Source of the DNA: Lolliginicoccus suaedae
GTDB taxonomy: Bacteria; Actinomycetota; Actinomycetes; Mycobacteriales; Mycobacteriaceae
Length of the DNA: 64,000 bases
Assembly (NCBI RefSeq): GCF_008312885.1
Contig: NZ_VSSO01000001.1
Coordinates: forward strand, 992,001-1,056,000
Reading direction: 5' to 3'
Shown: positions 1-64,000 of the stretch, piece by piece
Layout of the letters: each line of letters starts with the position of its first letter
Position numbering within the stretch: the stretch's first letter is position 1
Notes under the pieces: generated by a model
Databases searched by the model: none
What the model was told of the DNA's origin: nothing
Seen by the model: only the letters and a program-made list of their open reading frames with translations
Made by a program: the position numbers and the translations under genes

Positions 1-1184
1 TAGCGCCAGTGCGCGGCGATGCCGTACTCGGCGTTCTGGTGCATGTCATGGGTGCGGATCTGCACCTCGAGCGGCTTGCCCTCGGGCCCCACGACCGTGG
101 TGTGCAGCGACTGGTAGACCCCGTAGCGAGGCTGGGCGATGTAGTCCTTGAAGCGGCCCGCCATGGGCTGCCACAACGAATGCACCACACCGATCGCGGC
201 GTAGCACTCGCGCACGTGGTCGCACAGGATGCGCATGCCCACGAGGTCATGGATCTCGTCGAAGTCCTTGCCCTTGACGATCATCTTCTGATAGATCGAC
301 CAGTAATGCTTCGGGCGGCCCTCCACCACGGCATTGAGCTTGGCGGCCTCGAGCGCCGCCTTGATCTGCGAGCGCACCTTGTCGAGGTAGATATCGCGCG
401 AGGGGGCCCGGTTGGCCACGAGCCGGACGATCTCGTCGTACCGCTTCGGGTGCAGGATCGCGAACGCGAGGTCCTCGAGCTCCCACTTCACCGTCGCCAT
501 GCCGAGCCGGTGCGCGAGCGGCGCGATCACCTCGAGCGTCTCGCGGGCCTTGCGCGCCTGCTTCTCCGGCGGCAGGAACCGCATCGTCCGCATGTTATGA
601 AGCCGGTCAGCGACCTTGATGACGAGGACTCGCGGATCACGGGCCATGGCGATGATCATCTTGCGGATCGTCTCGGCCTCCGCGGCCGTGCCCAGCACGA
701 CCTTGTCGAGCTTGGTGACGCCATCGACGAGGTGGGCGACCTCATCGCCGAACTCAGCGGTCAGCTGCTCGAGGCTGTAGCTGGTGTCCTCGACGGTGTC
801 ATGCAGCAGCGCCGCGATGAGCGTGGTGGTGTCCATGCCTAGTTCGGCGAGGATCGTCGCGACAGCGAGCGGATGAGTGATGTATGGATCGCCGGACTTG
901 CGGATCTGCTCGGCGTGGCGCTCCTCGGCCACGTCATACGCGCGCTGCAGGGTGACGAGCGGCGCCTTGGGGTAGAAGTCGCGGTGGATCGCGACGAGTG
1001 GCTCGAGCACGGGCTTGACCGCGGCGCTTCGGCCCGCGGTCATCCTCCGCGCGAGCCGGGCCCGCACGCGCCGGGAGGCGGATCCTGGCGCGTTGACCAT
1101 CGACGCGAGGGGGCGCGGGACATCCTCCTCCGCACCCGTCGGGGTGGTGCCTGCCTCATGCGGGGCTTGCGCATCATGGCTCAC
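1..1184 (-). CDS. relA: Bifunctional (p)ppGpp synthetase/hydrolase, N-terminal part
   Basis: RelA/SpoT-family enzyme that makes and degrades the stringent-response alarmone (p)ppGpp in the cytoplasm. About 394 residues are in the window; the C-terminal TGS/ACT regulatory part lies beyond base 1. The HD hydrolase motif LLHDTVEDT sits near residues 126-134, after the substrate-pocket segment [10 protein letters not shown]. The synthetase domain follows, with [18 protein letters not shown] and [16 protein letters not shown] chose the GTG at 1184 because aggagg lies 7 bases upstream; an ATGATG just inside the gene is in another frame. It sits directly downstream of apt, as in mycobacteria. Family assignment is secure; the dual activity is inferred from the intact HD motif. 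Confidence 0.97.
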
Positions 1185-1233
1185 GCGTCCACCTCCTATC
1201 CGAAACGAAGCCGCCTCACCGCAACTGTAGCGC

Positions 1234-1770
1234 TCACTGCGCGACGAGCGCCGCGAGAGGGGTGGTTCCGAGCTTGGCGCGTCCGGCGAGCGCCTCGAGC
1301 TCGAGCACGACCGCGGCGCCCACGACCTCGGCACCTGCTTGCTCGAGCAACGCTTTCGCCGCGCCCAGTGTTCCACCGGTGGCGAGCACATCGTCGATGA
1401 TGAGCACGCGGCGCCCGGCGAGCTCGATGCCCTCGGCGGGGATCTCGAGCGTGGCCTCGCCGTACTCGAGCGCGTAGCTGCGCGCATGCACAGGCGGCGG
1501 CAGCTTCCCTTGCTTGCGCACGACGAGCATCCCGGTGCCGAGGTGCAGCGCGACGCCGGCGCCGAGCAGGAAGCCGCGCGAATCGATGCCGGCCACGAGA
1601 TCGATGCCGGTGCCGGTCCGGGGGGATTCCGCGAGCGCGGCAATGACCGACCGCAGCCCGTACCCGTCCGCGAAGAGCGGGCTCAGGTCAGCGAACCGCA
1701 CGCCGGGCTTGGGAAAGTCCGGCACGGTCCGGGTGAGCGAGGCGATGAGCCCCTCGAGGCCCGATGCCAT
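1234..1770 (-). CDS. apt: Adenine phosphoribosyltransferase
   Basis: Salvages adenine by joining it to PRPP to give AMP. The 178-residue product is the usual size. It has the PRPP-binding signature [14 protein letters not shown] in the C-terminal half and the flexible-loop segment [15 protein letters not shown]. The ATG at 1770 ([12 protein letters not shown]) is preferred over longer in-frame starts because it overlaps the TGA of the upstream lipoprotein gene by one base (TGATG), a typical coupled junction. The gene lies between a solute-binding lipoprotein and relA, the mycobacterial arrangement. Confidence 0.95.
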
Positions 1771-3512
1771 CAGCCCCGCACCCACCTGTCCATGTTCCAT
1801 CCGGCCCCGGCCCGCGATGGGTTGGGCACCACGCCAACGATCGACTCCGCGCTCGCCACGGTGCGCGGCTGCACCGCGAGCGGAACGGTCGGCAGCTCGC
1901 TCCACAGGATGCTCTCGGCCTCGGCGAAGCGGACGTAGCGCGCATCCGGATTGCTGATCACGGCAAGCTCGGCGACGAGGATGTCGACGCGGTCCTGCGC
2001 GAAAGCACCGATATTGCGGCCGTTGCGCGAGTGCAGGGCACTGAGGCTGGTCGCCTCGGAGGCGAGGCCACCGCTGGACTGGACGCCGCCGACGCCACCG
2101 AGAACGATATCGACCTCTCCCGACTCCATGGCCTGCACCGGATCGAAGTCACGGGAGCTGACGTTCTGGACGATGATCCCAGCCTCCTGGCAGCTTCGCG
2201 CGATGAACGAGACTGTCTCCTCCCGGCGCTGGTCCGGGCCCCGGTAGCCGATGCGGACCCGCATGTCGTCGGATTGCGGGAAGTTGCGGGCGAGCGCGAG
2301 ATCGGGCTGCAGGAAGATCTGCTGCGCCGGTCCAGCCACGAACCCGTACGCTGGGTCGCCGGGCTGCATCGTGCGGGAGCTGACCACGCCGGGACTCGGC
2401 GCGGAGTCACCGAACTCATCATTGATGGCATCGTCGGCGATGCGCTGGCGGGGCACGCAGCCGGTGAACGCGCGACGGGCATCGACATTGCCGAACACGC
2501 CTCGGGTATTGAAGATCAACTGCTCGGTGTTCAGCGAGGCCACGGTGCGCGCGTCATAGCCGGCGAGGTCGAGGCCAGGCACCGATCCCGCGCCCGTCTC
2601 CACCACCTGCGCCTCGCCGCGCGCGACGATCTCGCGGGTGTCCATCCCTGGCCACACCACGATCCGCGGGGTCCGCGGAGGATCGCCCCACCATCGATCG
2701 TTGCGCACGAGCAGCAGTCCACCATCCTCGGTGAATGACTCGATCCGGTAGGGGCCGGAGGACGGGTAGAGCGTGCGGTCGATCTCGCCGGGCTCGAGAT
2801 CCCAGCCGGTGTTCCAGAACTCGGCGATCCGTGCCAATGCTTCGGTATCGCCACTATTGACGGCGCCCACGATGTCGGGGACCCGGGCCTCCCGGGCCAC
2901 GACATGCGACGGCATGATCGTGGTGGCGGAGAAGATCTCGGCCCAGTCGGTGACCAGCCTGCCCTCGCGGAACCGGATCTGCGCGCTCTTGGAGCCGGGC
3001 TCGCAGTCGATGGCCTCGATGTCGGCGTAGCCCCAGTCGGTAGCAGCGTCGAATAGCGGCTCGGGCGCGCCATCGGGGCCTGGAGCGGTGAAGCGGCCGC
3101 TGCCGGCGGCCCATGCGAGCACGAGGTCGTTGCAGGTGACGGGAATGCCGTCGGAGTAGACCGCATCAGCGTCGAGGGTCACGTCGAAGGCCGAGGGGCT
3201 GCCCGGGACGGGGGTGATGGTGCCGAAGTCCCGATCGAACACCGCGGTCCCCTGGGGCCCGATGTAGCTCAATCCGGTGAGCACCCGGCCGAGCACGGCG
3301 GGTGCCGCGGAGTACGCGCCATCGACCGTGTTGGCGTTGTAGGTGGTGATCGGTGCATCGATGGCATACCCGAGGGTGTACTCGTCGAGCGTGTCAACGG
3401 TCGCGCAGGAGCTGAGCGGAACGATGGCCGCTGTCGCTAGCGCTGCGACCGCCATGGCCCGTCGGCGAGCGATGCCCGTGCTGGTTCGAGTGGATCGGAT
3501 GCCATGGATCAT
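1770..3512 (-). CDS. Family 5 solute-binding lipoprotein (Rv2585c-like)
   Basis: Predicted secreted lipoprotein of about 580 residues resembling peptide/nickel ABC-transporter binding proteins (SBP_bac_5). The N-terminus has a basic stretch, a hydrophobic segment and a lipobox ending VPLSSC, so Cys near residue 34 should be lipidated. The ATG at 3512 has a gggaagg-type ribosome site just upstream. No permease or ATPase genes are adjacent. In M. tuberculosis a homologous lipoprotein occupies the same slot between apt and secF. The conserved place beside secDF and the lack of transporter partners leave its ligand unclear; peptide binding is only a family guess. Confidence 0.85.
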
Positions 3513-3537
3513 TCCCGGATTCCTTCCCGGACGTGGT

Positions 3538-4707
3538 TCACCGGCGACGCTTGCCCGTCGGGCGCGCGCCGGGCGCCGGCGCTGATCCGCGCCGACGTGG
3601 TGGCTGCGCCGCACCGGATTCGTGGCGCGCGCCTGGTGCATCGGTGGAGGCCGCGACGGGCTCGGCGACTGCCGGGGCCGCTGGCCCTGCCCGCCGCGCG
3701 GCCACCGCAGCCGTGTGCTCCTTGATCTCGGGAGTGCGTTCCTTGAGCGTGACGAGCAACGGCGTGGCGAAGAAGATCGATGAGTAGGTGCCGATGACGA
3801 TGCCGACGAGCTGCACGAGGGCGAGGTCCTTGAGCGTGCCGACGCCGAGCATCCATACCGCGACGATCATCAGCGACGCGATGGGCAGCACGCTGATGAG
3901 AGACGTGTTGAACGATCTCATCAGGGTTTGGTTGACACCGAGGTTCGCCTGCTCGGCGTAGGTGCGGCGCAGGCTGCTCGTGACGCCGCTCGTGTTCTCC
4001 TGCACCTTGTCGAACACGACGACCGTGTCATAGAGCGAATAGCCGAGGATGGTGAGCAGCCCGATGATCGTGGCGGGACTGACCTCGAACCCCACGATCG
4101 CGTACACACCGGCCGTGACAGTGAGGTCGAGGATCACCGCGGCGATCGCCGCGACCGCCATGTGCCACTCGAATCGCAGGGCGATGTAGACGCACACGAG
4201 GACCAGGAACACGATCAGCGCGAGGACGGCCTTCTCGGTGACCTGCCCGCCCCACGTCTCGCTCACCTTCGCGATGCTGATCGCGTTGATATCCGGCTCG
4301 CCGTCGGCGCCCCGGGGCTCGAAAGCCTCGAACAGGCCACGCTGCACGGCCTGGATCTGCGGCTCCTCGAGGGTCTCGGAACGGATCTGGATCGATGCGG
4401 TGGCGCCGGTGCCCACGATCTGCACCGTCGTGGGTGCCACACCGATCACGTCGGTGAACACTTCCTCGGCCTGCTGCGCGGTGACCTCGCCAGCTGGCAT
4501 CTCGACACGGGTGCCACCAGCGAAATCGATGCCGAAGGTGAACCCGCGGATACCGATTCCGGCGAGCGAGATGAGGATCAGGGCGAGCGCGACGAGGAAG
4601 TACAGCTTGCGGCGCGCCACGATCTCGAACGCGCCCGTGCCGGTGTAGAGGCCGTGGAAGAAGCCATGCCGACGAGTCGGCTCAGTGGTGGCCTGCGAAG
4701 TTGTCAT
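3538..4707 (-). CDS. secF: Protein translocase subunit SecF
   Basis: Membrane component of the SecDF complex, which uses the proton gradient to aid Sec-dependent export. The 389-residue protein opens with one transmembrane helix, then the GIDFAGGTRVEM segment of the first extracytoplasmic domain, then a five-helix block containing GYSLYDTVVVFDKV. The C-terminus is an Ala/Pro/Arg-rich tail of about 60 residues, probably disordered and cytoplasmic. Its ATG overlaps the secD stop by four bases (ATGA), so the two subunits are translationally coupled. Confidence 0.96.
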   Translation of the reverse strand: MTTSQATTEPTRRHGFFHGLYTGTGAFEIVARRKLYFLVALALILISLAGIGIRGFTFGIDFAGGTRVEMPAGEVTAQQAEEVFTDVIGVAPTTVQIVGTGATASIQIRSETLEEPQIQAVQRGLFEAFEPRGADGEPDINAISIAKVSETWGGQVTEKAVLALIVFLVLVCVYIALRFEWHMAVAAIAAVILDLTVTAGVYAIVGFEVSPATIIGLLTILGYSLYDTVVVFDKVQENTSGVTSSLRRTYAEQANLGVNQTLMRSFNTSLISVLPIASLMIVAVWMLGVGTLKDLALVQLVGIVIGTYSSIFFATPLLVTLKERTPEIKEHTAAVAARRAGPAAPAVAEPVAASTDAPGARHESGAAQPPRRRGSAPAPGARPTGKRRR

Positions 4708-6305
4708 GGTGTGGCACCTTCCACGTTCGTGCTGGATGCTGCCCGGGCCTGCTCCTGCTGGGCGCGCTCGCGAGCGACGTCGGTGATCGCGCCGAGGCCG
4801 TTGAGCCGCGGGTTCGACAGTAGCCGGGATCGAATGGCGAGGCTCAGCATGGGATAGGTGAACAGGAACACCACGAAAAGGTCGAGCACAGTGGTGAGGC
4901 CGAGCGCGAACGCGAAGCCCTTCACCTGTCCCACCGCGAGCAGGTAGAGGATCGCGGCGGCGAGGAAGCTGACGGCATTGCCGGTCATGATCGTCCGCCG
5001 GGCCCGTTGCCAGCCTCGCTCGACCGCGCTGCGGAAGCTGCGGCCCTCGCGCATCTCATCCTTGATGCGCTCGAAGTAGACGATGAACGAGTCGGCCGTC
5101 ATGCCAATGCCGATGATGAAACCGGCGATGGCCGCGAGATCGAGGGTGAAGTTGACGTACCGGCCCAGGAGCACGAGCACTCCGTAGACCAGTCCGACGG
5201 CGATGGCGAGGGACAGTCCGGCGATGACGCCGAGCAACCGGTAGTACGCGAGAGCGTAGAGGAGGACCGCGAGCAGCCCGATCGCGCCGGCGATCAGCCC
5301 GGCCTCGAGCGAGGCGAGCCCGAGGGTGGCCGAGACCGTTTGGGCCTGCGATGCCTCGAAGGACAGGGGCAGGGCGCCGTAGCGCAACTGGTTGGCGAGG
5401 TCGCGGACCTCTTCCTCGGTGAAGTTGCCGGAGATGGAGGTGGCGCTGCCCGCTGGCGTGGCATCGCGGATCACCGGTGCGCTCACGACGGCGGTATCGA
5501 GCACGAACGCGGCCTGCTGGCCGATGCTCTGGCGAGTGAAGGCGGCCCAGTCGTCGCTGGCCTGTCCCTGGAAGCGGAACGACACTTCCCACCGCGCCTG
5601 CTGCTGGTTGAAGCCGCCACTCACGCTGCCGCTGTCGATCTCCTCGCCCTCGATGAGGACGGGACCGAGCAGGTAGACGACCTGGCCGTCACTGCCGCAG
5701 GTGACCAGGGGCTTGTCGGGCAGGTCGTTGCCAGCGAGCGGGTCGAGCGGGCTGCACTCGTGCTCGGCCAGCGTCGTTGCCTGCGTCTCGGGGTCCTCGG
5801 ACTGCCGGGCGGCGCGGGCCTCCTCGATCAGCGCGGCAGCCTCGTCCGCGTCTCCGGGCAGAGTTGGCCGGGGCTCCTCCTCGGTGCCAATGCCCTCCTC
5901 CGGGGTGCTCTCCGCGGCATTGGGAGCGGGTTGCGCGTTGAGCACCGGACGGACATACATCCGCGCGGTCTGCCCGAGCGTGCGCGCCTGGGCACCATCC
6001 TGGCCCGGCACCGTGATGACAAGGGTCTCGCCATCGATGAGCACCTCGGAGCCGGCGACGCCGAGGCCGTTGATGCGGGTGGCGATGATCTCCTGCGCCT
6101 GCTCGAGAGCGTCAGGGCTAGGGCTCGATCCGTCCGGGGTGATCGCGGACAGCACGACCCGCGTACCACCCTGCAGGTCGACGCCGAGGCGCGGCGTCGT
6201 GCCGCGGTCCCCGGTGAACAGGACGAGAGTGAAGCACAGGGCGACGAGGATGAGCACGGCGCTGAGTGCCCGCAGCGGATGCTTCCGCCGACTGGTTGAT
6301 GCCAC
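4704..6305 (-). CDS. secD: Protein translocase subunit SecD
   Basis: Partner of SecF in the export-assisting membrane complex. The protein has about 533 residues, with an N-terminal helix, the GVDLQGGTRVVL motif, a long extracytoplasmic region and a six-helix RND-type block with GFIIGIGMTADSFIVYFER. An acidic, low-complexity insertion (PEEGIGTEEEPRPT and after) lies in the first extracytoplasmic domain. The GTG at 6305 is chosen because aaggagat precedes it by about nine bases; an upstream ATG at 6347 lacks such a site. It lies downstream of yajC and overlaps secF. Confidence 0.95.
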   Translation of the reverse strand: MASTSRRKHPLRALSAVLILVALCFTLVLFTGDRGTTPRLGVDLQGGTRVVLSAITPDGSSPSPDALEQAQEIIATRINGLGVAGSEVLIDGETLVITVPGQDGAQARTLGQTARMYVRPVLNAQPAPNAAESTPEEGIGTEEEPRPTLPGDADEAAALIEEARAARQSEDPETQATTLAEHECSPLDPLAGNDLPDKPLVTCGSDGQVVYLLGPVLIEGEEIDSGSVSGGFNQQQARWEVSFRFQGQASDDWAAFTRQSIGQQAAFVLDTAVVSAPVIRDATPAGSATSISGNFTEEEVRDLANQLRYGALPLSFEASQAQTVSATLGLASLEAGLIAGAIGLLAVLLYALAYYRLLGVIAGLSLAIAVGLVYGVLVLLGRYVNFTLDLAAIAGFIIGIGMTADSFIVYFERIKDEMREGRSFRSAVERGWQRARRTIMTGNAVSFLAAAILYLLAVGQVKGFAFALGLTTVLDLFVVFLFTYPMLSLAIRSRLLSNPRLNGLGAITDVARERAQQEQARAASSTNVEGATP

Positions 6306-6358
6306 GAGACGATCTCCTTGACGACAACTGGCGCGACCGCCAGTCACGAGGGCTGACT

Positions 6359-6691
6359 CTACTGGACTCCGCTGTCGCGGCCGTACGCATCCGTGCCGCC
6401 ACCATCGCGGTCGTCGAGCTCGCCGTCCTCCTCGATGTCGTCGCGGACCACGTCACGGATCGCGAGGCGCATCCAGGTGGCAACGACTCCGGGGGCGATC
6501 TCGAGCTCCACGGTGGTGTCCTCGACGGCCCTGATGGTGCCGTACAGGCCGGAGGTGGTCATGATGCGATCGCCGACGGAGAGCGAGTCCTGCAATGCTG
6601 CTTGGCGATCCATCTCCTTCTTCTGGCGGCGCACCGAGAGGAACATCGGTACGAGCAGGAGCAGGATGAGCAGGGGCAGGAGCAGTTCCAT
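6359..6691 (-). CDS. yajC: Preprotein translocase subunit YajC
   Basis: Small single-pass membrane protein associated with SecDF. The 110-residue product has a Leu-rich helix at residues 2-18, the conserved RRQKKEMD stretch, and the core GDRIMTTSGLYGTI. An acidic tail rich in Asp and Gly follows, longer than in the E. coli protein. A gaggaa ribosome site lies upstream of the ATG. First gene of the yajC-secD-secF unit. Confidence 0.95.
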   Translation of the reverse strand: MELLLPLLILLLLVPMFLSVRRQKKEMDRQAALQDSLSVGDRIMTTSGLYGTIRAVEDTTVELEIAPGVVATWMRLAIRDVVRDDIEEDGELDDRDGGGTDAYGRDSGVQ

Positions 6692-6837
6692 CGGGGCGTG
6701 ATTCCTCGTTGTTCGATGTGCGCGTGTGGGGCGGGCCGGTCACAGAATGCCGACCGGTACACCAGTGTGCCATCCCTGGCGCGGGTTGCCGAGTTGCCCG
6801 CGCCGCCGGGGCCCGCCCAGCAGGCGCAGCGGGCCGT

Positions 6838-7905
6838 CTAGAACGTGTATTCGTCGTCCTGGGGCTCGCGCGCGCGGACCGCGATGCCGCTCGCCACGGT
6901 ATCCGCGGGCGGCACGAGACCCAGGTGCTCCCAGGCCGCGGCGGTGGCGATGCGACCGCGTGGCGTGCGCGCCAGCATGCCTGCTCGCACCAGGTAGGGC
7001 TCGCAGACCTCCTCCACCGTCGCTGGCTCCTCGCCCACCGCGACCGCGAGGGTGGCGGCGCCCACGGGGCCACCGTTGAAGCTCCGCACGAGCGACTGCA
7101 GCACCGCCCGGTCGAGACGGTCGAGCCCGAGCTCGTCGACGTCGTATACGCGAAGGGCGGCGCTGGCGATGTCCATGGTCACCACGCCGTCGGAACGGAC
7201 CTCGGCGTAGTCGCGCACCCGGCGCAGCAGGCGGTTCGCGATGCGTGGCGTGCCGCGGGACCGCCGCGCGATCTCGTGGCTCGCATCGTTCCGGAGCTCC
7301 ACGCCCAGGATGCGAGCGGAGCGCATGAGGATGCGCTGCAGCTCAGCGGGCTCGTAGAAGTCCATGTGCGCGGTGAAACCGAACCGGTCACGCAGCGGAC
7401 CAGTGAGCGCGCCCGAGCGTGTCGTGGCACCGACCAGGGTGAAGGGCGAGACCTCGAGCGGGATGGAGGTGGCGCCGGGGCCCTTGCCCACGACGACATC
7501 TACGCGGAAGTCCTCCATCGCGAGGTACAGCATCTCCTCCGCGGGACGGGAGATGCGGTGGATCTCGTCGATGAACAGGACATCGCCCTCGACGAGGTTG
7601 CTGAGCATCGCGGCGAGGTCGCCAGCCCGTTCCAGCGCAGGGCCGGAGGTCAGGCGCAGCGCTGTGCCCATCTCGGCAGCGATGATCATCGCGAGGCTGG
7701 TCTTGCCGAGGCCGGGCGGGCCGGAGAGCAGGATGTGATCGGGTGCCGCGCCGCGCTGCTTGGCGCCGGAGAGGACGAGCTCGAGCTGCTCCCGCACGCG
7801 CGGCTGGCCGATGAAGTCGAAGAGGTTCTTGGGGCGCAGGCTGCCCTCGAGGTCACCGTCGCCATCGACGAGGCTCGGCGACATGGACTGCTCCTGGTTG
7901 GTCAT
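6838..7905 (-). CDS. ruvB: Holliday junction branch-migration helicase RuvB
   Basis: AAA+ motor that drives branch migration of Holliday junctions with RuvA. The 355-residue protein has Walker [11 protein letters not shown], Walker B LFIDEIHR, sensor region [18 protein letters not shown] and a C-terminal winged-helix domain ([16 protein letters not shown]). The start overlaps the ruvA stop by four bases. Last gene of the ruvC-ruvA-ruvB operon, so probably part of the DNA-damage response governed by the LexA box upstream of ruvC. Confidence 0.97.
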
Positions 7906-8513
7906 CGCGGGCCACCCAGGCTGGCGAGCGCGGAGCGCAGCAATACCGAGGATGTGGCAGCGGGCTCGAGCTCGAGCGCGCCGGCCGTGGCCTGCTCGGC
8001 CTGCGCGGCAGTGAAGCCCAGCCCGGTGAGCGCTTCGATCACGGTGTCGGCGACCGTGGCTGCCGGTGCGCTCCCATTGGTCGCTCCCCCAGCATCCCCG
8101 GTCATCCCGTCGGCCGCGCTCACCTTGTCCCGCAGGTCCACGATGAGGCGATCGGCGACACGCTTGCCCACCCCGGGTACCCGCATCAGTGCCTTGGTGT
8201 CGCCATTGGCCAGCGCGAGGCGCAGCGCGTTCGGCTCGAGCACCGCGAGCACCGCCATGGCGAGCCGGGGGCCCACGCCCGTCACGGTCTGCAGGAGGGC
8301 AAAAAGCTCGCGCGACTCATCGCTGGAGAATCCGTAGAGCGTCATGGAATCCTCCCGCACCACCATCGTGGTGAGCAGGAGAGCCTCGTTCCCCCGATGC
8401 AATCCCGCGAGGGTGCCTGGCGTGGCATGGATCTTGTAGCCCACTCCCGCGGCCTCGACCACGGCATGATCGAGACCGATGTGCAGTACTGGTCCGCGTA
8501 CCGCTGCGATCAT
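7902..8513 (-). CDS. ruvA: Holliday junction-binding protein RuvA
   Basis: Tetrameric junction-recognition subunit of RuvAB. The 203-residue protein has the N-terminal OB-fold ([13 protein letters not shown]), two helix-hairpin-helix motifs ([17 protein letters not shown] and [17 protein letters not shown]), a flexible Gly/Ala linker and a C-terminal RuvB-binding domain ([15 protein letters not shown]). Four-base overlaps join it to ruvC and ruvB. Confidence 0.96.
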
Positions 8514-9214
8514 GATGCCTGCCCCTCGATCGACTGGCGGCCAGTGCCGCGGTCATCCTTCGTGCTCCTCGTCGCCTGTCCACGCGGGGCAGTCCGGGTC
8601 GTGGCCTTCCCTGCTGCCACCTTGCCTGCCTCAGCCTTTCTGGCCTCCGCCGCCTGTGCCCGCCGGACAGCCGCGAGCCGCGCGGTGTACTTGCGCCGCG
8701 CGACCTGCGCGGCAGCCTCTGCCTCGGCCATGCGATCGAGCATCGGCGCCCGCCAGCAGTGGCAGATCGCGAGCGCGAGCGCATCGGCGGCATCCGCGGG
8801 GCGGGGCGCCTCGGCCATCTTGAGGATGCGCGTCACCATCGCGGTGACCTGCTCCTTGCCCGCGGACCCGTCACCAGTCACCGCGGACTTGACCTGGCTC
8901 GGGGTGTGGAACGAAACGGGAATCCCGCGCCTCGCGGCGGCGAGGGCGACCACTCCACCAGCCTGCGCGGTACCCATCACCGAGCGAACGTTCTGCTGGG
9001 AGAACACTCGCTCGATGGCAACGACATCGGGCCGGTGCTTATCCATCCACTCCTCGGCGGCCGTGGCGATGCGGAGCAGGCGCGCGGACAGCTCGAGATC
9101 CGGGGGCGTGCGCACCACGTCGACGGCCACGGCGGCGACGCTTCGCCCCGTGCCCGAATCAACGATGCCGAGACCGCACCGGGTGAGCCCCGGGTCAACG
9201 CCCATTACTCTCAC
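8510..9214 (-). CDS. ruvC: Holliday junction resolvase RuvC with a long basic tail
   Basis: Endonuclease that cuts Holliday junctions after RuvAB migration. Acidic catalytic residues are visible in [12 protein letters not shown], in [15 protein letters not shown] and near [13 protein letters not shown] prefer the GTG at 9214 because ggagg lies about five bases upstream and RuvC proteins normally begin close to GVDPG; GTG at 9226 is the alternative. The product is about 234 residues, roughly 50 more than usual. The surplus is a C-terminal Lys/Arg/Ala-rich tail after the nuclease domain, probably disordered and possibly DNA-binding (inference). Confidence 0.94.
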
Positions 9215-9232
9215 GCGCACCTCCACCCCATG

Positions 9233-9246
9233 CGAACAGTTGTTCG
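9233..9246. promoter_or_regulatory. LexA-binding SOS box upstream of ruvCAB
   Basis: The palindrome cgaacAGTTgttcg lies 19 bases upstream of the preferred ruvC start. It matches the actinobacterial LexA consensus, GAAC and GTTC half-sites separated by four bases. A box at this place is established for mycobacterial ruvC. It predicts induction of ruvCAB by DNA damage. Confidence 0.85.
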
Positions 9247-9322
9247 ATAGTGTAGTGGATATGCCCCCTCGCGGTCGCCCGCGAGCACCGGGCGAGTCGC
9301 GGCGACCGATCGAGCGAGATCG

Positions 9323-10075
9323 TCATTCGTCGAGCTGCGCGAGCACCTCATCGGAGATGTCGATGTTCGAGTAGACGTTCTGCACATCATCGCAATCCTC
9401 GAGGGCATCGATGAGCCGCAGCACCTTGCGCGCGGTGTCGGCATCGACGGGGACGCTCATCGACGGCTGGAAGCTCGGCTCGGCCGAGTCGTAGTCGATG
9501 CCGGCCTCCTGCAGCGCGCTGCGCACCGCCACGAGATCGGTGGGCTCGGAGACGATCTCGAAGCTCTCGCCAAGATCATTGACCTCCTCGGCGCCCGCCT
9601 CGAGCACCGCGAGCAGGATGTCGTCCTCGGAGAGCCCGTTCTTCTCCAGCACTATCACGCCCTTGCGGGAGAACATGTAGGCCACCGAGCCAGCGTCGGC
9701 CATGTTTCCACCGTTGCGGCTCATCGCGGTACGAACCTCGCCGGCAGCGCGATTGCGATTGTCCGTGAGGCACTCGATCAGCAGCGCCACGCCATTGGGC
9801 CCGTAGCCCTCGTACATGATGGTCTGCCAGTCGGCGCCGCCGGCTTCCTCGCCGGAGCCCCGCTTGCGCGCCCGCTCGATGTTGTCATTGGGCACCGAGG
9901 CCTTCTTGGCCTTCTGGATGGCGTCGTAGAGAGTGGGGTTGCCCGAGGGGTCACCGCCGCCGGTACGTGCCGCCACCTCGACGTTCTTGACCAGCTTGGC
10001 GAAGAGCTTGCCACGCTTGGCGTCGATGGCAGCCTTCTTGTGCTTGGTGGTGGCCCATTTGGAGTGGCCGCTCAT
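9323..10075 (-). CDS. yebC: YebC/PmpR-family transcription/translation factor
   Basis: Cytoplasmic protein of the TACO1/YebC family (250 residues). Some members act as DNA-binding regulators; others help ribosomes through difficult sequences such as proline runs. The family start [19 protein letters not shown] and the later block [19 protein letters not shown] are clear, and length is typical. An aaggaacc ribosome site precedes the ATG. It sits between ruvC and pdxT. The sequence alone does not tell which role applies here. Confidence 0.94.
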
Positions 10076-10139
10076 ATGGTCCGGTTCCTTCCGACGTCAC
10101 CAATCGTTCACTACGAGGCCTTGGATGGCGTGGGGAATG

Positions 10140-10760
10140 TTACCCCTGTCCGCCCGCTTTGTTCCGCACGCTGTCGACGAACAGGCCATGCACGCGACGA
10201 TCACCCGTCACCTCGGGATGGAACGATGTCGCCATCACTGGTCCCTGGCGGACCGCGACGACCCGCCCCGCGGCCGGTCCGGTCTGCACGGTGGCGAGCA
10301 CCTCGACGCCAGGTCCGCATTCCTCGACCCAGGGGGCCCGGATGAACACCGCCCGCAATGGGTCGCCCTCGATGCCGTCCATCGCGAGATCCTCCTCGAA
10401 GGAATCCACCTGTCGGCCAAACGCGTTGCGCCGCACGGTGATGTCGAGCGCTCCGAGGCTGACCGCATCCGGACGGGTATCGAGCACCGTGGAGGCGAGC
10501 ATGATCATCCCTGCGCACGAGCCGTACGCGGGAAGCCCGTCGGCCAGGGCAGCTCGCAAGGGATCGAACAACTCGAACACCGTGAGCAGCCGGCTCATCG
10601 TCGTCGACTCGCCACCGGGGATGACCAGTCCATCGACAGCGTCGATCTCCGTGGCGCGGCGTACCCGCACCGGCTCGGCCCCCACTGCTTCGAGCGCATG
10701 CATGTGCTCGCGGACATCGCCCTGCAGCGACAGGACACCTATGACGAGTCGGGATTCCAC
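10140..10760 (-). CDS. pdxT: Pyridoxal 5'-phosphate synthase glutaminase subunit PdxT
   Basis: Class I glutaminase that supplies ammonia to PdxS for vitamin B6 synthesis. The 206-residue protein begins [13 protein letters not shown], has [11 protein letters not shown], the nucleophile Cys in AYGSCAGMI, and a C-terminal His/Glu pair in SFHPEVTGD. The start is a GTG at 10760 with no ribosome site but a TACTCT hexamer seven bases upstream, so the mRNA is probably leaderless. The partner gene pdxS lies two genes upstream, with tesB between, as in mycobacteria. Confidence 0.95.
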
Positions 10761-10767
10761 TCGCGAC

Positions 10768-10773
10768 AGAGTA
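10768..10773 (-). promoter_or_regulatory. Candidate -10 element for leaderless pdxT
   Basis: TACTCT on the minus strand ends seven bases before the pdxT GTG, which would put transcription start at the start codon. No Shine-Dalgarno sequence is present. Confidence 0.5.
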
Positions 10774-10828
10774 GGTCGTTGCCCGGCGAATGTCGAAACA
10801 GTCGCCGGGCAGCCGACCAGCGAGCCCG

Positions 10829-11653
10829 TTAGTCCCGCGGCAGCCGGGTGAGCCCCTCCTGCACCACGGCAGCCACGAGCCTGCCCTCCGCGTCCCAGAT
10901 GCGCCCCTGCGTCAGCGCACGTCCATGGCCGGCATAGGGAGAGGTCTGGTCATACAGCAACCACTCGTCGGCCCGGAATGGCTGCATGAACCACATGGCA
11001 TGGTCGAGCGACGCGAGCTGCACCCGCGAGCGCTCCTTGGGGTGCGGCCCGAGCGACGAGCCGAGCAGCAGCATGTCGCTCATGTAGGCCAGCGCGCACA
11101 CGTGCGCGGTGGGATCGTCCGCGATCTCTCCGCGGTAGCGCATCCACACACGTTGCTGCGACGCGAGCCTCGGGTGCAGCTCGGTCTGGTCCGGCGGCAC
11201 GATGCGCAGGTCCCAGTTGGACCATTCCTTGAGCTCCCAGCGATCCTTCAGCTCCGGCACGTCCGCGGGATCGGGCAATTCCTCGGCCTTCGGCACCGGC
11301 GGCACCACGTCGCTGTGCTCGATGCCCGGATCCCCCACGTGGAAGGACGCCGACATGACGAAGATAGCCTCGCCGTCCTGCACGGCCTGGATGCGCCGGG
11401 TGCAGAACGAGCGCCCCTCGCGGATCCGGTCCACGAGGTACACAGTGGGCATCTTGGGCTTGCCCGGGCGCAGGAAGTAGGCGTGCATCGAGTGCACCCG
11501 GAACTCCGGATCGACAGTGCGCACCGCCGCGATCAGCGACTGGCAGGCCACCTGGCCACCGAAAGTCCGATGCAGCAGCGTCTCCACCGGCTCGCCGCGG
11601 AAGATGTCCTTCTCGATCTGCTCGACATCCAGGACTTCCTCGATCGTGGCCAT
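10829..11653 (-). CDS. tesB: Acyl-CoA thioesterase II
   Basis: Double hot-dog thioesterase that hydrolyses acyl-CoA to free fatty acid and CoA. The 274-residue length is normal. Both hot-dog halves are seen: the N-terminal one with [21 protein letters not shown] and [12 protein letters not shown], and the C-terminal one with [21 protein letters not shown] and [17 protein letters not shown]. An aggaaag ribosome site precedes the ATG. It lies between pdxS and pdxT; the conserved position does not imply a B6 role. Confidence 0.93.
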
Positions 11654-11692
11654 GGTGCCCTTTCCTGTTCGATCGTGCTCAGTGGTACCGCG

Positions 11693-12613
11693 TCACCAGC
11701 CGCGCTGGGCGAGCCGGTGGCTGACCGGCACATCATCGACGTTGATGCCGACCATCGCCTCGCCGAGGCCCCGCGACACCGACGCCAGCATGTCCGGGTC
11801 GTCGAAGTAGGTGGTGGCCTTCACGATAGCCGCTGCGCGCTTCACTGGATCGCCAGACTTGAAGATCCCCGAGCCAACGAATACGCCCTCCGCGCCGAGC
11901 TGCATCATCATCGCCGCGTCCGCCGGGGTCGCGATCCCACCCGCGGTGAACATCACCACCGGCAGCTTGCCCGTCCGCGCGACCTCCGCGACCAGCTCGT
12001 ACGGCGCCTGCAGCTCCTTGGCCGCCACGAACAGCTCATCCTTGCTCAGCGCGCCCAGGCGCCGGATCGCGCCCCCGATCTCGCGCATGTGGGTGGTGGC
12101 GTTGGATACGTCCCCGGTGCCGGCCTCGCCCTTCGACCGGATCATCGCCGCGCCCTCAGTGATGCGCCGCAGCGCCTCGCCGAGGTTGGTCGCACCGCAC
12201 ACGAAAGGCACGGTGAACTGCCACTTGTCGATGTGGTTGGCGTAATCGGCCGGGGTAAGCACCTCGGACTCGTCGATGTAGTCAACGCCGAGGCTCTGCA
12301 GGATCTGGGCCTCCACGAAATGCCCGATGCGTGCCTTCGCCATGACCGGGATCGACACGGCGTCGATGATGCCCTGGATCATGTCGGGATCGCTCATGCG
12401 CACCACGCCGCCCTGCGCGCGGATGTCGGCAGGCACCCGCTCGAGGGCCATGACCGCGACGGCACCGGCGTCCTCGGCGATCTTCGCCTGGTCGGGGGTG
12501 ACGACATCCATGATCACCCCGCCCTTGAGCATTTCCGCCATGCCGCGCTTGACGCGCGCGGTGCCGGTCGCATGCTCGGCGGAGTTAGTGGGACTGGAAG
12601 GGGATGCGCTCAC
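11693..12613 (-). CDS. pdxS: Pyridoxal 5'-phosphate synthase lyase subunit PdxS
   Basis: Synthesises PLP from ribose 5-phosphate, glyceraldehyde 3-phosphate and ammonia delivered by PdxT. The TIM-barrel features [19 protein letters not shown] and the phosphate-binding [16 protein letters not shown] are present. The catalytic lysines are those of MLKGG and of [12 protein letters not shown]. The GTG at 12613 is preferred: an aggagt ribosome site lies eight bases before it, giving the usual size of about 306 residues. A longer start at 12667 adds an atypical segment. Confidence 0.96.
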
Positions 12614-12712
12614 GAAAGTCACTCCTGCACATAAGGCCATCAGGGGGTGGTCTGTTAACCACACCATCCTAGGAGGGCGGCGCCCGTTGCGCGAAGCCGG
12701 ACCCGGCCGCTA

Positions 12713-13810
12713 CTACGTGATGGAGCGCAACGGCGGCACGGGCACCCGTCCGGAGGCCACGCCCTCGGCCTCCACGAGCAGCCCGGCGAGCTCTCGCGGA
12801 TAGACCTGCTCCCCCTGCGCGCACAGCTCACGGATAGCCGCGGCATCGCACCAGCGGAAACCCAGCACCATCCGCGATTCCAGCTCGGTGAGCCCCGTGG
12901 GCACGGGCTCGAACCGGCCGGTCAGGCACACGAAGATCCTCTCCTCGCTGCGCATCGCCGAGCCGTTGAACGTGAACTCCTCGGTGCGATCCCAGACCGG
13001 GCCGATCAGTTCGTCGTCGGTGATGATCCGGCCAGTCTCCTCGGCCACCTCGCGGCGCGCGGCCTCGCGAACGTCCTCGTCGTCCTCGACTCCCCCGCCC
13101 GGGGTGAACCAGAATGCTTGCCCCGGGTCCTCGGGGTCGGTTCCCCGCACGAGCAGCACGCTTCCCTCGCCATCGAGCAGCAATACCCGCCCTGATTCCC
13201 GCCGCGGCGCCGCGGCTGGCTCCCCCATTGGCTCCCTGGCACTATCGGTCGCGGCCCTGGCCGGGGCATGCTCGGGGATGACGCCGCGTGCCACGGTGGC
13301 GCGCAGGTGCTCCACTGGCTGCACGAATTCACGCTCGATGATCTCGAAGAACCGTGGCTGCGGAGCCGTCCCGGCAAGACCGAGCCAGCGCACGGGGCGG
13401 CGATGCCGCAATGCGCGCGTGTCGCCGACAGCATCGTTGTGGAAGCGGCGCGCGATCATCACGCGGGCCTCTGCATCGGCAAGCTCAGCAGCTAGTGGGG
13501 AGGCGAGTTCCTCCATCGCGACCTGGGACAATGCTGCGGAGAGCTGGTTCTCCGCATCCTCGCGGTCACCCCGGTCGGCGCGTTCCGCACGGTCAGCGAG
13601 ACGGGCTATGCGTGGTTCCTCGAGCGCCTGGGCGATCGCCCGGGCCACCACGGCGCGCCGCGCCAGCGAGGCGTCGAGCGACTGCCATGCCTTGTCATAC
13701 CGGATGTGGAGCCGGTCGAGCCGATTGGCGGTGGACAGCAACCATGCCACGAGCAGCACGACCATGATGGCCAGCGCGAGAACGAGTAGCAACACCCAGA
13801 TTGGCAGCAC
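12713..13810 (-). CDS. Membrane-anchored Nudix hydrolase (Rv2609c-like)
   Basis: Protein of 365 residues with an N-terminal transmembrane helix (residues 2-25), a helical region with the LemA-like phrase YDKAWQSLDASLARR, an Ala/Pro-rich linker, and a C-terminal Nudix domain. The Nudix box reads GGGVEDDEDVREAARREVAE followed by ETGRI, with all key Glu residues. The GTG start follows an aggggg site. A similar helix-Nudix protein precedes pimA in M. tuberculosis. The substrate is unknown; anchoring next to phosphoinositide-mannoside genes hints at a membrane-proximal nucleotide-sugar or lipid-diphosphate role (inference). Confidence 0.85.
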   Translation of the reverse strand: MLPIWVLLLVLALAIMVVLLVAWLLSTANRLDRLHIRYDKAWQSLDASLARRAVVARAIAQALEEPRIARLADRAERADRGDREDAENQLSAALSQVAMEELASPLAAELADAEARVMIARRFHNDAVGDTRALRHRRPVRWLGLAGTAPQPRFFEIIEREFVQPVEHLRATVARGVIPEHAPARAATDSAREPMGEPAAAPRRESGRVLLLDGEGSVLLVRGTDPEDPGQAFWFTPGGGVEDDEDVREAARREVAEETGRIITDDELIGPVWDRTEEFTFNGSAMRSEERIFVCLTGRFEPVPTGLTELESRMVLGFRWCDAAAIRELCAQGEQVYPRELAGLLVEAEGVASGRVPVPPLRSIT

Positions 13811-13819
13811 AGCGCCCCC

Positions 13820-14956
13820 TTAGCTCTTCCGCGCCAGCGACCGCGGGACGGGCGACCCCGTGTCGGCCACGGCCTCGTACACGCGCAGCACCTGCCGCGA
13901 GACCACGCTCCAGTCATAGTGCAGGACCGCGACGCTAGCCTCCGCGACAAGCTCGTCCCGGTACTCGCGGTCAGTGAGCACGCGGTCGATGCCGCGCGCG
14001 AGGCTGTCGCCATCATCGAGCTTGGTGAGGCATCCCGCACGGCCGTCGCGCAGGACGCGCCGGAACGCATCAAGCTCGCTCGCCACCACGGGGGTGCCTG
14101 CCGCCATCGCCTCGACGAGCACGATTCCGAAGCTCTCGCCGCCAAGGTTCGGGGCGCAGTACACGTCAGCGCTGCGCAGCGCTGATGCCTTCTCCTCATC
14201 ACTGACCTGGCCGAGGAACCGGAAATGGCTGGCCAGTGGGCCGAGCTCGTCGCGCAGCGCGTCCTCGTCGCCGCGGCCGACAACGAGGACCTCGAGATCG
14301 GGGTGGTGCTCCAGGACGGATGGCAGCGCGGAGACCAGGACCGACATGCCCTTGCGGGGCTCGTCGTAACGGCCGAGGAACAGCAAGGTCTTTCCGGGGC
14401 GCGGATAGCCCTCGAACGGCTGCGCGGTGGCGAAGAAACCGACCCGCACCCCGTTGGGGATCTCTACCGCATCGGAGCCAAGCGATTCGATCTGCCATCG
14501 CCTGGCCAGCTCGGAGACGGCGATCTTGCCATTGATCTTCTCGAGCAGGGGCTGCAGCACTGGCTGCACGGTGCTCAGCATCAAGGACTTCGTCGTGGAG
14601 GTGTGGAATGTCGCCACCACGGGAACCTCAGCGAGGCTGAGCGCGAGCATGGACAGGCTCGGCGCGTTGGGCTCGTGGAGATGCACAACGTCGAACTGGC
14701 CGTCCTGCAGCCATTTGCGCACGCGCTGGTAGGTGACCGGGCCGAAGCGCAATCGCGCGACGGAACCGTTGTACGGGATCGGCACGGCACGGCCCGCCGA
14801 CACCACGTACGGCGGCAGATCCGTGCCCGGCGTGGCGGGCGCGAGGACGCTCACTTCGTGGCCCATCTCGATGAGCACGCCGGCGAGCTCCACCACGTGC
14901 GCCTGCACGCCACCGGAGACGTCGAACGAGTAGGGGCAAACCATGCCGATCCGCAT
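13820..14956 (-). CDS. pimA: Phosphatidyl-myo-inositol mannosyltransferase PimA
   Basis: GT4 glycosyltransferase that adds the first mannose from GDP-mannose to phosphatidylinositol on the cytoplasmic face. The 378-residue protein starts MRIGMVCPYSFDVSGGVQAH, has the GT-B hinge motif FLGRYDEPRKGMSVL and the sugar-nucleotide motif APNLGGESFGIVLVEAMAAG. The ATG at 14956 overlaps the TGA of the acyltransferase gene by one base. Part of the pgsA-acyltransferase-pimA cluster that builds PIMs, lipid anchors of the mycobacterial envelope. Confidence 0.96.
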   Translation of the reverse strand: MRIGMVCPYSFDVSGGVQAHVVELAGVLIEMGHEVSVLAPATPGTDLPPYVVSAGRAVPIPYNGSVARLRFGPVTYQRVRKWLQDGQFDVVHLHEPNAPSLSMLALSLAEVPVVATFHTSTTKSLMLSTVQPVLQPLLEKINGKIAVSELARRWQIESLGSDAVEIPNGVRVGFFATAQPFEGYPRPGKTLLFLGRYDEPRKGMSVLVSALPSVLEHHPDLEVLVVGRGDEDALRDELGPLASHFRFLGQVSDEEKASALRSADVYCAPNLGGESFGIVLVEAMAAGTPVVASELDAFRRVLRDGRAGCLTKLDDGDSLARGIDRVLTDREYRDELVAEASVAVLHYDWSVVSRQVLRVYEAVADTGSPVPRSLARKS

Positions 14957-15861
14957 CAGTGGGCCACTCCCATTCGCTCGAGGCGCGCTGCCGAGAGGTC
15001 CTCCCACCACAGCGGCTGCAGCATGTGCCAGTCCGCGGGGTGCCGCACGATGTTCAGCGAGAACACGTCCGCGAGCTGCTGGGTCGCCCCCGCGAGCCCA
15101 GCTGCCATATCGATCTCGGGCTCCACCTTGAAGCCCCAGCCGTCAGCGGTGAACCAGCAGTGCGCGGGAAGGAGCGCTGCCCCGGTCTCCGCAGCGAGGC
15201 GGGCAGGCCCGGCGGGAAAACTGGTGCGCTGGCCGAAGAAGTCGACCGGGATGCCGCCGGACGTGAGATCCCGGTCGGCCAGCAGGCACACGATCCCGCC
15301 GTCGGCGAGGCGCTCCCGGAGCACCTGGGTGGGCGGAACCTCCCCACCGGTAGCGGGAACGATCTCGAAGCCGAGGGATTCGCGGAACGCCACGAAACGC
15401 TCGAACAGTGACTCGGGCTTGAGCCGCTCGGCGACGGTGGTGAACCTGCCATGGTTCTGCGCCAGCCATACTCCAGCGAGGTCCCAGTTGCCGCTGTGCG
15501 GCAGCGCCGCGACCACTCCCTTGCCCCGCGCGAGGGCCGCCTCGAGGTGCTCGCGCCCCATCACGCTGGCATCGATCGCCCGCGCGGTCTCGGCAAGGTC
15601 CATCGATGGCAGGCGGAAAGCCTCCTGCCAGTACCGCGCGTACGAGCGCATGGCGGCCCGCATCAGGACGTCGGGCACGGCGATCGGGTGGACGCCCATG
15701 ACGCGAGCGAGGTTGCGGCGCAGCTGGACCGGCCCGCCGTTGCGGTTCGCGTAGTCAGCTCCCGCGTTGAACAGTCCACTCGCGACCACGCCGGGCATCG
15801 AGCGGACGAGCCGCCACCCGGAGGCATAGGCGAGGTCGGAGGCTGTCTCGGAGAACGTCAC
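14956..15861 (-). CDS. Phosphatidylinositol mannoside acyltransferase (PatA-type)
   Basis: Membrane-associated LpxL/HtrB-family acyltransferase that acylates the mannose of PIM1/PIM2. The product is about 301 residues. The HX4D catalytic motif is HSGNWD in ALPHSGNWDLAGVW, and the family segment SLGFEIVPATGG follows. The GTG at 15861 overlaps the pgsA stop by four bases (GTGA), which decides the start. Mycobacterial homologue: Rv2611c (PatA). Confidence 0.93.
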   Translation of the reverse strand: MTFSETASDLAYASGWRLVRSMPGVVASGLFNAGADYANRNGGPVQLRRNLARVMGVHPIAVPDVLMRAAMRSYARYWQEAFRLPSMDLAETARAIDASVMGREHLEAALARGKGVVAALPHSGNWDLAGVWLAQNHGRFTTVAERLKPESLFERFVAFRESLGFEIVPATGGEVPPTQVLRERLADGGIVCLLADRDLTSGGIPVDFFGQRTSFPAGPARLAAETGAALLPAHCWFTADGWGFKVEPEIDMAAGLAGATQQLADVFSLNIVRHPADWHMLQPLWWEDLSAARLERMGVAH

Positions 15862-16499
15862 GTGGCATCCCCTCCATCGGTGAACGGCACAACGGTGGTC
15901 GCGCCCGGCGAGCGCCGGACCGCGAGCACTCGCTGGACGACGGTGATGATGCTGCCCACGACGAGCACCCACATCGCGAGATGGATGGCGAAACCCACAC
16001 CGATGCCGGTGAACCCCGCACCGAGCAGGACGATGACCAAGCGGTCGGAGCGCTCCACGAGGCCCCCGTCGGCGCGCAGCCCGCTCGCCTCGGCCCGCGC
16101 CTTCGCGTACGAGACGACCTGGGAGGCGACCAGGCAGATCAGCGTCGCGATCACCAGCGTGGGTGATTCCGCGTGATAAGCGGCCCACCATGCGAGCGAG
16201 CCAAAGATCGCCCCGTCAGCTATCCGGTCACCGGTCGCGTCGAGCACCGCGCCGAACGCGGTGCCGCCGCCCCGCGCGCGAGCCATGGCACCATCGACGA
16301 GATCGAGCAGGACGAACAGTGAGATGATGATCGCGCCCCAGAACAACTGGTCGCGGCCGAACAGGACGATCGCGGCCGCGACGCTCAGCGCGGTTCCCGC
16401 GATGGTGACCGCATCCGGGCTCAAACCTGCCCGGATGAGGGCCCGCCCGATGGGGGCGGTGACCTTCGATACCGAGGGCCTGCCGAACACACTGAGCAT
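15858..16499 (-). CDS. pgsA: CDP-alcohol phosphatidyltransferase (phosphatidylinositol-phosphate synthase)
   Basis: Integral membrane enzyme joining CDP-diacylglycerol to an inositol phosphate, the first lipid of the PIM route. The 213-residue protein has several hydrophobic helices and the signature LVDGAMARARGGGTAFGAVL followed by DATGDR, with all conserved Asp residues. Being first in a cluster with the acyltransferase and pimA matches PgsA1 of mycobacteria rather than a phosphatidylglycerol enzyme. Confidence 0.93.
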   Translation of the reverse strand: MLSVFGRPSVSKVTAPIGRALIRAGLSPDAVTIAGTALSVAAAIVLFGRDQLFWGAIIISLFVLLDLVDGAMARARGGGTAFGAVLDATGDRIADGAIFGSLAWWAAYHAESPTLVIATLICLVASQVVSYAKARAEASGLRADGGLVERSDRLVIVLLGAGFTGIGVGFAIHLAMWVLVVGSIITVVQRVLAVRRSPGATTVVPFTDGGDAT

Positions 16500-16603
16500 G
16501 ATTGCCTGTTCCCTGTTTCCGTGAGGTTTCCTGCCGCCGAGCCTATACGGTGCACGGGCCCGGGGCGGGATGATGCGCGCCCCGGGCGTCGCTCCGGCCG
16601 CGC

Positions 16604-17131
16604 CTATCCGGTGGCGGCCCAGGCCTCGGCCAGCAACGCCCGGGTCTGCCCCAGCAGTTGCGGCAAGACCTTGGTGCTCGCGGTGACGGTGATGAAGTTC
16701 GCGTCGCCGACCCAGCGTGGCACTAGATGCTGATGCAGGTGCGCCGACAACGAGCCGCCCGCCGCGCTGCCAAGATTGAGGCCAACATTGAACCCCTGCG
16801 GACGGGAGACCTCCCGGATGGTGCGTAGCGCGATCTGGGTGAACTCGGTGAGCTCGCCCGCCTCGTCGGGATCGAGATCGGTCAGGTCAGCGACGTGGCG
16901 GTACGGCACGACCATCAGATGACCGGGATTGTAGGGAAAGAGGTTGAGCACCGCGTACACGCTGCTCCCGCGGGCGATGACCAGGCCGTCCTCGTCGGAC
17001 TTGCGAGGGATCGCGCAGAGCGGGCACCCCTCGTCCTGGGTCGGTCCGGTGGCCTCGGCGATGTAGGCCATGCGGTGAGGAGTCCAGATCCGGTCCAGAT
17101 GGTCAGGATCCCCCACCCCCGTATCGGTCAT
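16604..17131 (-). CDS. HIT-family nucleotide phosphorylase/hydrolase (Rv2613c-like)
   Basis: Histidine-triad protein of about 175 residues. The triad motif is HLHQHLVPRW in SLSAHLHQHLVPRW; CPLC and NLFPYNPGHLMVVPYRH are also family-typical. The M. tuberculosis orthologue Rv2613c is known as an Ap4A phosphorylase, so that is the likely activity. I take the ATG at 17131; a GTG at 17155, starting right at the thrS stop (TGAGTG), is equally open, and neither has a good ribosome site. It follows thrS and precedes pgsA. Confidence 0.9.
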   Translation of the reverse strand: MTDTGVGDPDHLDRIWTPHRMAYIAEATGPTQDEGCPLCAIPRKSDEDGLVIARGSSVYAVLNLFPYNPGHLMVVPYRHVADLTDLDPDEAGELTEFTQIALRTIREVSRPQGFNVGLNLGSAAGGSLSAHLHQHLVPRWVGDANFITVTASTKVLPQLLGQTRALLAEAWAATG

Positions 17132-17155
17132 GGCTCGTTCATCGTCGCGCAGCAC

Positions 17156-19213
17156 TCAGGCGCCCTGCCGCTCGCGGATCGCCTCGGCGCTCGGGGCGGC
17201 ATTGATCCGCTCGCCCACCCAGCTCGCTATGGCATTCACCGCCTCGGCGACGGGAACGCCATTGACCTGGGTGCCGTCATGGAAGCGGAAGCTCACTGCG
17301 CCCGCCTCGACATCCCGCGCGCCGGCGAGCAGCATGAACGGCACCTTCTGCGTGGTGTGGGTGCGAATCTTCTTCTGCATCCGCTCGTCACTGGAATCGA
17401 CCTCGGCGCGGATCCCCCGCAGCTTGAGCTGATCGACCACGGCGAACAAGTGATCCTGATGGTCATCAGCCACCGGGATTCCTACCACCTGCACCGGTGC
17501 GAGCCAAGCGGGAAAAGCACCGGCATAGTGCTCGGTGAGCACACCGAAGAAGCGCTCGATGGAGCCGAACAGCGCACGGTGGATCATCACGGGCCGCTGG
17601 CGGCTGCCATCGGCGGCGGTGTAGACGAGATCGAAACGGTCCGGCAGGTTGAAGTCCAGCTGGATGGTCGACATCTGCCAGGTGCGGCCCAGCGCATCCT
17701 TTGCCTGCACCGAGATCTTCGGGCCGTAGAACGCGGCTCCGCCCGGATCGGGAACCAGCTCGAGGCCGGATGCCTGCGCCACCTCCTCCAGGGTGCGGGT
17801 GGATTCCTCCCACGCCTCGTCGGAGCCGACGTACTTGACGGGATCCTTGGTGGACAGCTCGAGGTAGAAGTCGTCGAGGCCGTAATCCTTGAGCAGATCG
17901 AGGACGAAGTTCAGCACGCTCGTCAGCTCGTCATGCATCTGGTCCTTGGTGCAGTAGATGTGCGCGTCATCCTGCGTCATGCCACGGACACGGGTGAGGC
18001 CGTGCACCACCCCGGACTTCTCGTAGCGGTACACCGAGCCGAACTCGAACAGGCGCAGCGGCAGCTCCCGGTAGGAGCGGTGGCGGTGCCGGAAGATCAG
18101 GTTGTGCATCGGGCAGTTCATCGGCTTGAGGTAGTAGTCCTGCCCGGGCTTGCGCAGGGTGCCGTCCTCGTCGTGCTCCGCGTCGATGTGCATCGCGGGG
18201 AACATGCCGTCCTTGTACCAGTCGAGGTGGCCCGAGACCTGGAACAGATCGCCCTTGGTGATGTGCGGGCTGTAGACGAACTCGTAGCCCGCCTCGATGT
18301 GGCGCTTGCGCGAGTAGTCCTCGAGCTCCTTGCGGATGATGCCGCCGCGCGGATGGAACACCGGAAGCCCCGAGCCGAGCTCGCTGGGGAAGCTGAACAG
18401 GTCGAGCTCGTTGCCCAGGCGGCGATGATCGCGCCGCTCGGCCTCCGCGATCAGCTCGAGGTGCTGATCGAGCGCCTCCTGGGTCTCCCAGGCGGTGCCG
18501 TAGACGCGCTGGAGGTCCTCGCGGCTCTGGTCGCCCCGCCAGTACGCGGCGGAGCTGCGCGTCAGCTTGAACGCCGGGATGTGCTTGGTGGTGGGGATGT
18601 GCGGTCCACGGCACAGGTCCGCCCATACCTTCGCGCCGGTGCGGGGATCAAGGTTGTCGTAGATCGTCAGCTCGGCGCCACCGACCTCCATCACCTCGGG
18701 GTCATCGATCCCGGACTTGTCGTCGATCAGCTCGAGCTTGAATGGCTCGCCACTGAGCTCGGCGCGCGCGTCATCGAGCGACTCGACGACGCGACGGGAG
18801 AAGCGCTGGGATTGCTTGATGATCTTGCGCATCCGGGACTCGAGCTTGGTGAGGTCCTCGGGCGTGAAGGGACGCTCCACCTGGAAGTCGTAGTAGAAGC
18901 CATCACGGATGGGCGGCCCGATGCCAAGCTTCGCCTCGGGGAACTCCTGCTGCACCGCCTGCGCCAGCACATGCGCGCAGGAGTGGCGGATGACCATGCG
19001 GCCCTCGTCCGAGGCTGCTGGCACTGCCTCTACCTCGGTCTCCTCCTCGGGCGTCCAGGAGAGGTCCCGCAGCGCGCCCTCGGAGTCCCGCACCACGACG
19101 ATTCCCTCGGCGCCCTTCGTGGGCAATCCAGCCTCGAAGATCGCCTTGCCCGCCGCCGTCCCCGCCGGCACAAGGACACGGGCGATGGCATCTCGATCAG
19201 CGGGCACGCTCAC
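17156..19213 (-). CDS. thrS: Threonyl-tRNA synthetase
   Basis: Class II synthetase charging tRNA-Thr (685 residues). Domains in order: TGS (residues 1-65), the editing domain with [12 protein letters not shown] and a zinc/editing segment, the catalytic core with motif 2 [14 protein letters not shown] and motif 3 [15 protein letters not shown], and the anticodon-binding domain. The GTG start has aggag about nine bases upstream. I looked for a T-box leader in the 170 bases upstream and saw none. Confidence 0.97.
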
Positions 19214-19384
19214 GACAGGGATCTCCTAGTGCTTGGGGGCCCTTCGCCAGGGCCTCGTATTGCCCCGCGCCAGGCATGGCGCCCGGCAACGGATGTGTTC
19301 CAGCCATGGCGGCCGTCGCCCCAGGAGCGCGGAATCCGCCGGCACCGTGAATCACGGCGATGGCTCTACCACAGTACCGGTTCC

Positions 19385-19843
19385 CTAGGAGAGGGGACTG
19401 CCGAGCCAGGGGTGGTCGATCCCGAACCAGCTAGCCGTCAGCCCGATCGCGCCCAGGAGCCACAGCGTCATGACGGTGAGGATGACCGTTCCGGCCGCGC
19501 CCGCCACGCGAACCACGCCATGCTGGCGCTTGTACCAGGCCATCACCGCTCGGTAGCGGCCCAGCGCATCATGCAGGATCCGCCGCGCCCACGGGAACTC
19601 CGTGGCAAGGATGCCCAGCCCCGCGAAGACGATCAACCACCCTGGTCCCGGGTAGGGAATCGCGATCACGCCGATCACCAGGACCACCGCGCCGACGATA
19701 GCCACTGTCACCTGATAGGCCAGCGCCACGAGCGGATGCCGCTTGAACTGCGCCCGCACGGCCCGCATTGCCGCCACTGACCGAGTGGCGACGTACCGGC
19801 GGCGCGACATCACCACGGGCGGTGGATCCTTTACCTGGGTCAT
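19385..19843 (-). CDS. PGPGW-family membrane protein (TIGR02611)
   Basis: Small integral membrane protein (152 residues) with the family signature IPYPGPGWLIVFAGLGILA and about three hydrophobic helices (near residues 43-60, 67-85 and 115-135). It matches the TIGR02611/PGPGW family, common in actinobacteria and without an assigned function. It lies alone between thrS and the csbD region. Confidence 0.85.
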   Translation of the reverse strand: MTQVKDPPPVVMSRRRYVATRSVAAMRAVRAQFKRHPLVALAYQVTVAIVGAVVLVIGVIAIPYPGPGWLIVFAGLGILATEFPWARRILHDALGRYRAVMAWYKRQHGVVRVAGAAGTVILTVMTLWLLGAIGLTASWFGIDHPWLGSPLS

Positions 19844-20178
19844 CCAGTCATCAACCCTTGCCCCGGCTCCTTCGGATGCGCTAGTGAAGCACGCAGCGCC
19901 CCTCGACCGATCTGTCGCGGCACCCCCGCCTCGCGCATGGGCTGATGACTCATGGTTTCATTCTGCCGCGCGGATGCCTCATCACGCCATGGGTTCGTAA
20001 CAATGGGCCCGACGGATGGGTTTCTCCCCCAGCGAACAAGGATCATCGCGGCAAGGCGCGGCTTCCGGGCAAAACGGGTGGCTATGACCAACGCTCGTGG
20101 GGACACTGGAAAGCAGCGGAACGCCCGTGCCCCGCACGGGCCCCGCGTCCAAGCGAAACCAACCCCGGAGGTAGCACC
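19844..20178. other. Gene-free leader region of csbD
   Basis: These 335 bases contain no convincing coding frame. Shortly before csbD there is a small GC hairpin (GCCCGTGC and GCACGGGC, 20123-20141). I could not identify a clear SigB/SigF-type promoter here, although csbD genes are often stress-controlled. Confidence 0.5.
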
Positions 20179-20376
20179 ATGGGTCTCGGAGACAAGATCA
20201 GCAACAAGGCGCAGGAGCTCTCGGGCAAGGCCAAGGAAGCCGTGGGCTCGGCCACCAGCAACGAGGACCTCAAGGCCGAAGGCCAGGCCGACCAGGCCGA
20301 ATCCACCGTCAAGAAGGGCGTGGAGAACGTCAAGGACAAGGCAAACGAGGTCACCGACAAGCTGACCGGCAAGTAG
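20179..20376 (+). CDS. CsbD-family stress protein
   Basis: Small hydrophilic protein of 65 residues beginning MGLGDKISNKAQELSGKAKE and ending in repeated Lys/Glu/Asp helices (VENVKDKANEVTDKLTGK). CsbD-like proteins are usually induced by general stress; function is unknown. The ggaggt ribosome site sits seven bases before the ATG. A strong hairpin follows the stop. Antisense frames over this gene are shadows. Confidence 0.93.
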   Translation: MGLGDKISNKAQELSGKAKEAVGSATSNEDLKAEGQADQAESTVKKGVENVKDKANEVTDKLTGK

Positions 20377-20418
20377 TCCGCGACCCGCTGCTCCGCGCGC
20401 GAGTGCGCGCAGCACGCG

Positions 20419-20453
20419 AGGAGCCCCGCACCGTTAGCTGGTGCGGGGCTCCT
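20419..20453 (+). terminator. Hairpin terminator after csbD
   Basis: A perfect 14-bp stem (aggagccccgcacc / ggtgcggggctcct) with a 7-base loop, 43 bases after the csbD stop. It lacks a T-run, as is common in high-GC actinobacteria. Confidence 0.75.
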
Positions 20454-20507
20454 GTGCTTGCTACGGATCCGGGGCTACTGCGGTCCAGGGATCCTGAGCG
20501 ATCGTGT

Positions 20508-20578
20508 GGTCCCGGCTGGGATCGAACCAGCGACCTTTCCGGTGTGAACGGAACGCTCTCCCACTGAGCTACGGGACC
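20508..20578 (-). tRNA. tRNA-Val (CAC)
   Basis: On the minus strand the cloverleaf is complete: acceptor ggtcccg/cgggacc, D arm gctc/gagc, anticodon stem ttccg/cggaa with loop TTCACAC (anticodon CAC), T arm gctgg/ccagc around TTCGATC. The CCA is not encoded. Confidence 0.95.
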
Positions 20579-20818
20579 TTATGAGCCATCTCGTGACGTG
20601 GTTTCCTGAGGGCTACCGGGCCTGTATCGAACGCCGGAAATCCGCCTCGCACGAACACACGCACGGGTGACAACGAGGAGGAACATTAGCACGGGGCCCC
20701 GCGTTCGCAAAACACGCGCACGGGGCGGGCGCTGCGGGGTGGCGGGGTGCCTGATTGGGAGCCTCCCGGAGAGGCCGGTCCTGGCGGCGCGGGCCGTGCC
20801 GGTGAGGCCGGTCCTGGC

Positions 20819-20890
20819 GGCAAAAGCACCGGATCTCGCTAAACGCGATAGAAGCCATGCCCGATTCTCGGCAGCTTCTATCGCGTTTAG
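20819..20890 (+). repeat. Dispersed hairpin repeat, copy A
   Basis: A conserved flank GGCAAAAGCACC (20819-20830), then ten bases, then a perfect 17-bp inverted repeat: ctaaacgcgatagaagc (20839-20855) and gcttctatcgcgtttag (20874-20890), with an 18-base spacer. The core AAACGCGATAGAA and the flank at the same distance recur at 34019-34089 and 54833-54903. Confidence 0.85.
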
Positions 20891-21075
20891 GGGCGGCCGC
20901 GCTTCACCACGGGCGCCCCAGCCGCCATCGAGCCTGCCCGCGCCCCAACCGCGAGCGGCCATGGCGCTATCGAGCCCGGCCCGCCTCGATGCAGCCACTC
21001 CCCCGCGAAACCGACTGTTCACCAGGCGTCTTCCCAGCGGAGCAGCGAACGACACGCAAGTCCTCCGCCCCGGAT

Positions 21076-21104
21076 TTGTCACTCAGCCACACATCCGCTA
21101 ATGT
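21076..21104 (+). promoter_or_regulatory. Sigma-70-type promoter of the tRNA-Gly-Cys-Val cluster
   Basis: TTGTCA (21076-21081), a 17-base spacer and TAATGT (21099-21104) form a near-consensus vegetative promoter. Transcription would start about 45 bases before tRNA-Gly. Confidence 0.75.
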
Positions 21105-21156
21105 TCTCAACCGCACCGGCAATCGGGACCGCAAGGAACCGGGAGCAGCGGAGCGT

Positions 21157-21229
21157 GCGGATGTAGCGCAGCTGGTAGCGCATCACCTTGCCAAGGTGAG
21201 GGTCGCGGGTTCGAATCCCGTCATCCGCT
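21157..21229 (+). tRNA. tRNA-Gly (GCC)
   Basis: Acceptor gcggatg/catccgc, anticodon loop TTGCCAA (anticodon GCC) and T-loop TTCGAAT are all in place. First of three tRNAs in one unit. Confidence 0.97.
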
Positions 21230-21254
21230 CAAGAGGTTGGGCTTGACCCCCTAC

Positions 21255-21325
21255 GGTGGAGTGGCCGAGTGGTGAGGCAACGGCCTGCAAAGCCGTGCAC
21301 ACGGGTTCGATTCCCGTCTCCACCT
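21255..21325 (+). tRNA. tRNA-Cys (GCA)
   Basis: Acceptor ggtggag/ctccacc, anticodon loop CTGCAAA (anticodon GCA) and T-loop TTCGATT. Lies 25 bases after tRNA-Gly. Confidence 0.97.
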
Positions 21326-21341
21326 CTTCTCAGAGGTTCCC

Positions 21342-21416
21342 GCGCGATTAGCTCAGTGGGAGAGCGCTTCCCTGACACGGAAGAGGTCACTGGTTCAATC
21401 CCAGTATCGCGCACCA
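21342..21416 (+). tRNA. tRNA-Val (GAC), integration target
   Basis: Acceptor gcgcgat/atcgcgc, anticodon loop CTGACAC (anticodon GAC), T-loop TTCAATC, and an encoded CCA at 21414-21416. Its last 23 bases are duplicated at 28441-28463, the far end of the inserted element, so the element supplies the present 3' end of the gene. The Gly-Cys-Val order matches the tRNA cluster beside phiRv2 in M. tuberculosis (from memory). Confidence 0.96.
21394..21416. repeat. attL core
   Basis: ttcaatcccagtatcgcgca followed by cca, the T-arm/acceptor end of tRNA-Val, identical to 28441-28463. Similarity continues past the core into a hairpin terminator on both sides. Confidence 0.92.
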
Positions 21417-21418
21417 CT

Positions 21419-21445
21419 AAACCCCCTGGTAACAGGGGGTTTTTT
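21419..21445 (+). terminator. Rho-independent terminator after tRNA-Val, element-borne copy
   Basis: Stem aaaccccctg/cagggggttt with loop gtaa, then a T-run. The same stem with loop ttcg occurs beyond attR at 28467. Because this copy lies inside the element, the element restores both the tRNA end and its terminator on integration. Confidence 0.9.
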
Positions 21446-21463
21446 ACTTTCCACACACAGCGC

Positions 21464-21482
21464 GTGCCCAACGCGTGCCCAA
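21464..21482 (+). promoter_or_regulatory. Arm-type integrase sites near attL
   Basis: Two direct copies of GTGCCCAA (21464 and 21475), 11 bases apart. The same octamer recurs near attR, as expected for the arm-binding domain of a tyrosine integrase. Confidence 0.65.
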
Positions 21483-21546
21483 TGCGGCAGCGGGCGATCC
21501 CCCAAAAACAGCCCACCACGGGCGCTAGTTGTGACCGAGCCGTGAC

Positions 21547-22227
21547 CTAGCGGGGTGCCTCCGCAGCGAGCCATGCCGCGATCTCCGGCAATGTGCCGCT
21601 AGGCCCGACCCACACACGCGTCCTGCCACGCAGCACCGCAGGGAACCGCGACGCCCACGCCGCATCCGTCGCCGCCAGCTCGAACACACCCACAGTCGGG
21701 TCCGACCACTCCCCCGGTTCACCACCAGCAGCACGCACAGCATCCTCCGCAGCGTGGACGTGGTGCCGCAGATCATCGAGGGGGCACCGCCGTGTGGTCG
21801 GTGTGGTGTCGATGCGCGCCAGGTCCAGGCCCACCGCCGCAGCCACAGCAGTGACCCGCGCTAGCTCCGCATCGAGCCGCCCACGGGCTGTATCCACCGC
21901 AGCAGCAAGACGCGGCACCGCGTTGGCCTTGTCCACCTCGGCGCGCTCACGAGCCGCCAGCGTGGTTTTCCACGACTCGCGCCGCCCCAGCACCACCGCC
22001 ACCCTGGCGAGGGCCTTATCGACCTCACCGGCCACAGCCAGCACATCCGCGATCACCGCCTGCTTGGCGTTCGGCGGTACCTCGGGATCAGCGAGGAACG
22101 CGTGTAGCTCACGGTCGAAGTCCTCGGGGGTGGCTGCGCGTAGCTCAGCGGCCAGGCTGAACGTTGCCAGGTCCACGCGGGGCATGTATCCGGCGCGACG
22201 CCGCGCCAGCTCATCGGACAGGCTCAT
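21547..22227 (-). CDS. Element protein of unknown function
   Basis: Predicted 226-residue soluble protein that I do not recognise. The first two thirds are strongly helical and rich in Ala, Arg and Glu (residues about 60-140 could form a coiled coil). The last 50 residues look folded (FPAVLRGRTRVWVGPSGTLP). The ATG at 22227 is chosen because it overlaps the stop of the zinc-ribbon gene by four bases (ATGA); a longer frame to 22440 lacks such support. Last gene of the leftward chain before attL. Confidence 0.65.
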   Translation of the reverse strand: MSLSDELARRRAGYMPRVDLATFSLAAELRAATPEDFDRELHAFLADPEVPPNAKQAVIADVLAVAGEVDKALARVAVVLGRRESWKTTLAARERAEVDKANAVPRLAAAVDTARGRLDAELARVTAVAAAVGLDLARIDTTPTTRRCPLDDLRHHVHAAEDAVRAAGGEPGEWSDPTVGVFELAATDAAWASRFPAVLRGRTRVWVGPSGTLPEIAAWLAAEAPR

Positions 22228-22376
22228 GGGCGGACACGATCCCGCAAACCAATGACGCGGTTCACGCAGCGGCGGCACCGCCAAAGATGCTGTGTCCCTT
22301 TGTAATTCATGGATGGCCCCCGGCAGTCGGGGCAGACATGAGGCGGCGACGGGGTGGCCTGCGGCGACGGCTTCAC
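22224..22376 (-). CDS. 50-residue zinc-ribbon protein
   Basis: Short gene with two Cys pairs, HVCPDC and RCRRC, separated by about 15 residues, a classic zinc-ribbon layout. The GTG start overlaps the previous stop (GTGA) and its own stop overlaps the next start (ATGA), both four-base junctions, which supports a real gene despite its size. Possible roles are nucleic-acid binding or protein contact within the element's replication apparatus (inference). Confidence 0.65.
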   Translation of the reverse strand: MKPSPQATPSPPHVCPDCRGPSMNYKGTQHLWRCRRCVNRVIGLRDRVRP

Positions 22377-22702
22377 TGGTCACCGTCCATGCCGTCCAGG
22401 CAGAGCTGTAGCCGCGACGTGGGCTCATAGAAGGTTCCACGGGTGTTCACGCGCCGCCACACAGTCTGGTAGCTGCCGTGTAGGTGGGGTTTGGTGGTGC
22501 GCCTGGCACCGAGAGCCACGAGCATCCCCTCGGCGTGGAGCTGACGGAACGCCAGCCCTAGGCGGCGGGGCTCGCAGAAGCGGATGGCCCCCATTTTGAG
22601 CATCACCGCATCGGCGTGGACCTCACGACCCACGGGCCACCGCTCAATGATCGAGAACGCCACCGCTAGGGCCTGCTCGTCGTCGCACTCGTGGCCGGTC
22701 AT
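22373..22702 (-). CDS. Small element protein, possibly winged-helix
   Basis: A 109-residue protein without a family I recognise. The pattern of residues 10-60 (ALAVAFSIIERWPVGREVHA, then RRLGLAFRQLHAEGMLVALG) looks like a winged-helix fold, and the C-terminal part is basic. It overlaps the genes on both sides by four bases, so it is translated in a coupled chain. A DNA-binding role is inference. Confidence 0.6.
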   Translation of the reverse strand: MTGHECDDEQALAVAFSIIERWPVGREVHADAVMLKMGAIRFCEPRRLGLAFRQLHAEGMLVALGARRTTKPHLHGSYQTVWRRVNTRGTFYEPTSRLQLCLDGMDGDQ

Positions 22703-22902
22703 GCGTCACCGCCCGCGAGTAGGACGGTGGCGAGGTCGTCGCGCTGGGCGGGGGTGAGCACCGCAGCGTTGGCGTGGATGGCGGCGCGTAGCCGCTCAGC
22801 GGCCATACCGGCACGAGCTGCCGTGAGCGCGGGGTCATCGGCGGGGCGGGAGCGCGTGAGGGCGGCGTAGCGGGCGCAGGCGATGCCCAGGTTGCTGGTC
22901 AT
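22699..22902 (-). CDS. Small element protein of unknown function
   Basis: A 67-residue helical, Ala/Arg-rich product (MTSNLGIACARYAALTRS onward). The ATG at 22902 is preferred; its stop overlaps the next start as ATGA. No motif is recognised. Confidence 0.55.
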   Translation of the reverse strand: MTSNLGIACARYAALTRSRPADDPALTAARAGMAAERLRAAIHANAAVLTPAQRDDLATVLLAGGDA

Positions 22903-22955
22903 GCGATGACCGTAGGCAGCGGGGGCGCACCGCAGCGGAGCCACTGGGCAGGGGT

Positions 22956-23546
22956 CTAGGTGGTGGCCGGGGTGCTCTCCGCGAGGTAGCGGTACAGGGT
23001 GGCCCGCGAGATACCCAGCGTCTCGCAGATAGCGCGGGCAGTCTCGCCGCGATCCTTCAGCGCACGGGCCTGCCGCGCCTGGTCCTCGGTGAGGGCGCGC
23101 TTTCGCCCCACGCTCCCCCCACGCGCCTTCAGCGCATCCCTCGCGGCCTGGGACCGCTCCACGATCAGGTCACGCTCTAGTTGGGCCATCACGGCGAACA
23201 TCCCGGCGGCGGCGCGCCCTGCCGGTGTCGTCATGTCGAAGCCCTCGCGCAGGGAAACGAGGCTCACGCCCTGCTCGGTCAGCTCCTCTAGTGTCCGCAG
23301 GATGCCGGATAGGGTGCGGCCCAGCCGGTCGAGCGCCACGATCACGAGGGTGTCGCCGGGGCGTAGATGGCGGCGCAGCTCGGCCAGCCCTGGGCGGTCG
23401 GTCTTGGTTCCGCTGATCACGTCGCGGTAGATGTGCTCCTCATCGACCCCGGCGGCGCGTAGCGCGTCGATTTGCTGGGCGAGGGTCTGGCGGGACGTGG
23501 ATACGCGGGCGTAGCCGTAGCGGCGGGCGGTGGTGGTGTCGCTCAT
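22956..23546 (-). CDS. Small serine recombinase (resolvase/invertase family)
   Basis: Site-specific recombinase of 196 residues, the size of Hin, Gin or Tn3 resolvases. The catalytic Ser is in YGYARVSTSRQT (residue 16), with ALDRLGRTLSGIL and the E-helix region AVMAQLERDLIVERSQAAR. The C-terminal HTH is ICETLGISRATLYRYL. It is complete and probably active. An element that already has a tyrosine integrase does not need it for integration, so multimer resolution or DNA inversion is more likely (inference). A repeat-rich region lies just upstream. Confidence 0.92.
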   Translation of the reverse strand: MSDTTTARRYGYARVSTSRQTLAQQIDALRAAGVDEEHIYRDVISGTKTDRPGLAELRRHLRPGDTLVIVALDRLGRTLSGILRTLEELTEQGVSLVSLREGFDMTTPAGRAAAGMFAVMAQLERDLIVERSQAARDALKARGGSVGRKRALTEDQARQARALKDRGETARAICETLGISRATLYRYLAESTPATT

Positions 23547-23581
23547 GGGGGGTGTCCTTCTCGTCGTGGTCGCACCCCGAG

Positions 23582-23718
23582 GGTCTCACAATCTATCTCA
23601 ATGACGCAATGTGAGACACGTAGTATCGAGACACACTAACGAGACATGCGGTCCAGGGGAAACACCCCCCGCGAAGCCCAGCAGCCGGGGTGTCTCACTA
23701 CGAACACATCGAGACACC
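23582..23718. promoter_or_regulatory. Candidate resolution/operator region of the serine recombinase
   Basis: This region, just upstream of the recombinase start, has GAGACAC-type motifs in both orientations: gtgagacacg (23611), tcgagacaca (23626), acgagacatg (23639), gtgtctcact (23690) and tcgagacacc (23709), plus tctcaca at 23584. Serine resolvases often bind such a cluster both to recombine and to repress their own gene. The assignment rests on position and repetition only. Confidence 0.45.
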
Positions 23719-23724
23719 CCCGAA

Positions 23725-23877
23725 TCACTCCGCGATGGCACGCGCCATCACGCGCAGCGCATAAGCGGCCCGCGATCCGTCGCGCAGCGCCCCCACCGTC
23801 TCGGCGCACCCCAGCAGCACCGCCGCGACCTCCGCGCGCTCCTCGGGCTCCAACTCGATAAGCGGTGCCACGCTCAC
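23725..23877 (-). CDS. 50-residue element protein of unknown function
   Basis: Tiny gene, acidic then Ala/Arg-rich (IELEPEERAEVAAVLLGCAE near the start). Its GTG overlaps the stop of the upstream gene as GTGA, the only real support. No family recognised. Confidence 0.5.
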   Translation of the reverse strand: MSVAPLIELEPEERAEVAAVLLGCAETVGALRDGSRAAYALRVMARAIAE

Positions 23878-24101
23878 CGGTCGGCCACCACCACAGCGAA
23901 CGCCGTGAACATGCCATGCAGCAGCGTCACCGCATCACCGGTCACCCCGTCGTTCTCTGCCTCATCGAGGACGTCCAGTAGCTCATCAGCGGCACGAGCG
24001 GCCTCATCGAGCCGCTGGGAATCCGTCAGCCCCGCGAAGTTCGCGCGCAGCTCCGCGAGCTTTTCGCTAGTCCAGGTATCCGCGATAAAAGAGTCGTCCA
24101 T
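23874..24101 (-). CDS. Small acidic element protein
   Basis: A 75-residue acidic, helical protein (MDDSFIADTWTSEKLAELRA; then AADELLDVLDEAENDG). A gagga-type ribosome site lies upstream of the ATG. It is the first gene left of the repeat-rich dyad and overlaps the next gene. Function unknown; acidic small proteins of phages and satellites are often inhibitors, but nothing here shows that. Confidence 0.55.
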   Translation of the reverse strand: MDDSFIADTWTSEKLAELRANFAGLTDSQRLDEAARAADELLDVLDEAENDGVTGDAVTLLHGMFTAFAVVVADR

Positions 24102-24580
24102 AGTTGCCTGTCCTCGCTGGGGTGGTGATTCACAAAAAGAAGCGCTGGTGCCGATAAACCCGTGTTTTTCGTTTCGCTAGTGCGGGTGGCGGGCCACCCC
24201 CGATGGGTGTGTCAGGCGCGGGGGTGGCCTGCCGTAATGGACGCTAGCGGGGGCCAGCGAACACGGGGCGGACCCTAGCCAGGGCGCGTGGCCCAGGGCA
24301 CCTCAGCGAGCCGGTTGATGCAAAAGATCGAAACGTTCCACTCTGGGAACTGTCCAGAGTGTCCAACTGTCCGTAAATGCCCGCGTGACCTGGTATTTTG
24401 GTGGTTTTGTCGAAGTGTCCGCGAAGTGTCCGCGAAGTGTCCAGCGCGGCGTTCTGGACAGTTGCTGGACACTTTGCGGACAGTTGCCGGATCGCATCGT
24501 TTCCGCAGGTAGATACACCTTTTTCGGACACTTGGACACTCTGGACAGTTCCCAGAGTGAACAGGGTTGAAAAAAGCCGA
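24102..24580. other. Gene-free replication-origin-like region
   Basis: No gene is supported. The right half is the twelve-repeat dyad described separately (24339-24559). The left part (24102-24338) shows nothing further that I can name. Confidence 0.6.
24339..24559. repeat. Twelve-iteron dyad, candidate origin
   Basis: Six TGTCC motifs (starting 24351, 24360, 24368, 24416, 24427, 24438) are followed by six GGACA motifs (24456, 24467, 24478, 24526, 24534, 24543). Every motif mirrors its partner about one centre at 24449. The inner triplets are spaced exactly 11 bp, one helical turn. The outer blocks (24339-24373 and 24525-24559) are inverted repeats matching at 34 of 35 bases. The asymmetric bases in between include a T-rich stretch (tattttggtggttttgt). 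The primase-helicase gene ends 22 bases away. Origin function is inference. Confidence 0.8.
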
Positions 24581-26413
24581 TCAGAGCCACCGCTCGAACG
24601 CGTCCAGGAAGTCGGAGCGGTGGTAGCCACGCTCCGTCCGAGCATCGTTCTGGCGAGGCTTGACGCCGAACTCGCCAAGCCTGCGGGCCAGCCCGTGAGC
24701 CGACAGGTAGTGCTCGCCGCTGAGGTCGGACCACGCCGAATCCGGGAGCGCCACTAGCTCAGAAACAAGCACAGTCGATTTCAGGAACGAAACTCCGTAG
24801 TGGTTCTCCCACACCGCCCTTATGTCCCTCAGCAACTCCTCCTGAGTGCCGCCACTGTCCGTCCGCCCGTTGGCGGCTTGCGCGGCCTGACGGGCACGTC
24901 GGCCCCAATCAGGGTGCGCGGCATCAGCGACCGCGATGAGCGGCTCCCACGTATCGGCAACACGATCCTCCACCCCCATATCGGCAGGTTCCGCGCCTTC
25001 CACCTTTGCCCGGTTCTGCTCAGCCCATGCGGCCAGCTCCTCGCGCAGCTCAACGAGCGGGGGAAGGTCGCGGCGCAACCGGAACGGCTTCACGGCCTCG
25101 TTCTTCTTGCGGCGCTTCACGGTGATGATCACGGCCCGGTCTTCGATGGTGTCAGGGAGCCGCCCGATGCCAGACAAGGCGCAGAACGCGAACACAGGGA
25201 ACTCCACGACCTGCATCGTGTCCTTGTCCACACGCCGCACAGGTTTTCCCCGCTGGAATCCGGCGTTGAGGATGCCGCGCAGCTCCTCATGCGCGTCGGA
25301 CGCCTTCCGTGTGCCGAAAATGGCATCGGTCTCGTCAAACATCACCGTTGGGGGTTTCTCGGAATCAAGCGAGCGGAACAGCGCGGCGGTGGAGGTGTTC
25401 GCCGTGGGCAGCGGATTCCACGCCATGCCCTCCACCACTTCCAGCAGGCGGGTCTTGCCTGACCGCTTCGTCGCTGACCGGATGATCAGGCGGGGCGCAT
25501 AGTCGAACAGGTCCACGAAATGCGTTGCCGCCGTCCACAGCACAGCCGTGGTGATCGCATCGTCGTCGGGCAGGACGCAGTGCCGCCGAATAGCTTCTTC
25601 GACGCGATTGAGGAGGCCCGCGCCGTCGATGGTGGGCCAATGCCGTGCCCGGCCAACCGGGGTGCGCGCGGGGGGCTCACCGCCCGCTTCGGGTGGCATC
25701 TCGAACCGGACAAGCTGCTTCAGCTCATCAACACCATGTTCTGCCAGGTAATCATCGAGCCCGGTCTTCTCGTCGGTGTCGGGTAGATGCAGATACCGGA
25801 CCGTCGAGCCCTTCGATCCTAGATAGCGGGCAAGCTCCCCCATGGCGCGCCGAACCTCCGGCTTGCGCTGCACATCACCATCGAACGCGATGACCACGGT
25901 CCGGTTCTGCAACGCGAGGTCTGCCCAGTCGGGCACCGCAATTGTGGCATTGACAGCAGGGGCAACCTTGCGTCGCCAATTCCACACTCCGGTCAGCGCG
26001 ATGCAGCACAGGCCCGCACCGACCGCAGCGTCCGCCTTCTTCGCGCCTTCAGTGATGTACAGGTCCACCTTGGGATTGGCGCGGCCCCTCAGCATCTTCG
26101 GGAAGTCGATTTGCGTCGCTTGCCCCTGCGGCGTCTCATACTTGACGAGTTTGCCGTGGCGTTCGCGGGGATGGTCGGGACGGTACTGGTAGCCCCATTG
26201 GGTGCCGTTACAGCGGTGCATGGGTATGTAGAGGCCGGGTGTTCGTGTCCTGGCTGTCTTGGCGAGCTGCGGGTACATTTCCTCTAGCTCGCGGGGGTCG
26301 CGGATGGAGCGGTATCCGCGTGTTTCGATCACATCGTCGGGGATGCCGCTGCTTTTCAGCATGTCGCGGTGCTGAGGCAGCAGGGCACCGCCGCCGCTAA
26401 TTGGTACGCTCAT
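24581..26413 (-). CDS. TOPRIM/DUF3854-DUF3631 primase-helicase
   Basis: Replication protein of 610 residues. The N-terminal half has a TOPRIM-like arrangement: YITEGAKKADAA (Glu near residue 122) and VVIAFDGDV (Asp near 178-180), as in DUF3854 proteins. The C-terminal half is a P-loop helicase-like DUF3631 domain with ATKRSGKT (residues 314-321) and the Walker B MFDETDAIFG. Such proteins occur in actinobacterial plasmids and prophage-like elements including phiRv elements. All motifs are intact. It probably unwinds and primes at the adjacent iteron dyad (inference). Confidence 0.85.
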   Translation of the reverse strand: MSVPISGGGALLPQHRDMLKSSGIPDDVIETRGYRSIRDPRELEEMYPQLAKTARTRTPGLYIPMHRCNGTQWGYQYRPDHPRERHGKLVKYETPQGQATQIDFPKMLRGRANPKVDLYITEGAKKADAAVGAGLCCIALTGVWNWRRKVAPAVNATIAVPDWADLALQNRTVVIAFDGDVQRKPEVRRAMGELARYLGSKGSTVRYLHLPDTDEKTGLDDYLAEHGVDELKQLVRFEMPPEAGGEPPARTPVGRARHWPTIDGAGLLNRVEEAIRRHCVLPDDDAITTAVLWTAATHFVDLFDYAPRLIIRSATKRSGKTRLLEVVEGMAWNPLPTANTSTAALFRSLDSEKPPTVMFDETDAIFGTRKASDAHEELRGILNAGFQRGKPVRRVDKDTMQVVEFPVFAFCALSGIGRLPDTIEDRAVIITVKRRKKNEAVKPFRLRRDLPPLVELREELAAWAEQNRAKVEGAEPADMGVEDRVADTWEPLIAVADAAHPDWGRRARQAAQAANGRTDSGGTQEELLRDIRAVWENHYGVSFLKSTVLVSELVALPDSAWSDLSGEHYLSAHGLARRLGEFGVKPRQNDARTERGYHRSDFLDAFERWL

Positions 26414-26450
26414 TAGGAACTTTCCGGTTAAGGGTGTTCAGACGTGAAAG

Positions 26451-26473
26451 CCCAGAGGCACGCCACCTCTGGG
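26451..26473 (-). terminator. Hairpin between the HTH gene and the primase gene
   Basis: Stem cccagagg/cctctggg with short T-runs on both strands. It lies after the 57-residue HTH gene and before the primase start, so it could end or attenuate leftward transcription. Confidence 0.55.
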
Positions 26474-26481
26474 TTTTCTGC

Positions 26482-26655
26482 TTATTCGGTGGCTCGCGGC
26501 GGCGTGATGTGGTCGAGGGCGTCCTCGGGGATAAGCCGGACCGCCCCTACCTGAATCGAGGGGATCGTGCCCTCAGCGATCCACCGCCTGACCGTCCGTT
26601 CAGTAACCGCGTGCCGGGCGGCGAACTCCTTCGCGCGCAAATGATGTTTTGTCAC
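26482..26655 (-). CDS. 57-residue HTH protein (excisionase/MerR-like)
   Basis: Small DNA-binding protein with the pattern LRAKEFAARHAVTERTVRRW then IAEGTIPSIQVGAVRLIPED, typical of HTH_17/Xis-like domains: helix-turn-helix, then a wing carrying an arginine. GTG start; no strong ribosome site. A second protein of the same type is encoded just upstream, so one may be the excisionase and the other a regulator of the primase gene. Confidence 0.75.
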   Translation of the reverse strand: MTKHHLRAKEFAARHAVTERTVRRWIAEGTIPSIQVGAVRLIPEDALDHITPPRATE

Positions 26656-26705
26656 GCGGTGAAATGTAGTGACAGGGGGTGCAACGCGGCGTTTCCGCTG
26701 CTCAC

Positions 26706-26894
26706 TTACGAATCCGCGCCATTCGGCACGGCGCGGATCAACGCCAGCACGTCCTGCTCATCCACGTAGATCAGGCTCTTGCCGACACGATAGGCCTTCA
26801 GCTCGCCCTCAGCGATGAAGCGGCGCAGTGTCTTCGGTGACAGCCCCACCAGTTCCGCCGCAGCCCGCAGCCGCAACAGGTTCTTCTTCCGCAT
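26706..26894 (-). CDS. HTH excisionase-like protein
   Basis: A 62-residue protein beginning MRKKNLLRLRAAAELVGLSP, followed by KTLRRFIAEGELKAYRVGKS and LIYVDEQDVLALI, a textbook HTH_17/excisionase domain. The ATG at 26894 has aggag nine bases upstream; an ATG three codons earlier is too close to it. It lies just downstream of the integrase gene, the common place for xis. Confidence 0.85.
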   Translation of the reverse strand: MRKKNLLRLRAAAELVGLSPKTLRRFIAEGELKAYRVGKSLIYVDEQDVLALIRAVPNGADS

Positions 26895-26923
26895 TGCGTG
26901 CATCTCCTTTGTTTTGTGGCACG

Positions 26924-26967
26924 AAAAAAGCCCACCCCTACGCCGGTTTGCGCCGGTAGGGGCGGGC
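26924..26967 (-). terminator. Rho-independent terminator after the integrase gene
   Basis: Read leftward: a GC stem (GCCCGCCCCTACCGG pairing with CCGG..TAGGGGTGGGC, small bulge) followed by a TTTTTT run. It isolates integrase transcription from the replication genes. Confidence 0.85.
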
Positions 26968-27011
26968 ATCTCCCGCTGCTCATTCCGTGTCCCTGGCCCC
27001 CAATGGGAACC

Positions 27012-27047
27012 ATTGGGCAGGAATGTACACCGATTGGGCAGGAATGT
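27012..27047. repeat. Direct repeat between xis-like gene and integrase stop
   Basis: ATTGGGCAGGAATGT occurs at 27012 and 27033, period 21 bp (two helical turns). Its TTGGGCA part resembles the inverse of the arm-type octamer. Confidence 0.6.
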
Positions 27048-28253
27048 CTAAACAGCTTTAATAACTGTATGGATTCTAATTGCCTCCGCCCACACCTCAT
27101 CCATACGACGCGCCAGCTCCCCCATCCGCTCCGGGTCCGTGTGCTGATAGTGATGCGAGATCGTCGCCGCACTATGCCCCGACCTGATCTCGTTCTCACG
27201 CGGCGTCGCACCGCAGCGCGCGAACAAGCTGATTCCCGCGTGCCGCAAATGATGAAACGTGAGTTCGTCGTGCCCTGCCTCGCTGCGGGCCTTAGCCCAG
27301 TGGCGCTGGAAAGCCGACCACGACAAATGCTGCGCAGGGTCACGGACCGACGACACCACGAGCGCATCCCGCCCCGTACCCGTGTGCGCGTCGAGGTGAT
27401 CCCGCAATGCCACCATCGCCGTGGGCGGCAGGAACACCGTCCGGCGCCCCGCCAGCGTCTTGGTCTGCCGCTCATGCACCTCGCCCCTGGTGCGGGACAC
27501 CCCACGACGAACATGCAGCGCACCATCACGGAAACTGATGTCCTTGCGGCGTAGTGCCACGACCTCACCGAACCGCAGCGCCCCGAACAGCCCCAGCACC
27601 GGCGCGATCTGCCACTGCTCAGGCAGCACAGGCACCAGGGCGTTGAACACGTCCTTCTGAAGCCACAGCGGTTGCTCCACGAAATGCTCATCGGCGGGCT
27701 GTAGGCGCTGTGGGCGCGCAGCACCACGAATGCGGCACGGCGATTTCACGATCTTGTCCTCATCCTCGGCGGCACGCATGATCGAGGACAGCAGCCCGTA
27801 GACGTGGGCGCGCTGCGTACCACCGGTGGCGTCCTTACGGCGTCCCTGGAACTGCATGCCTGCGTAGAAGTTCCGCACAGCGTCTGGGGTTATGTCCGCG
27901 AGGGGCATAGGACCGAACGCGGGCAGCAGGAACCGGTCCAGGTAGCGCTGGTAGCCCTCTAGGGTTCGTGGTGCCAGGCCAGTCGCCCGCTTCACGTCCA
28001 GGAACTGGCTCGCGTACTCACAGAAAGTGACCTTCTTCGCGGCCTTCTTCCTCGCCACCACTGACGGGGGTTCCCACAGCCCGTCGCGTATCTCGCGGTA
28101 CCGCTCCGCTAGCCACGCCTGCGCGTCCTCACGCGTCGCGAACGTCTGCGGGGCTTTATGGCGGCTGAGGTCCGGGCCGGTGTAGCGGGCCTGCCACCGC
28201 CCTGATTTCAGTTGCCGCGTGTTGCCGAACAGGCGCTTGGTCTCGTGTGCCAC
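27048..28253 (-). CDS. int: Tyrosine integrase
   Basis: Phage-type integrase of 401 residues. An N-terminal arm-binding domain (GNTRQLKSGRWQARYTGPDL) is followed by a SAM-like core-binding domain and a catalytic domain with GALRFGEVVALRRKD (Arg), the HxxR box FHHLRHAGISLFARCG, and the nucleophile Tyr in HSAATISHHYQHTD. I use the GTG at 28253 because ggggag precedes it and the family N-terminus begins there; the frame stays open far upstream over the arm sites and attR. It lies beside attR. Confidence 0.93.
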   Translation of the reverse strand: MAHETKRLFGNTRQLKSGRWQARYTGPDLSRHKAPQTFATREDAQAWLAERYREIRDGLWEPPSVVARKKAAKKVTFCEYASQFLDVKRATGLAPRTLEGYQRYLDRFLLPAFGPMPLADITPDAVRNFYAGMQFQGRRKDATGGTQRAHVYGLLSSIMRAAEDEDKIVKSPCRIRGAARPQRLQPADEHFVEQPLWLQKDVFNALVPVLPEQWQIAPVLGLFGALRFGEVVALRRKDISFRDGALHVRRGVSRTRGEVHERQTKTLAGRRTVFLPPTAMVALRDHLDAHTGTGRDALVVSSVRDPAQHLSWSAFQRHWAKARSEAGHDELTFHHLRHAGISLFARCGATPRENEIRSGHSAATISHHYQHTDPERMGELARRMDEVWAEAIRIHTVIKAV

Positions 28254-28268
28254 TGGTGCTCTCCCCGT

Positions 28269-28349
28269 GTGCCCAATCCGTGCCCAATCGGAAGGTTTTG
28301 TGCCCAATCTCTGCCACATCTTCGGGCATCTTTGGGCATCGTTGGGCAC
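28269..28349. promoter_or_regulatory. Arm-type integrase sites near attR
   Basis: GTGCCCAA occurs directly at 28269, 28280 and 28300 and inverted at 28342; weaker TTGGGCAT and TCGGGCAT copies lie between. The first pair is 11 bases apart, as near attL. The sites cover the integrase promoter region, so integrase may regulate itself. Confidence 0.65.
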
Positions 28350-28440
28350 GGTTGTCTGTAATCGTTTCCGCTGGTCCAGGGCGTAGAGTAGCCGGAATAC
28401 CCTGCTAGGGGCCAATCCGTGGAGAGTCACCAAACACAGC

Positions 28441-28463
28441 TTCAATCCCAGTATCGCGCACCA
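28441..28463. repeat. attR core
   Basis: Exact copy of the last 23 bases of tRNA-Val(GAC). It is a 3' fragment, not a functional tRNA. Confidence 0.92.
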
Positions 28464-28466
28464 ACA

Positions 28467-28498
28467 AAACCCCCTGTTCGCAGGGGGTTTTTGTTTTT
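28467..28498 (+). terminator. Original tRNA-Val terminator beyond attR
   Basis: Stem aaaccccctg/cagggggttt, loop ttcg, tail ttgttttt. This should be the chromosomal terminator that served tRNA-Val before insertion. Confidence 0.85.
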
Positions 28499-28654
28499 CG
28501 CCGCGCGCTTCGTGCAACTCATGCGCGCTCCATGCGGCCCCCCGATACTGCGGCCCCAGCGGGCCCACGCCGGGATGGACCCCAGCAAGCGCCGCGATGA
28601 GCTCAGCACGATTGCGCTTCCCCGACATGGACCAAGTCACTGCCTCGATCGCAG

Positions 28655-28660
28655 TATGGT
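28655..28660 (+). promoter_or_regulatory. Candidate -10 element for leaderless GNAT gene
   Basis: TATGGT ends seven bases before the ATG at 28668; there is no ribosome site. This favours that ATG over the one at 28656. Confidence 0.5.
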
Positions 28661-28667
28661 GCACCCT

Positions 28668-29222
28668 ATGTTCCACGATCACGTTCGGGTCGATGTCGCG
28701 GCCGCGAAGGATGCGGCCGAGGTCAGCCGCGTGGCTGCCATCACCTTTCCCCTGGCATGCCCGGCTGCCATGCCGTCGGCGGACATGGCAGCTTTCGTTG
28801 ATCAGCACCTGACCAAGGACAACTTCTCCCGGTACATCGCCAGCGAGCAGCATCGAGTGCTCGTGCTCCGCGAGGCATCCAGCATCGTCGGCTACGCGCT
28901 CATCGCGCTCGACTCACCACCGGAGCCTCGCGGCGCCACGCTCGACGATCCAGCGATCAGCGAGGCCACGGGAACGACCGAGCTGAGCAAGTTCTACCTG
29001 CTGCCCAATCATCATGGCCGTGGACACGCGACGCTGCTGATGCGGCACGTGCTTGCCGCCGCCCGCGCTGGCCAGCAGCGCATCTGGCTGGGCGTGAACC
29101 AGCAGAATCATCGTGCGCAGTCGTTCTACCAGCGCAATGGCTTCACGCAGGCCGGCACGCGGGATTTCCCGGTGGGCGCGAGCATCGAGCGTGATCTCCT
29201 CCTCGCGCGCCCGCTCGGCTGA
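28668..29222 (+). CDS. GNAT-family N-acetyltransferase (Rv2669-like)
   Basis: Acetyl-CoA-dependent transferase of about 184 residues. The acetyl-CoA pyrophosphate loop is LPNHHGRGHATLLMRHVL, followed by IWLGVNQQNHRAQSFYQRNG and FTQAGTRDFPVG, typical of the family. Substrate unknown; the resemblance is to polyamine/peptide acetyltransferases of the PaiA type. Its place before zapE matches the mycobacterial gene order. Confidence 0.9.
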   Translation: MFHDHVRVDVAAAKDAAEVSRVAAITFPLACPAAMPSADMAAFVDQHLTKDNFSRYIASEQHRVLVLREASSIVGYALIALDSPPEPRGATLDDPAISEATGTTELSKFYLLPNHHGRGHATLLMRHVLAAARAGQQRIWLGVNQQNHRAQSFYQRNGFTQAGTRDFPVGASIERDLLLARPLG

Positions 29223-29246
29223 CCCCGACGATCCCCCCTGGCGCGA

Positions 29247-30266
29247 TCAGCCCGTGGTGCGTGCCTGCTCTCCGAAGCGGGACAGCGCGAGCAGGCGGGA
29301 GGTGGCGCGCAGGTACTTCTTGCGGTATCCACCGGCGAGCATCTCCTCGGTGAAGATCTCGTCGAGCTTGGCGCCGGAAACGATGACGGGGATGCTCGCG
29401 TCGTACAGCCGGTCGGCAAGCACGACGAGGCGCAGCGCGACAGCCTGGTCCTGCGCGGGGTGGACGTCCTTGAGGAAGACCGCAGGGATCCCTTCGACGA
29501 GCTTTCCGTAGCGGGAAGGGTGCAGCGTGGACAAGTGCTTGCATAGCTCGTCGAAGTCGTCGAGAGTGGCGCCATCGGTGTGCGCGGCGCGCTCCTCGAG
29601 CTCCTCGCTGGAGATGGGCTGCGGGGCGGGGGGAAGGTCGCGGTGCCGGTAGTCGGGGCCGTCGACGCGCACGGCCTCGAACACCGAGGCGAGCTTGCGG
29701 ATCTCGCGGAGGAAGTCCTGGGCAGCGAACCGTCCCTCGCCGAGCTGGCCGGGCAGGGTGTTGGAGGTCGCGACGATCGACACGCCGCGCGCGGAGAGCT
29801 CGGTGAGCAGGCGCGAGACCAGCATCGTGTCACCGGGATCGTCGAGCTCGAACTCGTCGATGCACAGCACCGAGTGCCCCGAGAGCTCCTCGACGGCCTT
29901 CATGAAGCCGAGCGCGCCCACCACATGGGTGAGCTCGACGAAGGTCCCGAATGCCTTGGGCTCGGGCACCGCGTGGTAGATCGAGGCGAGGAGGTGGGTC
30001 TTGCCGACCCCGAAGCCACCGTCGAGGTAGAGGCCCGCGCCGACGGTGTTCTTCTTGCCGAAGAGCTTCTTCCTGCCGTTTCGGTTGCGGGCTACAGCCT
30101 GGGCGAACTCGCGCGCGGCATTGACCGCGGCTGCTTGCGAGGGCTCCGCGGGATCGGGGATGTACGAGTCGAAGCTCACCTCGTTGAACATCGCGGGCGG
30201 CACCATCTGGGCCACCAGTTGGTCGGCGGGGATCACCGGTGTGCGGTCGACAAGGCGTGCGGTCAT
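29247..30266 (-). CDS. zapE: Cell-division-linked AFG1/ZapE-type ATPase
   Basis: AFG1-like P-loop ATPase of about 339 residues. Walker A is DGGFGVGKTHLLASIYH and Walker B is SVLCIDEFELDDPGD; the arginine-finger region follows TMLVSRLLTELSARGVSIVA. E. coli ZapE affects the division ring under low oxygen; the mycobacterial homologue (Rv2670c) is poorly known. Start ATG at 30266, six bases after TAGGAT. Confidence 0.92.
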   Translation of the reverse strand: MTARLVDRTPVIPADQLVAQMVPPAMFNEVSFDSYIPDPAEPSQAAAVNAAREFAQAVARNRNGRKKLFGKKNTVGAGLYLDGGFGVGKTHLLASIYHAVPEPKAFGTFVELTHVVGALGFMKAVEELSGHSVLCIDEFELDDPGDTMLVSRLLTELSARGVSIVATSNTLPGQLGEGRFAAQDFLREIRKLASVFEAVRVDGPDYRHRDLPPAPQPISSEELEERAAHTDGATLDDFDELCKHLSTLHPSRYGKLVEGIPAVFLKDVHPAQDQAVALRLVVLADRLYDASIPVIVSGAKLDEIFTEEMLAGGYRKKYLRATSRLLALSRFGEQARTTG

Positions 30267-30272
30267 TGCCAA

Positions 30273-30278
30273 ATCCTA
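30273..30278 (-). promoter_or_regulatory. Candidate -10 element for leaderless zapE
   Basis: TAGGAT on the minus strand ends six bases before the ATG at 30266. Confidence 0.4.
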
Positions 30279-30300
30279 TCGACGTGGGCAGATTGGCAGT

Positions 30301-31053
30301 GTGCCCACTCCCCTTTCTGCGATCCAGTTCACAGCTTCGAGCGCCGCGCCCGATCTCCCGCGGCTCTACGAGTACCGCGAGAGTCCCTGCCTGCGAGTGA
30401 ACTTCGTGTCCAGCATCGACGGCGCCGCAATGATCGACGGCGCCTCGGGCGGACTGTCCAGCCCGCTCGACAAGAAGATCTTCGGGCTGCTGCGCGAGCT
30501 CGCGGACGTGGTGATCGTTGGCGCTGGCACGGCACGCGCCGAGGGCTACTCCGGGGCGCGGATCGCTCCTGCGGCGAGGCAGCGCCGCATCGAGCGCGGC
30601 CAGCAGCCGGTACCGCCGATCGCGGTGGTCACGGGCAGAGCGGATCTTGACGCGGCGCACACCTTGTTCACGAGCACCGAGGTGCCTCCGCTGGTGATCA
30701 CCAGCATCGACGCCGATCCCGGCAGGAAGCATCTCCTCCGCGAGGCTGGCGGGGAGGTCATCGAGCTCGCTCCGCGTGACGGGCAGGCGGTGCATCCGGG
30801 CGATGTGCTGGCAGTGCTGCACGAGCGCGGCCTCGGTCGCATGCTGTGCGAGGGCGGGCCGTCGCTGCTCGGCGCGATGCTGCGCCATGATCTCGTCGAC
30901 GAGCTGTGCCTGACCATCGCGCCGGTGCTCGTGGGTGGCGATGCGCCACGGATCGCCGTGGACCCCACTGCTGTGGCGCATCGGATGCGGCTCGCGCATA
31001 CCCTGGCAGACGGCGACGGATCATTGTTCACGCGGTGGGCGCGCGCGGACTAG
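30301..31053 (+). CDS. Pyrimidine reductase-family protein (RibD C-terminal domain, Rv2671-like)
   Basis: Single-domain homologue of the reductase half of RibD, about 250 residues. Visible motifs are VNFVSSIDGAAMIDG, ADVVIVGAGTARAEGYSG and the NADPH-site segment MLCEGGPSLLGAML. There is no deaminase domain. In M. tuberculosis the orthologue at this place can act as an alternative dihydrofolate reductase, so a folate-related or riboflavin-related reduction is likely. GTG start; ribosome site weak. Confidence 0.9.
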   Translation: MPTPLSAIQFTASSAAPDLPRLYEYRESPCLRVNFVSSIDGAAMIDGASGGLSSPLDKKIFGLLRELADVVIVGAGTARAEGYSGARIAPAARQRRIERGQQPVPPIAVVTGRADLDAAHTLFTSTEVPPLVITSIDADPGRKHLLREAGGEVIELAPRDGQAVHPGDVLAVLHERGLGRMLCEGGPSLLGAMLRHDLVDELCLTIAPVLVGGDAPRIAVDPTAVAHRMRLAHTLADGDGSLFTRWARAD

Positions 31054-31071
31054 GGACAAGTAGGGAGCATC

Positions 31072-32649
31072 GTGCCAACTAGGCATTCATTGATCGTGGT
31101 GGCGCTCGGCGCGGCATGCGCGCTGGTCGCCTCCTGCGGGTCCGTCCCGTCGGAGCGCCCGCCCCTCGCGATCGATCGGGGCGCGGCACCGGCCGAGGGC
31201 ACCGTGGACGGGCCGGTCGCTCCCCCAGGGCTCTCGTCGCCAGAGAACGAGCTGGCCTGGTCGGAGTGCGCGGGCGAGATCACGGCCATGCATGAGCTTC
31301 CGCCGATTCCGCCTGGCGTCCAGCTCGACTGCGCCACGCTGATCGTTCCCGTGGATCATTCCGGCGACCTCGTTGAGCCGATCGAGCTGGGCGTGGCGCG
31401 CGCCCGCCTCGAGGGCACGCCCATCGATGCCGAGCCGGTGGTCCTGACTACCAGTACCGCGCAAGCATCCTCCCGCGCGCTGGCAACGATGGCGGTGGAA
31501 TCCTCGCCGCTGATCGCCTCGCGCCCGGTGGTGGCTGTCGATCGGCGCGGCACGGGTCTCTCCACCCCGATCAGTTGCCTGAGCCAGGGGCTGATCGAGG
31601 AACACATCGACCTGACCAGGGACGCCGAGGACATCGCGGACCGCACTGCCACGGTCGCGCGGATCAGCCGGGAGTCCACGCTCTCGTGCACTGATCAGCT
31701 CGAGCCGATGGAGACGTTCTTCACGGTGGAGAACGCCGCGCGCGACCTCGAGCTGCTGCGCGCGGAATGGGGGCTCGACCGCCTCGCCCTCATCGGGTCC
31801 GGGGACGGCGCGACGCTCGCGCTCACCTACGCCACATTGTTCCCGGAGAACGTCTCGCGGCTCGTGCTCGATTCGCCCCTGGCCATGCCCGCCACGCCGC
31901 CACCAATTCCCGGGAGCGACAATCTCGCGGAGGCCCAGCAACAGTCCGAGGGAGCCGAGGCCGCGCTGGGGGCGTTCGCCGCGCACTGCACCGCGACCAA
32001 CTGCGCGCTCGCCCCTGATCCGATCGCGGCGCTCCAGGAGATGATCGCTGACGCCCGCGCGGGCCGGCTCGGGTTCGTCACCCCGGGAACGATCATCAGC
32101 ACCGCCATCGGGCTGCTCGGCGACAGCAACGGCACCGCCGAGCAACGCATGGACACCCTCGCCGACGCGCTCGCCCAGGCACGGAACCGCCAGCCCGCGG
32201 AGCTCCTGCGACTGAGCCTCATCCAGCATTCCGCTGCATCCTCCGACGGCCAGTACATCGGCCAGTGCAGCGACACCCTTGCCCGCGCCACGGCCGCCGA
32301 CGTGCAGGAGCGCGCGGAGCAGTGGCGCATCGATCATCCGATCGTGGGCGACCAGCTGCTGCTGCGCACGTTGCTCTGCACGTCCTGGCCCACCATCGAG
32401 CTCGTCCCCACCGATCTCGAAGCGCCCTTGCCCACGATGCTCCTCGAGGGGACACGGGATCCGCGCGCGGGGGCAGGCACCATCCGGGAGCTGCGCGGCC
32501 GGTTGCTCGCCAATGGGTCCACCGTTTCCAGCGTGACCTGGCAGGGCACCGGGCATGGCGCGGTGCTCAGCTCTGCCTGCGCGGCGGAGCAGGTCGCGTT
32601 CTTCGTCACAGATGGGCAGGCTTCACCCGCGACGACCTGCCCTCGCTGA
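31072..32649 (+). CDS. Secreted lipoprotein alpha/beta hydrolase (Rv2672-like protease)
   Basis: Predicted lipoprotein of 525 residues; the lipobox ends LVASC near residue 22. The fold is that of tripeptidyl-peptidase-like alpha/beta hydrolases: oxyanion region VVAVDRRGTGLSTP, nucleophile Ser in LIGSGDGATLALTYA, a TAP-like C-terminal domain with MLLEGTRDPRAGAGT, and the His in GTGHGAVLS. The GTG start follows agggag. A Ser hydrolase acting outside the membrane on peptides is likely. Order ribD-like, hydrolase, aftC is as in mycobacteria. Confidence 0.9.
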   Translation: MPTRHSLIVVALGAACALVASCGSVPSERPPLAIDRGAAPAEGTVDGPVAPPGLSSPENELAWSECAGEITAMHELPPIPPGVQLDCATLIVPVDHSGDLVEPIELGVARARLEGTPIDAEPVVLTTSTAQASSRALATMAVESSPLIASRPVVAVDRRGTGLSTPISCLSQGLIEEHIDLTRDAEDIADRTATVARISRESTLSCTDQLEPMETFFTVENAARDLELLRAEWGLDRLALIGSGDGATLALTYATLFPENVSRLVLDSPLAMPATPPPIPGSDNLAEAQQQSEGAEAALGAFAAHCTATNCALAPDPIAALQEMIADARAGRLGFVTPGTIISTAIGLLGDSNGTAEQRMDTLADALAQARNRQPAELLRLSLIQHSAASSDGQYIGQCSDTLARATAADVQERAEQWRIDHPIVGDQLLLRTLLCTSWPTIELVPTDLEAPLPTMLLEGTRDPRAGAGTIRELRGRLLANGSTVSSVTWQGTGHGAVLSSACAAEQVAFFVTDGQASPATTCPR

Positions 32650-32692
32650 CCCCTCCGTGGGTGTCATGCAGCGAAGCACGTCCGAGTTGGGG

Positions 32693-32698
32693 TAGTTT
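32693..32698 (+). promoter_or_regulatory. Candidate -10 element for leaderless aftC
   Basis: TAGTTT ends six bases before the aftC GTG; no Shine-Dalgarno is visible. Confidence 0.45.
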
Positions 32699-32704
32699 AC
32701 CTGC

Positions 32705-33997
32705 GTGTTTCCCTCACAGTTGACGTCACGAGCTCCCTTGACCACGGCGGGCATCATCACGATGGTGGCATGGCCCTTCGCGGTTCTCACGGTGATCCAC
32801 CGGACAGTCATCCTGGCGTTCAACGGTGCGGTGACCAATGACTTCCTGCCGATCTATACCGCCGCGCAGAACTTCCTGAACAACCGCGACGTGTATCTCG
32901 ACAATTTCAACTGGACGCATCCGCATTACCTGTATCCGCCGAGCGGCACCCTGATGATCTCGCCGCTGGGCTACATGGATTACGACATCGCGCGGCGCAC
33001 CTACATCATCATCAATGCTGTCGCGGTGCTGCTTGCCGCCTATTACCTGCTGAAGCTGTTCGGGTTTGGCATCCGATCGGTGGCCTTTCCCGTCACGGTT
33101 CTCGCGATGTTCAGCACCGAGTCCGTGTCGAACACACTGATCTACACCAACATGAACGGGCTGATCTTCCTCGCCGAGGTGCTGTTCATCAAGTTCCTCC
33201 TCGAGCGGCGCCTCTGGTGGGCGGGCGTGCCGATGGGCCTGACAATCGCGATCAAACCGATCCTTCTTCCGCTGCTGGTGTTCCCGTTCCTCAAGAAGCA
33301 ATGGCAACCGTTCATGGGAGCGATCGGCATTCCGATAGTGCTGCTCACCATTGCGTGGCCACTGTCGAAGGACCCGGCGCGCTTCGTCCGCGAAACAGCT
33401 CCCTATCTGGCGGAATCCCGCGACTACTTCAACAGCGCCATCTCCGGCAATGCCGCCTACTATGGCCTGCCCGAGTGGCTGATCCTCGGCCTGCGCGGCG
33501 GCATGGCCGTCATCGTGCTCATCTCCCTGTGGCTGCTGTTCCGCTACTACCGCCACGAGGAACTGTTCTTCCTCTGCACCGCGGCGAGCGTGATCCTCAC
33601 CGCACAGTTCCTCATCGGATCGCTCGGCCAGATGTACTACTCGATGCTGATGTTCCCGCTGCTGATGACCGTGGTGATGCGCAACTCCGTCGTCCGCAAC
33701 TGGCCGGCCTGGCTCGCCGCCTACGGATTCCTCACGTTCGACATGTGGTACTCGGTGCCCTGGCGGCAGTTCGGCGAGGCCGCGCAGTTCCTCCGCACCA
33801 CATTCGGCTGGACGCTCATCCTCATCGTGGTGTTCGTCGTGCTCATCAACCGCTGGCTCGATGCCCGCCGCCTCGGCACCCTCCACGAGGGGCTCGACCC
33901 GCCGTACATCCGCGATGATGTGGAGTACAGCGGGATCCCGGAGCGGTACCGCTTCCCGGAGGGGCGCCCCGCGGGGAAGGCCGCCGCGGCGGAGTAG
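32705..33997 (+). CDS. aftC: Alpha-(1->3)-arabinofuranosyltransferase (AftC-type GT-C)
   Basis: Integral membrane GT-C/GT87 enzyme of 430 residues that branches the arabinan of arabinogalactan and lipoarabinomannan using decaprenyl-phospho-arabinose. About ten hydrophobic helices are seen. The GT-C acidic motif is likely in NDFLPIYTAAQNFLNNRDVY (near residues 42-61), followed by HYLYPPSGTLMI. Name based on family features and on its place between the Rv2672-like hydrolase and msrB. Its presence supports a mycolata-type envelope. Confidence 0.9.
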   Translation: MFPSQLTSRAPLTTAGIITMVAWPFAVLTVIHRTVILAFNGAVTNDFLPIYTAAQNFLNNRDVYLDNFNWTHPHYLYPPSGTLMISPLGYMDYDIARRTYIIINAVAVLLAAYYLLKLFGFGIRSVAFPVTVLAMFSTESVSNTLIYTNMNGLIFLAEVLFIKFLLERRLWWAGVPMGLTIAIKPILLPLLVFPFLKKQWQPFMGAIGIPIVLLTIAWPLSKDPARFVRETAPYLAESRDYFNSAISGNAAYYGLPEWLILGLRGGMAVIVLISLWLLFRYYRHEELFFLCTAASVILTAQFLIGSLGQMYYSMLMFPLLMTVVMRNSVVRNWPAWLAAYGFLTFDMWYSVPWRQFGEAAQFLRTTFGWTLILIVVFVVLINRWLDARRLGTLHEGLDPPYIRDDVEYSGIPERYRFPEGRPAGKAAAAE

Positions 33998-34018
33998 GCC
34001 TGTCTCGGATTCGTGCTC

Positions 34019-34089
34019 GCAAATGCGATAGAAGCTGCCTCGAACCTGGCGCGATTTCTATCGCGTTTGGCAGTTTCCGGTGTTTCTGG
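34019..34089 (-). repeat. Dispersed hairpin repeat, copy B
   Basis: Read on the minus strand: AAACACC, ten bases, then AAACGCGATAGAA, spacer, TTCTATCGCATTT. The arms are 34056-34068 and 34021-34033, with one changed pair (G-T). It lies between the convergent ends of aftC and the DUF305 gene. Confidence 0.85.
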
Positions 34090-34125
34090 CGCTGCGCAGT
34101 CGGTCCGGACCTATCGGCGCGCTCG

Positions 34126-34578
34126 TCAGTACCGGTCCTCGAGGATGCGTTCCATCTGGGCGATCTCCTCGCGCTGCGTCTCGACGATCTGCCGGCACAG
34201 CTCGATGATCTCAGGGTCGGTGAGCGAAGATTCCTGGCAGACGAGGATGGCCCGCGAATGGTGCGGGATCATTGACTTGAGAAATCCCTCGTTGCCGACG
34301 AAAGTCTCGGTGCGCCCCAGCGACCACGCGCCGAGGAAAAGGGCGACGAAGAATACCGATAGTGCGATGTTGAGCCCTTTTTTCTGGAACATCGAGCGCA
34401 TCCCGACCATCATCACCAGCGCCATCGCCGAGACCATGACCAGCGAGATGTAGAAGTTGCTGAGGTTGAGGTGGAAATGGTCCACTGTGCGGACCATGGA
34501 CATCGATAGCAGGAACATCAGGACCAGGCTGGCTAGCAGCACCAAGCCGAACCGCAGGTAGTTTCCGGTGCTTCTCAT
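34126..34578 (-). CDS. DUF305 membrane protein
   Basis: A 150-residue protein with three predicted membrane helices (near residues 8-30, 38-60 and 70-88) and a C-terminal extracytoplasmic helical domain. The DUF305 signature is FLKSMIPHHSRAILVCQES, whose His residues and Cys suggest metal binding. A gaggag ribosome site precedes the ATG. DUF305 proteins often accompany copper handling, but no copper gene is adjacent. Confidence 0.85.
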   Translation of the reverse strand: MRSTGNYLRFGLVLLASLVLMFLLSMSMVRTVDHFHLNLSNFYISLVMVSAMALVMMVGMRSMFQKKGLNIALSVFFVALFLGAWSLGRTETFVGNEGFLKSMIPHHSRAILVCQESSLTDPEIIELCRQIVETQREEIAQMERILEDRY

Positions 34579-34700
34579 CGCGGCTTCTCCTCGCTAGGCG
34601 GCAGGACGTCTTGCTGGCCTACCCGTTCCGAGGCGGGGTACACGCGGGCCACCAGCGTGATCGAGTGGGCCGCTCCTGCACGCTCGGTCCGGAACCACCG

Positions 34701-35258
34701 CTAGATCAGGTCGATCCCCTCGCGGGCCACCCGGAAGCCCTTGCCGGATGCTTCATCCACGCAGCTGACGCCGGTCGTCATGCTCGTGCATCGCACGCCT
34801 TGCACGATGATGTGCTGGCCATACTCGAGGACCGCAGCTGGTCCCGTTGACGCGAGTGCCCCGTTCGAGCATGTTCCTGTCAAAGGCTCGCCGTCGATCA
34901 GCACGGCCGACACGAACCAGGCGATGTTCGGATGGCAGTGCTCCGGCCGCGGTGGAACGGGCTCGATCGTGTCCCGGATCGTGCATGCCACCGACGGCTC
35001 GTGAAGCCCGTCCGGACCGTGCGAGCCAGCGAGGCGCGGACCGAACCAGCAGGTGATGTTTCCCGATGGAGAATTGAAACTGGTCTCGCCGTTGGTGGTG
35101 AATGCCCCGGCCTCGACGGCTGCGCTGGCCTCGCCTTCCTCACCGATCGGCGTTGCCCGCTGCCCGCCGTCCGCGCAGCCAGCCACCAGCGTAATCGCGA
35201 GCGCCGCCACTGCCACATGTCCTATCGAGAGTCTCGGCATGCGCGTCAGTGTACGCAT
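34701..35258 (-). CDS. Hypothetical lipoprotein
   Basis: Secreted lipoprotein of about 185 residues with the lipobox TLVAGC. The mature part contains six further Cys residues (NITCWFGP, VACTIRDT, PEHCHPNIAWF, TGTCSNGA, GVRCTSM, GVSCVDE), enough for three disulphides. The later VSCVDEASGKGFRVAREGI resembles small secreted proteins of mycobacteria. No function can be assigned. Start uncertain between ATG 35258 and ATG 35240; neither has a clear ribosome site. Confidence 0.75.
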   Translation of the reverse strand: MRTLTRMPRLSIGHVAVAALAITLVAGCADGGQRATPIGEEGEASAAVEAGAFTTNGETSFNSPSGNITCWFGPRLAGSHGPDGLHEPSVACTIRDTIEPVPPRPEHCHPNIAWFVSAVLIDGEPLTGTCSNGALASTGPAAVLEYGQHIIVQGVRCTSMTTGVSCVDEASGKGFRVAREGIDLI

Positions 35259-35429
35259 ACCATTTCGCCGGGCCACCGCGATGTGTGACGCCCGTCATTG
35301 CCGACCAGCGGGACTATCCGGTACACATTGACTCACACATCCGACGGCTTGTCCGGCGCAACGACGCGTCCCCGCACCGCAAGCCACCCCAGCGGCCTCG
35401 CGCCCGCCCCACTCGAAGGGATACCAACG

Positions 35430-36941
35430 TTGCTATCCAGCACCGCTCCAGCCACGCACACCACCCGCACGCTGATCATCGGCACGGGATTCTCCGGCAT
35501 GGGCATGGCCATCCAGCTCCTGCGCTCCGGCAAGTCCGACTTCCTCATCATCGACAAGGCCGATGACTTCGGCGGCACCTGGCGCGACAACACCTACCCC
35601 GGGTGCGCCTGCGACGTGCCCGCGCACATGTATTCGTTCTCGTTCGAGCCCAACGCCCGCTGGAGCAAGCTGTGGGCCGAGCAGCCGGAGATCTTCGACT
35701 ACATGAAATCCGTAGCGGCGAAGCACGATCTGCAGCGCTACACCCACTTCGGCCGCACCTTCACCGGCGCAGAGTGGAACGAGACCACCCAGACCTGGAC
35801 GGCAACGACGGCCGAGGGCGATACCTACGAGGCAGAGTTCCTCGTCTCCGGCGTCGGCGCGCTCCATATTCCCTCCATCCCTCGCTTCACCGGGGACGAC
35901 GAGTTCACGGGCACCTCGTTCCACTCCGCGCGGTGGGATCACAGCGTTGACCTTCGCGGCAAGAAGGTCGCGGTGATCGGCACCGGCGCGAGCGCCATCC
36001 AGTTCATCCCGCAGATCATCGACGAGGTCGCCGAGCTGCACCTCTACCAGCGCACCCCCGCATGGGTACTGCCCCGCACCAATGTGCCGATCCCCTCGCC
36101 CGCCCGAGCAGCGATCGCGCGCGTTCCCGGTCTGCGGCGCGGCATCCGCGGCAGCATCTACAGCATCCAGGAGTCACTGGCGTTCGGGCTCAACGGCAAC
36201 TCGAACGTCATGAAGCCGCTCGAATCATTGGGCAAGTGGAACGTCACGCGGTCCATCAAGGATCCCGCGCTTCGCGAGAAGCTGACGCCGGACTACCGCA
36301 TCGGCTGCAAGCGCATCCTCGGCTCCTCGACCTACTACCCGGCCCTCGCCCGTGAGCACACCACGGTGGTCACCGAGGGCATCGAGCGCTTCACCCCCAA
36401 CGGCATCATCGGCGCGGACGGTGTCGAGCGCGAGGTCGACGTGATCATCTACGGCACCGGCTTCCACGTCACCGACTCGATGGACAACGTCGATATCGTC
36501 GGGCGCAACGGCGTGAACCTCAGCGAGCAGTGGCGCGACAAGGGCATGGAGACCCACCTCGGCATCACCGTCAACGGGTTCCCCAACGCGTTCTTCCTGC
36601 TCGGCCCCAACACCGGGCTCGGCCACAACTCCGTGGTCTTCATGATCGAGCAGCAGATCGGCTACATCCTCGAGGCCATGCGCATCGCCGACGAGCGCAA
36701 CGCCGCCGTCGAGGTCACTGCTGACGCCCAGCGCGACTTCAACGACGAGATCCAGGCAAAGCTCTCCGCGGGCGTGTGGTCCACGGGTGGCTGCACGAGC
36801 TGGTACCTCGACTCCCAGGGCATGAACCGCACCATCTGGCCCGGCTACACCTTCCAGTACAAGGCCCGCACCAGGACGGTCAATGCGGCGGACTTCGTCC
36901 TGCACAGGAAGAGCGAGGACTCGCTCCCGGCTGCAAGCTGA
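35430..36941 (+). CDS. Flavin-containing Baeyer-Villiger-type monooxygenase
   Basis: FAD/NADPH monooxygenase of about 503 residues. The FAD motif is LIIGTGFSGMGMAIQLL; the Baeyer-Villiger fingerprint is FTGTSFHSARWDH (F-x-G-x-x-x-H-x-x-x-W); the NADPH motif is VAVIGTGASAIQFIPQI. It probably inserts oxygen next to a ketone; substrate unknown. Start TTG at 35430 chosen for the gaaggga site before it and because the FAD motif follows closely; longer frames exist. A strong terminator follows. Accessory relative to the mycobacterial order. Confidence 0.9.
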   Translation: MLSSTAPATHTTRTLIIGTGFSGMGMAIQLLRSGKSDFLIIDKADDFGGTWRDNTYPGCACDVPAHMYSFSFEPNARWSKLWAEQPEIFDYMKSVAAKHDLQRYTHFGRTFTGAEWNETTQTWTATTAEGDTYEAEFLVSGVGALHIPSIPRFTGDDEFTGTSFHSARWDHSVDLRGKKVAVIGTGASAIQFIPQIIDEVAELHLYQRTPAWVLPRTNVPIPSPARAAIARVPGLRRGIRGSIYSIQESLAFGLNGNSNVMKPLESLGKWNVTRSIKDPALREKLTPDYRIGCKRILGSSTYYPALAREHTTVVTEGIERFTPNGIIGADGVEREVDVIIYGTGFHVTDSMDNVDIVGRNGVNLSEQWRDKGMETHLGITVNGFPNAFFLLGPNTGLGHNSVVFMIEQQIGYILEAMRIADERNAAVEVTADAQRDFNDEIQAKLSAGVWSTGGCTSWYLDSQGMNRTIWPGYTFQYKARTRTVNAADFVLHRKSEDSLPAAS

Positions 36942-36945
36942 GCAC

Positions 36946-36992
36946 CGCGACTGCGGGGGGTGGCCCGGCCTGCGGCCACCCCCGCAGTCGCG
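36946..36992 (+). terminator. Terminator after the monooxygenase gene
   Basis: Near-perfect 19-bp stem (cgcgactgcggggg..tggcc with ggccacccccgcagtcgcg, one bulged G), 8-base loop, then a T-rich tail (ttcgtctcgtcttggt). Confidence 0.85.
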
Positions 36993-37137
36993 TTCGTCTC
37001 GTCTTGGTCTCGTTCTGCTCAGCAAAACACCGGCAACCGCAGTGAATGGTGTGATGCACGAAGGACCGCGGGCAGGCACCGGGCACTCCCGTCGCGCCAC
37101 ATCGCACGCCCGGATCACGTGCAGGAGAACAGGGGCC

Positions 37138-38466
37138 ATGATCGTCACGATCGCCATCACCACAGCACCCACGCTCATCCGGGCACCACGGCCCCGCGCG
37201 CCTCGGAACCGGTTGCCGCGGGCGGGCACACTGCTGCTCGCCCTCACCGCTGCCCTCGCCGCGGGGCTGCCCGCCACAGCCGCCGCCGACACGGTCACCG
37301 CCACCATCCCCGTCGGCGACGGCCCGACCGGGGTGGCCATCACCCCCGACGGCACCCTCGCCTACACCGCCAACTTCAACGAGGACTCGGTGTCGGTGAT
37401 CGACACGGGCACCAACACGGTCGCCGCCACGGTTCTCGTCGGCGACGCCCCGCGCGGGGTCGCAGTTGCCCCGGACGGCTCCTTCGCCTACACCGCCAAC
37501 GAACTCAGCGACTCGGTGTCAGTGATCGACACCGCCACCAACACCTCCGCGACCAATATCCCCGTCGGCGACGGCCCGATCGGGGTGGCCATCACCCCCG
37601 ACGGCACCCGCGCCTACGTCACCAATTTCAACGACGACACGGTGTCGGTGATCGACACGGGCACCAACACCGTCACCGCCATCCCCGTCGGCGACGCCCC
37701 GCGCGGGGTGGCCATCACTCCCGACGGCGCGTTCGCCTACATCACCAACCAAAACAGCGACTCGGTGTCAGTGATCGACACGGGCACCAACGCGGTCGCC
37801 GCCACGGTTCCCGTCGGCGACGCCCCGCGCGGGGTCGCCATTGCCCCGGACGGCACCTTCGCCTACGTCACCAACTTCAGCGACGACTCGGTGTCGGTGA
37901 TCGACACCGCCACCAACACCGTCACCGCCACCATCGGAGTCGGCGGCCTCCCGATCGGGGTGGCCATCACCCCCGACGGCACCCGCGCCTACACCGCCAA
38001 CAACAACGACGACACGGTGTCGGTGATCGACACCGCCACCAACACCGTCACCGCCTCCATCGGAGTCGGCGACCTCCCGTCCGGGGTGGCGGTCAACCCG
38101 GACGGCGTCCGCGCCTACGTCACCAACTCCGGCGGTGACACGGTCTCGGTGATCGCCATCGACCAGGCCCCCACCCTGGTCGGCACGCCCCCCGCCGGCA
38201 CGGTCGGGCAGCCGTACACTTTCGCGTTCACCACCACCGGCCCGCCGACGCCGACGGTCAGCACCGGCGACCCGCTGCCGGCCGGGCTGGCCCTGGGCCC
38301 CGACGGCACCCTCTCGGGCACCCCCACCGAGGCCGGGACGTTCCCCATCACCGTCACCGCGTCAAACGGCGTCGCCCCCGACGCCACCACCGACGTGGTG
38401 ATCGAGATCGCCCCGAAGCCCTGCACAGGCTTGATCTGCCTGCCCGCCGGATCCTCCGGCAGCTAG
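37138..38466 (+). CDS. Secreted seven-blade YVTN beta-propeller with Ig-like domain
   Basis: Exported protein of 442 residues. A signal peptide (LLLALTAALAAGLPATAAA) is followed by seven repeats of about 41-42 residues, each with PVGDxPxGVAITPDGTxAY and DSVSVIDTGTNTV, matching YVTN/NHL-type propellers; seven GVAxxPDG units close one propeller. A He_PIG-type Ig domain follows (LVGTPPAGTVGQPYTFAF, then GLALGPDGTLSGTPTEAGTF). The end is CTGLICLPAGSSGS, with no sortase motif or membrane anchor. The ATG has aggag ten bases upstream. The repeats are nearly identical in DNA. A surface ligand-binding role is likely. Confidence 0.9.
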   Translation: MIVTIAITTAPTLIRAPRPRAPRNRLPRAGTLLLALTAALAAGLPATAAADTVTATIPVGDGPTGVAITPDGTLAYTANFNEDSVSVIDTGTNTVAATVLVGDAPRGVAVAPDGSFAYTANELSDSVSVIDTATNTSATNIPVGDGPIGVAITPDGTRAYVTNFNDDTVSVIDTGTNTVTAIPVGDAPRGVAITPDGAFAYITNQNSDSVSVIDTGTNAVAATVPVGDAPRGVAIAPDGTFAYVTNFSDDSVSVIDTATNTVTATIGVGGLPIGVAITPDGTRAYTANNNDDTVSVIDTATNTVTASIGVGDLPSGVAVNPDGVRAYVTNSGGDTVSVIAIDQAPTLVGTPPAGTVGQPYTFAFTTTGPPTPTVSTGDPLPAGLALGPDGTLSGTPTEAGTFPITVTASNGVAPDATTDVVIEIAPKPCTGLICLPAGSSGS

Positions 38467-38578
38467 ACCGCCGCGGCCCGCGGTGGCGGGGCCACTCCCG
38501 GCCTCGCTACCGCGCCCCCACGCTTCATCCTTAGCCAGTGATCCCGCTCCGCTGGCGGCGCGGGACCGGAAAACCTAT

Positions 38579-38584
38579 TAGCGT
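38579..38584 (+). promoter_or_regulatory. Candidate -10 element for leaderless msrB
   Basis: TAGCGT ends six bases before the msrB ATG; no ribosome site is seen. Confidence 0.4.
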
Positions 38585-38590
38585 TGTGGC

Positions 38591-39013
38591 ATGGGTTCTG
38601 ATCAATTGCCACCGCCGCGCTTCGAGCTTGCTGATGCCGAGTGGCGGAAGAAGCTGTCATCCATCGAGTACGCGGTACTGCGGCAGGCCGGGACGGAGCG
38701 CCCGTTCACTGGTGAGTACACCGACACCACCACCGAGGGCATCTATGAGTGCCGGGCGTGCGGGGCGGAGTTGTTCCGCAGCAGCGAGAAGTTCTCCTCG
38801 CATTGCGGCTGGCCGTCGTTCTTCGATCCTGCCGACTCGGATGCCGTGATCCTGCGGGAGGACCGCTCGCTGTTCACGCGCCGCGTGGAGGTGGTGTGCC
38901 GCAACTGCCATAGCCATCTGGGGCATGTGTTCGAGGGCGAGGGCTATCCCACGCCCACCGATCAGCGGTACTGCATAAACTCGGTTTGCCTGCGGTTGCG
39001 GCCCGCGGAGTAG
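38591..39013 (+). CDS. msrB: Peptide-methionine (R)-S-oxide reductase
   Basis: Reduces methionine-R-sulfoxide in proteins. The 140-residue protein has two zinc-binding Cys pairs (YECRACGAELF and VCRNCHSHLGHVF), the conserved SSHCGWPSFF, and the catalytic Cys in RYCINSVCLRL. Length is typical for a stand-alone MsrB. Confidence 0.96.
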   Translation: MGSDQLPPPRFELADAEWRKKLSSIEYAVLRQAGTERPFTGEYTDTTTEGIYECRACGAELFRSSEKFSSHCGWPSFFDPADSDAVILREDRSLFTRRVEVVCRNCHSHLGHVFEGEGYPTPTDQRYCINSVCLRLRPAE

Positions 39014-39048
39014 CCGAGCTCGGCTCGCCCCGCGTCTCCCTCTCGGAA

Positions 39049-39100
39049 GTGTGAGCTTTTGCACCCGCTCGTGGCCGTGCGAGGGTGCAGAACCTCACAC
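39049..39100. terminator. Bidirectional hairpin between msrB and hemQ
   Basis: 18-bp arms (gtgtgagcttttgcaccc and gggtgcagaacctcacac, two mismatches) around a 16-base loop, between convergent genes. Same build as the AAACGCGATAGAA repeats but different sequence. Confidence 0.7.
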
Positions 39101-39135
39101 AACGCGGGGGTAACCGCCAGCTGAGCCAGGCAGCG

Positions 39136-39831
39136 TCAGGGCAGCGCCCGCACCAGCGCCTCGGGCTCCACGCGCGGCCCGGTGTAGAAGGGGATCTCCT
39201 CGCGCACGTGCAGGCGCGCCTCGGTGGCGCGCAGGTCGCGCATGAGGTCGACGATGCGGTGCAGCTCGGGTGCTTCGAAGGCGAGGATCCACTCGTAGTC
39301 CCCGAGCGCGAACGAGCTCACGGTGTTCGCGCGCACGTCGGCGTAGCCCCGGGCGGCCTTGCCGTGATCGGCGAGCATCGTGCGACGCTCGGCGTCGGGC
39401 AGCAGGTACCAGTCGTAGGAGCGCACGAAGGGGTACACGCAGATGTAGTTGCCGGGGTCCTCCCCGGCGATGAACGCGGGGACGTGGCTCTTGTTGAACT
39501 CGGCAGGACGGTGCAGGGCGGCGACGCTCCACACTGGGCTGCTCGCGCGACCGAGGATCGTGGTGCGCCGGAAGTCCTGGTAGGCAGCTTGAAGCTGCTC
39601 GATGGTCTCGGCGTGCGTCCAGATCATGAAGTCCGCGTCGGCGCGCAGGCCCGAGACGTCGTAGAGGCCACGGACGATCACCCCGCGCTCGTCGAGGTCG
39701 TCGAGGTAGCGCTGCAGGTCCGCGCGCGCGGCCTCGCGCTCCTCGCCGAGGAGGCCGGGCTCCACCCGGTACACCGAGAACATGAGGTAGCGGATGGTGT
39801 CGTTGAGCGCCTTGTAATCGAGCCGTGCCAT
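39136..39831 (-). CDS. hemQ: Coproheme decarboxylase HemQ (ChdC)
   Basis: Converts coproheme to haem b by two oxidative decarboxylations, the last step of the coproporphyrin-dependent route of actinobacteria and firmicutes. The 231-residue chlorite-dismutase-fold protein shows [34 protein letters not shown] and [15 protein letters not shown], whose His is the probable haem ligand. It follows hemY by five bases. Confidence 0.95.
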
Positions 39832-39836
39832 GCGCC

Positions 39837-41207
39837 CTATCCTGCCATGCCCGAGAGAGCTTGCGCGACGGCCGCGTCGGCGGTGGCGATGCAGGCGGGC
39901 ACGCCCACGCCGTGGAGGTAGGCCCCGGCTACAACGAGGCCGGGCAGCGGCGCGACGGCCTGCTCAATTGTGGTGATGCGCTCGGCATGGCCTGGCTCGT
40001 ACTGGGGCAGCCCGTCCCGCCAGCGCTGCACCCGCGTGGCGAGCGGCGCATCGGCCACCCCGGTCACGGTGCGCAGGTCGGCGCGGGCAATATCGATGAT
40101 CCGCGCATCGGGCTGGTCGAGGATGCTGGTGCCGGGATCATCTCCGAAGCGTCCGAGAGAGACGCGCACGAGGTTGCGGTGCGCCTGGTGGGTCCACTTG
40201 CGGCTGGTGAAGGTGAATGCCTTCGCGGTGAGTTCCTCACCGGTGGCGACGAGCACGCCGGAGTGCTGCGGGATCCCGGCTTCGAGAGGCAGGTCGAGGG
40301 TGACCAGAGCTGCCGATGCGTGCTGGATGCGGGCTAGCTCGCGGGATGCTTCCGGGGCTGCCTGCGCGAGCAGCCGGGCAGCAGCGTGCGCGGGCGTGGC
40401 GATGACGACGATATCGGCGTGCCCGAGTGGCCCCGCGTCCCATCCCCGGCCGTCCGCGCGAAGCGGTTGGTCCAGGGTTGCCGGGGATCGCTCGGCGCGG
40501 GCCGCAAGCTCGAGAGCGTCGACGAGGATGCGGTAGCCATCGCGGAAGGTGGCGAAGACGGGTCCTGCCGGTCCGGGCCGCAGGGCCGAGCGGGCGGCGG
40601 CAGTGACGCTGGTGGCGCCGCGGTCGAGCGCGGCAGCAAGCTCGGGCGTGGCCGCCCGGACACCGATGTGCTCGGTGCCGCCGCCATAGACCCCGGCCAT
40701 GAGGGGGTCGACGGACCGTTGGACCACCTGTTGCCCGAAGCGCTCGGCGATGAGCTGCCCGAGGCTGGCATCCTGGCCCGGCGTCCAATCCAGCGGCATC
40801 CCCGGCTCGTCAGCGATGCGGGCCAGCGTCGCGTCATCAACGAGGCCGTCGAGGGCCTCGGGGCCCAGCGGAATGCCCATGAACGTGCCTGCAGGCATGG
40901 GGTGGAGCTCATGCCCGGACCAGATGGCAGGGCGCAGCCCGGAGGGATGGACGAGCTGGTCGGCGACGCCAAGCTCCTCCGCGAGGCCCGTCACCTCGGG
41001 TCGGCGCCGCACGAAAGCCTCCGCGCCCAGCTCCACCGGTCCCCCGGATTGCCCGAGCGTCCCGGTGCGGAGCTTCCCGCCGCTAGCGGGCTCGGGGTCA
41101 GCGATGACGATGGTGGCGGAATCCCCGAGCTGCTGCCGCAAGCGGTGGGCGGCGAGGAGCCCCGAGATGCCCGCGCCGAGCACGAGAGCACGTTTCGGGG
41201 CAAGCAT
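39837..41207 (-). CDS. hemY: Coproporphyrinogen III oxidase (HemY/CgoX type)
   Basis: FAD enzyme of 456 residues in the protoporphyrinogen-oxidase family. It has the dinucleotide motif [29 protein letters not shown] and a C-terminal FAD segment [18 protein letters not shown]. With HemQ next door, the enzyme most likely oxidises coproporphyrinogen III to coproporphyrin III rather than acting on protoporphyrinogen. The ATG overlaps the hemE stop by one base (TGATG). Confidence 0.93.
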
Positions 41208-42286
41208 CAGAGCGAGTGGACCAGCTCGACGACGCGGGTGATCACGGTCGGGTCAGTGTCGGGCAGCACGCCGTGACCGAGGTTGAAGATGTGACCGATC
41301 GCCCCCGCCTGCTGCGCGGCATCAGCCTCGCCGATGATGCGGCGGACCTCGCGCTCGATCGTCGCCCAGTCCGCGAACAGCACCGCAGGATCGAGGTTGC
41401 CCTGGATCGCCTTGCCAGGGCCGATGCGTCGGACGGCCTCATCGAGCGGCACGCGGAAGTCCACGCCCACCACGTCCGGCCCGGCCTCGCTCATCGCGCC
41501 GAGCAGCTCGCCAGTGCCCACCCCGAAGTGGATGCGGGGCACACCAGTGGAGGCGAGCTCATCGAGGATGCGGCTCGAGTGGGGCAGGACGAACCGGCGA
41601 TAGTCGGCGAGCGACAACGCGCCCGCCCAGGAGTCGAAGAGCTGCACCGCGTCCACCCCAGCGCGGACCTGCGCCTGGAGGAAGACGATGGCGATATCGG
41701 CGAGCTTGCCGAGCAGCGCGTGCCAGGATTCCGGATCGCTGTGCATCAGCGCCTTGGTGTGCTCGTGGTTGCGGCTCGGGCCGCCCTCCACGAGGTACGA
41801 CGCGAGGGTGAACGGGGCACCGGCGAAACCGATAAGCGGGGTATCGCCAAGCTCGTTGACGAGCAGACCGATCGCATCGGAGACCGCGCCAACCTCCTCC
41901 GGCCGCAGGCGCGGGAGAGCGGCGATGTCCGCGGCCGTGCGCAAGGGGTTCTGCACGACAGGGCCGCGGCCAGCAACGATGTCGAGGTCCACCCCGGCGG
42001 CCTTGAGCGGCACCACGATGTCGGAGAACAGGATCGCGGCATCCACTCCGTGGCGGCGCACCGGTTGCAGGGTGATCTCCGCGACAAGCTCGGGGCGGAA
42101 GCAGGACTCGAGCATCCCGATGCCCTTGCGGAGCTCGCGGTACTCGGGGAGGGAACGGCCTGCCTGGCGCATGAACCACACGGGGCGCTGGCTCGGGCGG
42201 GAGCCCGTGGCGGCGGCGAGGAACGGGGCAGCGGGGAGCAGGCGGCGGCGGGTCGCGCCCGCGAGCCTCGGCAGTGAGTCACTCAT
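41207..42286 (-). CDS. hemE: Uroporphyrinogen decarboxylase
   Basis: Decarboxylates uroporphyrinogen III to coproporphyrinogen III. The 359-residue enzyme has [18 protein letters not shown] with the substrate-binding Arg residues, [17 protein letters not shown], and [17 protein letters not shown]. Ribosome site taggag before the ATG. First gene of the hemE-hemY-hemQ operon. Confidence 0.96.
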
Positions 42287-42452
42287 GATGCTCCTATCCT
42301 CCCACGTCCACCGCCATGCGCGGTGCCAGCCCCGAGCATGATCGTCGGGACGTGGCGCGGATCATGCTTCACTGGCATTCATCTCAGCACAGAACGGTTT
42401 CAGACCGTCACGACTAACGGCGCGCCTCCGTGTCGGGCCGGCGTGTCACCGA

Positions 42453-42458
42453 TACCGT
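42453..42458 (+). promoter_or_regulatory. Candidate -10 element for leaderless DUF3000 gene
   Basis: TACCGT ends seven bases before the GTG at 42466, supporting that start. Confidence 0.5.
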
Positions 42459-42465
42459 CCGACTC

Positions 42466-43062
42466 GTGACGACTCAAGGGGCACCAAGCGAACCGGAACC
42501 GTTCCGCACTGCGGTCGAATCCATGACGAGCGCAGTCGTGCGCCCGGAGATCAAGCTGGGTCCCATCCGGCCTCCCCAGCGGCTCGCGCCGTACAGCTAC
42601 GCGCTCGGCGCGGAGATCAAGCACTCGGGCAGCGAGCCCGTCGGCGAGTACTCCGATGGCGATGCGTTCGGCCGTCTCATCCTGCTCTATGACCCCCAGG
42701 GCGACGAGGCGTGGCAGGGCACGCTCCGCCTCGTCGCGTACATCCAGGCCGATGTGGATGCCACCCTCGCCGAGGATTCCCTGCTGCCCGAGGTGGCGTG
42801 GAGCTGGCTCCACGACGCTCTCGAGGGCCGCACCGCCGAGTATGTGGCGCTTGGCGGCACGATCACCGCCACCACGTCGGTCCGGTTCGGCGAGATCGCC
42901 GGCCCGCCCAAGGCCCACCAGCTCGAGATGCGGGCCTCCTGGACCTCGCGCACGCTGATGATCAAGTCCCAGGTCGAGGCGTTCTGCGAAGTGCTCGAGT
43001 ACGCGGCCGGGCTGCCGCCGGCCGGTATCACCTCCATCGGCAATCGCTTTCCGCAGTCGTGA
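42466..43062 (+). CDS. DUF3000 family protein (Rv2680-like)
   Basis: Soluble protein of about 198 residues found next to rnd in many actinobacteria. Recognised by position and by APYSYALGAEIKHSG and LRLVAYIQADVDATLAEDSL near the middle. Function unknown. The GTG at 42466 is preferred over one at 42430 because of the -10 hexamer seven bases before it. Confidence 0.85.
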   Translation: MTTQGAPSEPEPFRTAVESMTSAVVRPEIKLGPIRPPQRLAPYSYALGAEIKHSGSEPVGEYSDGDAFGRLILLYDPQGDEAWQGTLRLVAYIQADVDATLAEDSLLPEVAWSWLHDALEGRTAEYVALGGTITATTSVRFGEIAGPPKAHQLEMRASWTSRTLMIKSQVEAFCEVLEYAAGLPPAGITSIGNRFPQS

Positions 43063-43123
43063 GCCTGGTAGTCGTGGCGCCGGCCCTGGCCGAGCATCCC
43101 GTCCGTGCCGCGCGGTGATCGCG

Positions 43124-43129
43124 TAGCCT
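43124..43129 (+). promoter_or_regulatory. Candidate -10 element for leaderless rnd
   Basis: TAGCCT ends eight bases before the ATG at 43138; no ribosome site is present. Confidence 0.5.
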
Positions 43130-43137
43130 TGCCATCC

Positions 43138-44415
43138 ATGGGCGCATCACCGGGCGAGAATCCACCCGAATCAGACACATCGCCACCCGTCCCCCTGCTC
43201 GCGCCCCGCGACGGGGCACCCACCCTGGTCGCCAACCCGGATGAGCTCGCCGCAGCGGTCGAAGCGCTCGCCGCCGGGAGCGGACCACTCGCGGTCGATG
43301 CCGAGCGCGCCTCGTCGTACCGCTACTCCGCCCGCGCCTACCTCGTGCAGCTGCGCCGCGCGGGCTCCGGAACCATCCTCATCGACCCGATCGGCCTCGA
43401 AGGCGAGTTCGACGAGCTCGCAAGGGTCATCAATCCGCTCGAGTGGATCCTCCACGCCGCCGACCAGGACCTCCCCGGCCTCGCCGAGCTCGGCCTGCGC
43501 CCAGCGCGCCTGTTCGACACCGAGCTCGCGAGCAGGCTCGCCGGGTTCGAGCGGGTCGGGCTCGCCGCCGTCACCGAGCGGCTCCTCGGCCTCAGCCTCG
43601 CCAAGGGCCACGGCTCCGACGACTGGTCCCGCCGTCCCCTGCCCGCGCCCTGGCTCAACTACGCCGCGCTCGACGTCGAGATCCTCATCGAACTGCGCGA
43701 GATCCTCGGCAATGAGCTCGCCGAGCAGGGCAAGGCAGGCTGGGCCGCGCAAGAGTTCGAGCATGTGCGGACCCGCGAGCCCGCGCCGCCCAATCCGCAG
43801 CGGTGGCGGCGCACCACCAATATCCACACGGTGCGGGATCGCAGGGGCCTTGCCATCGTGCGCGAGCTGTGGCTGCAGCGCGACCGGATCGCCGCTGGCG
43901 CCGACATCGCACCCAAGCGGCTGCTTCCCGATACAGCACTGGTCGCCGCCGCGAACGAGCAGCCCGCAACGGTCGGGGAGCTCCTCGGGCTCCGCAGCTT
44001 CAACGGGCCGCGGCAGCGCCGCCGCGCCGCCGCCTGGTTCGCCGCTGTGCAGCGCGCCCGGGAGATCCCGGCCAGCGACCTGCCGCCCACTCGTCTGCCC
44101 GGTGATACCAATGGGCGGGGTGGCACCCCGCGCCCCCGCACTGGCACCGATGCCGGGCAGCGATACACCGCGATGCGGGAGGCACTCACCACGATCAGCA
44201 CCACCCACGCGGTGCCGGTGGAGAACCTCGCGCCCGCCGATCTAGTGCGGCAGCTCGCGTTCGAGCCCCCCGAACCGCTCGATGTCGCTAATGTCCGAAG
44301 CGCGCTGCTCGCGGGCAGCGCACGGCAATGGCAGGCAGAGCTCGTGGCCGAGCCCATCGAGAAAGCACTCCAGGCGGCAGTGCCGCCGGAGGACAAGGAA
44401 GCAGGAAACCCGTGA
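43138..44415 (+). CDS. rnd: Ribonuclease D-family 3'-5' exonuclease
   Basis: DEDDy exonuclease of about 425 residues that trims RNA 3' ends. The acidic residues are in GPLAVDAERASSYRYSARAY (D and E), LHAADQDLPGLAELG (D) and LNYAALDVEILIEL (Y-x3-D). An HRDC domain follows (TNIHTVRDRRGLAIVRELWL), then an actinobacterial C-terminal extension. Coupled to the following lipoprotein gene by a GTGA overlap. Confidence 0.93.
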   Translation: MGASPGENPPESDTSPPVPLLAPRDGAPTLVANPDELAAAVEALAAGSGPLAVDAERASSYRYSARAYLVQLRRAGSGTILIDPIGLEGEFDELARVINPLEWILHAADQDLPGLAELGLRPARLFDTELASRLAGFERVGLAAVTERLLGLSLAKGHGSDDWSRRPLPAPWLNYAALDVEILIELREILGNELAEQGKAGWAAQEFEHVRTREPAPPNPQRWRRTTNIHTVRDRRGLAIVRELWLQRDRIAAGADIAPKRLLPDTALVAAANEQPATVGELLGLRSFNGPRQRRRAAAWFAAVQRAREIPASDLPPTRLPGDTNGRGGTPRPRTGTDAGQRYTAMREALTTISTTHAVPVENLAPADLVRQLAFEPPEPLDVANVRSALLAGSARQWQAELVAEPIEKALQAAVPPEDKEAGNP

Positions 44416-44708
44416 AACGCCCCCAGGTCGCCCGCGCGATAGCCGCATGCTGCGCCGCATTGTTCGCTCTAGGCCCCGTAGCGGCCTGCTCCGGCGGGAT
44501 CCTCGGCAACCGCGGTGGCGACACCACCTGTGCTGATTTCCTCAACCAGGACGAGGAAGCTCAGCGCGACACCGTCCGCGCCTACCTCGAGGAGCGTGCG
44601 GGCGAGGAGCCGATGAACCTCGAGATCAGCGGCACGCGCGTTGTTATCATCGGATTCTGCACGACCTTCGGCCGGGATGACGATCCGATCCGATCGATCG
44701 AGGGCTAG
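44412..44708 (+). CDS. Small lipoprotein with HdeA-like motif, paralogue 1
   Basis: A 98-residue predicted lipoprotein; the lipobox ends PVAAC. The mature region opens GGDTTCADFLNQDEEAQRDT and ends DDDPIRSIEG, with a second Cys (GFCTTFG) that could bond to the first. A paralogue at 48973 shares GGDTTCA, the EEQR..T spacing and the DDTPIR-like end. The pattern recalls HdeA-like acid-stress chaperones, which also rely on one disulphide, but that link is weak. GTG start overlaps the rnd stop by four bases. Confidence 0.75.
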   Translation: MKRPQVARAIAACCAALFALGPVAACSGGILGNRGGDTTCADFLNQDEEAQRDTVRAYLEERAGEEPMNLEISGTRVVIIGFCTTFGRDDDPIRSIEG

Positions 44709-44731
44709 CCCGCCACCTGCAACGGCTAGTC

Positions 44732-46729
44732 TCAGGCGCCGGGCGCGCCGGACGCCTTCGCGTTGACCTCGCGGACCGCTGCGGGTCGCGCATCATCGGC
44801 ATAGCCATTGCGCAGGGCGATCGTGTCCTCGCGCGCGATCCAACCGGTGACCTGCCGCGCGATGTCCTGGGCCGCGAGGCCCAGCTCGGCGAGGATCTCG
44901 CTGCGCGACGCATGGTCGAGGAAGCGCTGCGGCACTCCGATCTCGCGGAACCTCGTATCCACCTCGGCGGCACGCAGGGCGGCAGCGAGAGCGGCTCCCG
45001 CTCCCCCATGCACCCCGGAATCCTCCAGCGACACCACGAGCTTGTGCACGGTCGCGAGCCGCACGATGCTCCCCGGCACGGGCAGCACCCAGCGTGGATC
45101 CACCACCGTAGCGCTGATGCCCTGGCCGCGGAGCAGCGCCACGGCCTCCAGCGCGAGCGTGGCGAACGGCCCGACCGCCACGATCAGCACATCCGCGGGC
45201 ACGCCCGGGGAGCCGTGCAGCACATCGACGCCATCGCGAAGCCGCTCCAGCGCGGGGATGGCATCGCCCACCGGGCCCTTGGGGAAGCGCAGCGCGGTCG
45301 GCCCGTCATCGATGAGCAACGCCTCGCCCAGCTCCTCCCGCAGCGTCGCGGCATCTCGCGGGGCCGCGACACGCATGCCGGGAACGATGCCGAGCAGCGA
45401 CAAGTCCCACATGCCGTTGTGGCTGGCCCCATCGGAACCGGTGATGCCCGCCCGGTCCAGGACGAGCGTCACCGATTGCCCGAGCAGCGCCACATCCATC
45501 AGCAGCTGGTCGAAAGCCCGGTTGAGGAACGTCGAGTACACCGCCACCACTGGATGCATGCCGCCCAGCGCCAGCCCGGCGGCCGAGGTGACGGCATGCT
45601 GCTCGGCGATGCCAACATCGAACATGCGATCGGGGTAGCACTTGCCGAACGCCGCGAGGCCCGTCGGTCCCGCCATCGCCGCCGTGATCGCCACGATGTC
45701 CTCGCGCTCCCGGGCCCGCTGGATCAGCTCATCGGAGAACACGGAAGTCCAGTCCACGATCGGCTTGCTCATGGCGGTGCCCGTCAACGGATCCATCACC
45801 CCGGTGGCGTGCATCTGGTCCGCCTCGTGCGTCTCCGCTGGCCGGTAGCCACGCCCCTTGCCCGTCACCGCATGCACGATGACCGGGCCGCCGAAGTCCT
45901 TGGCGAGGCGCAGCGATGCCTCCATCGCATGCAGGTCGTGGCCATCGACCGGACCCAGGTACTTCACGCCAAGGTCGGAGAACATCGTCTGGGGGCTCAC
46001 CGCGTCCTTGATGCCCGCCTTCATGCCGTGCAGCATCGCGTAGGCCGTATCGCCGACGAGCGGGATCCCCTTGATCGCCTTGCGGCTGCTCTCAAGGACT
46101 TTCTCGTAGCCGGAATGCAGGCGCAGCGCCGCGAGATGCTCGGCGAGCCCGCCGATCGTCGGGGCGTAGGAGCGGCCGTTGTCATTGACGATGATGACGA
46201 CAGGGCGATCGGCGCTCGCGATATTGTTCAGCGCTTCCCAGCACATCCCGCCGGTGAGGGCACCATCGCCGACGACGGCGACGACATGCCGGTCTCGCTG
46301 CCCGGAAAGCTCGAACGCCTTCGACAACCCATCGGCGTACGAGAGCGCCGCCGAGGCATGCGAGGACTCCACCCAGTCATGCTCGCTCTCAGCGCGGCAC
46401 GGGTATCCCGAGAGGCCACCTCGCTTGCGCAGGGTGTCGAACTGGTCGGCCCGCCCCGTGACGATCTTGTGCACATACGCCTGGTGGCCCGTATCGAACA
46501 GGATCGCGTCATGCGGGGAGTCGAAGACCCGATGCATCGCCAGCGTCAGCTCGACCACACCGAGATTCGGCCCGAGGTGACCCCCGGTCGCCGCAACTTT
46601 GCGCACCAGGAACTCCCGGATCTCGCGGGACAGGACCACGAGCTGGCCCGGGGTGAGGTCCCGCAGATCACTGGGTGTTCGCACACGATCGAGAAGCCCC
46701 AACGAGACACTCCATTCGTCTTGTGGCAT
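44732..46729 (-). CDS. dxs: 1-deoxy-D-xylulose-5-phosphate synthase
   Basis: Thiamine-diphosphate enzyme (665 residues) that condenses pyruvate and glyceraldehyde 3-phosphate, the entry to the MEP isoprenoid pathway. Visible: [18 protein letters not shown], the ThDP/Mg motif [19 protein letters not shown], and the transketolase Pyr domain with [21 protein letters not shown] at 46702 with ggag upstream is an alternative to the ATG at 46729. Isoprenoid output feeds the decaprenyl carriers needed by AftC. Confidence 0.96.
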
Positions 46730-46818
46730 CCGCTTTCCGGGGCCGCCCTCGCGGCCACGGTTCCCCCTAGTCTACGGATTCCACCCCGCTGTTCCATTCG
46801 ATAGCCGGGATTGCCGCG

Positions 46819-48201
46819 TCAGCGCTGCAGCAGCGCCACGCATTCCATGTGGTGGGTCAGCGGGAACGCATCGAGCACACGCAGGTCGGCAAGGCCATAG
46901 CCCTGCTCGGCATACAACGCGCAATCCCTCGCGAACGCCGCCGGATCGCAACCGATGTGGATGATCCGATCCGGCCCGGCAGCCGCCACGCTCTCGATCA
47001 CCTCGCGCCCAGCCCCCGCCCGGGGCGGATCCAGCACCACGACGCTGGGACGATCGGAGCTGGGAGCTTCCGCGAGAACCGGGAGGGCACGCACGGTGGG
47101 CATCGCGTGGAAACGGACCTGGGGCAACCCCGAGAGCGCCCGCTCCCCCGCTGCGACGGCACGAGCGTCGGCCTCCACGGCCTCCACGCGCCCGCTAGCG
47201 CCAACCTGCGCCGCGAGGACATGCGCGAACACGCCCGCCCCGCTGTAGAGATCCCACGCGGTATCACCAGGGCCTGCCGTGCTCCACTCCCGCACCACGG
47301 CGCTGTATCGCTCGGGGGCATGGCGGTGCGCCTGCCAGAACCCTGTGGCAGGCACCTCCCACGCGGTATCGCCCACCATCTGGGCCGTATCCCCGGAGCC
47401 CTCGAGGATCCGCACCTCGCTGCGGTGGGCCGCCCGGGCACGCCGCGATGCGGCACGCTGCCGGGAGCCACCCTGGGCCACGCTCGCCCGGCCCCGCGCA
47501 TCCGGGGCGGTGACCGTCTCCACGATATGGCGCTGGCCCGACGAGTCCGCGACGACCAGCAGCTCGCACCCTGGCCGCCACCCGCGGTCGCCGATCCCGT
47601 CGAGAAGCCCGGCCATCGCTTGCGGGCACCGCAGGTCCGCGATGACCTCGCTGCCCCGGTAGCGGCGGTAGCCGGCGTTGCCGTCCCGGTCCACGGCGAG
47701 CCGCACCCGCGTGCGCCAGCCGGTGAGCTCCGGCTCGCCCTCGTCGTGCAGCGATTCCACCTGCACCACGCGCTCGATATGGGCGATGCGGCGCAACTGG
47801 CCCTCGACCACCCGCGCCTTCCAGTCACGCTGCGCGACGGCATCCATGTGGGAGAGGTCGCAGCAGCCTGCTCCATCGGTCGGCCCGGAATCGAGATGGT
47901 TGCCCGTCGCGACAGGGCAGAGTGGCTCCACCCGGTGCTCCGATGGCTCCAGCACCTCGGTGACCGCGGCGAAGCAGTATCCGCCACCCCGGTCCTCCGT
48001 CACCCGGGCCAGCACGCGCTCGCCCGGTATCCCCTGGCGGACAAACACGACGCGACCCTCGTGCCGCGCCACGCAGAACCCGCCATGCGCGGGATCGCCA
48101 AGCACTAGGTCCAGCTCGCGTCCCACCCAGCCAGGGTCACGCGGCTCCCGTCGCTGGTCGTGGTCGCGGCCCTGGCCGCCCGGCCCGGATCGGCGCGTCA
48201 T
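46819..48201 (-). CDS. TrmA/RumA-type RNA m5U methyltransferase with TRAM domain
   Basis: SAM-dependent RNA methyltransferase of 460 residues. An N-terminal TRAM domain (LVLGDPAHGGFCVARHEGRV) is followed by a central domain and a Rossmann methyltransferase with WDLYSGAGVFAHVLAA, VVVLDPPRAGAGREVIE and the C-terminal catalytic-base region. I do not see a clear nucleophilic Cys motif of the usual form; IHIGCDPAAFARDCALY is the best candidate. Overlaps the DUF3159 gene as ATGA. Confidence 0.9.
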   Translation of the reverse strand: MTRRSGPGGQGRDHDQRREPRDPGWVGRELDLVLGDPAHGGFCVARHEGRVVFVRQGIPGERVLARVTEDRGGGYCFAAVTEVLEPSEHRVEPLCPVATGNHLDSGPTDGAGCCDLSHMDAVAQRDWKARVVEGQLRRIAHIERVVQVESLHDEGEPELTGWRTRVRLAVDRDGNAGYRRYRGSEVIADLRCPQAMAGLLDGIGDRGWRPGCELLVVADSSGQRHIVETVTAPDARGRASVAQGGSRQRAASRRARAAHRSEVRILEGSGDTAQMVGDTAWEVPATGFWQAHRHAPERYSAVVREWSTAGPGDTAWDLYSGAGVFAHVLAAQVGASGRVEAVEADARAVAAGERALSGLPQVRFHAMPTVRALPVLAEAPSSDRPSVVVLDPPRAGAGREVIESVAAAGPDRIIHIGCDPAAFARDCALYAEQGYGLADLRVLDAFPLTHHMECVALLQR

Positions 48202-48836
48202 GTTTCCGTCCTCTGCTCATCTTCTAGGGATGCTTCCTGCTCGAGGGCGCGATCCGCGCGCCGCACAGCAAGCACCGTCACCACGAAAGCCAGGGCCGCG
48301 AGGGGCCACCCCATCGACAGCCGCGCGATTGCTAGCCAGCCTGTCTGGTCCGTGTCATACAAGTGTGCCTGCACGAGATAGCGGGCCGCGAACACCAGCA
48401 CCCAGGCTCCGGTCGCGAGGTCGTAGTACCGCCGCGCGACCCTGCTGCGCCGCCATTCCGGGCCCTTCTCGCTGAGGAAGCTCCAGATCACTCCCACCAG
48501 CGGCCACCGCAGCAGCAGCGACAGCGCGAACACCGAGCCATACGCCAGGTTGGTGTAGATGCCGAAGAGGAAGAACCCCCGGGCCTCGCCCGTGCGGTGG
48601 GCGATGAACGCCGCGATACCCACGCCGATGAATCCCGAGATCGCCGGCTGGACCTGGTCCCGGCGCGCCAGGCGCCAAGCCAGCACCGCCGCGGCCGCCG
48701 CGAGCGCCACCCAGAGCGCGATCGTGAGGCTCGCGATGGTGTTCACCACGATGAACACCACGATCGGTACCGTCGACTGGACGAGTCCGCTCGCGCCGCC
48801 GAGTTGCTCCATGCGCGATTGGCGCTGCTCTTCCAT
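48198..48836 (-). CDS. DUF3159 membrane protein
   Basis: Integral membrane protein of about 212 residues with five or six helices and the DUF3159 features QPAISGFIGVGIAAFIAHRT and GFFLFGIYTNLAYGSVFAL. Function unknown; conserved beside the methyltransferase gene in this order. In mycobacteria potassium-uptake genes lie between the two; they are absent here. Confidence 0.85.
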   Translation of the reverse strand: MEEQRQSRMEQLGGASGLVQSTVPIVVFIVVNTIASLTIALWVALAAAAAVLAWRLARRDQVQPAISGFIGVGIAAFIAHRTGEARGFFLFGIYTNLAYGSVFALSLLLRWPLVGVIWSFLSEKGPEWRRSRVARRYYDLATGAWVLVFAARYLVQAHLYDTDQTGWLAIARLSMGWPLAALAFVVTVLAVRRADRALEQEASLEDEQRTET

Positions 48837-48972
48837 CACCCTAGAAGGGTGCCATAGATGCCTCGCGCGTCCTATCCGCCGCAGGTCGGGCGCAGCGATG
48901 TTTGCCCGGCTCGCCGTGTGGGCATCCTGTTATCCGAGATTCCGATGACCACCGACAAGAACGGGGAAGAAC

Positions 48973-49281
48973 ATGGCCCTCAAGCTCAATAGCCGCGTAC
49001 GCGCCCTCCTCATCGCCGGCGCGGCGGCGCCAGTACTGGCGATCGCGGGCTGCGCGAGCAATTCCGGCGGCGACACCACCTGCGCCGAGTTCGTCGAGCA
49101 ATCAGCGGAGGAGCAGCGAGAGACGATCTCGACCTACATCCAGGAGCAGACCGGCAACGACGCCGAGCCCGCAGCGATCGCCGAGAACGCCGCGATGGCA
49201 GCCATCAACGGCCTGTGCGCGGTCGAGGGCAACGATGACACCCCGATCCGTGAGGCAGACCTGAACCCCAGCACGAACTAG
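48973..49281 (+). CDS. Small lipoprotein with HdeA-like motif, paralogue 2
   Basis: A 102-residue predicted lipoprotein; the lipobox ends LAIAGC. It shares with the product at 44412 the opening GGDTTCAEFVEQSAEEQRET and the ending DDTPIREAD, and has a matching second Cys in NGLCAVEG. A gggaag ribosome site precedes the ATG. Its TAG shares the bases CTAG with the TAG of the opposing DUF4333 gene. Function unknown. Confidence 0.8.
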   Translation: MALKLNSRVRALLIAGAAAPVLAIAGCASNSGGDTTCAEFVEQSAEEQRETISTYIQEQTGNDAEPAAIAENAAMAAINGLCAVEGNDDTPIREADLNPSTN

Positions 49282-49616
49282 CGGGGCTGCTGCTCGACCT
49301 CGAAATCGAACAGCACGTCGTCGCCGTTGACCTCGGTGACCTCGACCCGCACGTCGTAGACGTCACCGTCATCGGTGAGCGTGCACGTCAGCGTCGCGCC
49401 AACCTCCGCATCAAGGTCATCCGGGCATTCCACCAGTTCCGGCGCACGACCGACCTGCGCGGCCAGCTCCGCGCTGATCTGGCTGGCCACTTCTTCCTGG
49501 TCAACGACATTGCCGCCGATGCTCACGCTGCCCGAGCAGCCAGCAAGAGCGCCGAGCGCCATGAGCGGTGCGAGTCCAGCGGCGACACGGATGGTCATTG
49601 CACGCGATCGAATCAT
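49278..49616 (-). CDS. DUF4333 lipoprotein
   Basis: A 112-residue lipoprotein, lipobox LGALAGC, with the DUF4333 pattern ELVECPDDLDAEVGATLTCT and VYDVRVEVTEV (two Cys, a small beta fold). Common and often multicopy in Mycobacteriales; function unknown. Ribosome site ggaggaaa. Overlaps the neighbouring gene tail to tail by four bases. Confidence 0.88.
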   Translation of the reverse strand: MIRSRAMTIRVAAGLAPLMALGALAGCSGSVSIGGNVVDQEEVASQISAELAAQVGRAPELVECPDDLDAEVGATLTCTLTDDGDVYDVRVEVTEVNGDDVLFDFEVEQQPR

Positions 49617-49708
49617 GACGTTTCCTCCGATTCGGGCAGTTAGCTACGCCCAGTCTTGCACGCGGCGCCCCGCGACGCGCCCCCAACAATGGTGCCCAGA
49701 ATTGGCTT

Positions 49709-49746
49709 GAGGCCCCCGAGGGAGTGTGATCAACCTCGGGGGCCTC
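49709..49746. terminator. Hairpin downstream of the PBP gene
   Basis: 13-bp stem gaggcccccgagg/cctcgggggcctc with a 12-base loop. It lies between the PBP stop and the start of the DUF4333 gene, so it probably ends PBP transcription. Confidence 0.65.
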
Positions 49747-49826
49747 GCGCTGTTAACTGTACAGCCTTATCGTTAACCTGTTGGACATCGGGGGGAGCCG
49801 TGTCGCTAGGCCGTGTCGCGCACGGT

Positions 49827-51629
49827 CTATGGCCCTGGCGGAACAGCCCGGAGGAACGTGCCGGACATCGCCACCGCGGGCGCCGAGGAGTCCGCGCCCA
49901 CGATCAGGGTGGCAAGCGCGACGTCATCGCTCAATCCAACGAACCATCCATTCGCCGGCGCGCCCGCGACCTCGGCGGTTCCCGTCTTGCCCCCGAGACC
50001 CGGTATGCCCGAGAGCGCCGTTGCCGTTCCGCTGCGCACCGTCTCGCGCATCATGTCGCGGATAGCCTCGGCCACCGATGCTGGCAAGCCTGGCGGGTCA
50101 CTATCGCCGGTGGTGGCCTCGCCCTCGATCAGGGTGGGCAGCACCATCTCGCCGTCATTGCCGAGCGATGCGACGGCGAGAGCCATGCCGAACGGGCTCG
50201 CGAGCACCTCGCCCTGCCCGATGGCGGCCTCCACGCGGGCCGGGCCGCTCTCGGTGACAGGAACACTGCCGGTGATGGTGGTCAGGCCCGGGATCTCGAG
50301 ATCAACACCGAGGCCCAGCGAACGGGCTGCGCTGGTGAGCGCATCGGGAGCAAGCTCGACGGCGAGCATCGCCTGGGTGGTGTTGCAGGACCGCGCGAAG
50401 GCGGTGCGCAGGGGAACCGGTCCAAGGTCGAACTCGTCGTCGTTGGGAATGGTCCGGCCCGCGATGGTAGCGACCCCGGGGCACGGCAGGACCTCGTCGG
50501 GACTGGTGATGCCCGCGGCGAGGGCGGCCGAGGTCGTCACGATCTTGAACGTCGAGCCCGGTGCGTACAGGCCAGTGAGCGCGACCGGCCCCTCGGCGCT
50601 CGCCGACTGGTTCTGCGCGACGGCAAGCACTTCGCCCGTTCCGGGCTCGAGCGCGACGATCATCGCGGGCAAGCCACTGCTGTCCACCGCGGCCTGGGCG
50701 GCCTGCTGCATGCCGAGATCGAGCGTGGTGGCGATCTCGGGCACCTCGGCGGGCTCCTCCCCGGCCACCGCGATGGATTCGCCAGGATTGTCGACAGTGA
50801 CGGACCACCCGCTGCTGCGCTCGAGGATCTGCCGCCACGCCTCGGGAAGCTGCTGGTAGGCCGGGGAAGCCATGTCGCTACGAGCAGTCAGTAGTCGCCC
50901 CTGGTCCGCGAGCCCCACTCCGTCGATCGCAGCGAGCGCGTCCCGGATCGGAGCGACGTCGTCCTCCCGCAGCGTCACCACGACATAGTTGCCACCAGCT
51001 TCCGCGAGATCCGCGGCGAGCGCGCCAGCCGTGATCGACGGCACCACGGGATTGACCAGCGCGGCCACTTCGGATGCAACGCGCTCGATCCCTGCGGCCC
51101 GCGCGGCATCGACGTCGATGGAGACGGCCGTGACTGGCTGCCACACCATCACCGGTTCACCGGAACGATCCACGATCGGGGTGTCGAGGTCGAGCACATC
51201 GGCGTATAGCAGCCGTCCCCCCGGCTCGAGGCGGGCGTCGAGCACGGTAGGCGACCAATCAATGCGCGGACCCGCAGGAGTATCGACCACCGTGGCCTCG
51301 CCCTGAGTAGTGACGATGCGACCCTCCCCGAGGTTCCACGAGGTGATGAGCGAACCGGAATCCTCCCCCACCTCGATGCTCGCCCCCACCGACTCGGCGC
51401 TCATTCCATCGAGGCTGGCGCGCAGCATGCTCTCTGCGGCCGCCGGGTCCGTGGTCAGAGCGGCTGCTGCGGCAGCATCCCCCGTCGCGAGCGACTGGGC
51501 GAACGATCCGAGCGTCTCGGCCGTCTCATCGGTGAACAATCCACACGACGCCACGAGCATCGCGGTCGCAGCGATCAACGACACCAGGGGCGCCCGCCGC
51601 AGTTGTGCCTTCCTCGGCTGTACTGGCAT
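49827..51629 (-). CDS. Lipoprotein penicillin-binding transpeptidase (PBP-lipo-like)
   Basis: Class B-type peptidoglycan transpeptidase of 600 residues carried as a lipoprotein (lipobox MLVASC). An NTF2-like MecA_N domain comes first (FAQSLATGDAAAAAALTTDP), then a PBP dimerisation region, then the transpeptidase with STFK (in YAPGSTFKIVTT), SCN (in AFARSCNTTQAM) and KTG (in GLGGKTGTAEV). Mycobacterial PBP-lipo (Rv2864c) has the same build; here it lies elsewhere, beside an MMPL transporter. Beta-lactam target. Confidence 0.93.
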   Translation of the reverse strand: MPVQPRKAQLRRAPLVSLIAATAMLVASCGLFTDETAETLGSFAQSLATGDAAAAAALTTDPAAAESMLRASLDGMSAESVGASIEVGEDSGSLITSWNLGEGRIVTTQGEATVVDTPAGPRIDWSPTVLDARLEPGGRLLYADVLDLDTPIVDRSGEPVMVWQPVTAVSIDVDAARAAGIERVASEVAALVNPVVPSITAGALAADLAEAGGNYVVVTLREDDVAPIRDALAAIDGVGLADQGRLLTARSDMASPAYQQLPEAWRQILERSSGWSVTVDNPGESIAVAGEEPAEVPEIATTLDLGMQQAAQAAVDSSGLPAMIVALEPGTGEVLAVAQNQSASAEGPVALTGLYAPGSTFKIVTTSAALAAGITSPDEVLPCPGVATIAGRTIPNDDEFDLGPVPLRTAFARSCNTTQAMLAVELAPDALTSAARSLGLGVDLEIPGLTTITGSVPVTESGPARVEAAIGQGEVLASPFGMALAVASLGNDGEMVLPTLIEGEATTGDSDPPGLPASVAEAIRDMMRETVRSGTATALSGIPGLGGKTGTAEVAGAPANGWFVGLSDDVALATLIVGADSSAPAVAMSGTFLRAVPPGP

Positions 51630-51782
51630 GGATCAATAGCAGCACGCCGCAGCGCCGCTGTCGACCTCGATCACCATGCAGCACGGACTTCCGGTAGCGT
51701 CTCACAGCGTTGAGCGCCCGCACGCACGTGCAAGTACGGCCACGGGGCCTGGCCCGATGCGCAGAGAGAACCGGAGGACACG

Positions 51783-53999
51783 TTGCTCGCACGCTGGGGC
51801 TCCATCCTGGTCCGCAGGCGATGGCTCATCGCCATCACGACCACCATCGCGGTCCTCGCCGGCGGGATCTGGGGCATCGGCGTGTTCGCCAAGCTCTCCC
51901 AGGGCGGCTACGAGCCCGACGGCAGCGAATCAGTGCGCGTCGCGATGATGCTCGGGCAGACGAATCTCGTCGATCATGCCGACCTCGTGCTCGTCTACAC
52001 CACTCCATCGCCCCGCGGCATCAACGATCCACGCCTGGCGAGACGCATCAACGACACCCTCGACGCCCTCCCCGCCGAGAACGTGCGGGGCGTCGCGTCC
52101 TACTGGTCGGTGCAGCGCGAGCAGCAGCAAGCACTCACCGCGATGATGCGCGCGCAGGTCACCGGGCAGCCCCAGCCAGTGGATCCCGCCGAGCGCGAGG
52201 CGGCCGCCGATGCTCTCGCCGCCTTCTCCGACGCCGACCAGCAGAGCGGCGCCGCCACCATCAAGCTCACCGGTGATTCCGTGGAGGAGTTGTTCGAGAA
52301 CTACGCAGCCATCCGGGACGACCTCCCCGTGGAAGGCGCGGAGCTGAGCGTCGGCGGGATGGTAGCGATGGGCGAGGCCATGAACGCCCGCGCGCAGAAG
52401 GACCTCGCCATCGCCGAGGGAATAGCCATTCCCCTCACGCTGATCCTGCTCGTCATCGTCTTCGGCGGCCTCGCCGCCGCCTCCCTGCCCGTCCTCACCG
52501 GTGGCCTCGCCATCCTCGGCTCCATGGGCATCCTGCGCGTGATCTCCTTCAGCACCGAGATCAGCGCCTTCGCCCTCAACATGTCCATCCTGCTCGGGCT
52601 CGGCATGGCCATCGACTACAGCCTGTTCCTCGTCTCCCGGTTCCGCGAGGAGATCTCGCGCGGCCGGGACATCCCCACAGCCGTCCGCGCCACCGTCGCC
52701 ACCGCCGGAACGACCGTCCTGTTCTCCGGATCGCTGCTCATCCTCGCGCTCGCCGGAATGCTGCTGTTCCCGCAACCATTCATCCGGTCGCTCGCGCTCG
52801 GCGGCATGGCCTCCGTGGCCATCGCCATGCTCCTCGCCCTCACCGTCATCCCCGCGGCCATGGCCATCCTCGGCACCCGGATCGCCAGCCACCGCCTCCG
52901 GCGCACCACCAACCACGGCGCGAGCGCGAGCTACGAGCGACTCGCCCGATGGGTCATGCGCCGTCCCCGCACTATTGCAGCGCCCATCCTGATCGTGCTC
53001 ATCATCGCCAGCATCCCCGCGCTCGCGATCGACTTCGGCGAGTTCAGCGCCCGCTCACTGCCGCAGAACGAGCCCTCCCGCATCGCCACCGAGATGCTCG
53101 TCGAGGAGTTCCCCACCCTCACCGCGAGCAACGCCTACGTGCTCGTCCGGTCCACTAGTGCCAGCGAGCCTCCCCCTGCCGACCAGACCGACCGAGTGGC
53201 CGAAAGCCTCGGGCAGCTCGACAGCATCGCCACCATCCGCTCCCCCGGCAGCCAGGACAACTACACCGTGCTCGTGGCAAGCCTCGCGGAACCACCAGGC
53301 AGCGAGGCCGCCCAGCAGGCCATCCGCGAGATCCGCGGCATCACCCCACCGAATGGCGTCGAGATCCTGGTCGGGGGCTCCGATGCCCAGGCCGCGGACT
53401 CCGTCGACGCCACGCGTGCCACGCTGCCCATCATGCTGCTCGTCATCGCCGGCGCCGCGCTCGTCATCCTCTTCCTCGCGTTCGGCTCGCTCGCGCTGCC
53501 CGTCAAGGCCGTGCTGATGAGCCTGCTCAGCCTCGGCGCATCCCTCGGCATCGTCGTCACGATCTTCCAGTTCGGCTACGGCGCGGATCTCCTCGGCGTC
53601 ACCCCCGCTCCGCTCGATGTCGGAGTCACCGTCATCATCATCGCCGTGCTCTTCGGCCTCTCCACCGACTACGAGGTGTTCCTCGTCTCGCGCATCGCCG
53701 AGGCCCGCCGCCGGGGCGCGAGCACCGAGGATGCCATCGCCACTGGCGTCGCCCACACCGGGCGCATCATTACCACCGCCGCGCTCCTGCTCATCCTGGT
53801 GATCGGCGCGTTCGGCATCTCCAGCATCCCCATGATGCGCATCCTCGCCGTCGGCATGGTCACGGCCCTCGTGCTCGACGCCACCGTCATCCGGCTGCTG
53901 CTCGTGCCCGCGATCATGAAACTGATGGGCGAATCGAGCTGGTGGCTGCCCCGGCCCGCGCGCGCCATCCACCAGCGCTTCGCGATCACCGACCACTAG
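51783..53999 (+). CDS. MMPL-family RND transporter
   Basis: Twelve-helix transporter of 738 residues with two repeats, each with a large extracytoplasmic loop. LGLGMAIDYSLFLVSRFREE and its second-half counterpart LFGLSTDYEVFLVSRIAEAR carry the Asp-Tyr pairs of the proton path typical of MmpL proteins. TTG start, with ggagg six bases upstream. MmpL-type proteins of this order export envelope lipids such as trehalose monomycolate; this one is shorter than MmpL3 and its cargo is unknown. Divergent from the PBP gene. Confidence 0.92.
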   Translation: MLARWGSILVRRRWLIAITTTIAVLAGGIWGIGVFAKLSQGGYEPDGSESVRVAMMLGQTNLVDHADLVLVYTTPSPRGINDPRLARRINDTLDALPAENVRGVASYWSVQREQQQALTAMMRAQVTGQPQPVDPAEREAAADALAAFSDADQQSGAATIKLTGDSVEELFENYAAIRDDLPVEGAELSVGGMVAMGEAMNARAQKDLAIAEGIAIPLTLILLVIVFGGLAAASLPVLTGGLAILGSMGILRVISFSTEISAFALNMSILLGLGMAIDYSLFLVSRFREEISRGRDIPTAVRATVATAGTTVLFSGSLLILALAGMLLFPQPFIRSLALGGMASVAIAMLLALTVIPAAMAILGTRIASHRLRRTTNHGASASYERLARWVMRRPRTIAAPILIVLIIASIPALAIDFGEFSARSLPQNEPSRIATEMLVEEFPTLTASNAYVLVRSTSASEPPPADQTDRVAESLGQLDSIATIRSPGSQDNYTVLVASLAEPPGSEAAQQAIREIRGITPPNGVEILVGGSDAQAADSVDATRATLPIMLLVIAGAALVILFLAFGSLALPVKAVLMSLLSLGASLGIVVTIFQFGYGADLLGVTPAPLDVGVTVIIIAVLFGLSTDYEVFLVSRIAEARRRGASTEDAIATGVAHTGRIITTAALLLILVIGAFGISSIPMMRILAVGMVTALVLDATVIRLLLVPAIMKLMGESSWWLPRPARAIHQRFAITDH

Positions 54000-54028
54000 G
54001 CCCAAGCACCGACTACTAGGCCCAAGCA
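53989..54028. repeat. 20-bp tandem duplication at the MMPL stop
   Basis: accgaccactaggcccaagc is followed at once by the same 20 bases with one change (c to t). The first copy contains the MMPL stop codon. Confidence 0.8.
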
Positions 54029-54056
54029 CCAGGCGAGAAGGAACAGGGGGACGACC

Positions 54057-54749
54057 ATGCGGATCGCGGCTCTGCTGCCAGGGACCGGATCGCGCGCCGC
54101 GTTCGTGGAGCGCGCGTTCGCCGAACCCCTCGCGGCCGCAGGAATCACCCTCATCGCCATCGAGCCCGACCCCACCAACCTCATCGAGTCCGCGCTCGCC
54201 GAGCTCGACGCCATCGCAGCGACCAGCTCGCCCATGCTGGTCGGCGGAATCTCGCTCGGCGCTGCCCTGGGAACCACCTGGGCCGCGCGCAACCCCGGCC
54301 GCGCGGCAGGCATCCTCGCGGCCCTGCCCGCCTGGCTCGGCCGCTCAGAGGGCGCGCCAGCCTCGCTCAGCGCCACGCTCACCGCGAACACCCTCGACCA
54401 GGACGGCCTCCAAGCAACGATCGCCAGCATGCGCGCCTCGAGCCCGGACTGGCTCGCCGACGAGCTCGAGGCATCGTGGACGCAGCTGTGGCCCGGGCTG
54501 CCCGGCTCGCTGCGCGCAGCCGCGGCCTTCGCCGACCTCGACGCCCATCTGCTCGCCAGCGTCGAGTGCCCCGTGGGCATCGCAGCAGCCATCGACGATC
54601 CGATCCATCCCCACTCGGCCGCGATCGAATGGAGCCAGCACCTCCGACGCTGCCGGATCGAGACATTCCCCCTCGCCCGGATCGGCGAGGACCCAGCCGT
54701 GCTCGGCACGGCCACGCTCGCCGCGCTCGCCGCTGTCGACGGGGGCTAG
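54057..54749 (+). CDS. Small alpha/beta-fold hydrolase
   Basis: A 230-residue soluble hydrolase. The nucleophile elbow is GGISLGAALGT and a His lies in DDPIHPHSAAIEW, which also places an Asp in the usual acid position. It is short and without a clear subfamily; substrate unknown. It follows the MMPL gene by 57 bases and may be co-transcribed. A gagaagga ribosome site precedes the ATG. Confidence 0.8.
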   Translation: MRIAALLPGTGSRAAFVERAFAEPLAAAGITLIAIEPDPTNLIESALAELDAIAATSSPMLVGGISLGAALGTTWAARNPGRAAGILAALPAWLGRSEGAPASLSATLTANTLDQDGLQATIASMRASSPDWLADELEASWTQLWPGLPGSLRAAAAFADLDAHLLASVECPVGIAAAIDDPIHPHSAAIEWSQHLRRCRIETFPLARIGEDPAVLGTATLAALAAVDGG

Positions 54750-54832
54750 CTCGCGGAATGCCGGGCCGGGGGGTGCCTCGGCGAGGTCGGCAGGCAGTGC
54801 CGCAGCGAGGTCGGCGCGCGGGCGCTCGAGGT

Positions 54833-54903
54833 GGCAAAAGCACCTGAAATTGCCAAACGCGATAGAAAGCGAGCTGGTTGTCCAGCATTTTCTATCGCGT
54901 TTG
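54833..54903 (+). repeat. Dispersed hairpin repeat, copy C
   Basis: GGCAAAAGCACC (54833-54844), ten bases, then a perfect 15-bp inverted repeat caaacgcgatagaaa (54854-54868) / tttctatcgcgtttg (54889-54903), spacer 20. Same flank and distance as copy A. It lies between the convergent hydrolase and DUF2752 genes. Confidence 0.85.
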
Positions 54904-55028
54904 CGGCTGCGCTGACGTTGGCCCGGCTGAGTTGACGTTGCCCTGGCTGCCCTGACGGTGACCTGGACACGGACGGTGGCCTGGCCGTGCCGACAAGCCG
55001 CGGCCGCGCAAGCGCGTCCCAGCCAGCT

Positions 55029-55556
55029 CTAGACGCGCAGCGACACGAACGGCTCGATCGGGATATTGCGGATGATGAACCACGCCAGAACCACCGCGAG
55101 GACAATCAGCGGAGCCCACCTCAGGTGCTGCCAGCTACGCACGAACCGTCCACGCAGTAGCCCCACCGTCCATGCACCGTAGCTCCACAGCACGAGCACG
55201 AGAGCCGCGACACCCACCGCGTTGTACGCGAAGGCACTGCCGAGATCCCCGCGGATCAGCGAGTACACCATGCGCGTGGAACCGCACCCTGGGCAGTTCA
55301 CCCCGAACAGCATCTTGCTCGGGCATTCCGGGATGATGCCGCCAGGAGTAGTCGGATCCGCCCAGTTGATCGCGACGCATCCCGCGGTCACCGCGAGAGC
55401 CACGCCAGCAGGGGCGGCCAGCGCGCGGGCGGTGTCCAGCACACTGGCCCGTGGCTGCCCCGAGACAGGGCCGGAACCGCGCGCAGGAGGTTGCATGGCA
55501 TCGCCCGCGTCCGCTGCGGCACGCGGAGCGCCGCTCGATCCCTGTCGCGAAGGCAT
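55029..55556 (-). CDS. DUF2752 membrane protein
   Basis: A 175-residue membrane protein with the DUF2752 signature IIPECPSKMLFGVNCPGCGS followed by TRMVYSLIRGDLGSAFAYN, and three helices. The Cys-x2-Cys may bind metal. An N-terminal Ala/Pro/Gly-rich cytoplasmic segment precedes the first helix. Only two bases separate it from the CD225 gene, so they form an operon. Function unknown. Confidence 0.88.
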   Translation of the reverse strand: MPSRQGSSGAPRAAADAGDAMQPPARGSGPVSGQPRASVLDTARALAAPAGVALAVTAGCVAINWADPTTPGGIIPECPSKMLFGVNCPGCGSTRMVYSLIRGDLGSAFAYNAVGVAALVLVLWSYGAWTVGLLRGRFVRSWQHLRWAPLIVLAVVLAWFIIRNIPIEPFVSLRV

Positions 55557-55558
55557 GC

Positions 55559-56059
55559 TCAGTACGTCGAGTAGCCCGCTGATGCGGACGCCGCGAACAG
55601 GAACACGAACATGAGGACATAGAACGCGACGATCAGCGCGTAGAACACACCGCCGACGATCGCGCCGATCTTGGCCCACTTCCTCGCCTCGGCTGCCGCC
55701 TCGTGCGCCGCCGCGTACTGGCCGAGCGCCCAGAGGTTATTGACGTTCGATGCCTTCACGATGGATACGATTCCCAGAGGCAGGCAGCACAGCACCGTCA
55801 CCAGGATGCCCCAGACCAGGCCATTGTCCGGCGGAGCTCCATAGTTGCCCGAACCACCGGGGGCCTGGCCATACTGCGGCTGCCCGTACTGGGACTGGCC
55901 GTACTGCGGCTGGCCATATGGTGACTGACCGTACGGGGGCTGGCTCTGCCCGTAGGCGGCATCCCCAGTGTGCCCGCTGGGATAGCCATACGGATCCTGG
56001 CTCGTGGCACCATTGGCATCGTCGCCCGGGTAGCCAGGATTGGTGGATTCGTTGCTCAT
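55559..56059 (-). CDS. CD225/dispanin membrane protein with Gln/Tyr/Pro-rich N-terminus
   Basis: A 166-residue protein. Residues 20-75 are low-complexity repeats of YGQP/YGQS (as in [15 protein letters not shown]), probably disordered. The C-terminal half is a CD225 domain with [20 protein letters not shown] and a second helix. CD225 proteins often pair with DUF2752 proteins, as here. Ribosome site gggga. Function unknown; membrane shaping is a family guess. Confidence 0.88.
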
Positions 56060-56272
56060 CGTTCCCCCTGATGATCACGGGCGACACCACGGCTACAGGA
56101 CTGCTCCAGGCAGCCATCGCGCGCCCCTGCGATCGTGACGACGTCCCCTCCAGGCGTCGCCACGAGATTTCCCAGGAACAATAGCGGATCGCTCACATCC
56201 GGCGATAGCACTTATGCGATGGCCCACACCGGGGGCTCTACGCGTAACATCCTGGTACGCCCAGGGCACCTC

Positions 56273-57013
56273 TCATGCTTGAGCCTGGCCAGGAGTCCCG
56301 GCCTCTCCGCCCGGCTGCGCCTGATCGGCATCCGTGGCCTTGCGCTTGGCGGCATGGGCCGCCTGCTGCTGCTGCATGGCGATGAGCTGCTGGTGCAGCG
56401 CCTTCGGCAGCGTGATCGGCAGAGGCGTGCGCACCGGCAACGGGGCATCACCACGGGTGACCACTGTTCCGCGCAGCACCTCGCGCGCGAGTCCCGCGAG
56501 ATCGCCATCGCTCGCACCCGTACCAGCCGGGCCCGCGGCCACCAGCCGGATCATCCAGCGGGGACCGTCCACCCCGATGAAGCGGATGTCAGCCTTCTCG
56601 GTCCGAGCGATGACCTCAGCACCCCACGGCCCTTGCTCCGTCTCGATGGTGGCGCCGTCGGTGGCGAGGGATGCGGCAAGCTCGTCACTGACCGTCAGCC
56701 ACTGCCCCGAGGAACGCGGCGCGGCGTACGCGACAACGGTGATGCGGCCGTGCTGCGTGGCAAGGTGCACGCCCTGCACTTCGCCGCCCTGCCCCATCTC
56801 GACCTGCACCTGTCCGCCAGCGGGTATCGGCAAGGAGACCGAGCCAAGGTTCAGGCGCTTCGGATCATCCGCTGCGACGTCCTTCTCCGACACATCGAAT
56901 GGTCCGTCGGACCGGTCCGATTGCTGGTCGGCGAGGTTCGGAGCGGCCGCCTCGGCAGCACCGGCCGACTCATCGCTTGCATCGGAGTTCTTGCTGCGGC
57001 GTAGAAAGCCCAC
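56273..57013 (-). CDS. DUF3710 family protein (Rv2696c-like)
   Basis: A 246-residue soluble protein. The N-terminus is acidic and low-complexity, then comes the DUF3710 core (KRLNLGSVSLPIPAGGQVQV; later WGAEVIARTEKADIRFIGVD), then a Gln/Ala-rich end. Function unknown; conserved next to dut in this order. GTG start with aggaaggg upstream. Confidence 0.87.
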   Translation of the reverse strand: MGFLRRSKNSDASDESAGAAEAAAPNLADQQSDRSDGPFDVSEKDVAADDPKRLNLGSVSLPIPAGGQVQVEMGQGGEVQGVHLATQHGRITVVAYAAPRSSGQWLTVSDELAASLATDGATIETEQGPWGAEVIARTEKADIRFIGVDGPRWMIRLVAAGPAGTGASDGDLAGLAREVLRGTVVTRGDAPLPVRTPLPITLPKALHQQLIAMQQQQAAHAAKRKATDADQAQPGGEAGTPGQAQA

Positions 57014-57127
57014 GTGAAGTCCCTTCCTGGGATCGCCAATCCTGCCCAGGGCCCAGCCCTGGGAACGTGCTCCTGGGGAGACGGGGCGAAAACGGTCGCC
57101 GCGCCCGCGCTCGCCATGCCTGCCAGC

Positions 57128-57619
57128 CTACGCGGGCGCATCCAGGCTCGCGTGGCCACCGCTGGAACCATAGCCGCCCGCGCCGCGGGTGGTGTCATCG
57201 AGCGATTCGACCTCAGCGAACCCGGCGAGCTCGACACGCTGGACGAGCAGCTGCGCGATGCGGTCACCACGCCGGACGTGGATGGGTTCCCGCGGATCGA
57301 GATTGATCAAGCACACCTTGATCTCCCCGCGGTACCCAGCGTCGACGGTTCCGGGGGTGTTGACTATCGACAGCCCGGTGCGCGCCGCGAGGCCCGAGCG
57401 GGGGTGGATCAGCCCGACGGTGCCGACTGGCAGCGCCACGGCGATCCCGGTGCCCACGAGAGCTCGCTCACCAGGCTCGATGACAATGTCCACGGTGGAG
57501 CAGAGATCCGCGCCGGCGTCACCGTGGTGCGCCCGGGCCGGGACCGGGATTCCTGGGTCGAGGCGGCGCAACGGAATGACGATATCCGTGCGGTTGCCTG
57601 CTGGGGTTTCGATGTCCAC
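57128..57619 (-). CDS. dut: dUTP diphosphatase
   Basis: Trimeric dUTPase that keeps uracil out of DNA and supplies dUMP. The 163-residue protein has the five motifs, including [53 protein letters not shown] and the C-terminal [11 protein letters not shown]. The GTG at 57619 is chosen: it lies eight bases after a TAGTCT hexamer and has no ribosome site, so it is probably leaderless; a start at 57655 would begin inside the divergent gene. Confidence 0.95.
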
Positions 57620-57627
57620 GACCGGCG

Positions 57628-57637
57628 AGACTACCCT
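57628..57637. promoter_or_regulatory. Overlapping divergent -10 elements of dut and DUF3093
   Basis: Minus strand TAGTCT (57633-57628) is 8 bases from the dut GTG; plus strand TACCCT (57632-57637) is 7 bases from the DUF3093 GTG. The hexamers share two bases, so both promoters cannot be occupied at once. Confidence 0.6.
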
Positions 57638-57644
57638 GTGAAGC

Positions 57645-58199
57645 GTGCCGAGCAATGAATCCCCGGGACGCGAGTCCCACGCGTCACACGAGCCCCCAGC
57701 GAAACACGATCGGGACGCACCGCTACCGCGCGCCGGAACCTATCAGGAGCATCTGTGGGTGCCTTGGTGGTGGTGGCCGCTCGGCCTCGCCGCCGCGGCA
57801 CTCGTCGCCATGCAGTTCGCCATGGGTATCCGCAGCTTGCCCGCCGTGCTGCCGTTCATCCTTCTCGCGCCCGTTCCACTGTGGCTGCTGTGGCGGATGT
57901 CCCGCACGGAGATCGCGGTAGCCCCGGGCCCCGATGGCCAGGCCATGCTGCATGCGGGCAAGGCGCGCCTGCCGGTCTCGGTGATCGATCGCGTCGCCGC
58001 GATCCCTCCATCGGCGAAGCAGGCCGCGATGGGCCGCCAGCTCGACCCGACGGCATACGTGGTGCACCGGCCATGGATCGGTGCGCTAGTCCTCGTGGTG
58101 CTGGATGATCCCGAGGACCCGACGCCGTACTGGCTCGTCAGTACCCGGAACCCGGACGCGCTCGTCGCTGCACTGCAGGATCATCGCTCTCCCGCGTGA
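57645..58199 (+). CDS. DUF3093 membrane protein (Rv2698-like)
   Basis: A 184-residue protein with two adjacent membrane helices (near residues 40-80) following [20 protein letters not shown], and a C-terminal cytoplasmic domain ([20 protein letters not shown]). Matches DUF3093; function unknown. Probably leaderless from a GTG at 57645. Divergent from dut, as in mycobacteria. Confidence 0.87.
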
Positions 58200-58305
58200 G
58201 CAGCTGCACAGGCGGTCACGCATGGTCGCGCAGGGCAACACCATGCGGGCCCCATCGGCAGCTACCCCGCCACGCGCGTCCATGAAGGCCGCGACCTGCC
58301 AGGGC

Positions 58306-58605
58306 TCAGATGCAATCCTGGCAGATCAGCTCGCCGTTCTCGGTGCTCGCGAGGCGGCTCCGGTGGAAAACCAGGAAGCAGCTCGAGCAGGTGAACTCGT
58401 CGGCCTGCTTCGGTACGACCCGGACCGAGAGCTCCTCACCGGAGAGATCGGCTCCGGGCAGCTCGAATGATTCCGCTGTGTCCGCATCATCGATGTCGAC
58501 CACTGCGGACTGTGCTTCGCCACGGCGCGACGTCAGCTCGTCCAGCGAGCCGTCGGACAGTTCGTCCGCGTCGCTGCGCCGCGGCGCGTCGTAATCAGTA
58601 GGCAT
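58306..58605 (-). CDS. DUF4193 zinc-ribbon-like protein (Rv2699c-like)
   Basis: A 99-residue acidic protein beginning MPTDYDAPRRSDADELSDGS and ending with two Cys pairs (FTCSSCFLVFH and ICQDCI) that should bind zinc. DUF4193 members are short, conserved and reported essential in mycobacteria; the role is not settled. An aggggat ribosome site precedes the ATG. Confidence 0.9.
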   Translation of the reverse strand: MPTDYDAPRRSDADELSDGSLDELTSRRGEAQSAVVDIDDADTAESFELPGADLSGEELSVRVVPKQADEFTCSSCFLVFHRSRLASTENGELICQDCI

Positions 58606-59041
58606 CTTTCACATCCCCTATCCGGTTGCGCTGTTTCCAGACGCTGGTGCCCGCACCCCGTGCAACACATGAGCACGACCACGCATTTCCGCAACGCATA
58701 CCCTGCGCTGCTCCCGCGACGAGCGTGCCGTCGCAATGATCGGGCACAGAGTACGCGCGTGGTGGAAGAACGCAACATCCGGGCGATTTATGCCCGGACC
58801 GCGCCCCACCACGTGTGATCCACGCCTCGTCCGCGCGCCGCACGACAAGTGTTGGCCGCCAGACAATAGCCGACAACCCGCCGGATTGCCGAGAAATTCC
58901 ACGACATGCGCGCGATCGGCAGCGGAAGTCGCCACGAGCCGGCCCCAGCACGGCCCCTGCGAGCGAATGCGCGGCTACACTCGCGATGCCAGCACTCGGT
59001 GCCGGCACACCAGGTCGGCTGCGGAAAGGAACCCAAGCACC
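58606..59041. other. Long divergent spacer between DUF4193 and cei
   Basis: No gene is supported in these 436 bases; open frames lack ribosome sites and family features. A small hairpin (ccgggcgatttatgcccgg, near 58772-58790) lies inside. The region must hold both divergent promoters. Confidence 0.5.
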
Positions 59042-59689
59042 GTGGTCTCACAGATCACCGAAGCCCACTCCACCGACCCCAATGGCAGGCCGTACAAGCA
59101 TCGACGTCGCATTCCCGCGCTCATCGTGCTGATCCTGCTGGTCGGGGCCGTTGCCGTGGTATGGACCAGGGCCGTCTCGCTAGAGGAGCCGCCGGTCAAC
59201 GCGATCGATTGCCCAGCCCCGCCCCCGGGCGCGCCGGAGCTCGGCGAGGCCTTCTCGCGCAACGAGCTCGCCCAGGTGCCGCCCGCTCCCCTGCGCCTCA
59301 CGCAGGTCCGGGTGTACAACGCCAACGGCGAGGTCGGGCAGGCGTCGGCAGTGGCGGCACAGCTCAGCGAGCTCGGCTACCAGCCTGCCGCCGACGTGCA
59401 GGCGGGCAACGATCCGATATACACCGATCAGAACATGCAATGCCACGGCCAGATCCGATTCGGACCGGAGGGCCGCGCCGCGGCGAGCGCGCTGTGGCTC
59501 GCGGCGCCCTGTGTGGAGCTCATCGAGGATGCCCGGCCGGATTCGACCGTGGATCTTGCTCTCGGCACCTACTTCGGTGACATCTCGCCCACTCCCGAGG
59601 GCGAGGCCGTGATCGATCTGCTGCGCTCGGGCGACGGCGGCGGCCCCACCACTGATCTCGTGGAGAAGGCCCGCGCGGCCCTGTGCTAG
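59042..59689 (+). CDS. cei: Envelope integrity protein Cei (LytR_C domain)
   Basis: A 215-residue protein with a basic N-terminus, one membrane helix (ALIVLILLVGAVAVVW) and an extracytoplasmic LytR C-terminal-type domain (RLTQVRVYNANGEVGQASAV). Four Cys residues are outside the membrane. In M. tuberculosis the homologue (Rv2700) is needed for envelope integrity. GTG start with aaggaa ten bases upstream. Confidence 0.9.
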   Translation: MVSQITEAHSTDPNGRPYKHRRRIPALIVLILLVGAVAVVWTRAVSLEEPPVNAIDCPAPPPGAPELGEAFSRNELAQVPPAPLRLTQVRVYNANGEVGQASAVAAQLSELGYQPAADVQAGNDPIYTDQNMQCHGQIRFGPEGRAAASALWLAAPCVELIEDARPDSTVDLALGTYFGDISPTPEGEAVIDLLRSGDGGGPTTDLVEKARAALC

Positions 59690-59717
59690 TGGCGCTGCGC
59701 TGGTGGCGCTGCGCTGG
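59690..59717. repeat. 14-bp tandem repeat after cei
   Basis: tggcgctgcgctgg occurs twice head to tail directly after the cei stop, followed by a partial third copy (tggc). Confidence 0.75.
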
Positions 59718-59765
59718 TGGCTAGGTTTCCTGGGCGCGCGGGTTTCCATGCGCGGTGAGCACGAT

Positions 59766-59814
59766 TGTGCGAATAACGACAGCAAATGCTTGATGCGCTG
59801 TCGTTTTTCGCACA
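59766..59814. terminator. Bidirectional hairpin between cei and the suhB-like gene
   Basis: 18-bp arms tgtgcgaataacgacagc and gctgtcgtttttcgcaca (one mismatch) with a 13-base loop, between convergent genes. Same build as the repeats at 20.8, 34.0 and 54.8 kb, different sequence. Confidence 0.7.
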
Positions 59815-59866
59815 GTCACGCCCGCCCCCATCGCCGGGCACACTCACGCCCGCCCCCCAGCGCCAC

Positions 59867-60751
59867 CTAGAGCGCCCGCAGCGCCCCCGCCTCGCCGAGC
59901 AGCCCCTGGAACGCTTCGGCGACACCCGGCGCGGCTCCGATGGTGACGATGCCGTCGCTGCCGGATGAATCCGCGGGTGGAGTCACGAGCACCGCGCCCG
60001 CCTCCTCCGCGATGAGGCTTGCGGCTGCCCAGTCCCAGGGGTGCAATCCATGCTCGTAGTAGGCGTCGACACGCCCGGCCGCGAGCAAGCAGAGATCGAT
60101 CGCGGCCGACCCGATGCGACGGATGTCCCGAACCTCCGGCAGCAGGTGCGCCACGATGCTGCCTTGCTCGGCGCGCCGGGCCGGATCGTAGCCGAAGCCG
60201 GTGGCCACGAGGGCGTGGCCCAGATTGGTCTCGGTGGTGCAGCGCAGGCGCTCGGGCTTGCCGCCCGGACCGTGCTGCCAGGCCCCGTGACCGCGCGCGG
60301 CGGAATAGATGCGTCGCCCGGGCACGTCAGCGACCGCGCCGGCGATGCTGGTGCCGTCGAGCTGCGCGGCGATCGACACGGCATAGGCGTCGATGCCGTA
60401 GAGGAAGTTGACGGTGCCGTCGATCGGGTCGATGACCCACCGGATGCCGGTGGTGGATGCGGCGCCGCCGCCCTCCTCGCCGAGGATGCTGTCCCCGGGG
60501 CGAAGCGTGGCGAGCCTGGTCCGGATGAGCTCCTCGGATTCCTGGTCAACGATCGTGACGGGATCGGTGGCGGTGGACTTGGTGCTGACGGCACCGTCGC
60601 GGGCCTGGCCCTCGATGACCTCGGCGCGGCGCTGGCGCACCAGCTCGGCAGCCTCGGCGGCTAGTTGCTCGGCGATGGCGCGCAGGGCTTCCGGATCGCT
60701 CGCTGATGACGCATGGGCTTGGTGGCTGCTGTTTTCCGGCACGCGGACCAT
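59867..60751 (-). CDS. suhB: Inositol monophosphatase-family protein
   Basis: Mg-dependent phosphatase of about 294 residues. Metal-binding motifs are ILGEEGGG (Glu), WVIDPIDGTVNFLYG (D-P-I-D-G-T) and YEHGLHPWDWAAASLIAEEA (W-D). It matches SuhB of mycobacteria by sequence features and by its place opposite ppgK. Inositol release would supply the PIM pathway encoded at 14-16 kb. Start uncertain: ATG 60751 has no ribosome site. Confidence 0.9.
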   Translation of the reverse strand: MVRVPENSSHQAHASSASDPEALRAIAEQLAAEAAELVRQRRAEVIEGQARDGAVSTKSTATDPVTIVDQESEELIRTRLATLRPGDSILGEEGGGAASTTGIRWVIDPIDGTVNFLYGIDAYAVSIAAQLDGTSIAGAVADVPGRRIYSAARGHGAWQHGPGGKPERLRCTTETNLGHALVATGFGYDPARRAEQGSIVAHLLPEVRDIRRIGSAAIDLCLLAAGRVDAYYEHGLHPWDWAAASLIAEEAGAVLVTPPADSSGSDGIVTIGAAPGVAEAFQGLLGEAGALRAL

Positions 60752-60855
60752 CGTGCTGCATCGCGCGGGTCGGCGCCAACGGGGCAACGGCCCCGATACA
60801 GTGATCGTCTGGAATGTTCCGCCCCTCTTGCCGTCCGCACACCGGGAGCCAGACC

Positions 60856-61686
60856 ATGAACGATCATGCTCGCCAATCCGCGCCTGCCTCCGGGTCCGCA
60901 GGCCGTTCGGGGATCGCGCCGTCGGTCGGGCCAGGCCAAGGCATCGGGCTCGGTGTGGATGTCGGAGGGAGCGGCGTGAAGGGCGCGCTAGTGGATCTCG
61001 CCACCGGGGAGCTGGCATCGGATCGGCACCGGATCGACACGCCGCAGCCGGCAACGCCGGAGGCAGTCGCGGGAACGATCGCAGAGATCGTGGAGGGCTT
61101 CGGCTGGGATGGGCCCGTCGGGGTCGCGCTGCCCTCGGTGGTCAAGGATGGCGTGACGCTCACCGCAGCGAACATCGATGCGCGCTGGATCGGCCTGGAT
61201 GCCCGCTCGGTGCTCGGGGCGGCGCTCGGCGGTCGCGCGGTCACCTTGCTCAATGACGCGGATGCCGCGGGGCTCGCCGAGCAGCAGCTCGGGGCCGGGC
61301 GCGACGCGCGGGGCCTGGTGATGATGCTGACGTTTGGCACGGGGATCGGTTCGGCGCTGCTCTACAACGGCGTTCTCGTCCCCAACACCGAGCTCGGGCA
61401 TCTCGAGGTGGGCGGCGCCGAGGCCGAGCATCGCGCAGCAGCCTCGGTCCGCGAGCGCAGCGGCATGTCGTGGGAGGAGTGGTCGGTGGAGGTCACAGCG
61501 GTGCTGCGGACATTCGAGGCGCTCTTTGCCCCTGATCTTTTCATCGTGGGTGGCGGCGTGAGCAAGAAGGCGCACAAGTGGTTGCCGCTGGTCGAGGTCG
61601 CTACGCCCATCGTTCCCGCGGAGCTGCGGAACACCGCTGGCATCGTCGGCGCGGCCCTCGCAGCACGCCAGGATTCTGTGCTCTAG
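60856..61686 (+). CDS. ppgK: Polyphosphate glucokinase
   Basis: ROK-family kinase that phosphorylates glucose using polyphosphate or ATP. The 276-residue protein has the phosphate motif [18 protein letters not shown], the catalytic Asp in [14 protein letters not shown], and [20 protein letters not shown] followed by GHLEVGG. The usual zinc Cys motif of ROK proteins is absent, as in other PpgK. A gggag ribosome site precedes the ATG. Lies before sigA as in mycobacteria. Confidence 0.95.
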
Positions 61687-61731
61687 GCGTGGCGAATCGC
61701 CATCGCGCGCCGTTCCACCTGATGGAATCGT

Positions 61732-61737
61732 TACAAT
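61732..61737 (+). promoter_or_regulatory. Candidate -10 element for sigA
   Basis: TACAAT, a good vegetative -10, lies 45 bases after the ppgK stop and about 110 bases before the sigA start. It is embedded in gttcca...tggaac inverted halves (61712-61742). No well-spaced -35 is evident. Confidence 0.5.
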
Positions 61738-61846
61738 GGAACGCGTCTCGCTTTCGCGGGCTCATTCACATGGACTTTTCGCCAGCCAGATCCCGCTGAG
61801 GATCGCCTGGCTTGCCGCCGCACGACGAAGTCACGAAAGGGCGTAC

Positions 61847-63487
61847 GTGGCATCTACTGAAACCCCAAGTTCTGCCGATTCCGCATCTGGTTCCGGCACG
61901 GCACCCGCATCGGCGCCGAAGCGCACCGCAGCCCGGAAGGCCCCGGCCAAGAAGGCCCCGGCCAAGGCTGTCAAGCGCACGGCGGCGAAGAAGGCCGCGC
62001 CCGGAGCCGCCGCTGATGCGAACACGATCGCTGCGGACGCGCCCGTGCTGCCAGCGGAGGATACTGCCCAGCCAGCGGCCAGCGATGCTGGCTCGACCAT
62101 GCCATCGAAGCCGGCGGGACGTGCTCCCGCGGCGCGCAAGGCCACGCCTCGCAAGGCCGCCGCGACTGCTTCCAGCGACACGGCTGCTGCCGCCGAGGAG
62201 AGCGCGAGCACGGAGGACGCCGCTCCTGCCCGCAAGACGGCCGCGCGCAAGTCGCCAGCGAAGAAGGCCGCCACCAAGCGAGCACCAGCCAAGAAGGCCG
62301 CTGCCAAGGCTGCCCCAGCAAAGGCCGGGGCTGCCCCGGATGCCGCGGAAACCGGCGACGATGCCGCTATCGAGACCGAGCCCACCGACGACATGATCGC
62401 CGAGCCTGACCTGGCGGACGTCGACGAGCCCGCCGCCCCGAAGCGGCGCGCGACGAAGCGGACCGCGGAGAAGGAGGAGAAGTCCACCGAGACTGATTCG
62501 GACTTCGTGTGGGACGAGGAGGAGTCCGAGGCCCTGCGGCAGGCCCGCAAGGATGCCGAGCTGACGGCGTCCGCGGATTCGGTGCGCGCCTACCTCAAGC
62601 AGATCGGCAAGGTCGCCCTGCTCAACGCGGAGGAGGAGGTCGAGCTCGCCAAGCGCATCGAGGCTGGCCTGTTCGCCGCGGAGAAGCTGCGGCGGGCCGC
62701 GGAGGCGGGCGAGCGCACGAGCCCGCAGGCGCGGCAGAACCTCAGCTGGGTGACGCGTGACGGCAACCGGGCGAAGAACCACCTGCTCGAGGCGAACCTT
62801 CGACTCGTGGTGTCGCTGGCCAAGCGCTACACCGGCCGCGGCATGGCTTTCCTGGATCTCATCCAGGAGGGCAACCTGGGCTTGATCCGCGCGGTGGAGA
62901 AGTTCGACTACACCAAGGGCTACAAGTTCTCGACGTATGCGACGTGGTGGATCCGCCAGGCCATCACCAGGGCGATGGCGGACCAGGCCCGGACCATCCG
63001 TATCCCCGTGCATATGGTGGAGGTCATCAACAAGCTCGGTCGCATACAGCGCGAGCTGCTGCAGGATCTCGGCCGGGAGCCCACGCCGGAGGAGCTTGCC
63101 CGGGAGATGGACATCTCGCCGGAGAAGGTGCTGGAGATCCAGCAGTACGCGCGCGAGCCGATCTCCCTCGATCAGACGATCGGTGACGAGGGCGATAGCC
63201 AGCTTGGTGATTTCATCGAGGACAGCGAGGCCGTGGTAGCGGTCGATGCGGTGAGCTTCACCTTGCTCCAGGATCAGCTGCAGTCCGTGCTCGAGACGCT
63301 TTCCGAGCGTGAGGCGGGGGTGGTGCGGCTGCGCTTCGGCCTCACCGATGGCCAGCCCCGCACGCTCGATGAGATCGGACAGGTGTATGGGGTGACGCGC
63401 GAGCGGATCCGCCAGATCGAGTCGAAGACGATGTCGAAGCTGCGCCATCCGAGCCGCAGCCAGGTACTGCGCGACTACCTGGACTGA
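61847..63487 (+). CDS. sigA: Primary RNA polymerase sigma factor
   Basis: Housekeeping sigma-70 of 546 residues. The first 210 residues are Ala/Lys/Pro-rich with many PAKK/ARK motifs (as in [19 protein letters not shown]), then an acidic stretch. Region 1.2 begins [20 protein letters not shown]; region 2 has [20 protein letters not shown] and [15 protein letters not shown]; region 4.2 is [20 protein letters not shown]. The GTG at 61847 is chosen because aaaggg precedes it; an ATG at 61736 lies in the promoter region. A long basic N-terminus is usual for actinobacterial SigA/HrdB. Confidence 0.96.
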
Positions 63488-63520
63488 CCATCCGGCCAAC
63501 GAGCAACGTTTCCCCGCCCT

Positions 63521-63560
63521 GATCATCCCCAGTGTGCTGGATGTCACACTGGGGATGATC
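63521..63560. terminator. Perfect 16-bp palindrome after sigA
   Basis: gatcatccccagtgtg, an 8-base loop, then its exact complement, 34 bases after the sigA stop. No T-run. Position suggests a terminator; the perfect symmetry would also suit a protein-binding site for the next gene. Confidence 0.6.
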
Positions 63561-63684
63561 CGGGAACAATGTGGGCTTCCCGTTCGTCTATCCCTATGAC
63601 AGGAGATGCGATCCCGCGATCCCCGGTGTTCCACGATCGCATCGCCGAACCCCAGGTGCCCACGGGCTCCGGAATGGAGGAGAC

Positions 63685-63876
63685 ATGACCGCACCAGCTA
63701 CCACCGTCCGGCTCACCGCTACCGACCGTTGCGACCGCTGCGGTGCCCGCGCGCGCGTGCTGGCGACCCTCCCTTCCGGGGGCGAGCTCCTGTTCTGCCA
63801 GCACCACGCCAATGAGTTCGAGGCGCGCCTGAAGGACATGGACGCGCATGTCGTCGTGGCGGCAGAGGAATCCTGA
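63685..63876 (+). CDS. DUF7455-type small zinc-ribbon protein (Rv2708c-like)
   Basis: A 63-residue protein with a Cys pair in TATDRCDRCGARARV and, after LLFC, the motif FCQHHANEFEARL, so one zinc may be bound by three Cys and a His. ggaggag precedes the ATG. It is widely conserved next to sigA or sigB in actinobacteria; function unknown. Confidence 0.88.
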   Translation: MTAPATTVRLTATDRCDRCGARARVLATLPSGGELLFCQHHANEFEARLKDMDAHVVVAAEES

Positions 63877-63891
63877 TCCACCAATGACAAC

Positions 63892-63924
63892 AGCGGGGCC
63901 CGGGCTTGAAGCCCGGGCCCCGCT
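63892..63924 (+). terminator. Terminator after the DUF7455 gene
   Basis: A 14-bp GC stem (agcggggcccgggc/gcccgggccccgct) with loop ttgaa; it can serve both this gene and the convergent gene that ends at 63941. Confidence 0.85.
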
Positions 63925-63940
63925 CTCGTTCCACGGGCGG

Positions 63941-64000
63941 CTAGGCGTTGCGCAGCAGCGCGATCCGGTCCTGCAATTGCTCCGCGGTGGCCGCACCTGT
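63941..64000 (-). CDS. C-terminal end of an unidentified gene
   Basis: The last 19 codons of a leftward frame, ending EQLQDRIALLRNA and TAG, run off the right edge. The residues suggest a helical tail; the protein cannot be named from this. Confidence 0.4.
   Translation of the reverse strand, partial: TGAATAEQLQDRIALLRNA

Follow-up and report, generated by a model that had tools for sequence, protein, structure and literature searches.

The mirror-symmetric array of twelve short motifs at positions 24339–24559 is, with a probability of about 0.86, the replication origin of an integrated 7-kb element and is read by the helicase-type initiator encoded next to it. Positions are those of the window, i.e., the whole 64-kb stretch of DNA that was analysed. 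The strongest evidence for reading by this initiator comes from its relatives, where one protein residue co-varies with one base of the iteron, and the comparison of these sequences therefore makes it very probable that the DUF3631 (RepAM) protein reads the iterons. The array is composed as follows:

24339–24559, no strand: the whole iteron dyad, mirror-symmetric about 24449 and proposed as the replication origin
24339–24373, plus strand: left outer block with three TGTCC (24351, 24360, 24368)
24386–24392, plus strand: TGACCTG, copy of a box common in the family, in the orientation opposite to the family's
24394–24408, plus strand: T-rich portion of the left spacer, read from the sequence
24410–24448, plus strand: left inner block with three TGTCC (24416, 24427, 24438)
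24450–24488, minus strand: right inner block with three GGACA (24456, 24467, 24478)
24506–24512, minus strand: CAGGTAG, which occupies precisely the place mirroring the box and retains 5/7 of its bases, read from the sequence
24525–24559, minus strand: right outer block with three GGACA (24526, 24534, 24543)

Most of the geometry described in an earlier note on this DNA was reproduced on re-measurement. The six TGTCC on the plus strand and the six GGACA on the minus strand are mirror-paired, the start of one motif and the end of its partner always adding up to 48898, the spacings are 9, 8 and 11, 11, and the outer 35-base blocks are inverted copies with an identity of 34/35. All sites within one half share one orientation. 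The inner 39-base blocks match as inverted copies at 28/39 positions and the 36-base spacers between outer and inner blocks at 13/36. The array does adjoin the end of the primase ORF (24581), at a distance of 21 bases and not the 22 given earlier. The 11-bp phasing, which had been taken to place the motifs on one face of the DNA, is found in the inner triplets of the window and does not hold as a rule, outer sites in the family being mostly 9 bp and inner sites often 18 bp apart.

Across the entire window TGTCC is not enriched (116 occurrences against 133.5 expected), and the eight densest 221-bp clusters of it all begin within the array. Counting runs of at least 5 mirrored bases up to 130 bp from a centre gave 61 bases at the array and 29 at the next-best centre in the 64 kb. 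Tested over the 400 bp following the end of the DUF3631 domain, the dyad had a z of 26 relative to 60 dinucleotide shuffles, the fourth highest among all loci, and the array sequence occurs at a single place in its genome. The centre is G+C-rich and T-runs are located in the spacers, the right one of which holds TTTTT at 24520–24524 (read from the sequence); in the family the AT excess is at most about 7% per bin. The T-runs are possible melting sites.

The element and its primase-helicase

The array is located within an element integrated at a tRNA gene:

21342–21416, plus strand: tRNA-Val (gac), integration target
21394–21416, plus strand: att repeat on the tRNA side, 23 bp, exact
21547–22944, minus strand: three ORFs without families (21547–22440, 22373–22702 and 22699–22944)
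22956–23546, minus strand: serine recombinase (Resolvase and HTH_7; DNA invertase in PHROG)
23874–24101, minus strand: 75-aa ORF without a family, the next after the array
24581–26413, minus strand: primase-helicase of 610 aa with DUF3854 and DUF3631/RepAM, proposed initiator
26706–26969, minus strand: small HTH_17 protein, excisionase-like
27048–28298, minus strand: tyrosine integrase, true start uncertain
28441–28463, plus strand: att repeat on the far side, the element spanning 21417–28463

The element measures 7.05 kb and is framed by the 23-bp direct repeat at the 3' end of tRNA-Val. It is absent from three congeners, in two of which tRNA-Val is directly followed by the right-hand chromosomal gene, while in the third about 560 bp, too short for the element, separate tRNA-Val from the matched right flank. 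Because the integration site is empty in these three congeners, the element is an acquired insertion. A decayed copy of tRNA-Val at 28593–28665 adjoins the right flank, 130 bp beyond the att copy, and suggests more than one integration event at the site.

Four of the eight element ORFs are without any family. Family scans of the eight revealed no capsid, large terminase or FtsK-type transfer gene, an FtsK/SpoIIIE transfer gene being a criterion for AICEs; weak matches to the terminase small subunit fall on HTH parts. Of 301 genomes of the family, only its own gave a match to the ORF at 21547–22440, which is therefore uninformative on the kind of element. A further ORF of 57 aa (26482–26655, minus strand), between the primase and the excisionase-like gene, resembles a second small HTH protein. 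Outside the element, at 36883–38466, lies an ORF made of tandem repeats (VIDTATNTVTATI and similar).

The DUF3631 domain (PF12307) was detected in the primase-helicase at residues 432–609 with an E-value of 1.9e-44, and the SGKT and DE motifs are conserved. The DUF3854 domain is, going by its naming, presumably of TOPRIM type. The predicted structure has a mean pLDDT of 72.3, and 31 of the 35 ten-residue blocks from residue 261 onwards reach at least 80. In the Foldseek ranking BrxL and ASFV PrimPol came first and PriRep1, RuvB, MCM8/9 and viral helicases lower, all with low TM-scores; MCM chains matched best when the top 1000 were realigned (VIA-align), at about 10–14% identity in the rows listed. 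A sequence profile search of solved structures gave four weak AAA+ matches (best E 0.13). On the basis of the model, the core of the protein can safely be regarded as an AAA+ helicase, and it is likely to be MCM-like.

Mirrored arrays beside related genes

Single-protein scans of genome and viral contigs recovered no relatives of the primase-helicase, and profile A1 did detect them. Relatives are present in 29/301 genomes of the family and 47/397 of the order, the window's own being included in both, and within the genus in one genome of four, which is the window's own. The named genomes contain at least 461 relatives, the analysis of which was confined to the best 80 loci, and the viral set contributed 80 of 87 relatives. 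Many arrays escaped a search limited to the region 3' of the stop codon, as they overlap the coding tail; at L011, L018, L035, L055 and others this tail reads as low-complexity repeats.

The earlier note had proposed a search for mirrored arrays beside related genes, and such arrays are indeed present: over the 400 bp after the end of the DUF3631 domain the mirror dyad surpassed all 60 dinucleotide shuffles in 91/118 loci, as compared to 0/118 in control regions inside the gene and 2/115 further downstream. The 118 loci were drawn from 137, four being left out for lack of the [KRN]G[YF] anchor and 15 as short, N-containing or near-duplicate. The corresponding numbers for the viral set were 26/68 with controls of 0/66 and 1/65, after removal of six duplicates and seven short or N-containing sequences from 81. 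The count of repeats alone beat all 300 shuffles in 56/118 loci and in 16/68 viral ones, and in none of the controls. Mirrored arrays accompany the DUF3631 gene family, though some of its members lack one. At L142, the closest full-length relative among the matches listed, ten copies of CGTCAC are densely arranged without a mirror, and no mirror dyad was detected by the shuffle test beside the DUF3631 gene at L007. This gene has an in-frame stop in Rhodococcoides fascians (L007/L063).

The iteron motif differs between elements (CGTCCC, CGTACC, GGTAAC, CGCTAC, CGTCA, CGAAAC). In L006, a relative from another genus with 48% identity, eleven matches to TGTCC/GGACA occupy the corresponding position; their outer triplets are mirrored exactly and the inner ones only nearly so. 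The common layout, determined together with the Mantel tests below on the 83 of 118 loci with z above 5, has outer sites at 9 bp and inner sites at 18 bp mirrored about the centre. In 80/91 array loci the box TGACC(T/A)G lies no more than 100 bp from the centre, at 10.8 times its density elsewhere, and 112/127 box copies are in mirrored orientation. Its association with a Prim-Pol gene, scored by tblastn with few queries, had a p of 0.50 in the genomes and of 0.0005 once the viral set was added to them. In the circular plasmids L139 and L140 the minima of the detrended GC skew are located 763 and 317 bp from the arrays, a signal too weak to rely on. In Pseudomonas phage Phipami28 (L141) a DUF3631-like gene is followed by six CGCGAC, four in one orientation and two in the opposite one, and the design may reach beyond Actinobacteria.

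Reading of the iterons and other roles for the array

Co-variation between protein and iteron was analysed in 53 of the 83 loci, i.e., those with a CGT[C/A]C-type motif. The column of residue 588 (numbered as in the window protein) holds T in 18/19 CGTAC loci and N in 30/34 CGTCC loci, which amounts to 0.82 bits compared with a maximum of 0.50 over 349 columns in 200 label permutations, and 13 of the 17 best co-varying columns fall in the C-terminal part. When mapped on a tree built from the helicase part, 12 of 13 iteron base changes took place on branches with a residue change; a single base change and a single residue change were unaccompanied. L095 and L101 are a natural pair that fall on different sides of the rule, with 93% identity in the helicase part. 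Under a second way of counting, T was present in 20/21 and N in 37/40, with five mixed loci; the three remaining C-loci comprise one truncated, one that has N in the alignment (L092) and one true exception (L066). Nine loci with a clear motif lay outside the first set, and eight of them agree and one is unreadable. The window itself, with TGTCC and residue Q, falls outside the rule, and whole-domain Mantel tests on the 83 loci did not localise recognition to the C-terminal domain. The residue-588 column is placed by the model in a short strand of the C-terminal domain, whose succession of secondary-structure elements would fit a winged helix. The idea of the earlier note that the motifs serve initiator binding is in this way strengthened by a residue of the C-terminal domain that follows the iteron in relatives.

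If the array is an origin, the DUF3631 (RepAM) protein would bind each iteron via its winged-helix-like C-terminal domain, and the two mirror-image sets of sites would seat two initiator assemblies in opposite orientation. The AAA+ helicases could then open the DNA and move apart, whereupon the DUF3854 domain would prime synthesis after excision. The loading of two opposed helicases by the two halves of the array would be a natural step. The window copy would be functional and bound by its own protein, with melting, priming and copying after excision taking place as outlined. The proposal of the earlier note that the array is a replication origin gains from the arrays and the residue-iteron co-variation in relatives; need for replication, binding and bidirectional copying have been demonstrated for the look-alike origin of pWTY27, whose initiator is unrelated (PMC3583192).

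It is improbable that the array, bound by the initiator or the small HTH protein, solely regulates rep, xis-int or copy number while replication starts elsewhere. Initiators often regulate through their iterons, in AICE-type loci the array separates rep from the xis/int genes, and among loci with flanks of 3.5 kb on either side arrays are commoner with the integrase downstream (35/40) than upstream, as in the window (3/11). However, xis and int of the window are on the other side of rep and the array still adjoins rep, a similar design is needed for replication in pWTY27 (PMC3583192), and an origin role is compatible with regulation. A rolling-circle double-strand origin, with inverted repeats forming the hairpin at a nick site, would agree with the published prediction that RepAM initiates rolling-circle replication, with putative nick sites of the pC194 type (PMC3218068). 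This is very unlikely here, as no rolling-circle Rep family was found in Pfam at E 0.01 for the eight element ORFs, the modelled AAA+ fold and the conserved SGKT and DE motifs argue against the prediction, and the iterons are multi-site and mirrored as in pWTY27, which replicates bidirectionally (PMC3583192). A cruciform or RNA hairpin, in which the stem and not the iterons would be recognised, finds some favour in the 34/35 complementarity of the outer blocks, in family spacers that are 42% complementary compared with about 25% by chance, and in the stem-loop proposed for the pWTY27 origin (PMC3583192). Complementarity across dyads of the family is nevertheless 81% at motif positions, which favours protein sites over a hairpin, and only 13/36 in the window spacers; furthermore, motif copies also repeat in direct orientation and one residue of the protein varies with one base of the motif, and we consider the hairpin very improbable too.

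Flanks were usable in 58 of the 118 loci, and integrase, tra, xis and Prim-Pol in relatives were detected by tblastn with few queries, such that absences are weak. TGTC-type half-sites occur in res sites of the Tn3 family and the element encodes a serine recombinase, so a res-like resolution site may be envisaged, yet the array stays with the DUF3631 gene and a match to this recombinase was obtained in 0/43 array loci whose flanks reach 3.5 kb in either direction; this role is extremely unlikely. The same can be said of a pac- or cos-like site for packaging by a helper phage. It would be in line with the 11-kb viral contig of L142 (4536–8308), where an HNH gene and prohead protease and capsid genes follow the array, whereas 25 of the 43 array loci have a conjugation-type tra match and belong to AICE-type loci, which are not packaged, and no terminase was found among the eight element ORFs scanned, four of which match no family. 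The satellite family suggested in the earlier note accounts for only part of these loci: besides the 25 tra matches, 35/43 have an integrase downstream as in AICEs, while the closest full-length relative listed lies in this capsid-encoding contig.

The replication origin remains the reading adopted here. For Actinobacteria at large, there are slightly better than even odds that the origin of RepAM/DUF3631 elements, AICEs and phage-like elements alike, is usually a mirrored dyad directly 3' of the gene for the initiator, read by an MCM-like helicase through a simple residue-to-base code in the C-terminal wing and seating two opposed rings, the layout having been kept, or reached again, by the unrelated initiator of pWTY27. 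This would provide widespread mobile elements, formerly predicted to use rolling-circle replication, with a testable origin, initiator and recognition rule, and if true it replaces the published prediction for RepAM. As one initiator residue predicts one origin base in most loci examined, natural pairs are directly testable.

Relation to known origins and initiators

The view that no origin of similar layout had been described had to be given up, since pWTY27 has one and PICIs carry two sets of iterons 3' of rep. DUF3631 is hardly named in the open-licence literature searched, and such dyads may have been described earlier in work on RepAM, SCCmec MCM or SaPI origins. The Streptomyces plasmid pWTY27 is thought to be an excised AICE, and its bidirectional replicon requires repA, repB and 300 bp beside repA, where RepA binds (PMC3583192). 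As in the window, a mirrored array lies directly 3' of the initiator gene. Its ten motifs are all mirror-paired at offsets of 35.5, 44.5, 85.5, 100.5 and 111.5 from a computed centre of 453.5, with mirrored CTGACCTGC boxes, and the published footprints at 405–447 and 462–509 are found on either side (PMC3583192). A 149-bp piece that was insufficient for replication (PMC3583192) holds, by sequence analysis, just the four inner motifs. Unlike the window, the motif is TTCCCAC, a Prim-Pol gene adjoins, and RepA is not a DUF3631 protein: it matched no Pfam family at E 1, and hhalign gave a probability of 3% over one Walker A stretch.

PICI origins, too, are located 3' of rep with two iteron sets, which flank an AT-rich region; the C-terminal domain of the initiator reads them, seemingly in the form of two hexamers (PMC6092414, PMC7581432). 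The window resembles them in its two sets (six and six) directly 3' of the initiator gene (21 bases), and differs in that an AT-rich middle is not evident and the protein families are different; the available text of the PICI reports makes no mention of an exact mirror symmetry (PMC6092414, PMC7581432). RepAM of the AICE pMEA300, which supports autonomous replication (PMC3218068), has the same Pfam domain, PF12307, as the window protein, which additionally carries DUF3854 and is encoded by an element without an FtsK-type gene among its eight ORFs. The word iteron is absent from the available text on RepAM (PMC3218068). Cch of SCCmec has been placed near MCM and linked by relationship to Rep of SaPIbov1 (PMC7581432).

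The modelled window protein shares with MCM an AAA+ core and a winged-helix-like C-terminal domain. PriRep1, a SaPI protein, was among the fold matches in a complex with dsDNA. The DUF3631 family may have a counterpart of the MCM double hexamer; if true, the seating of two opposed rings on the array would be the parallel to it among bacterial mobile elements.
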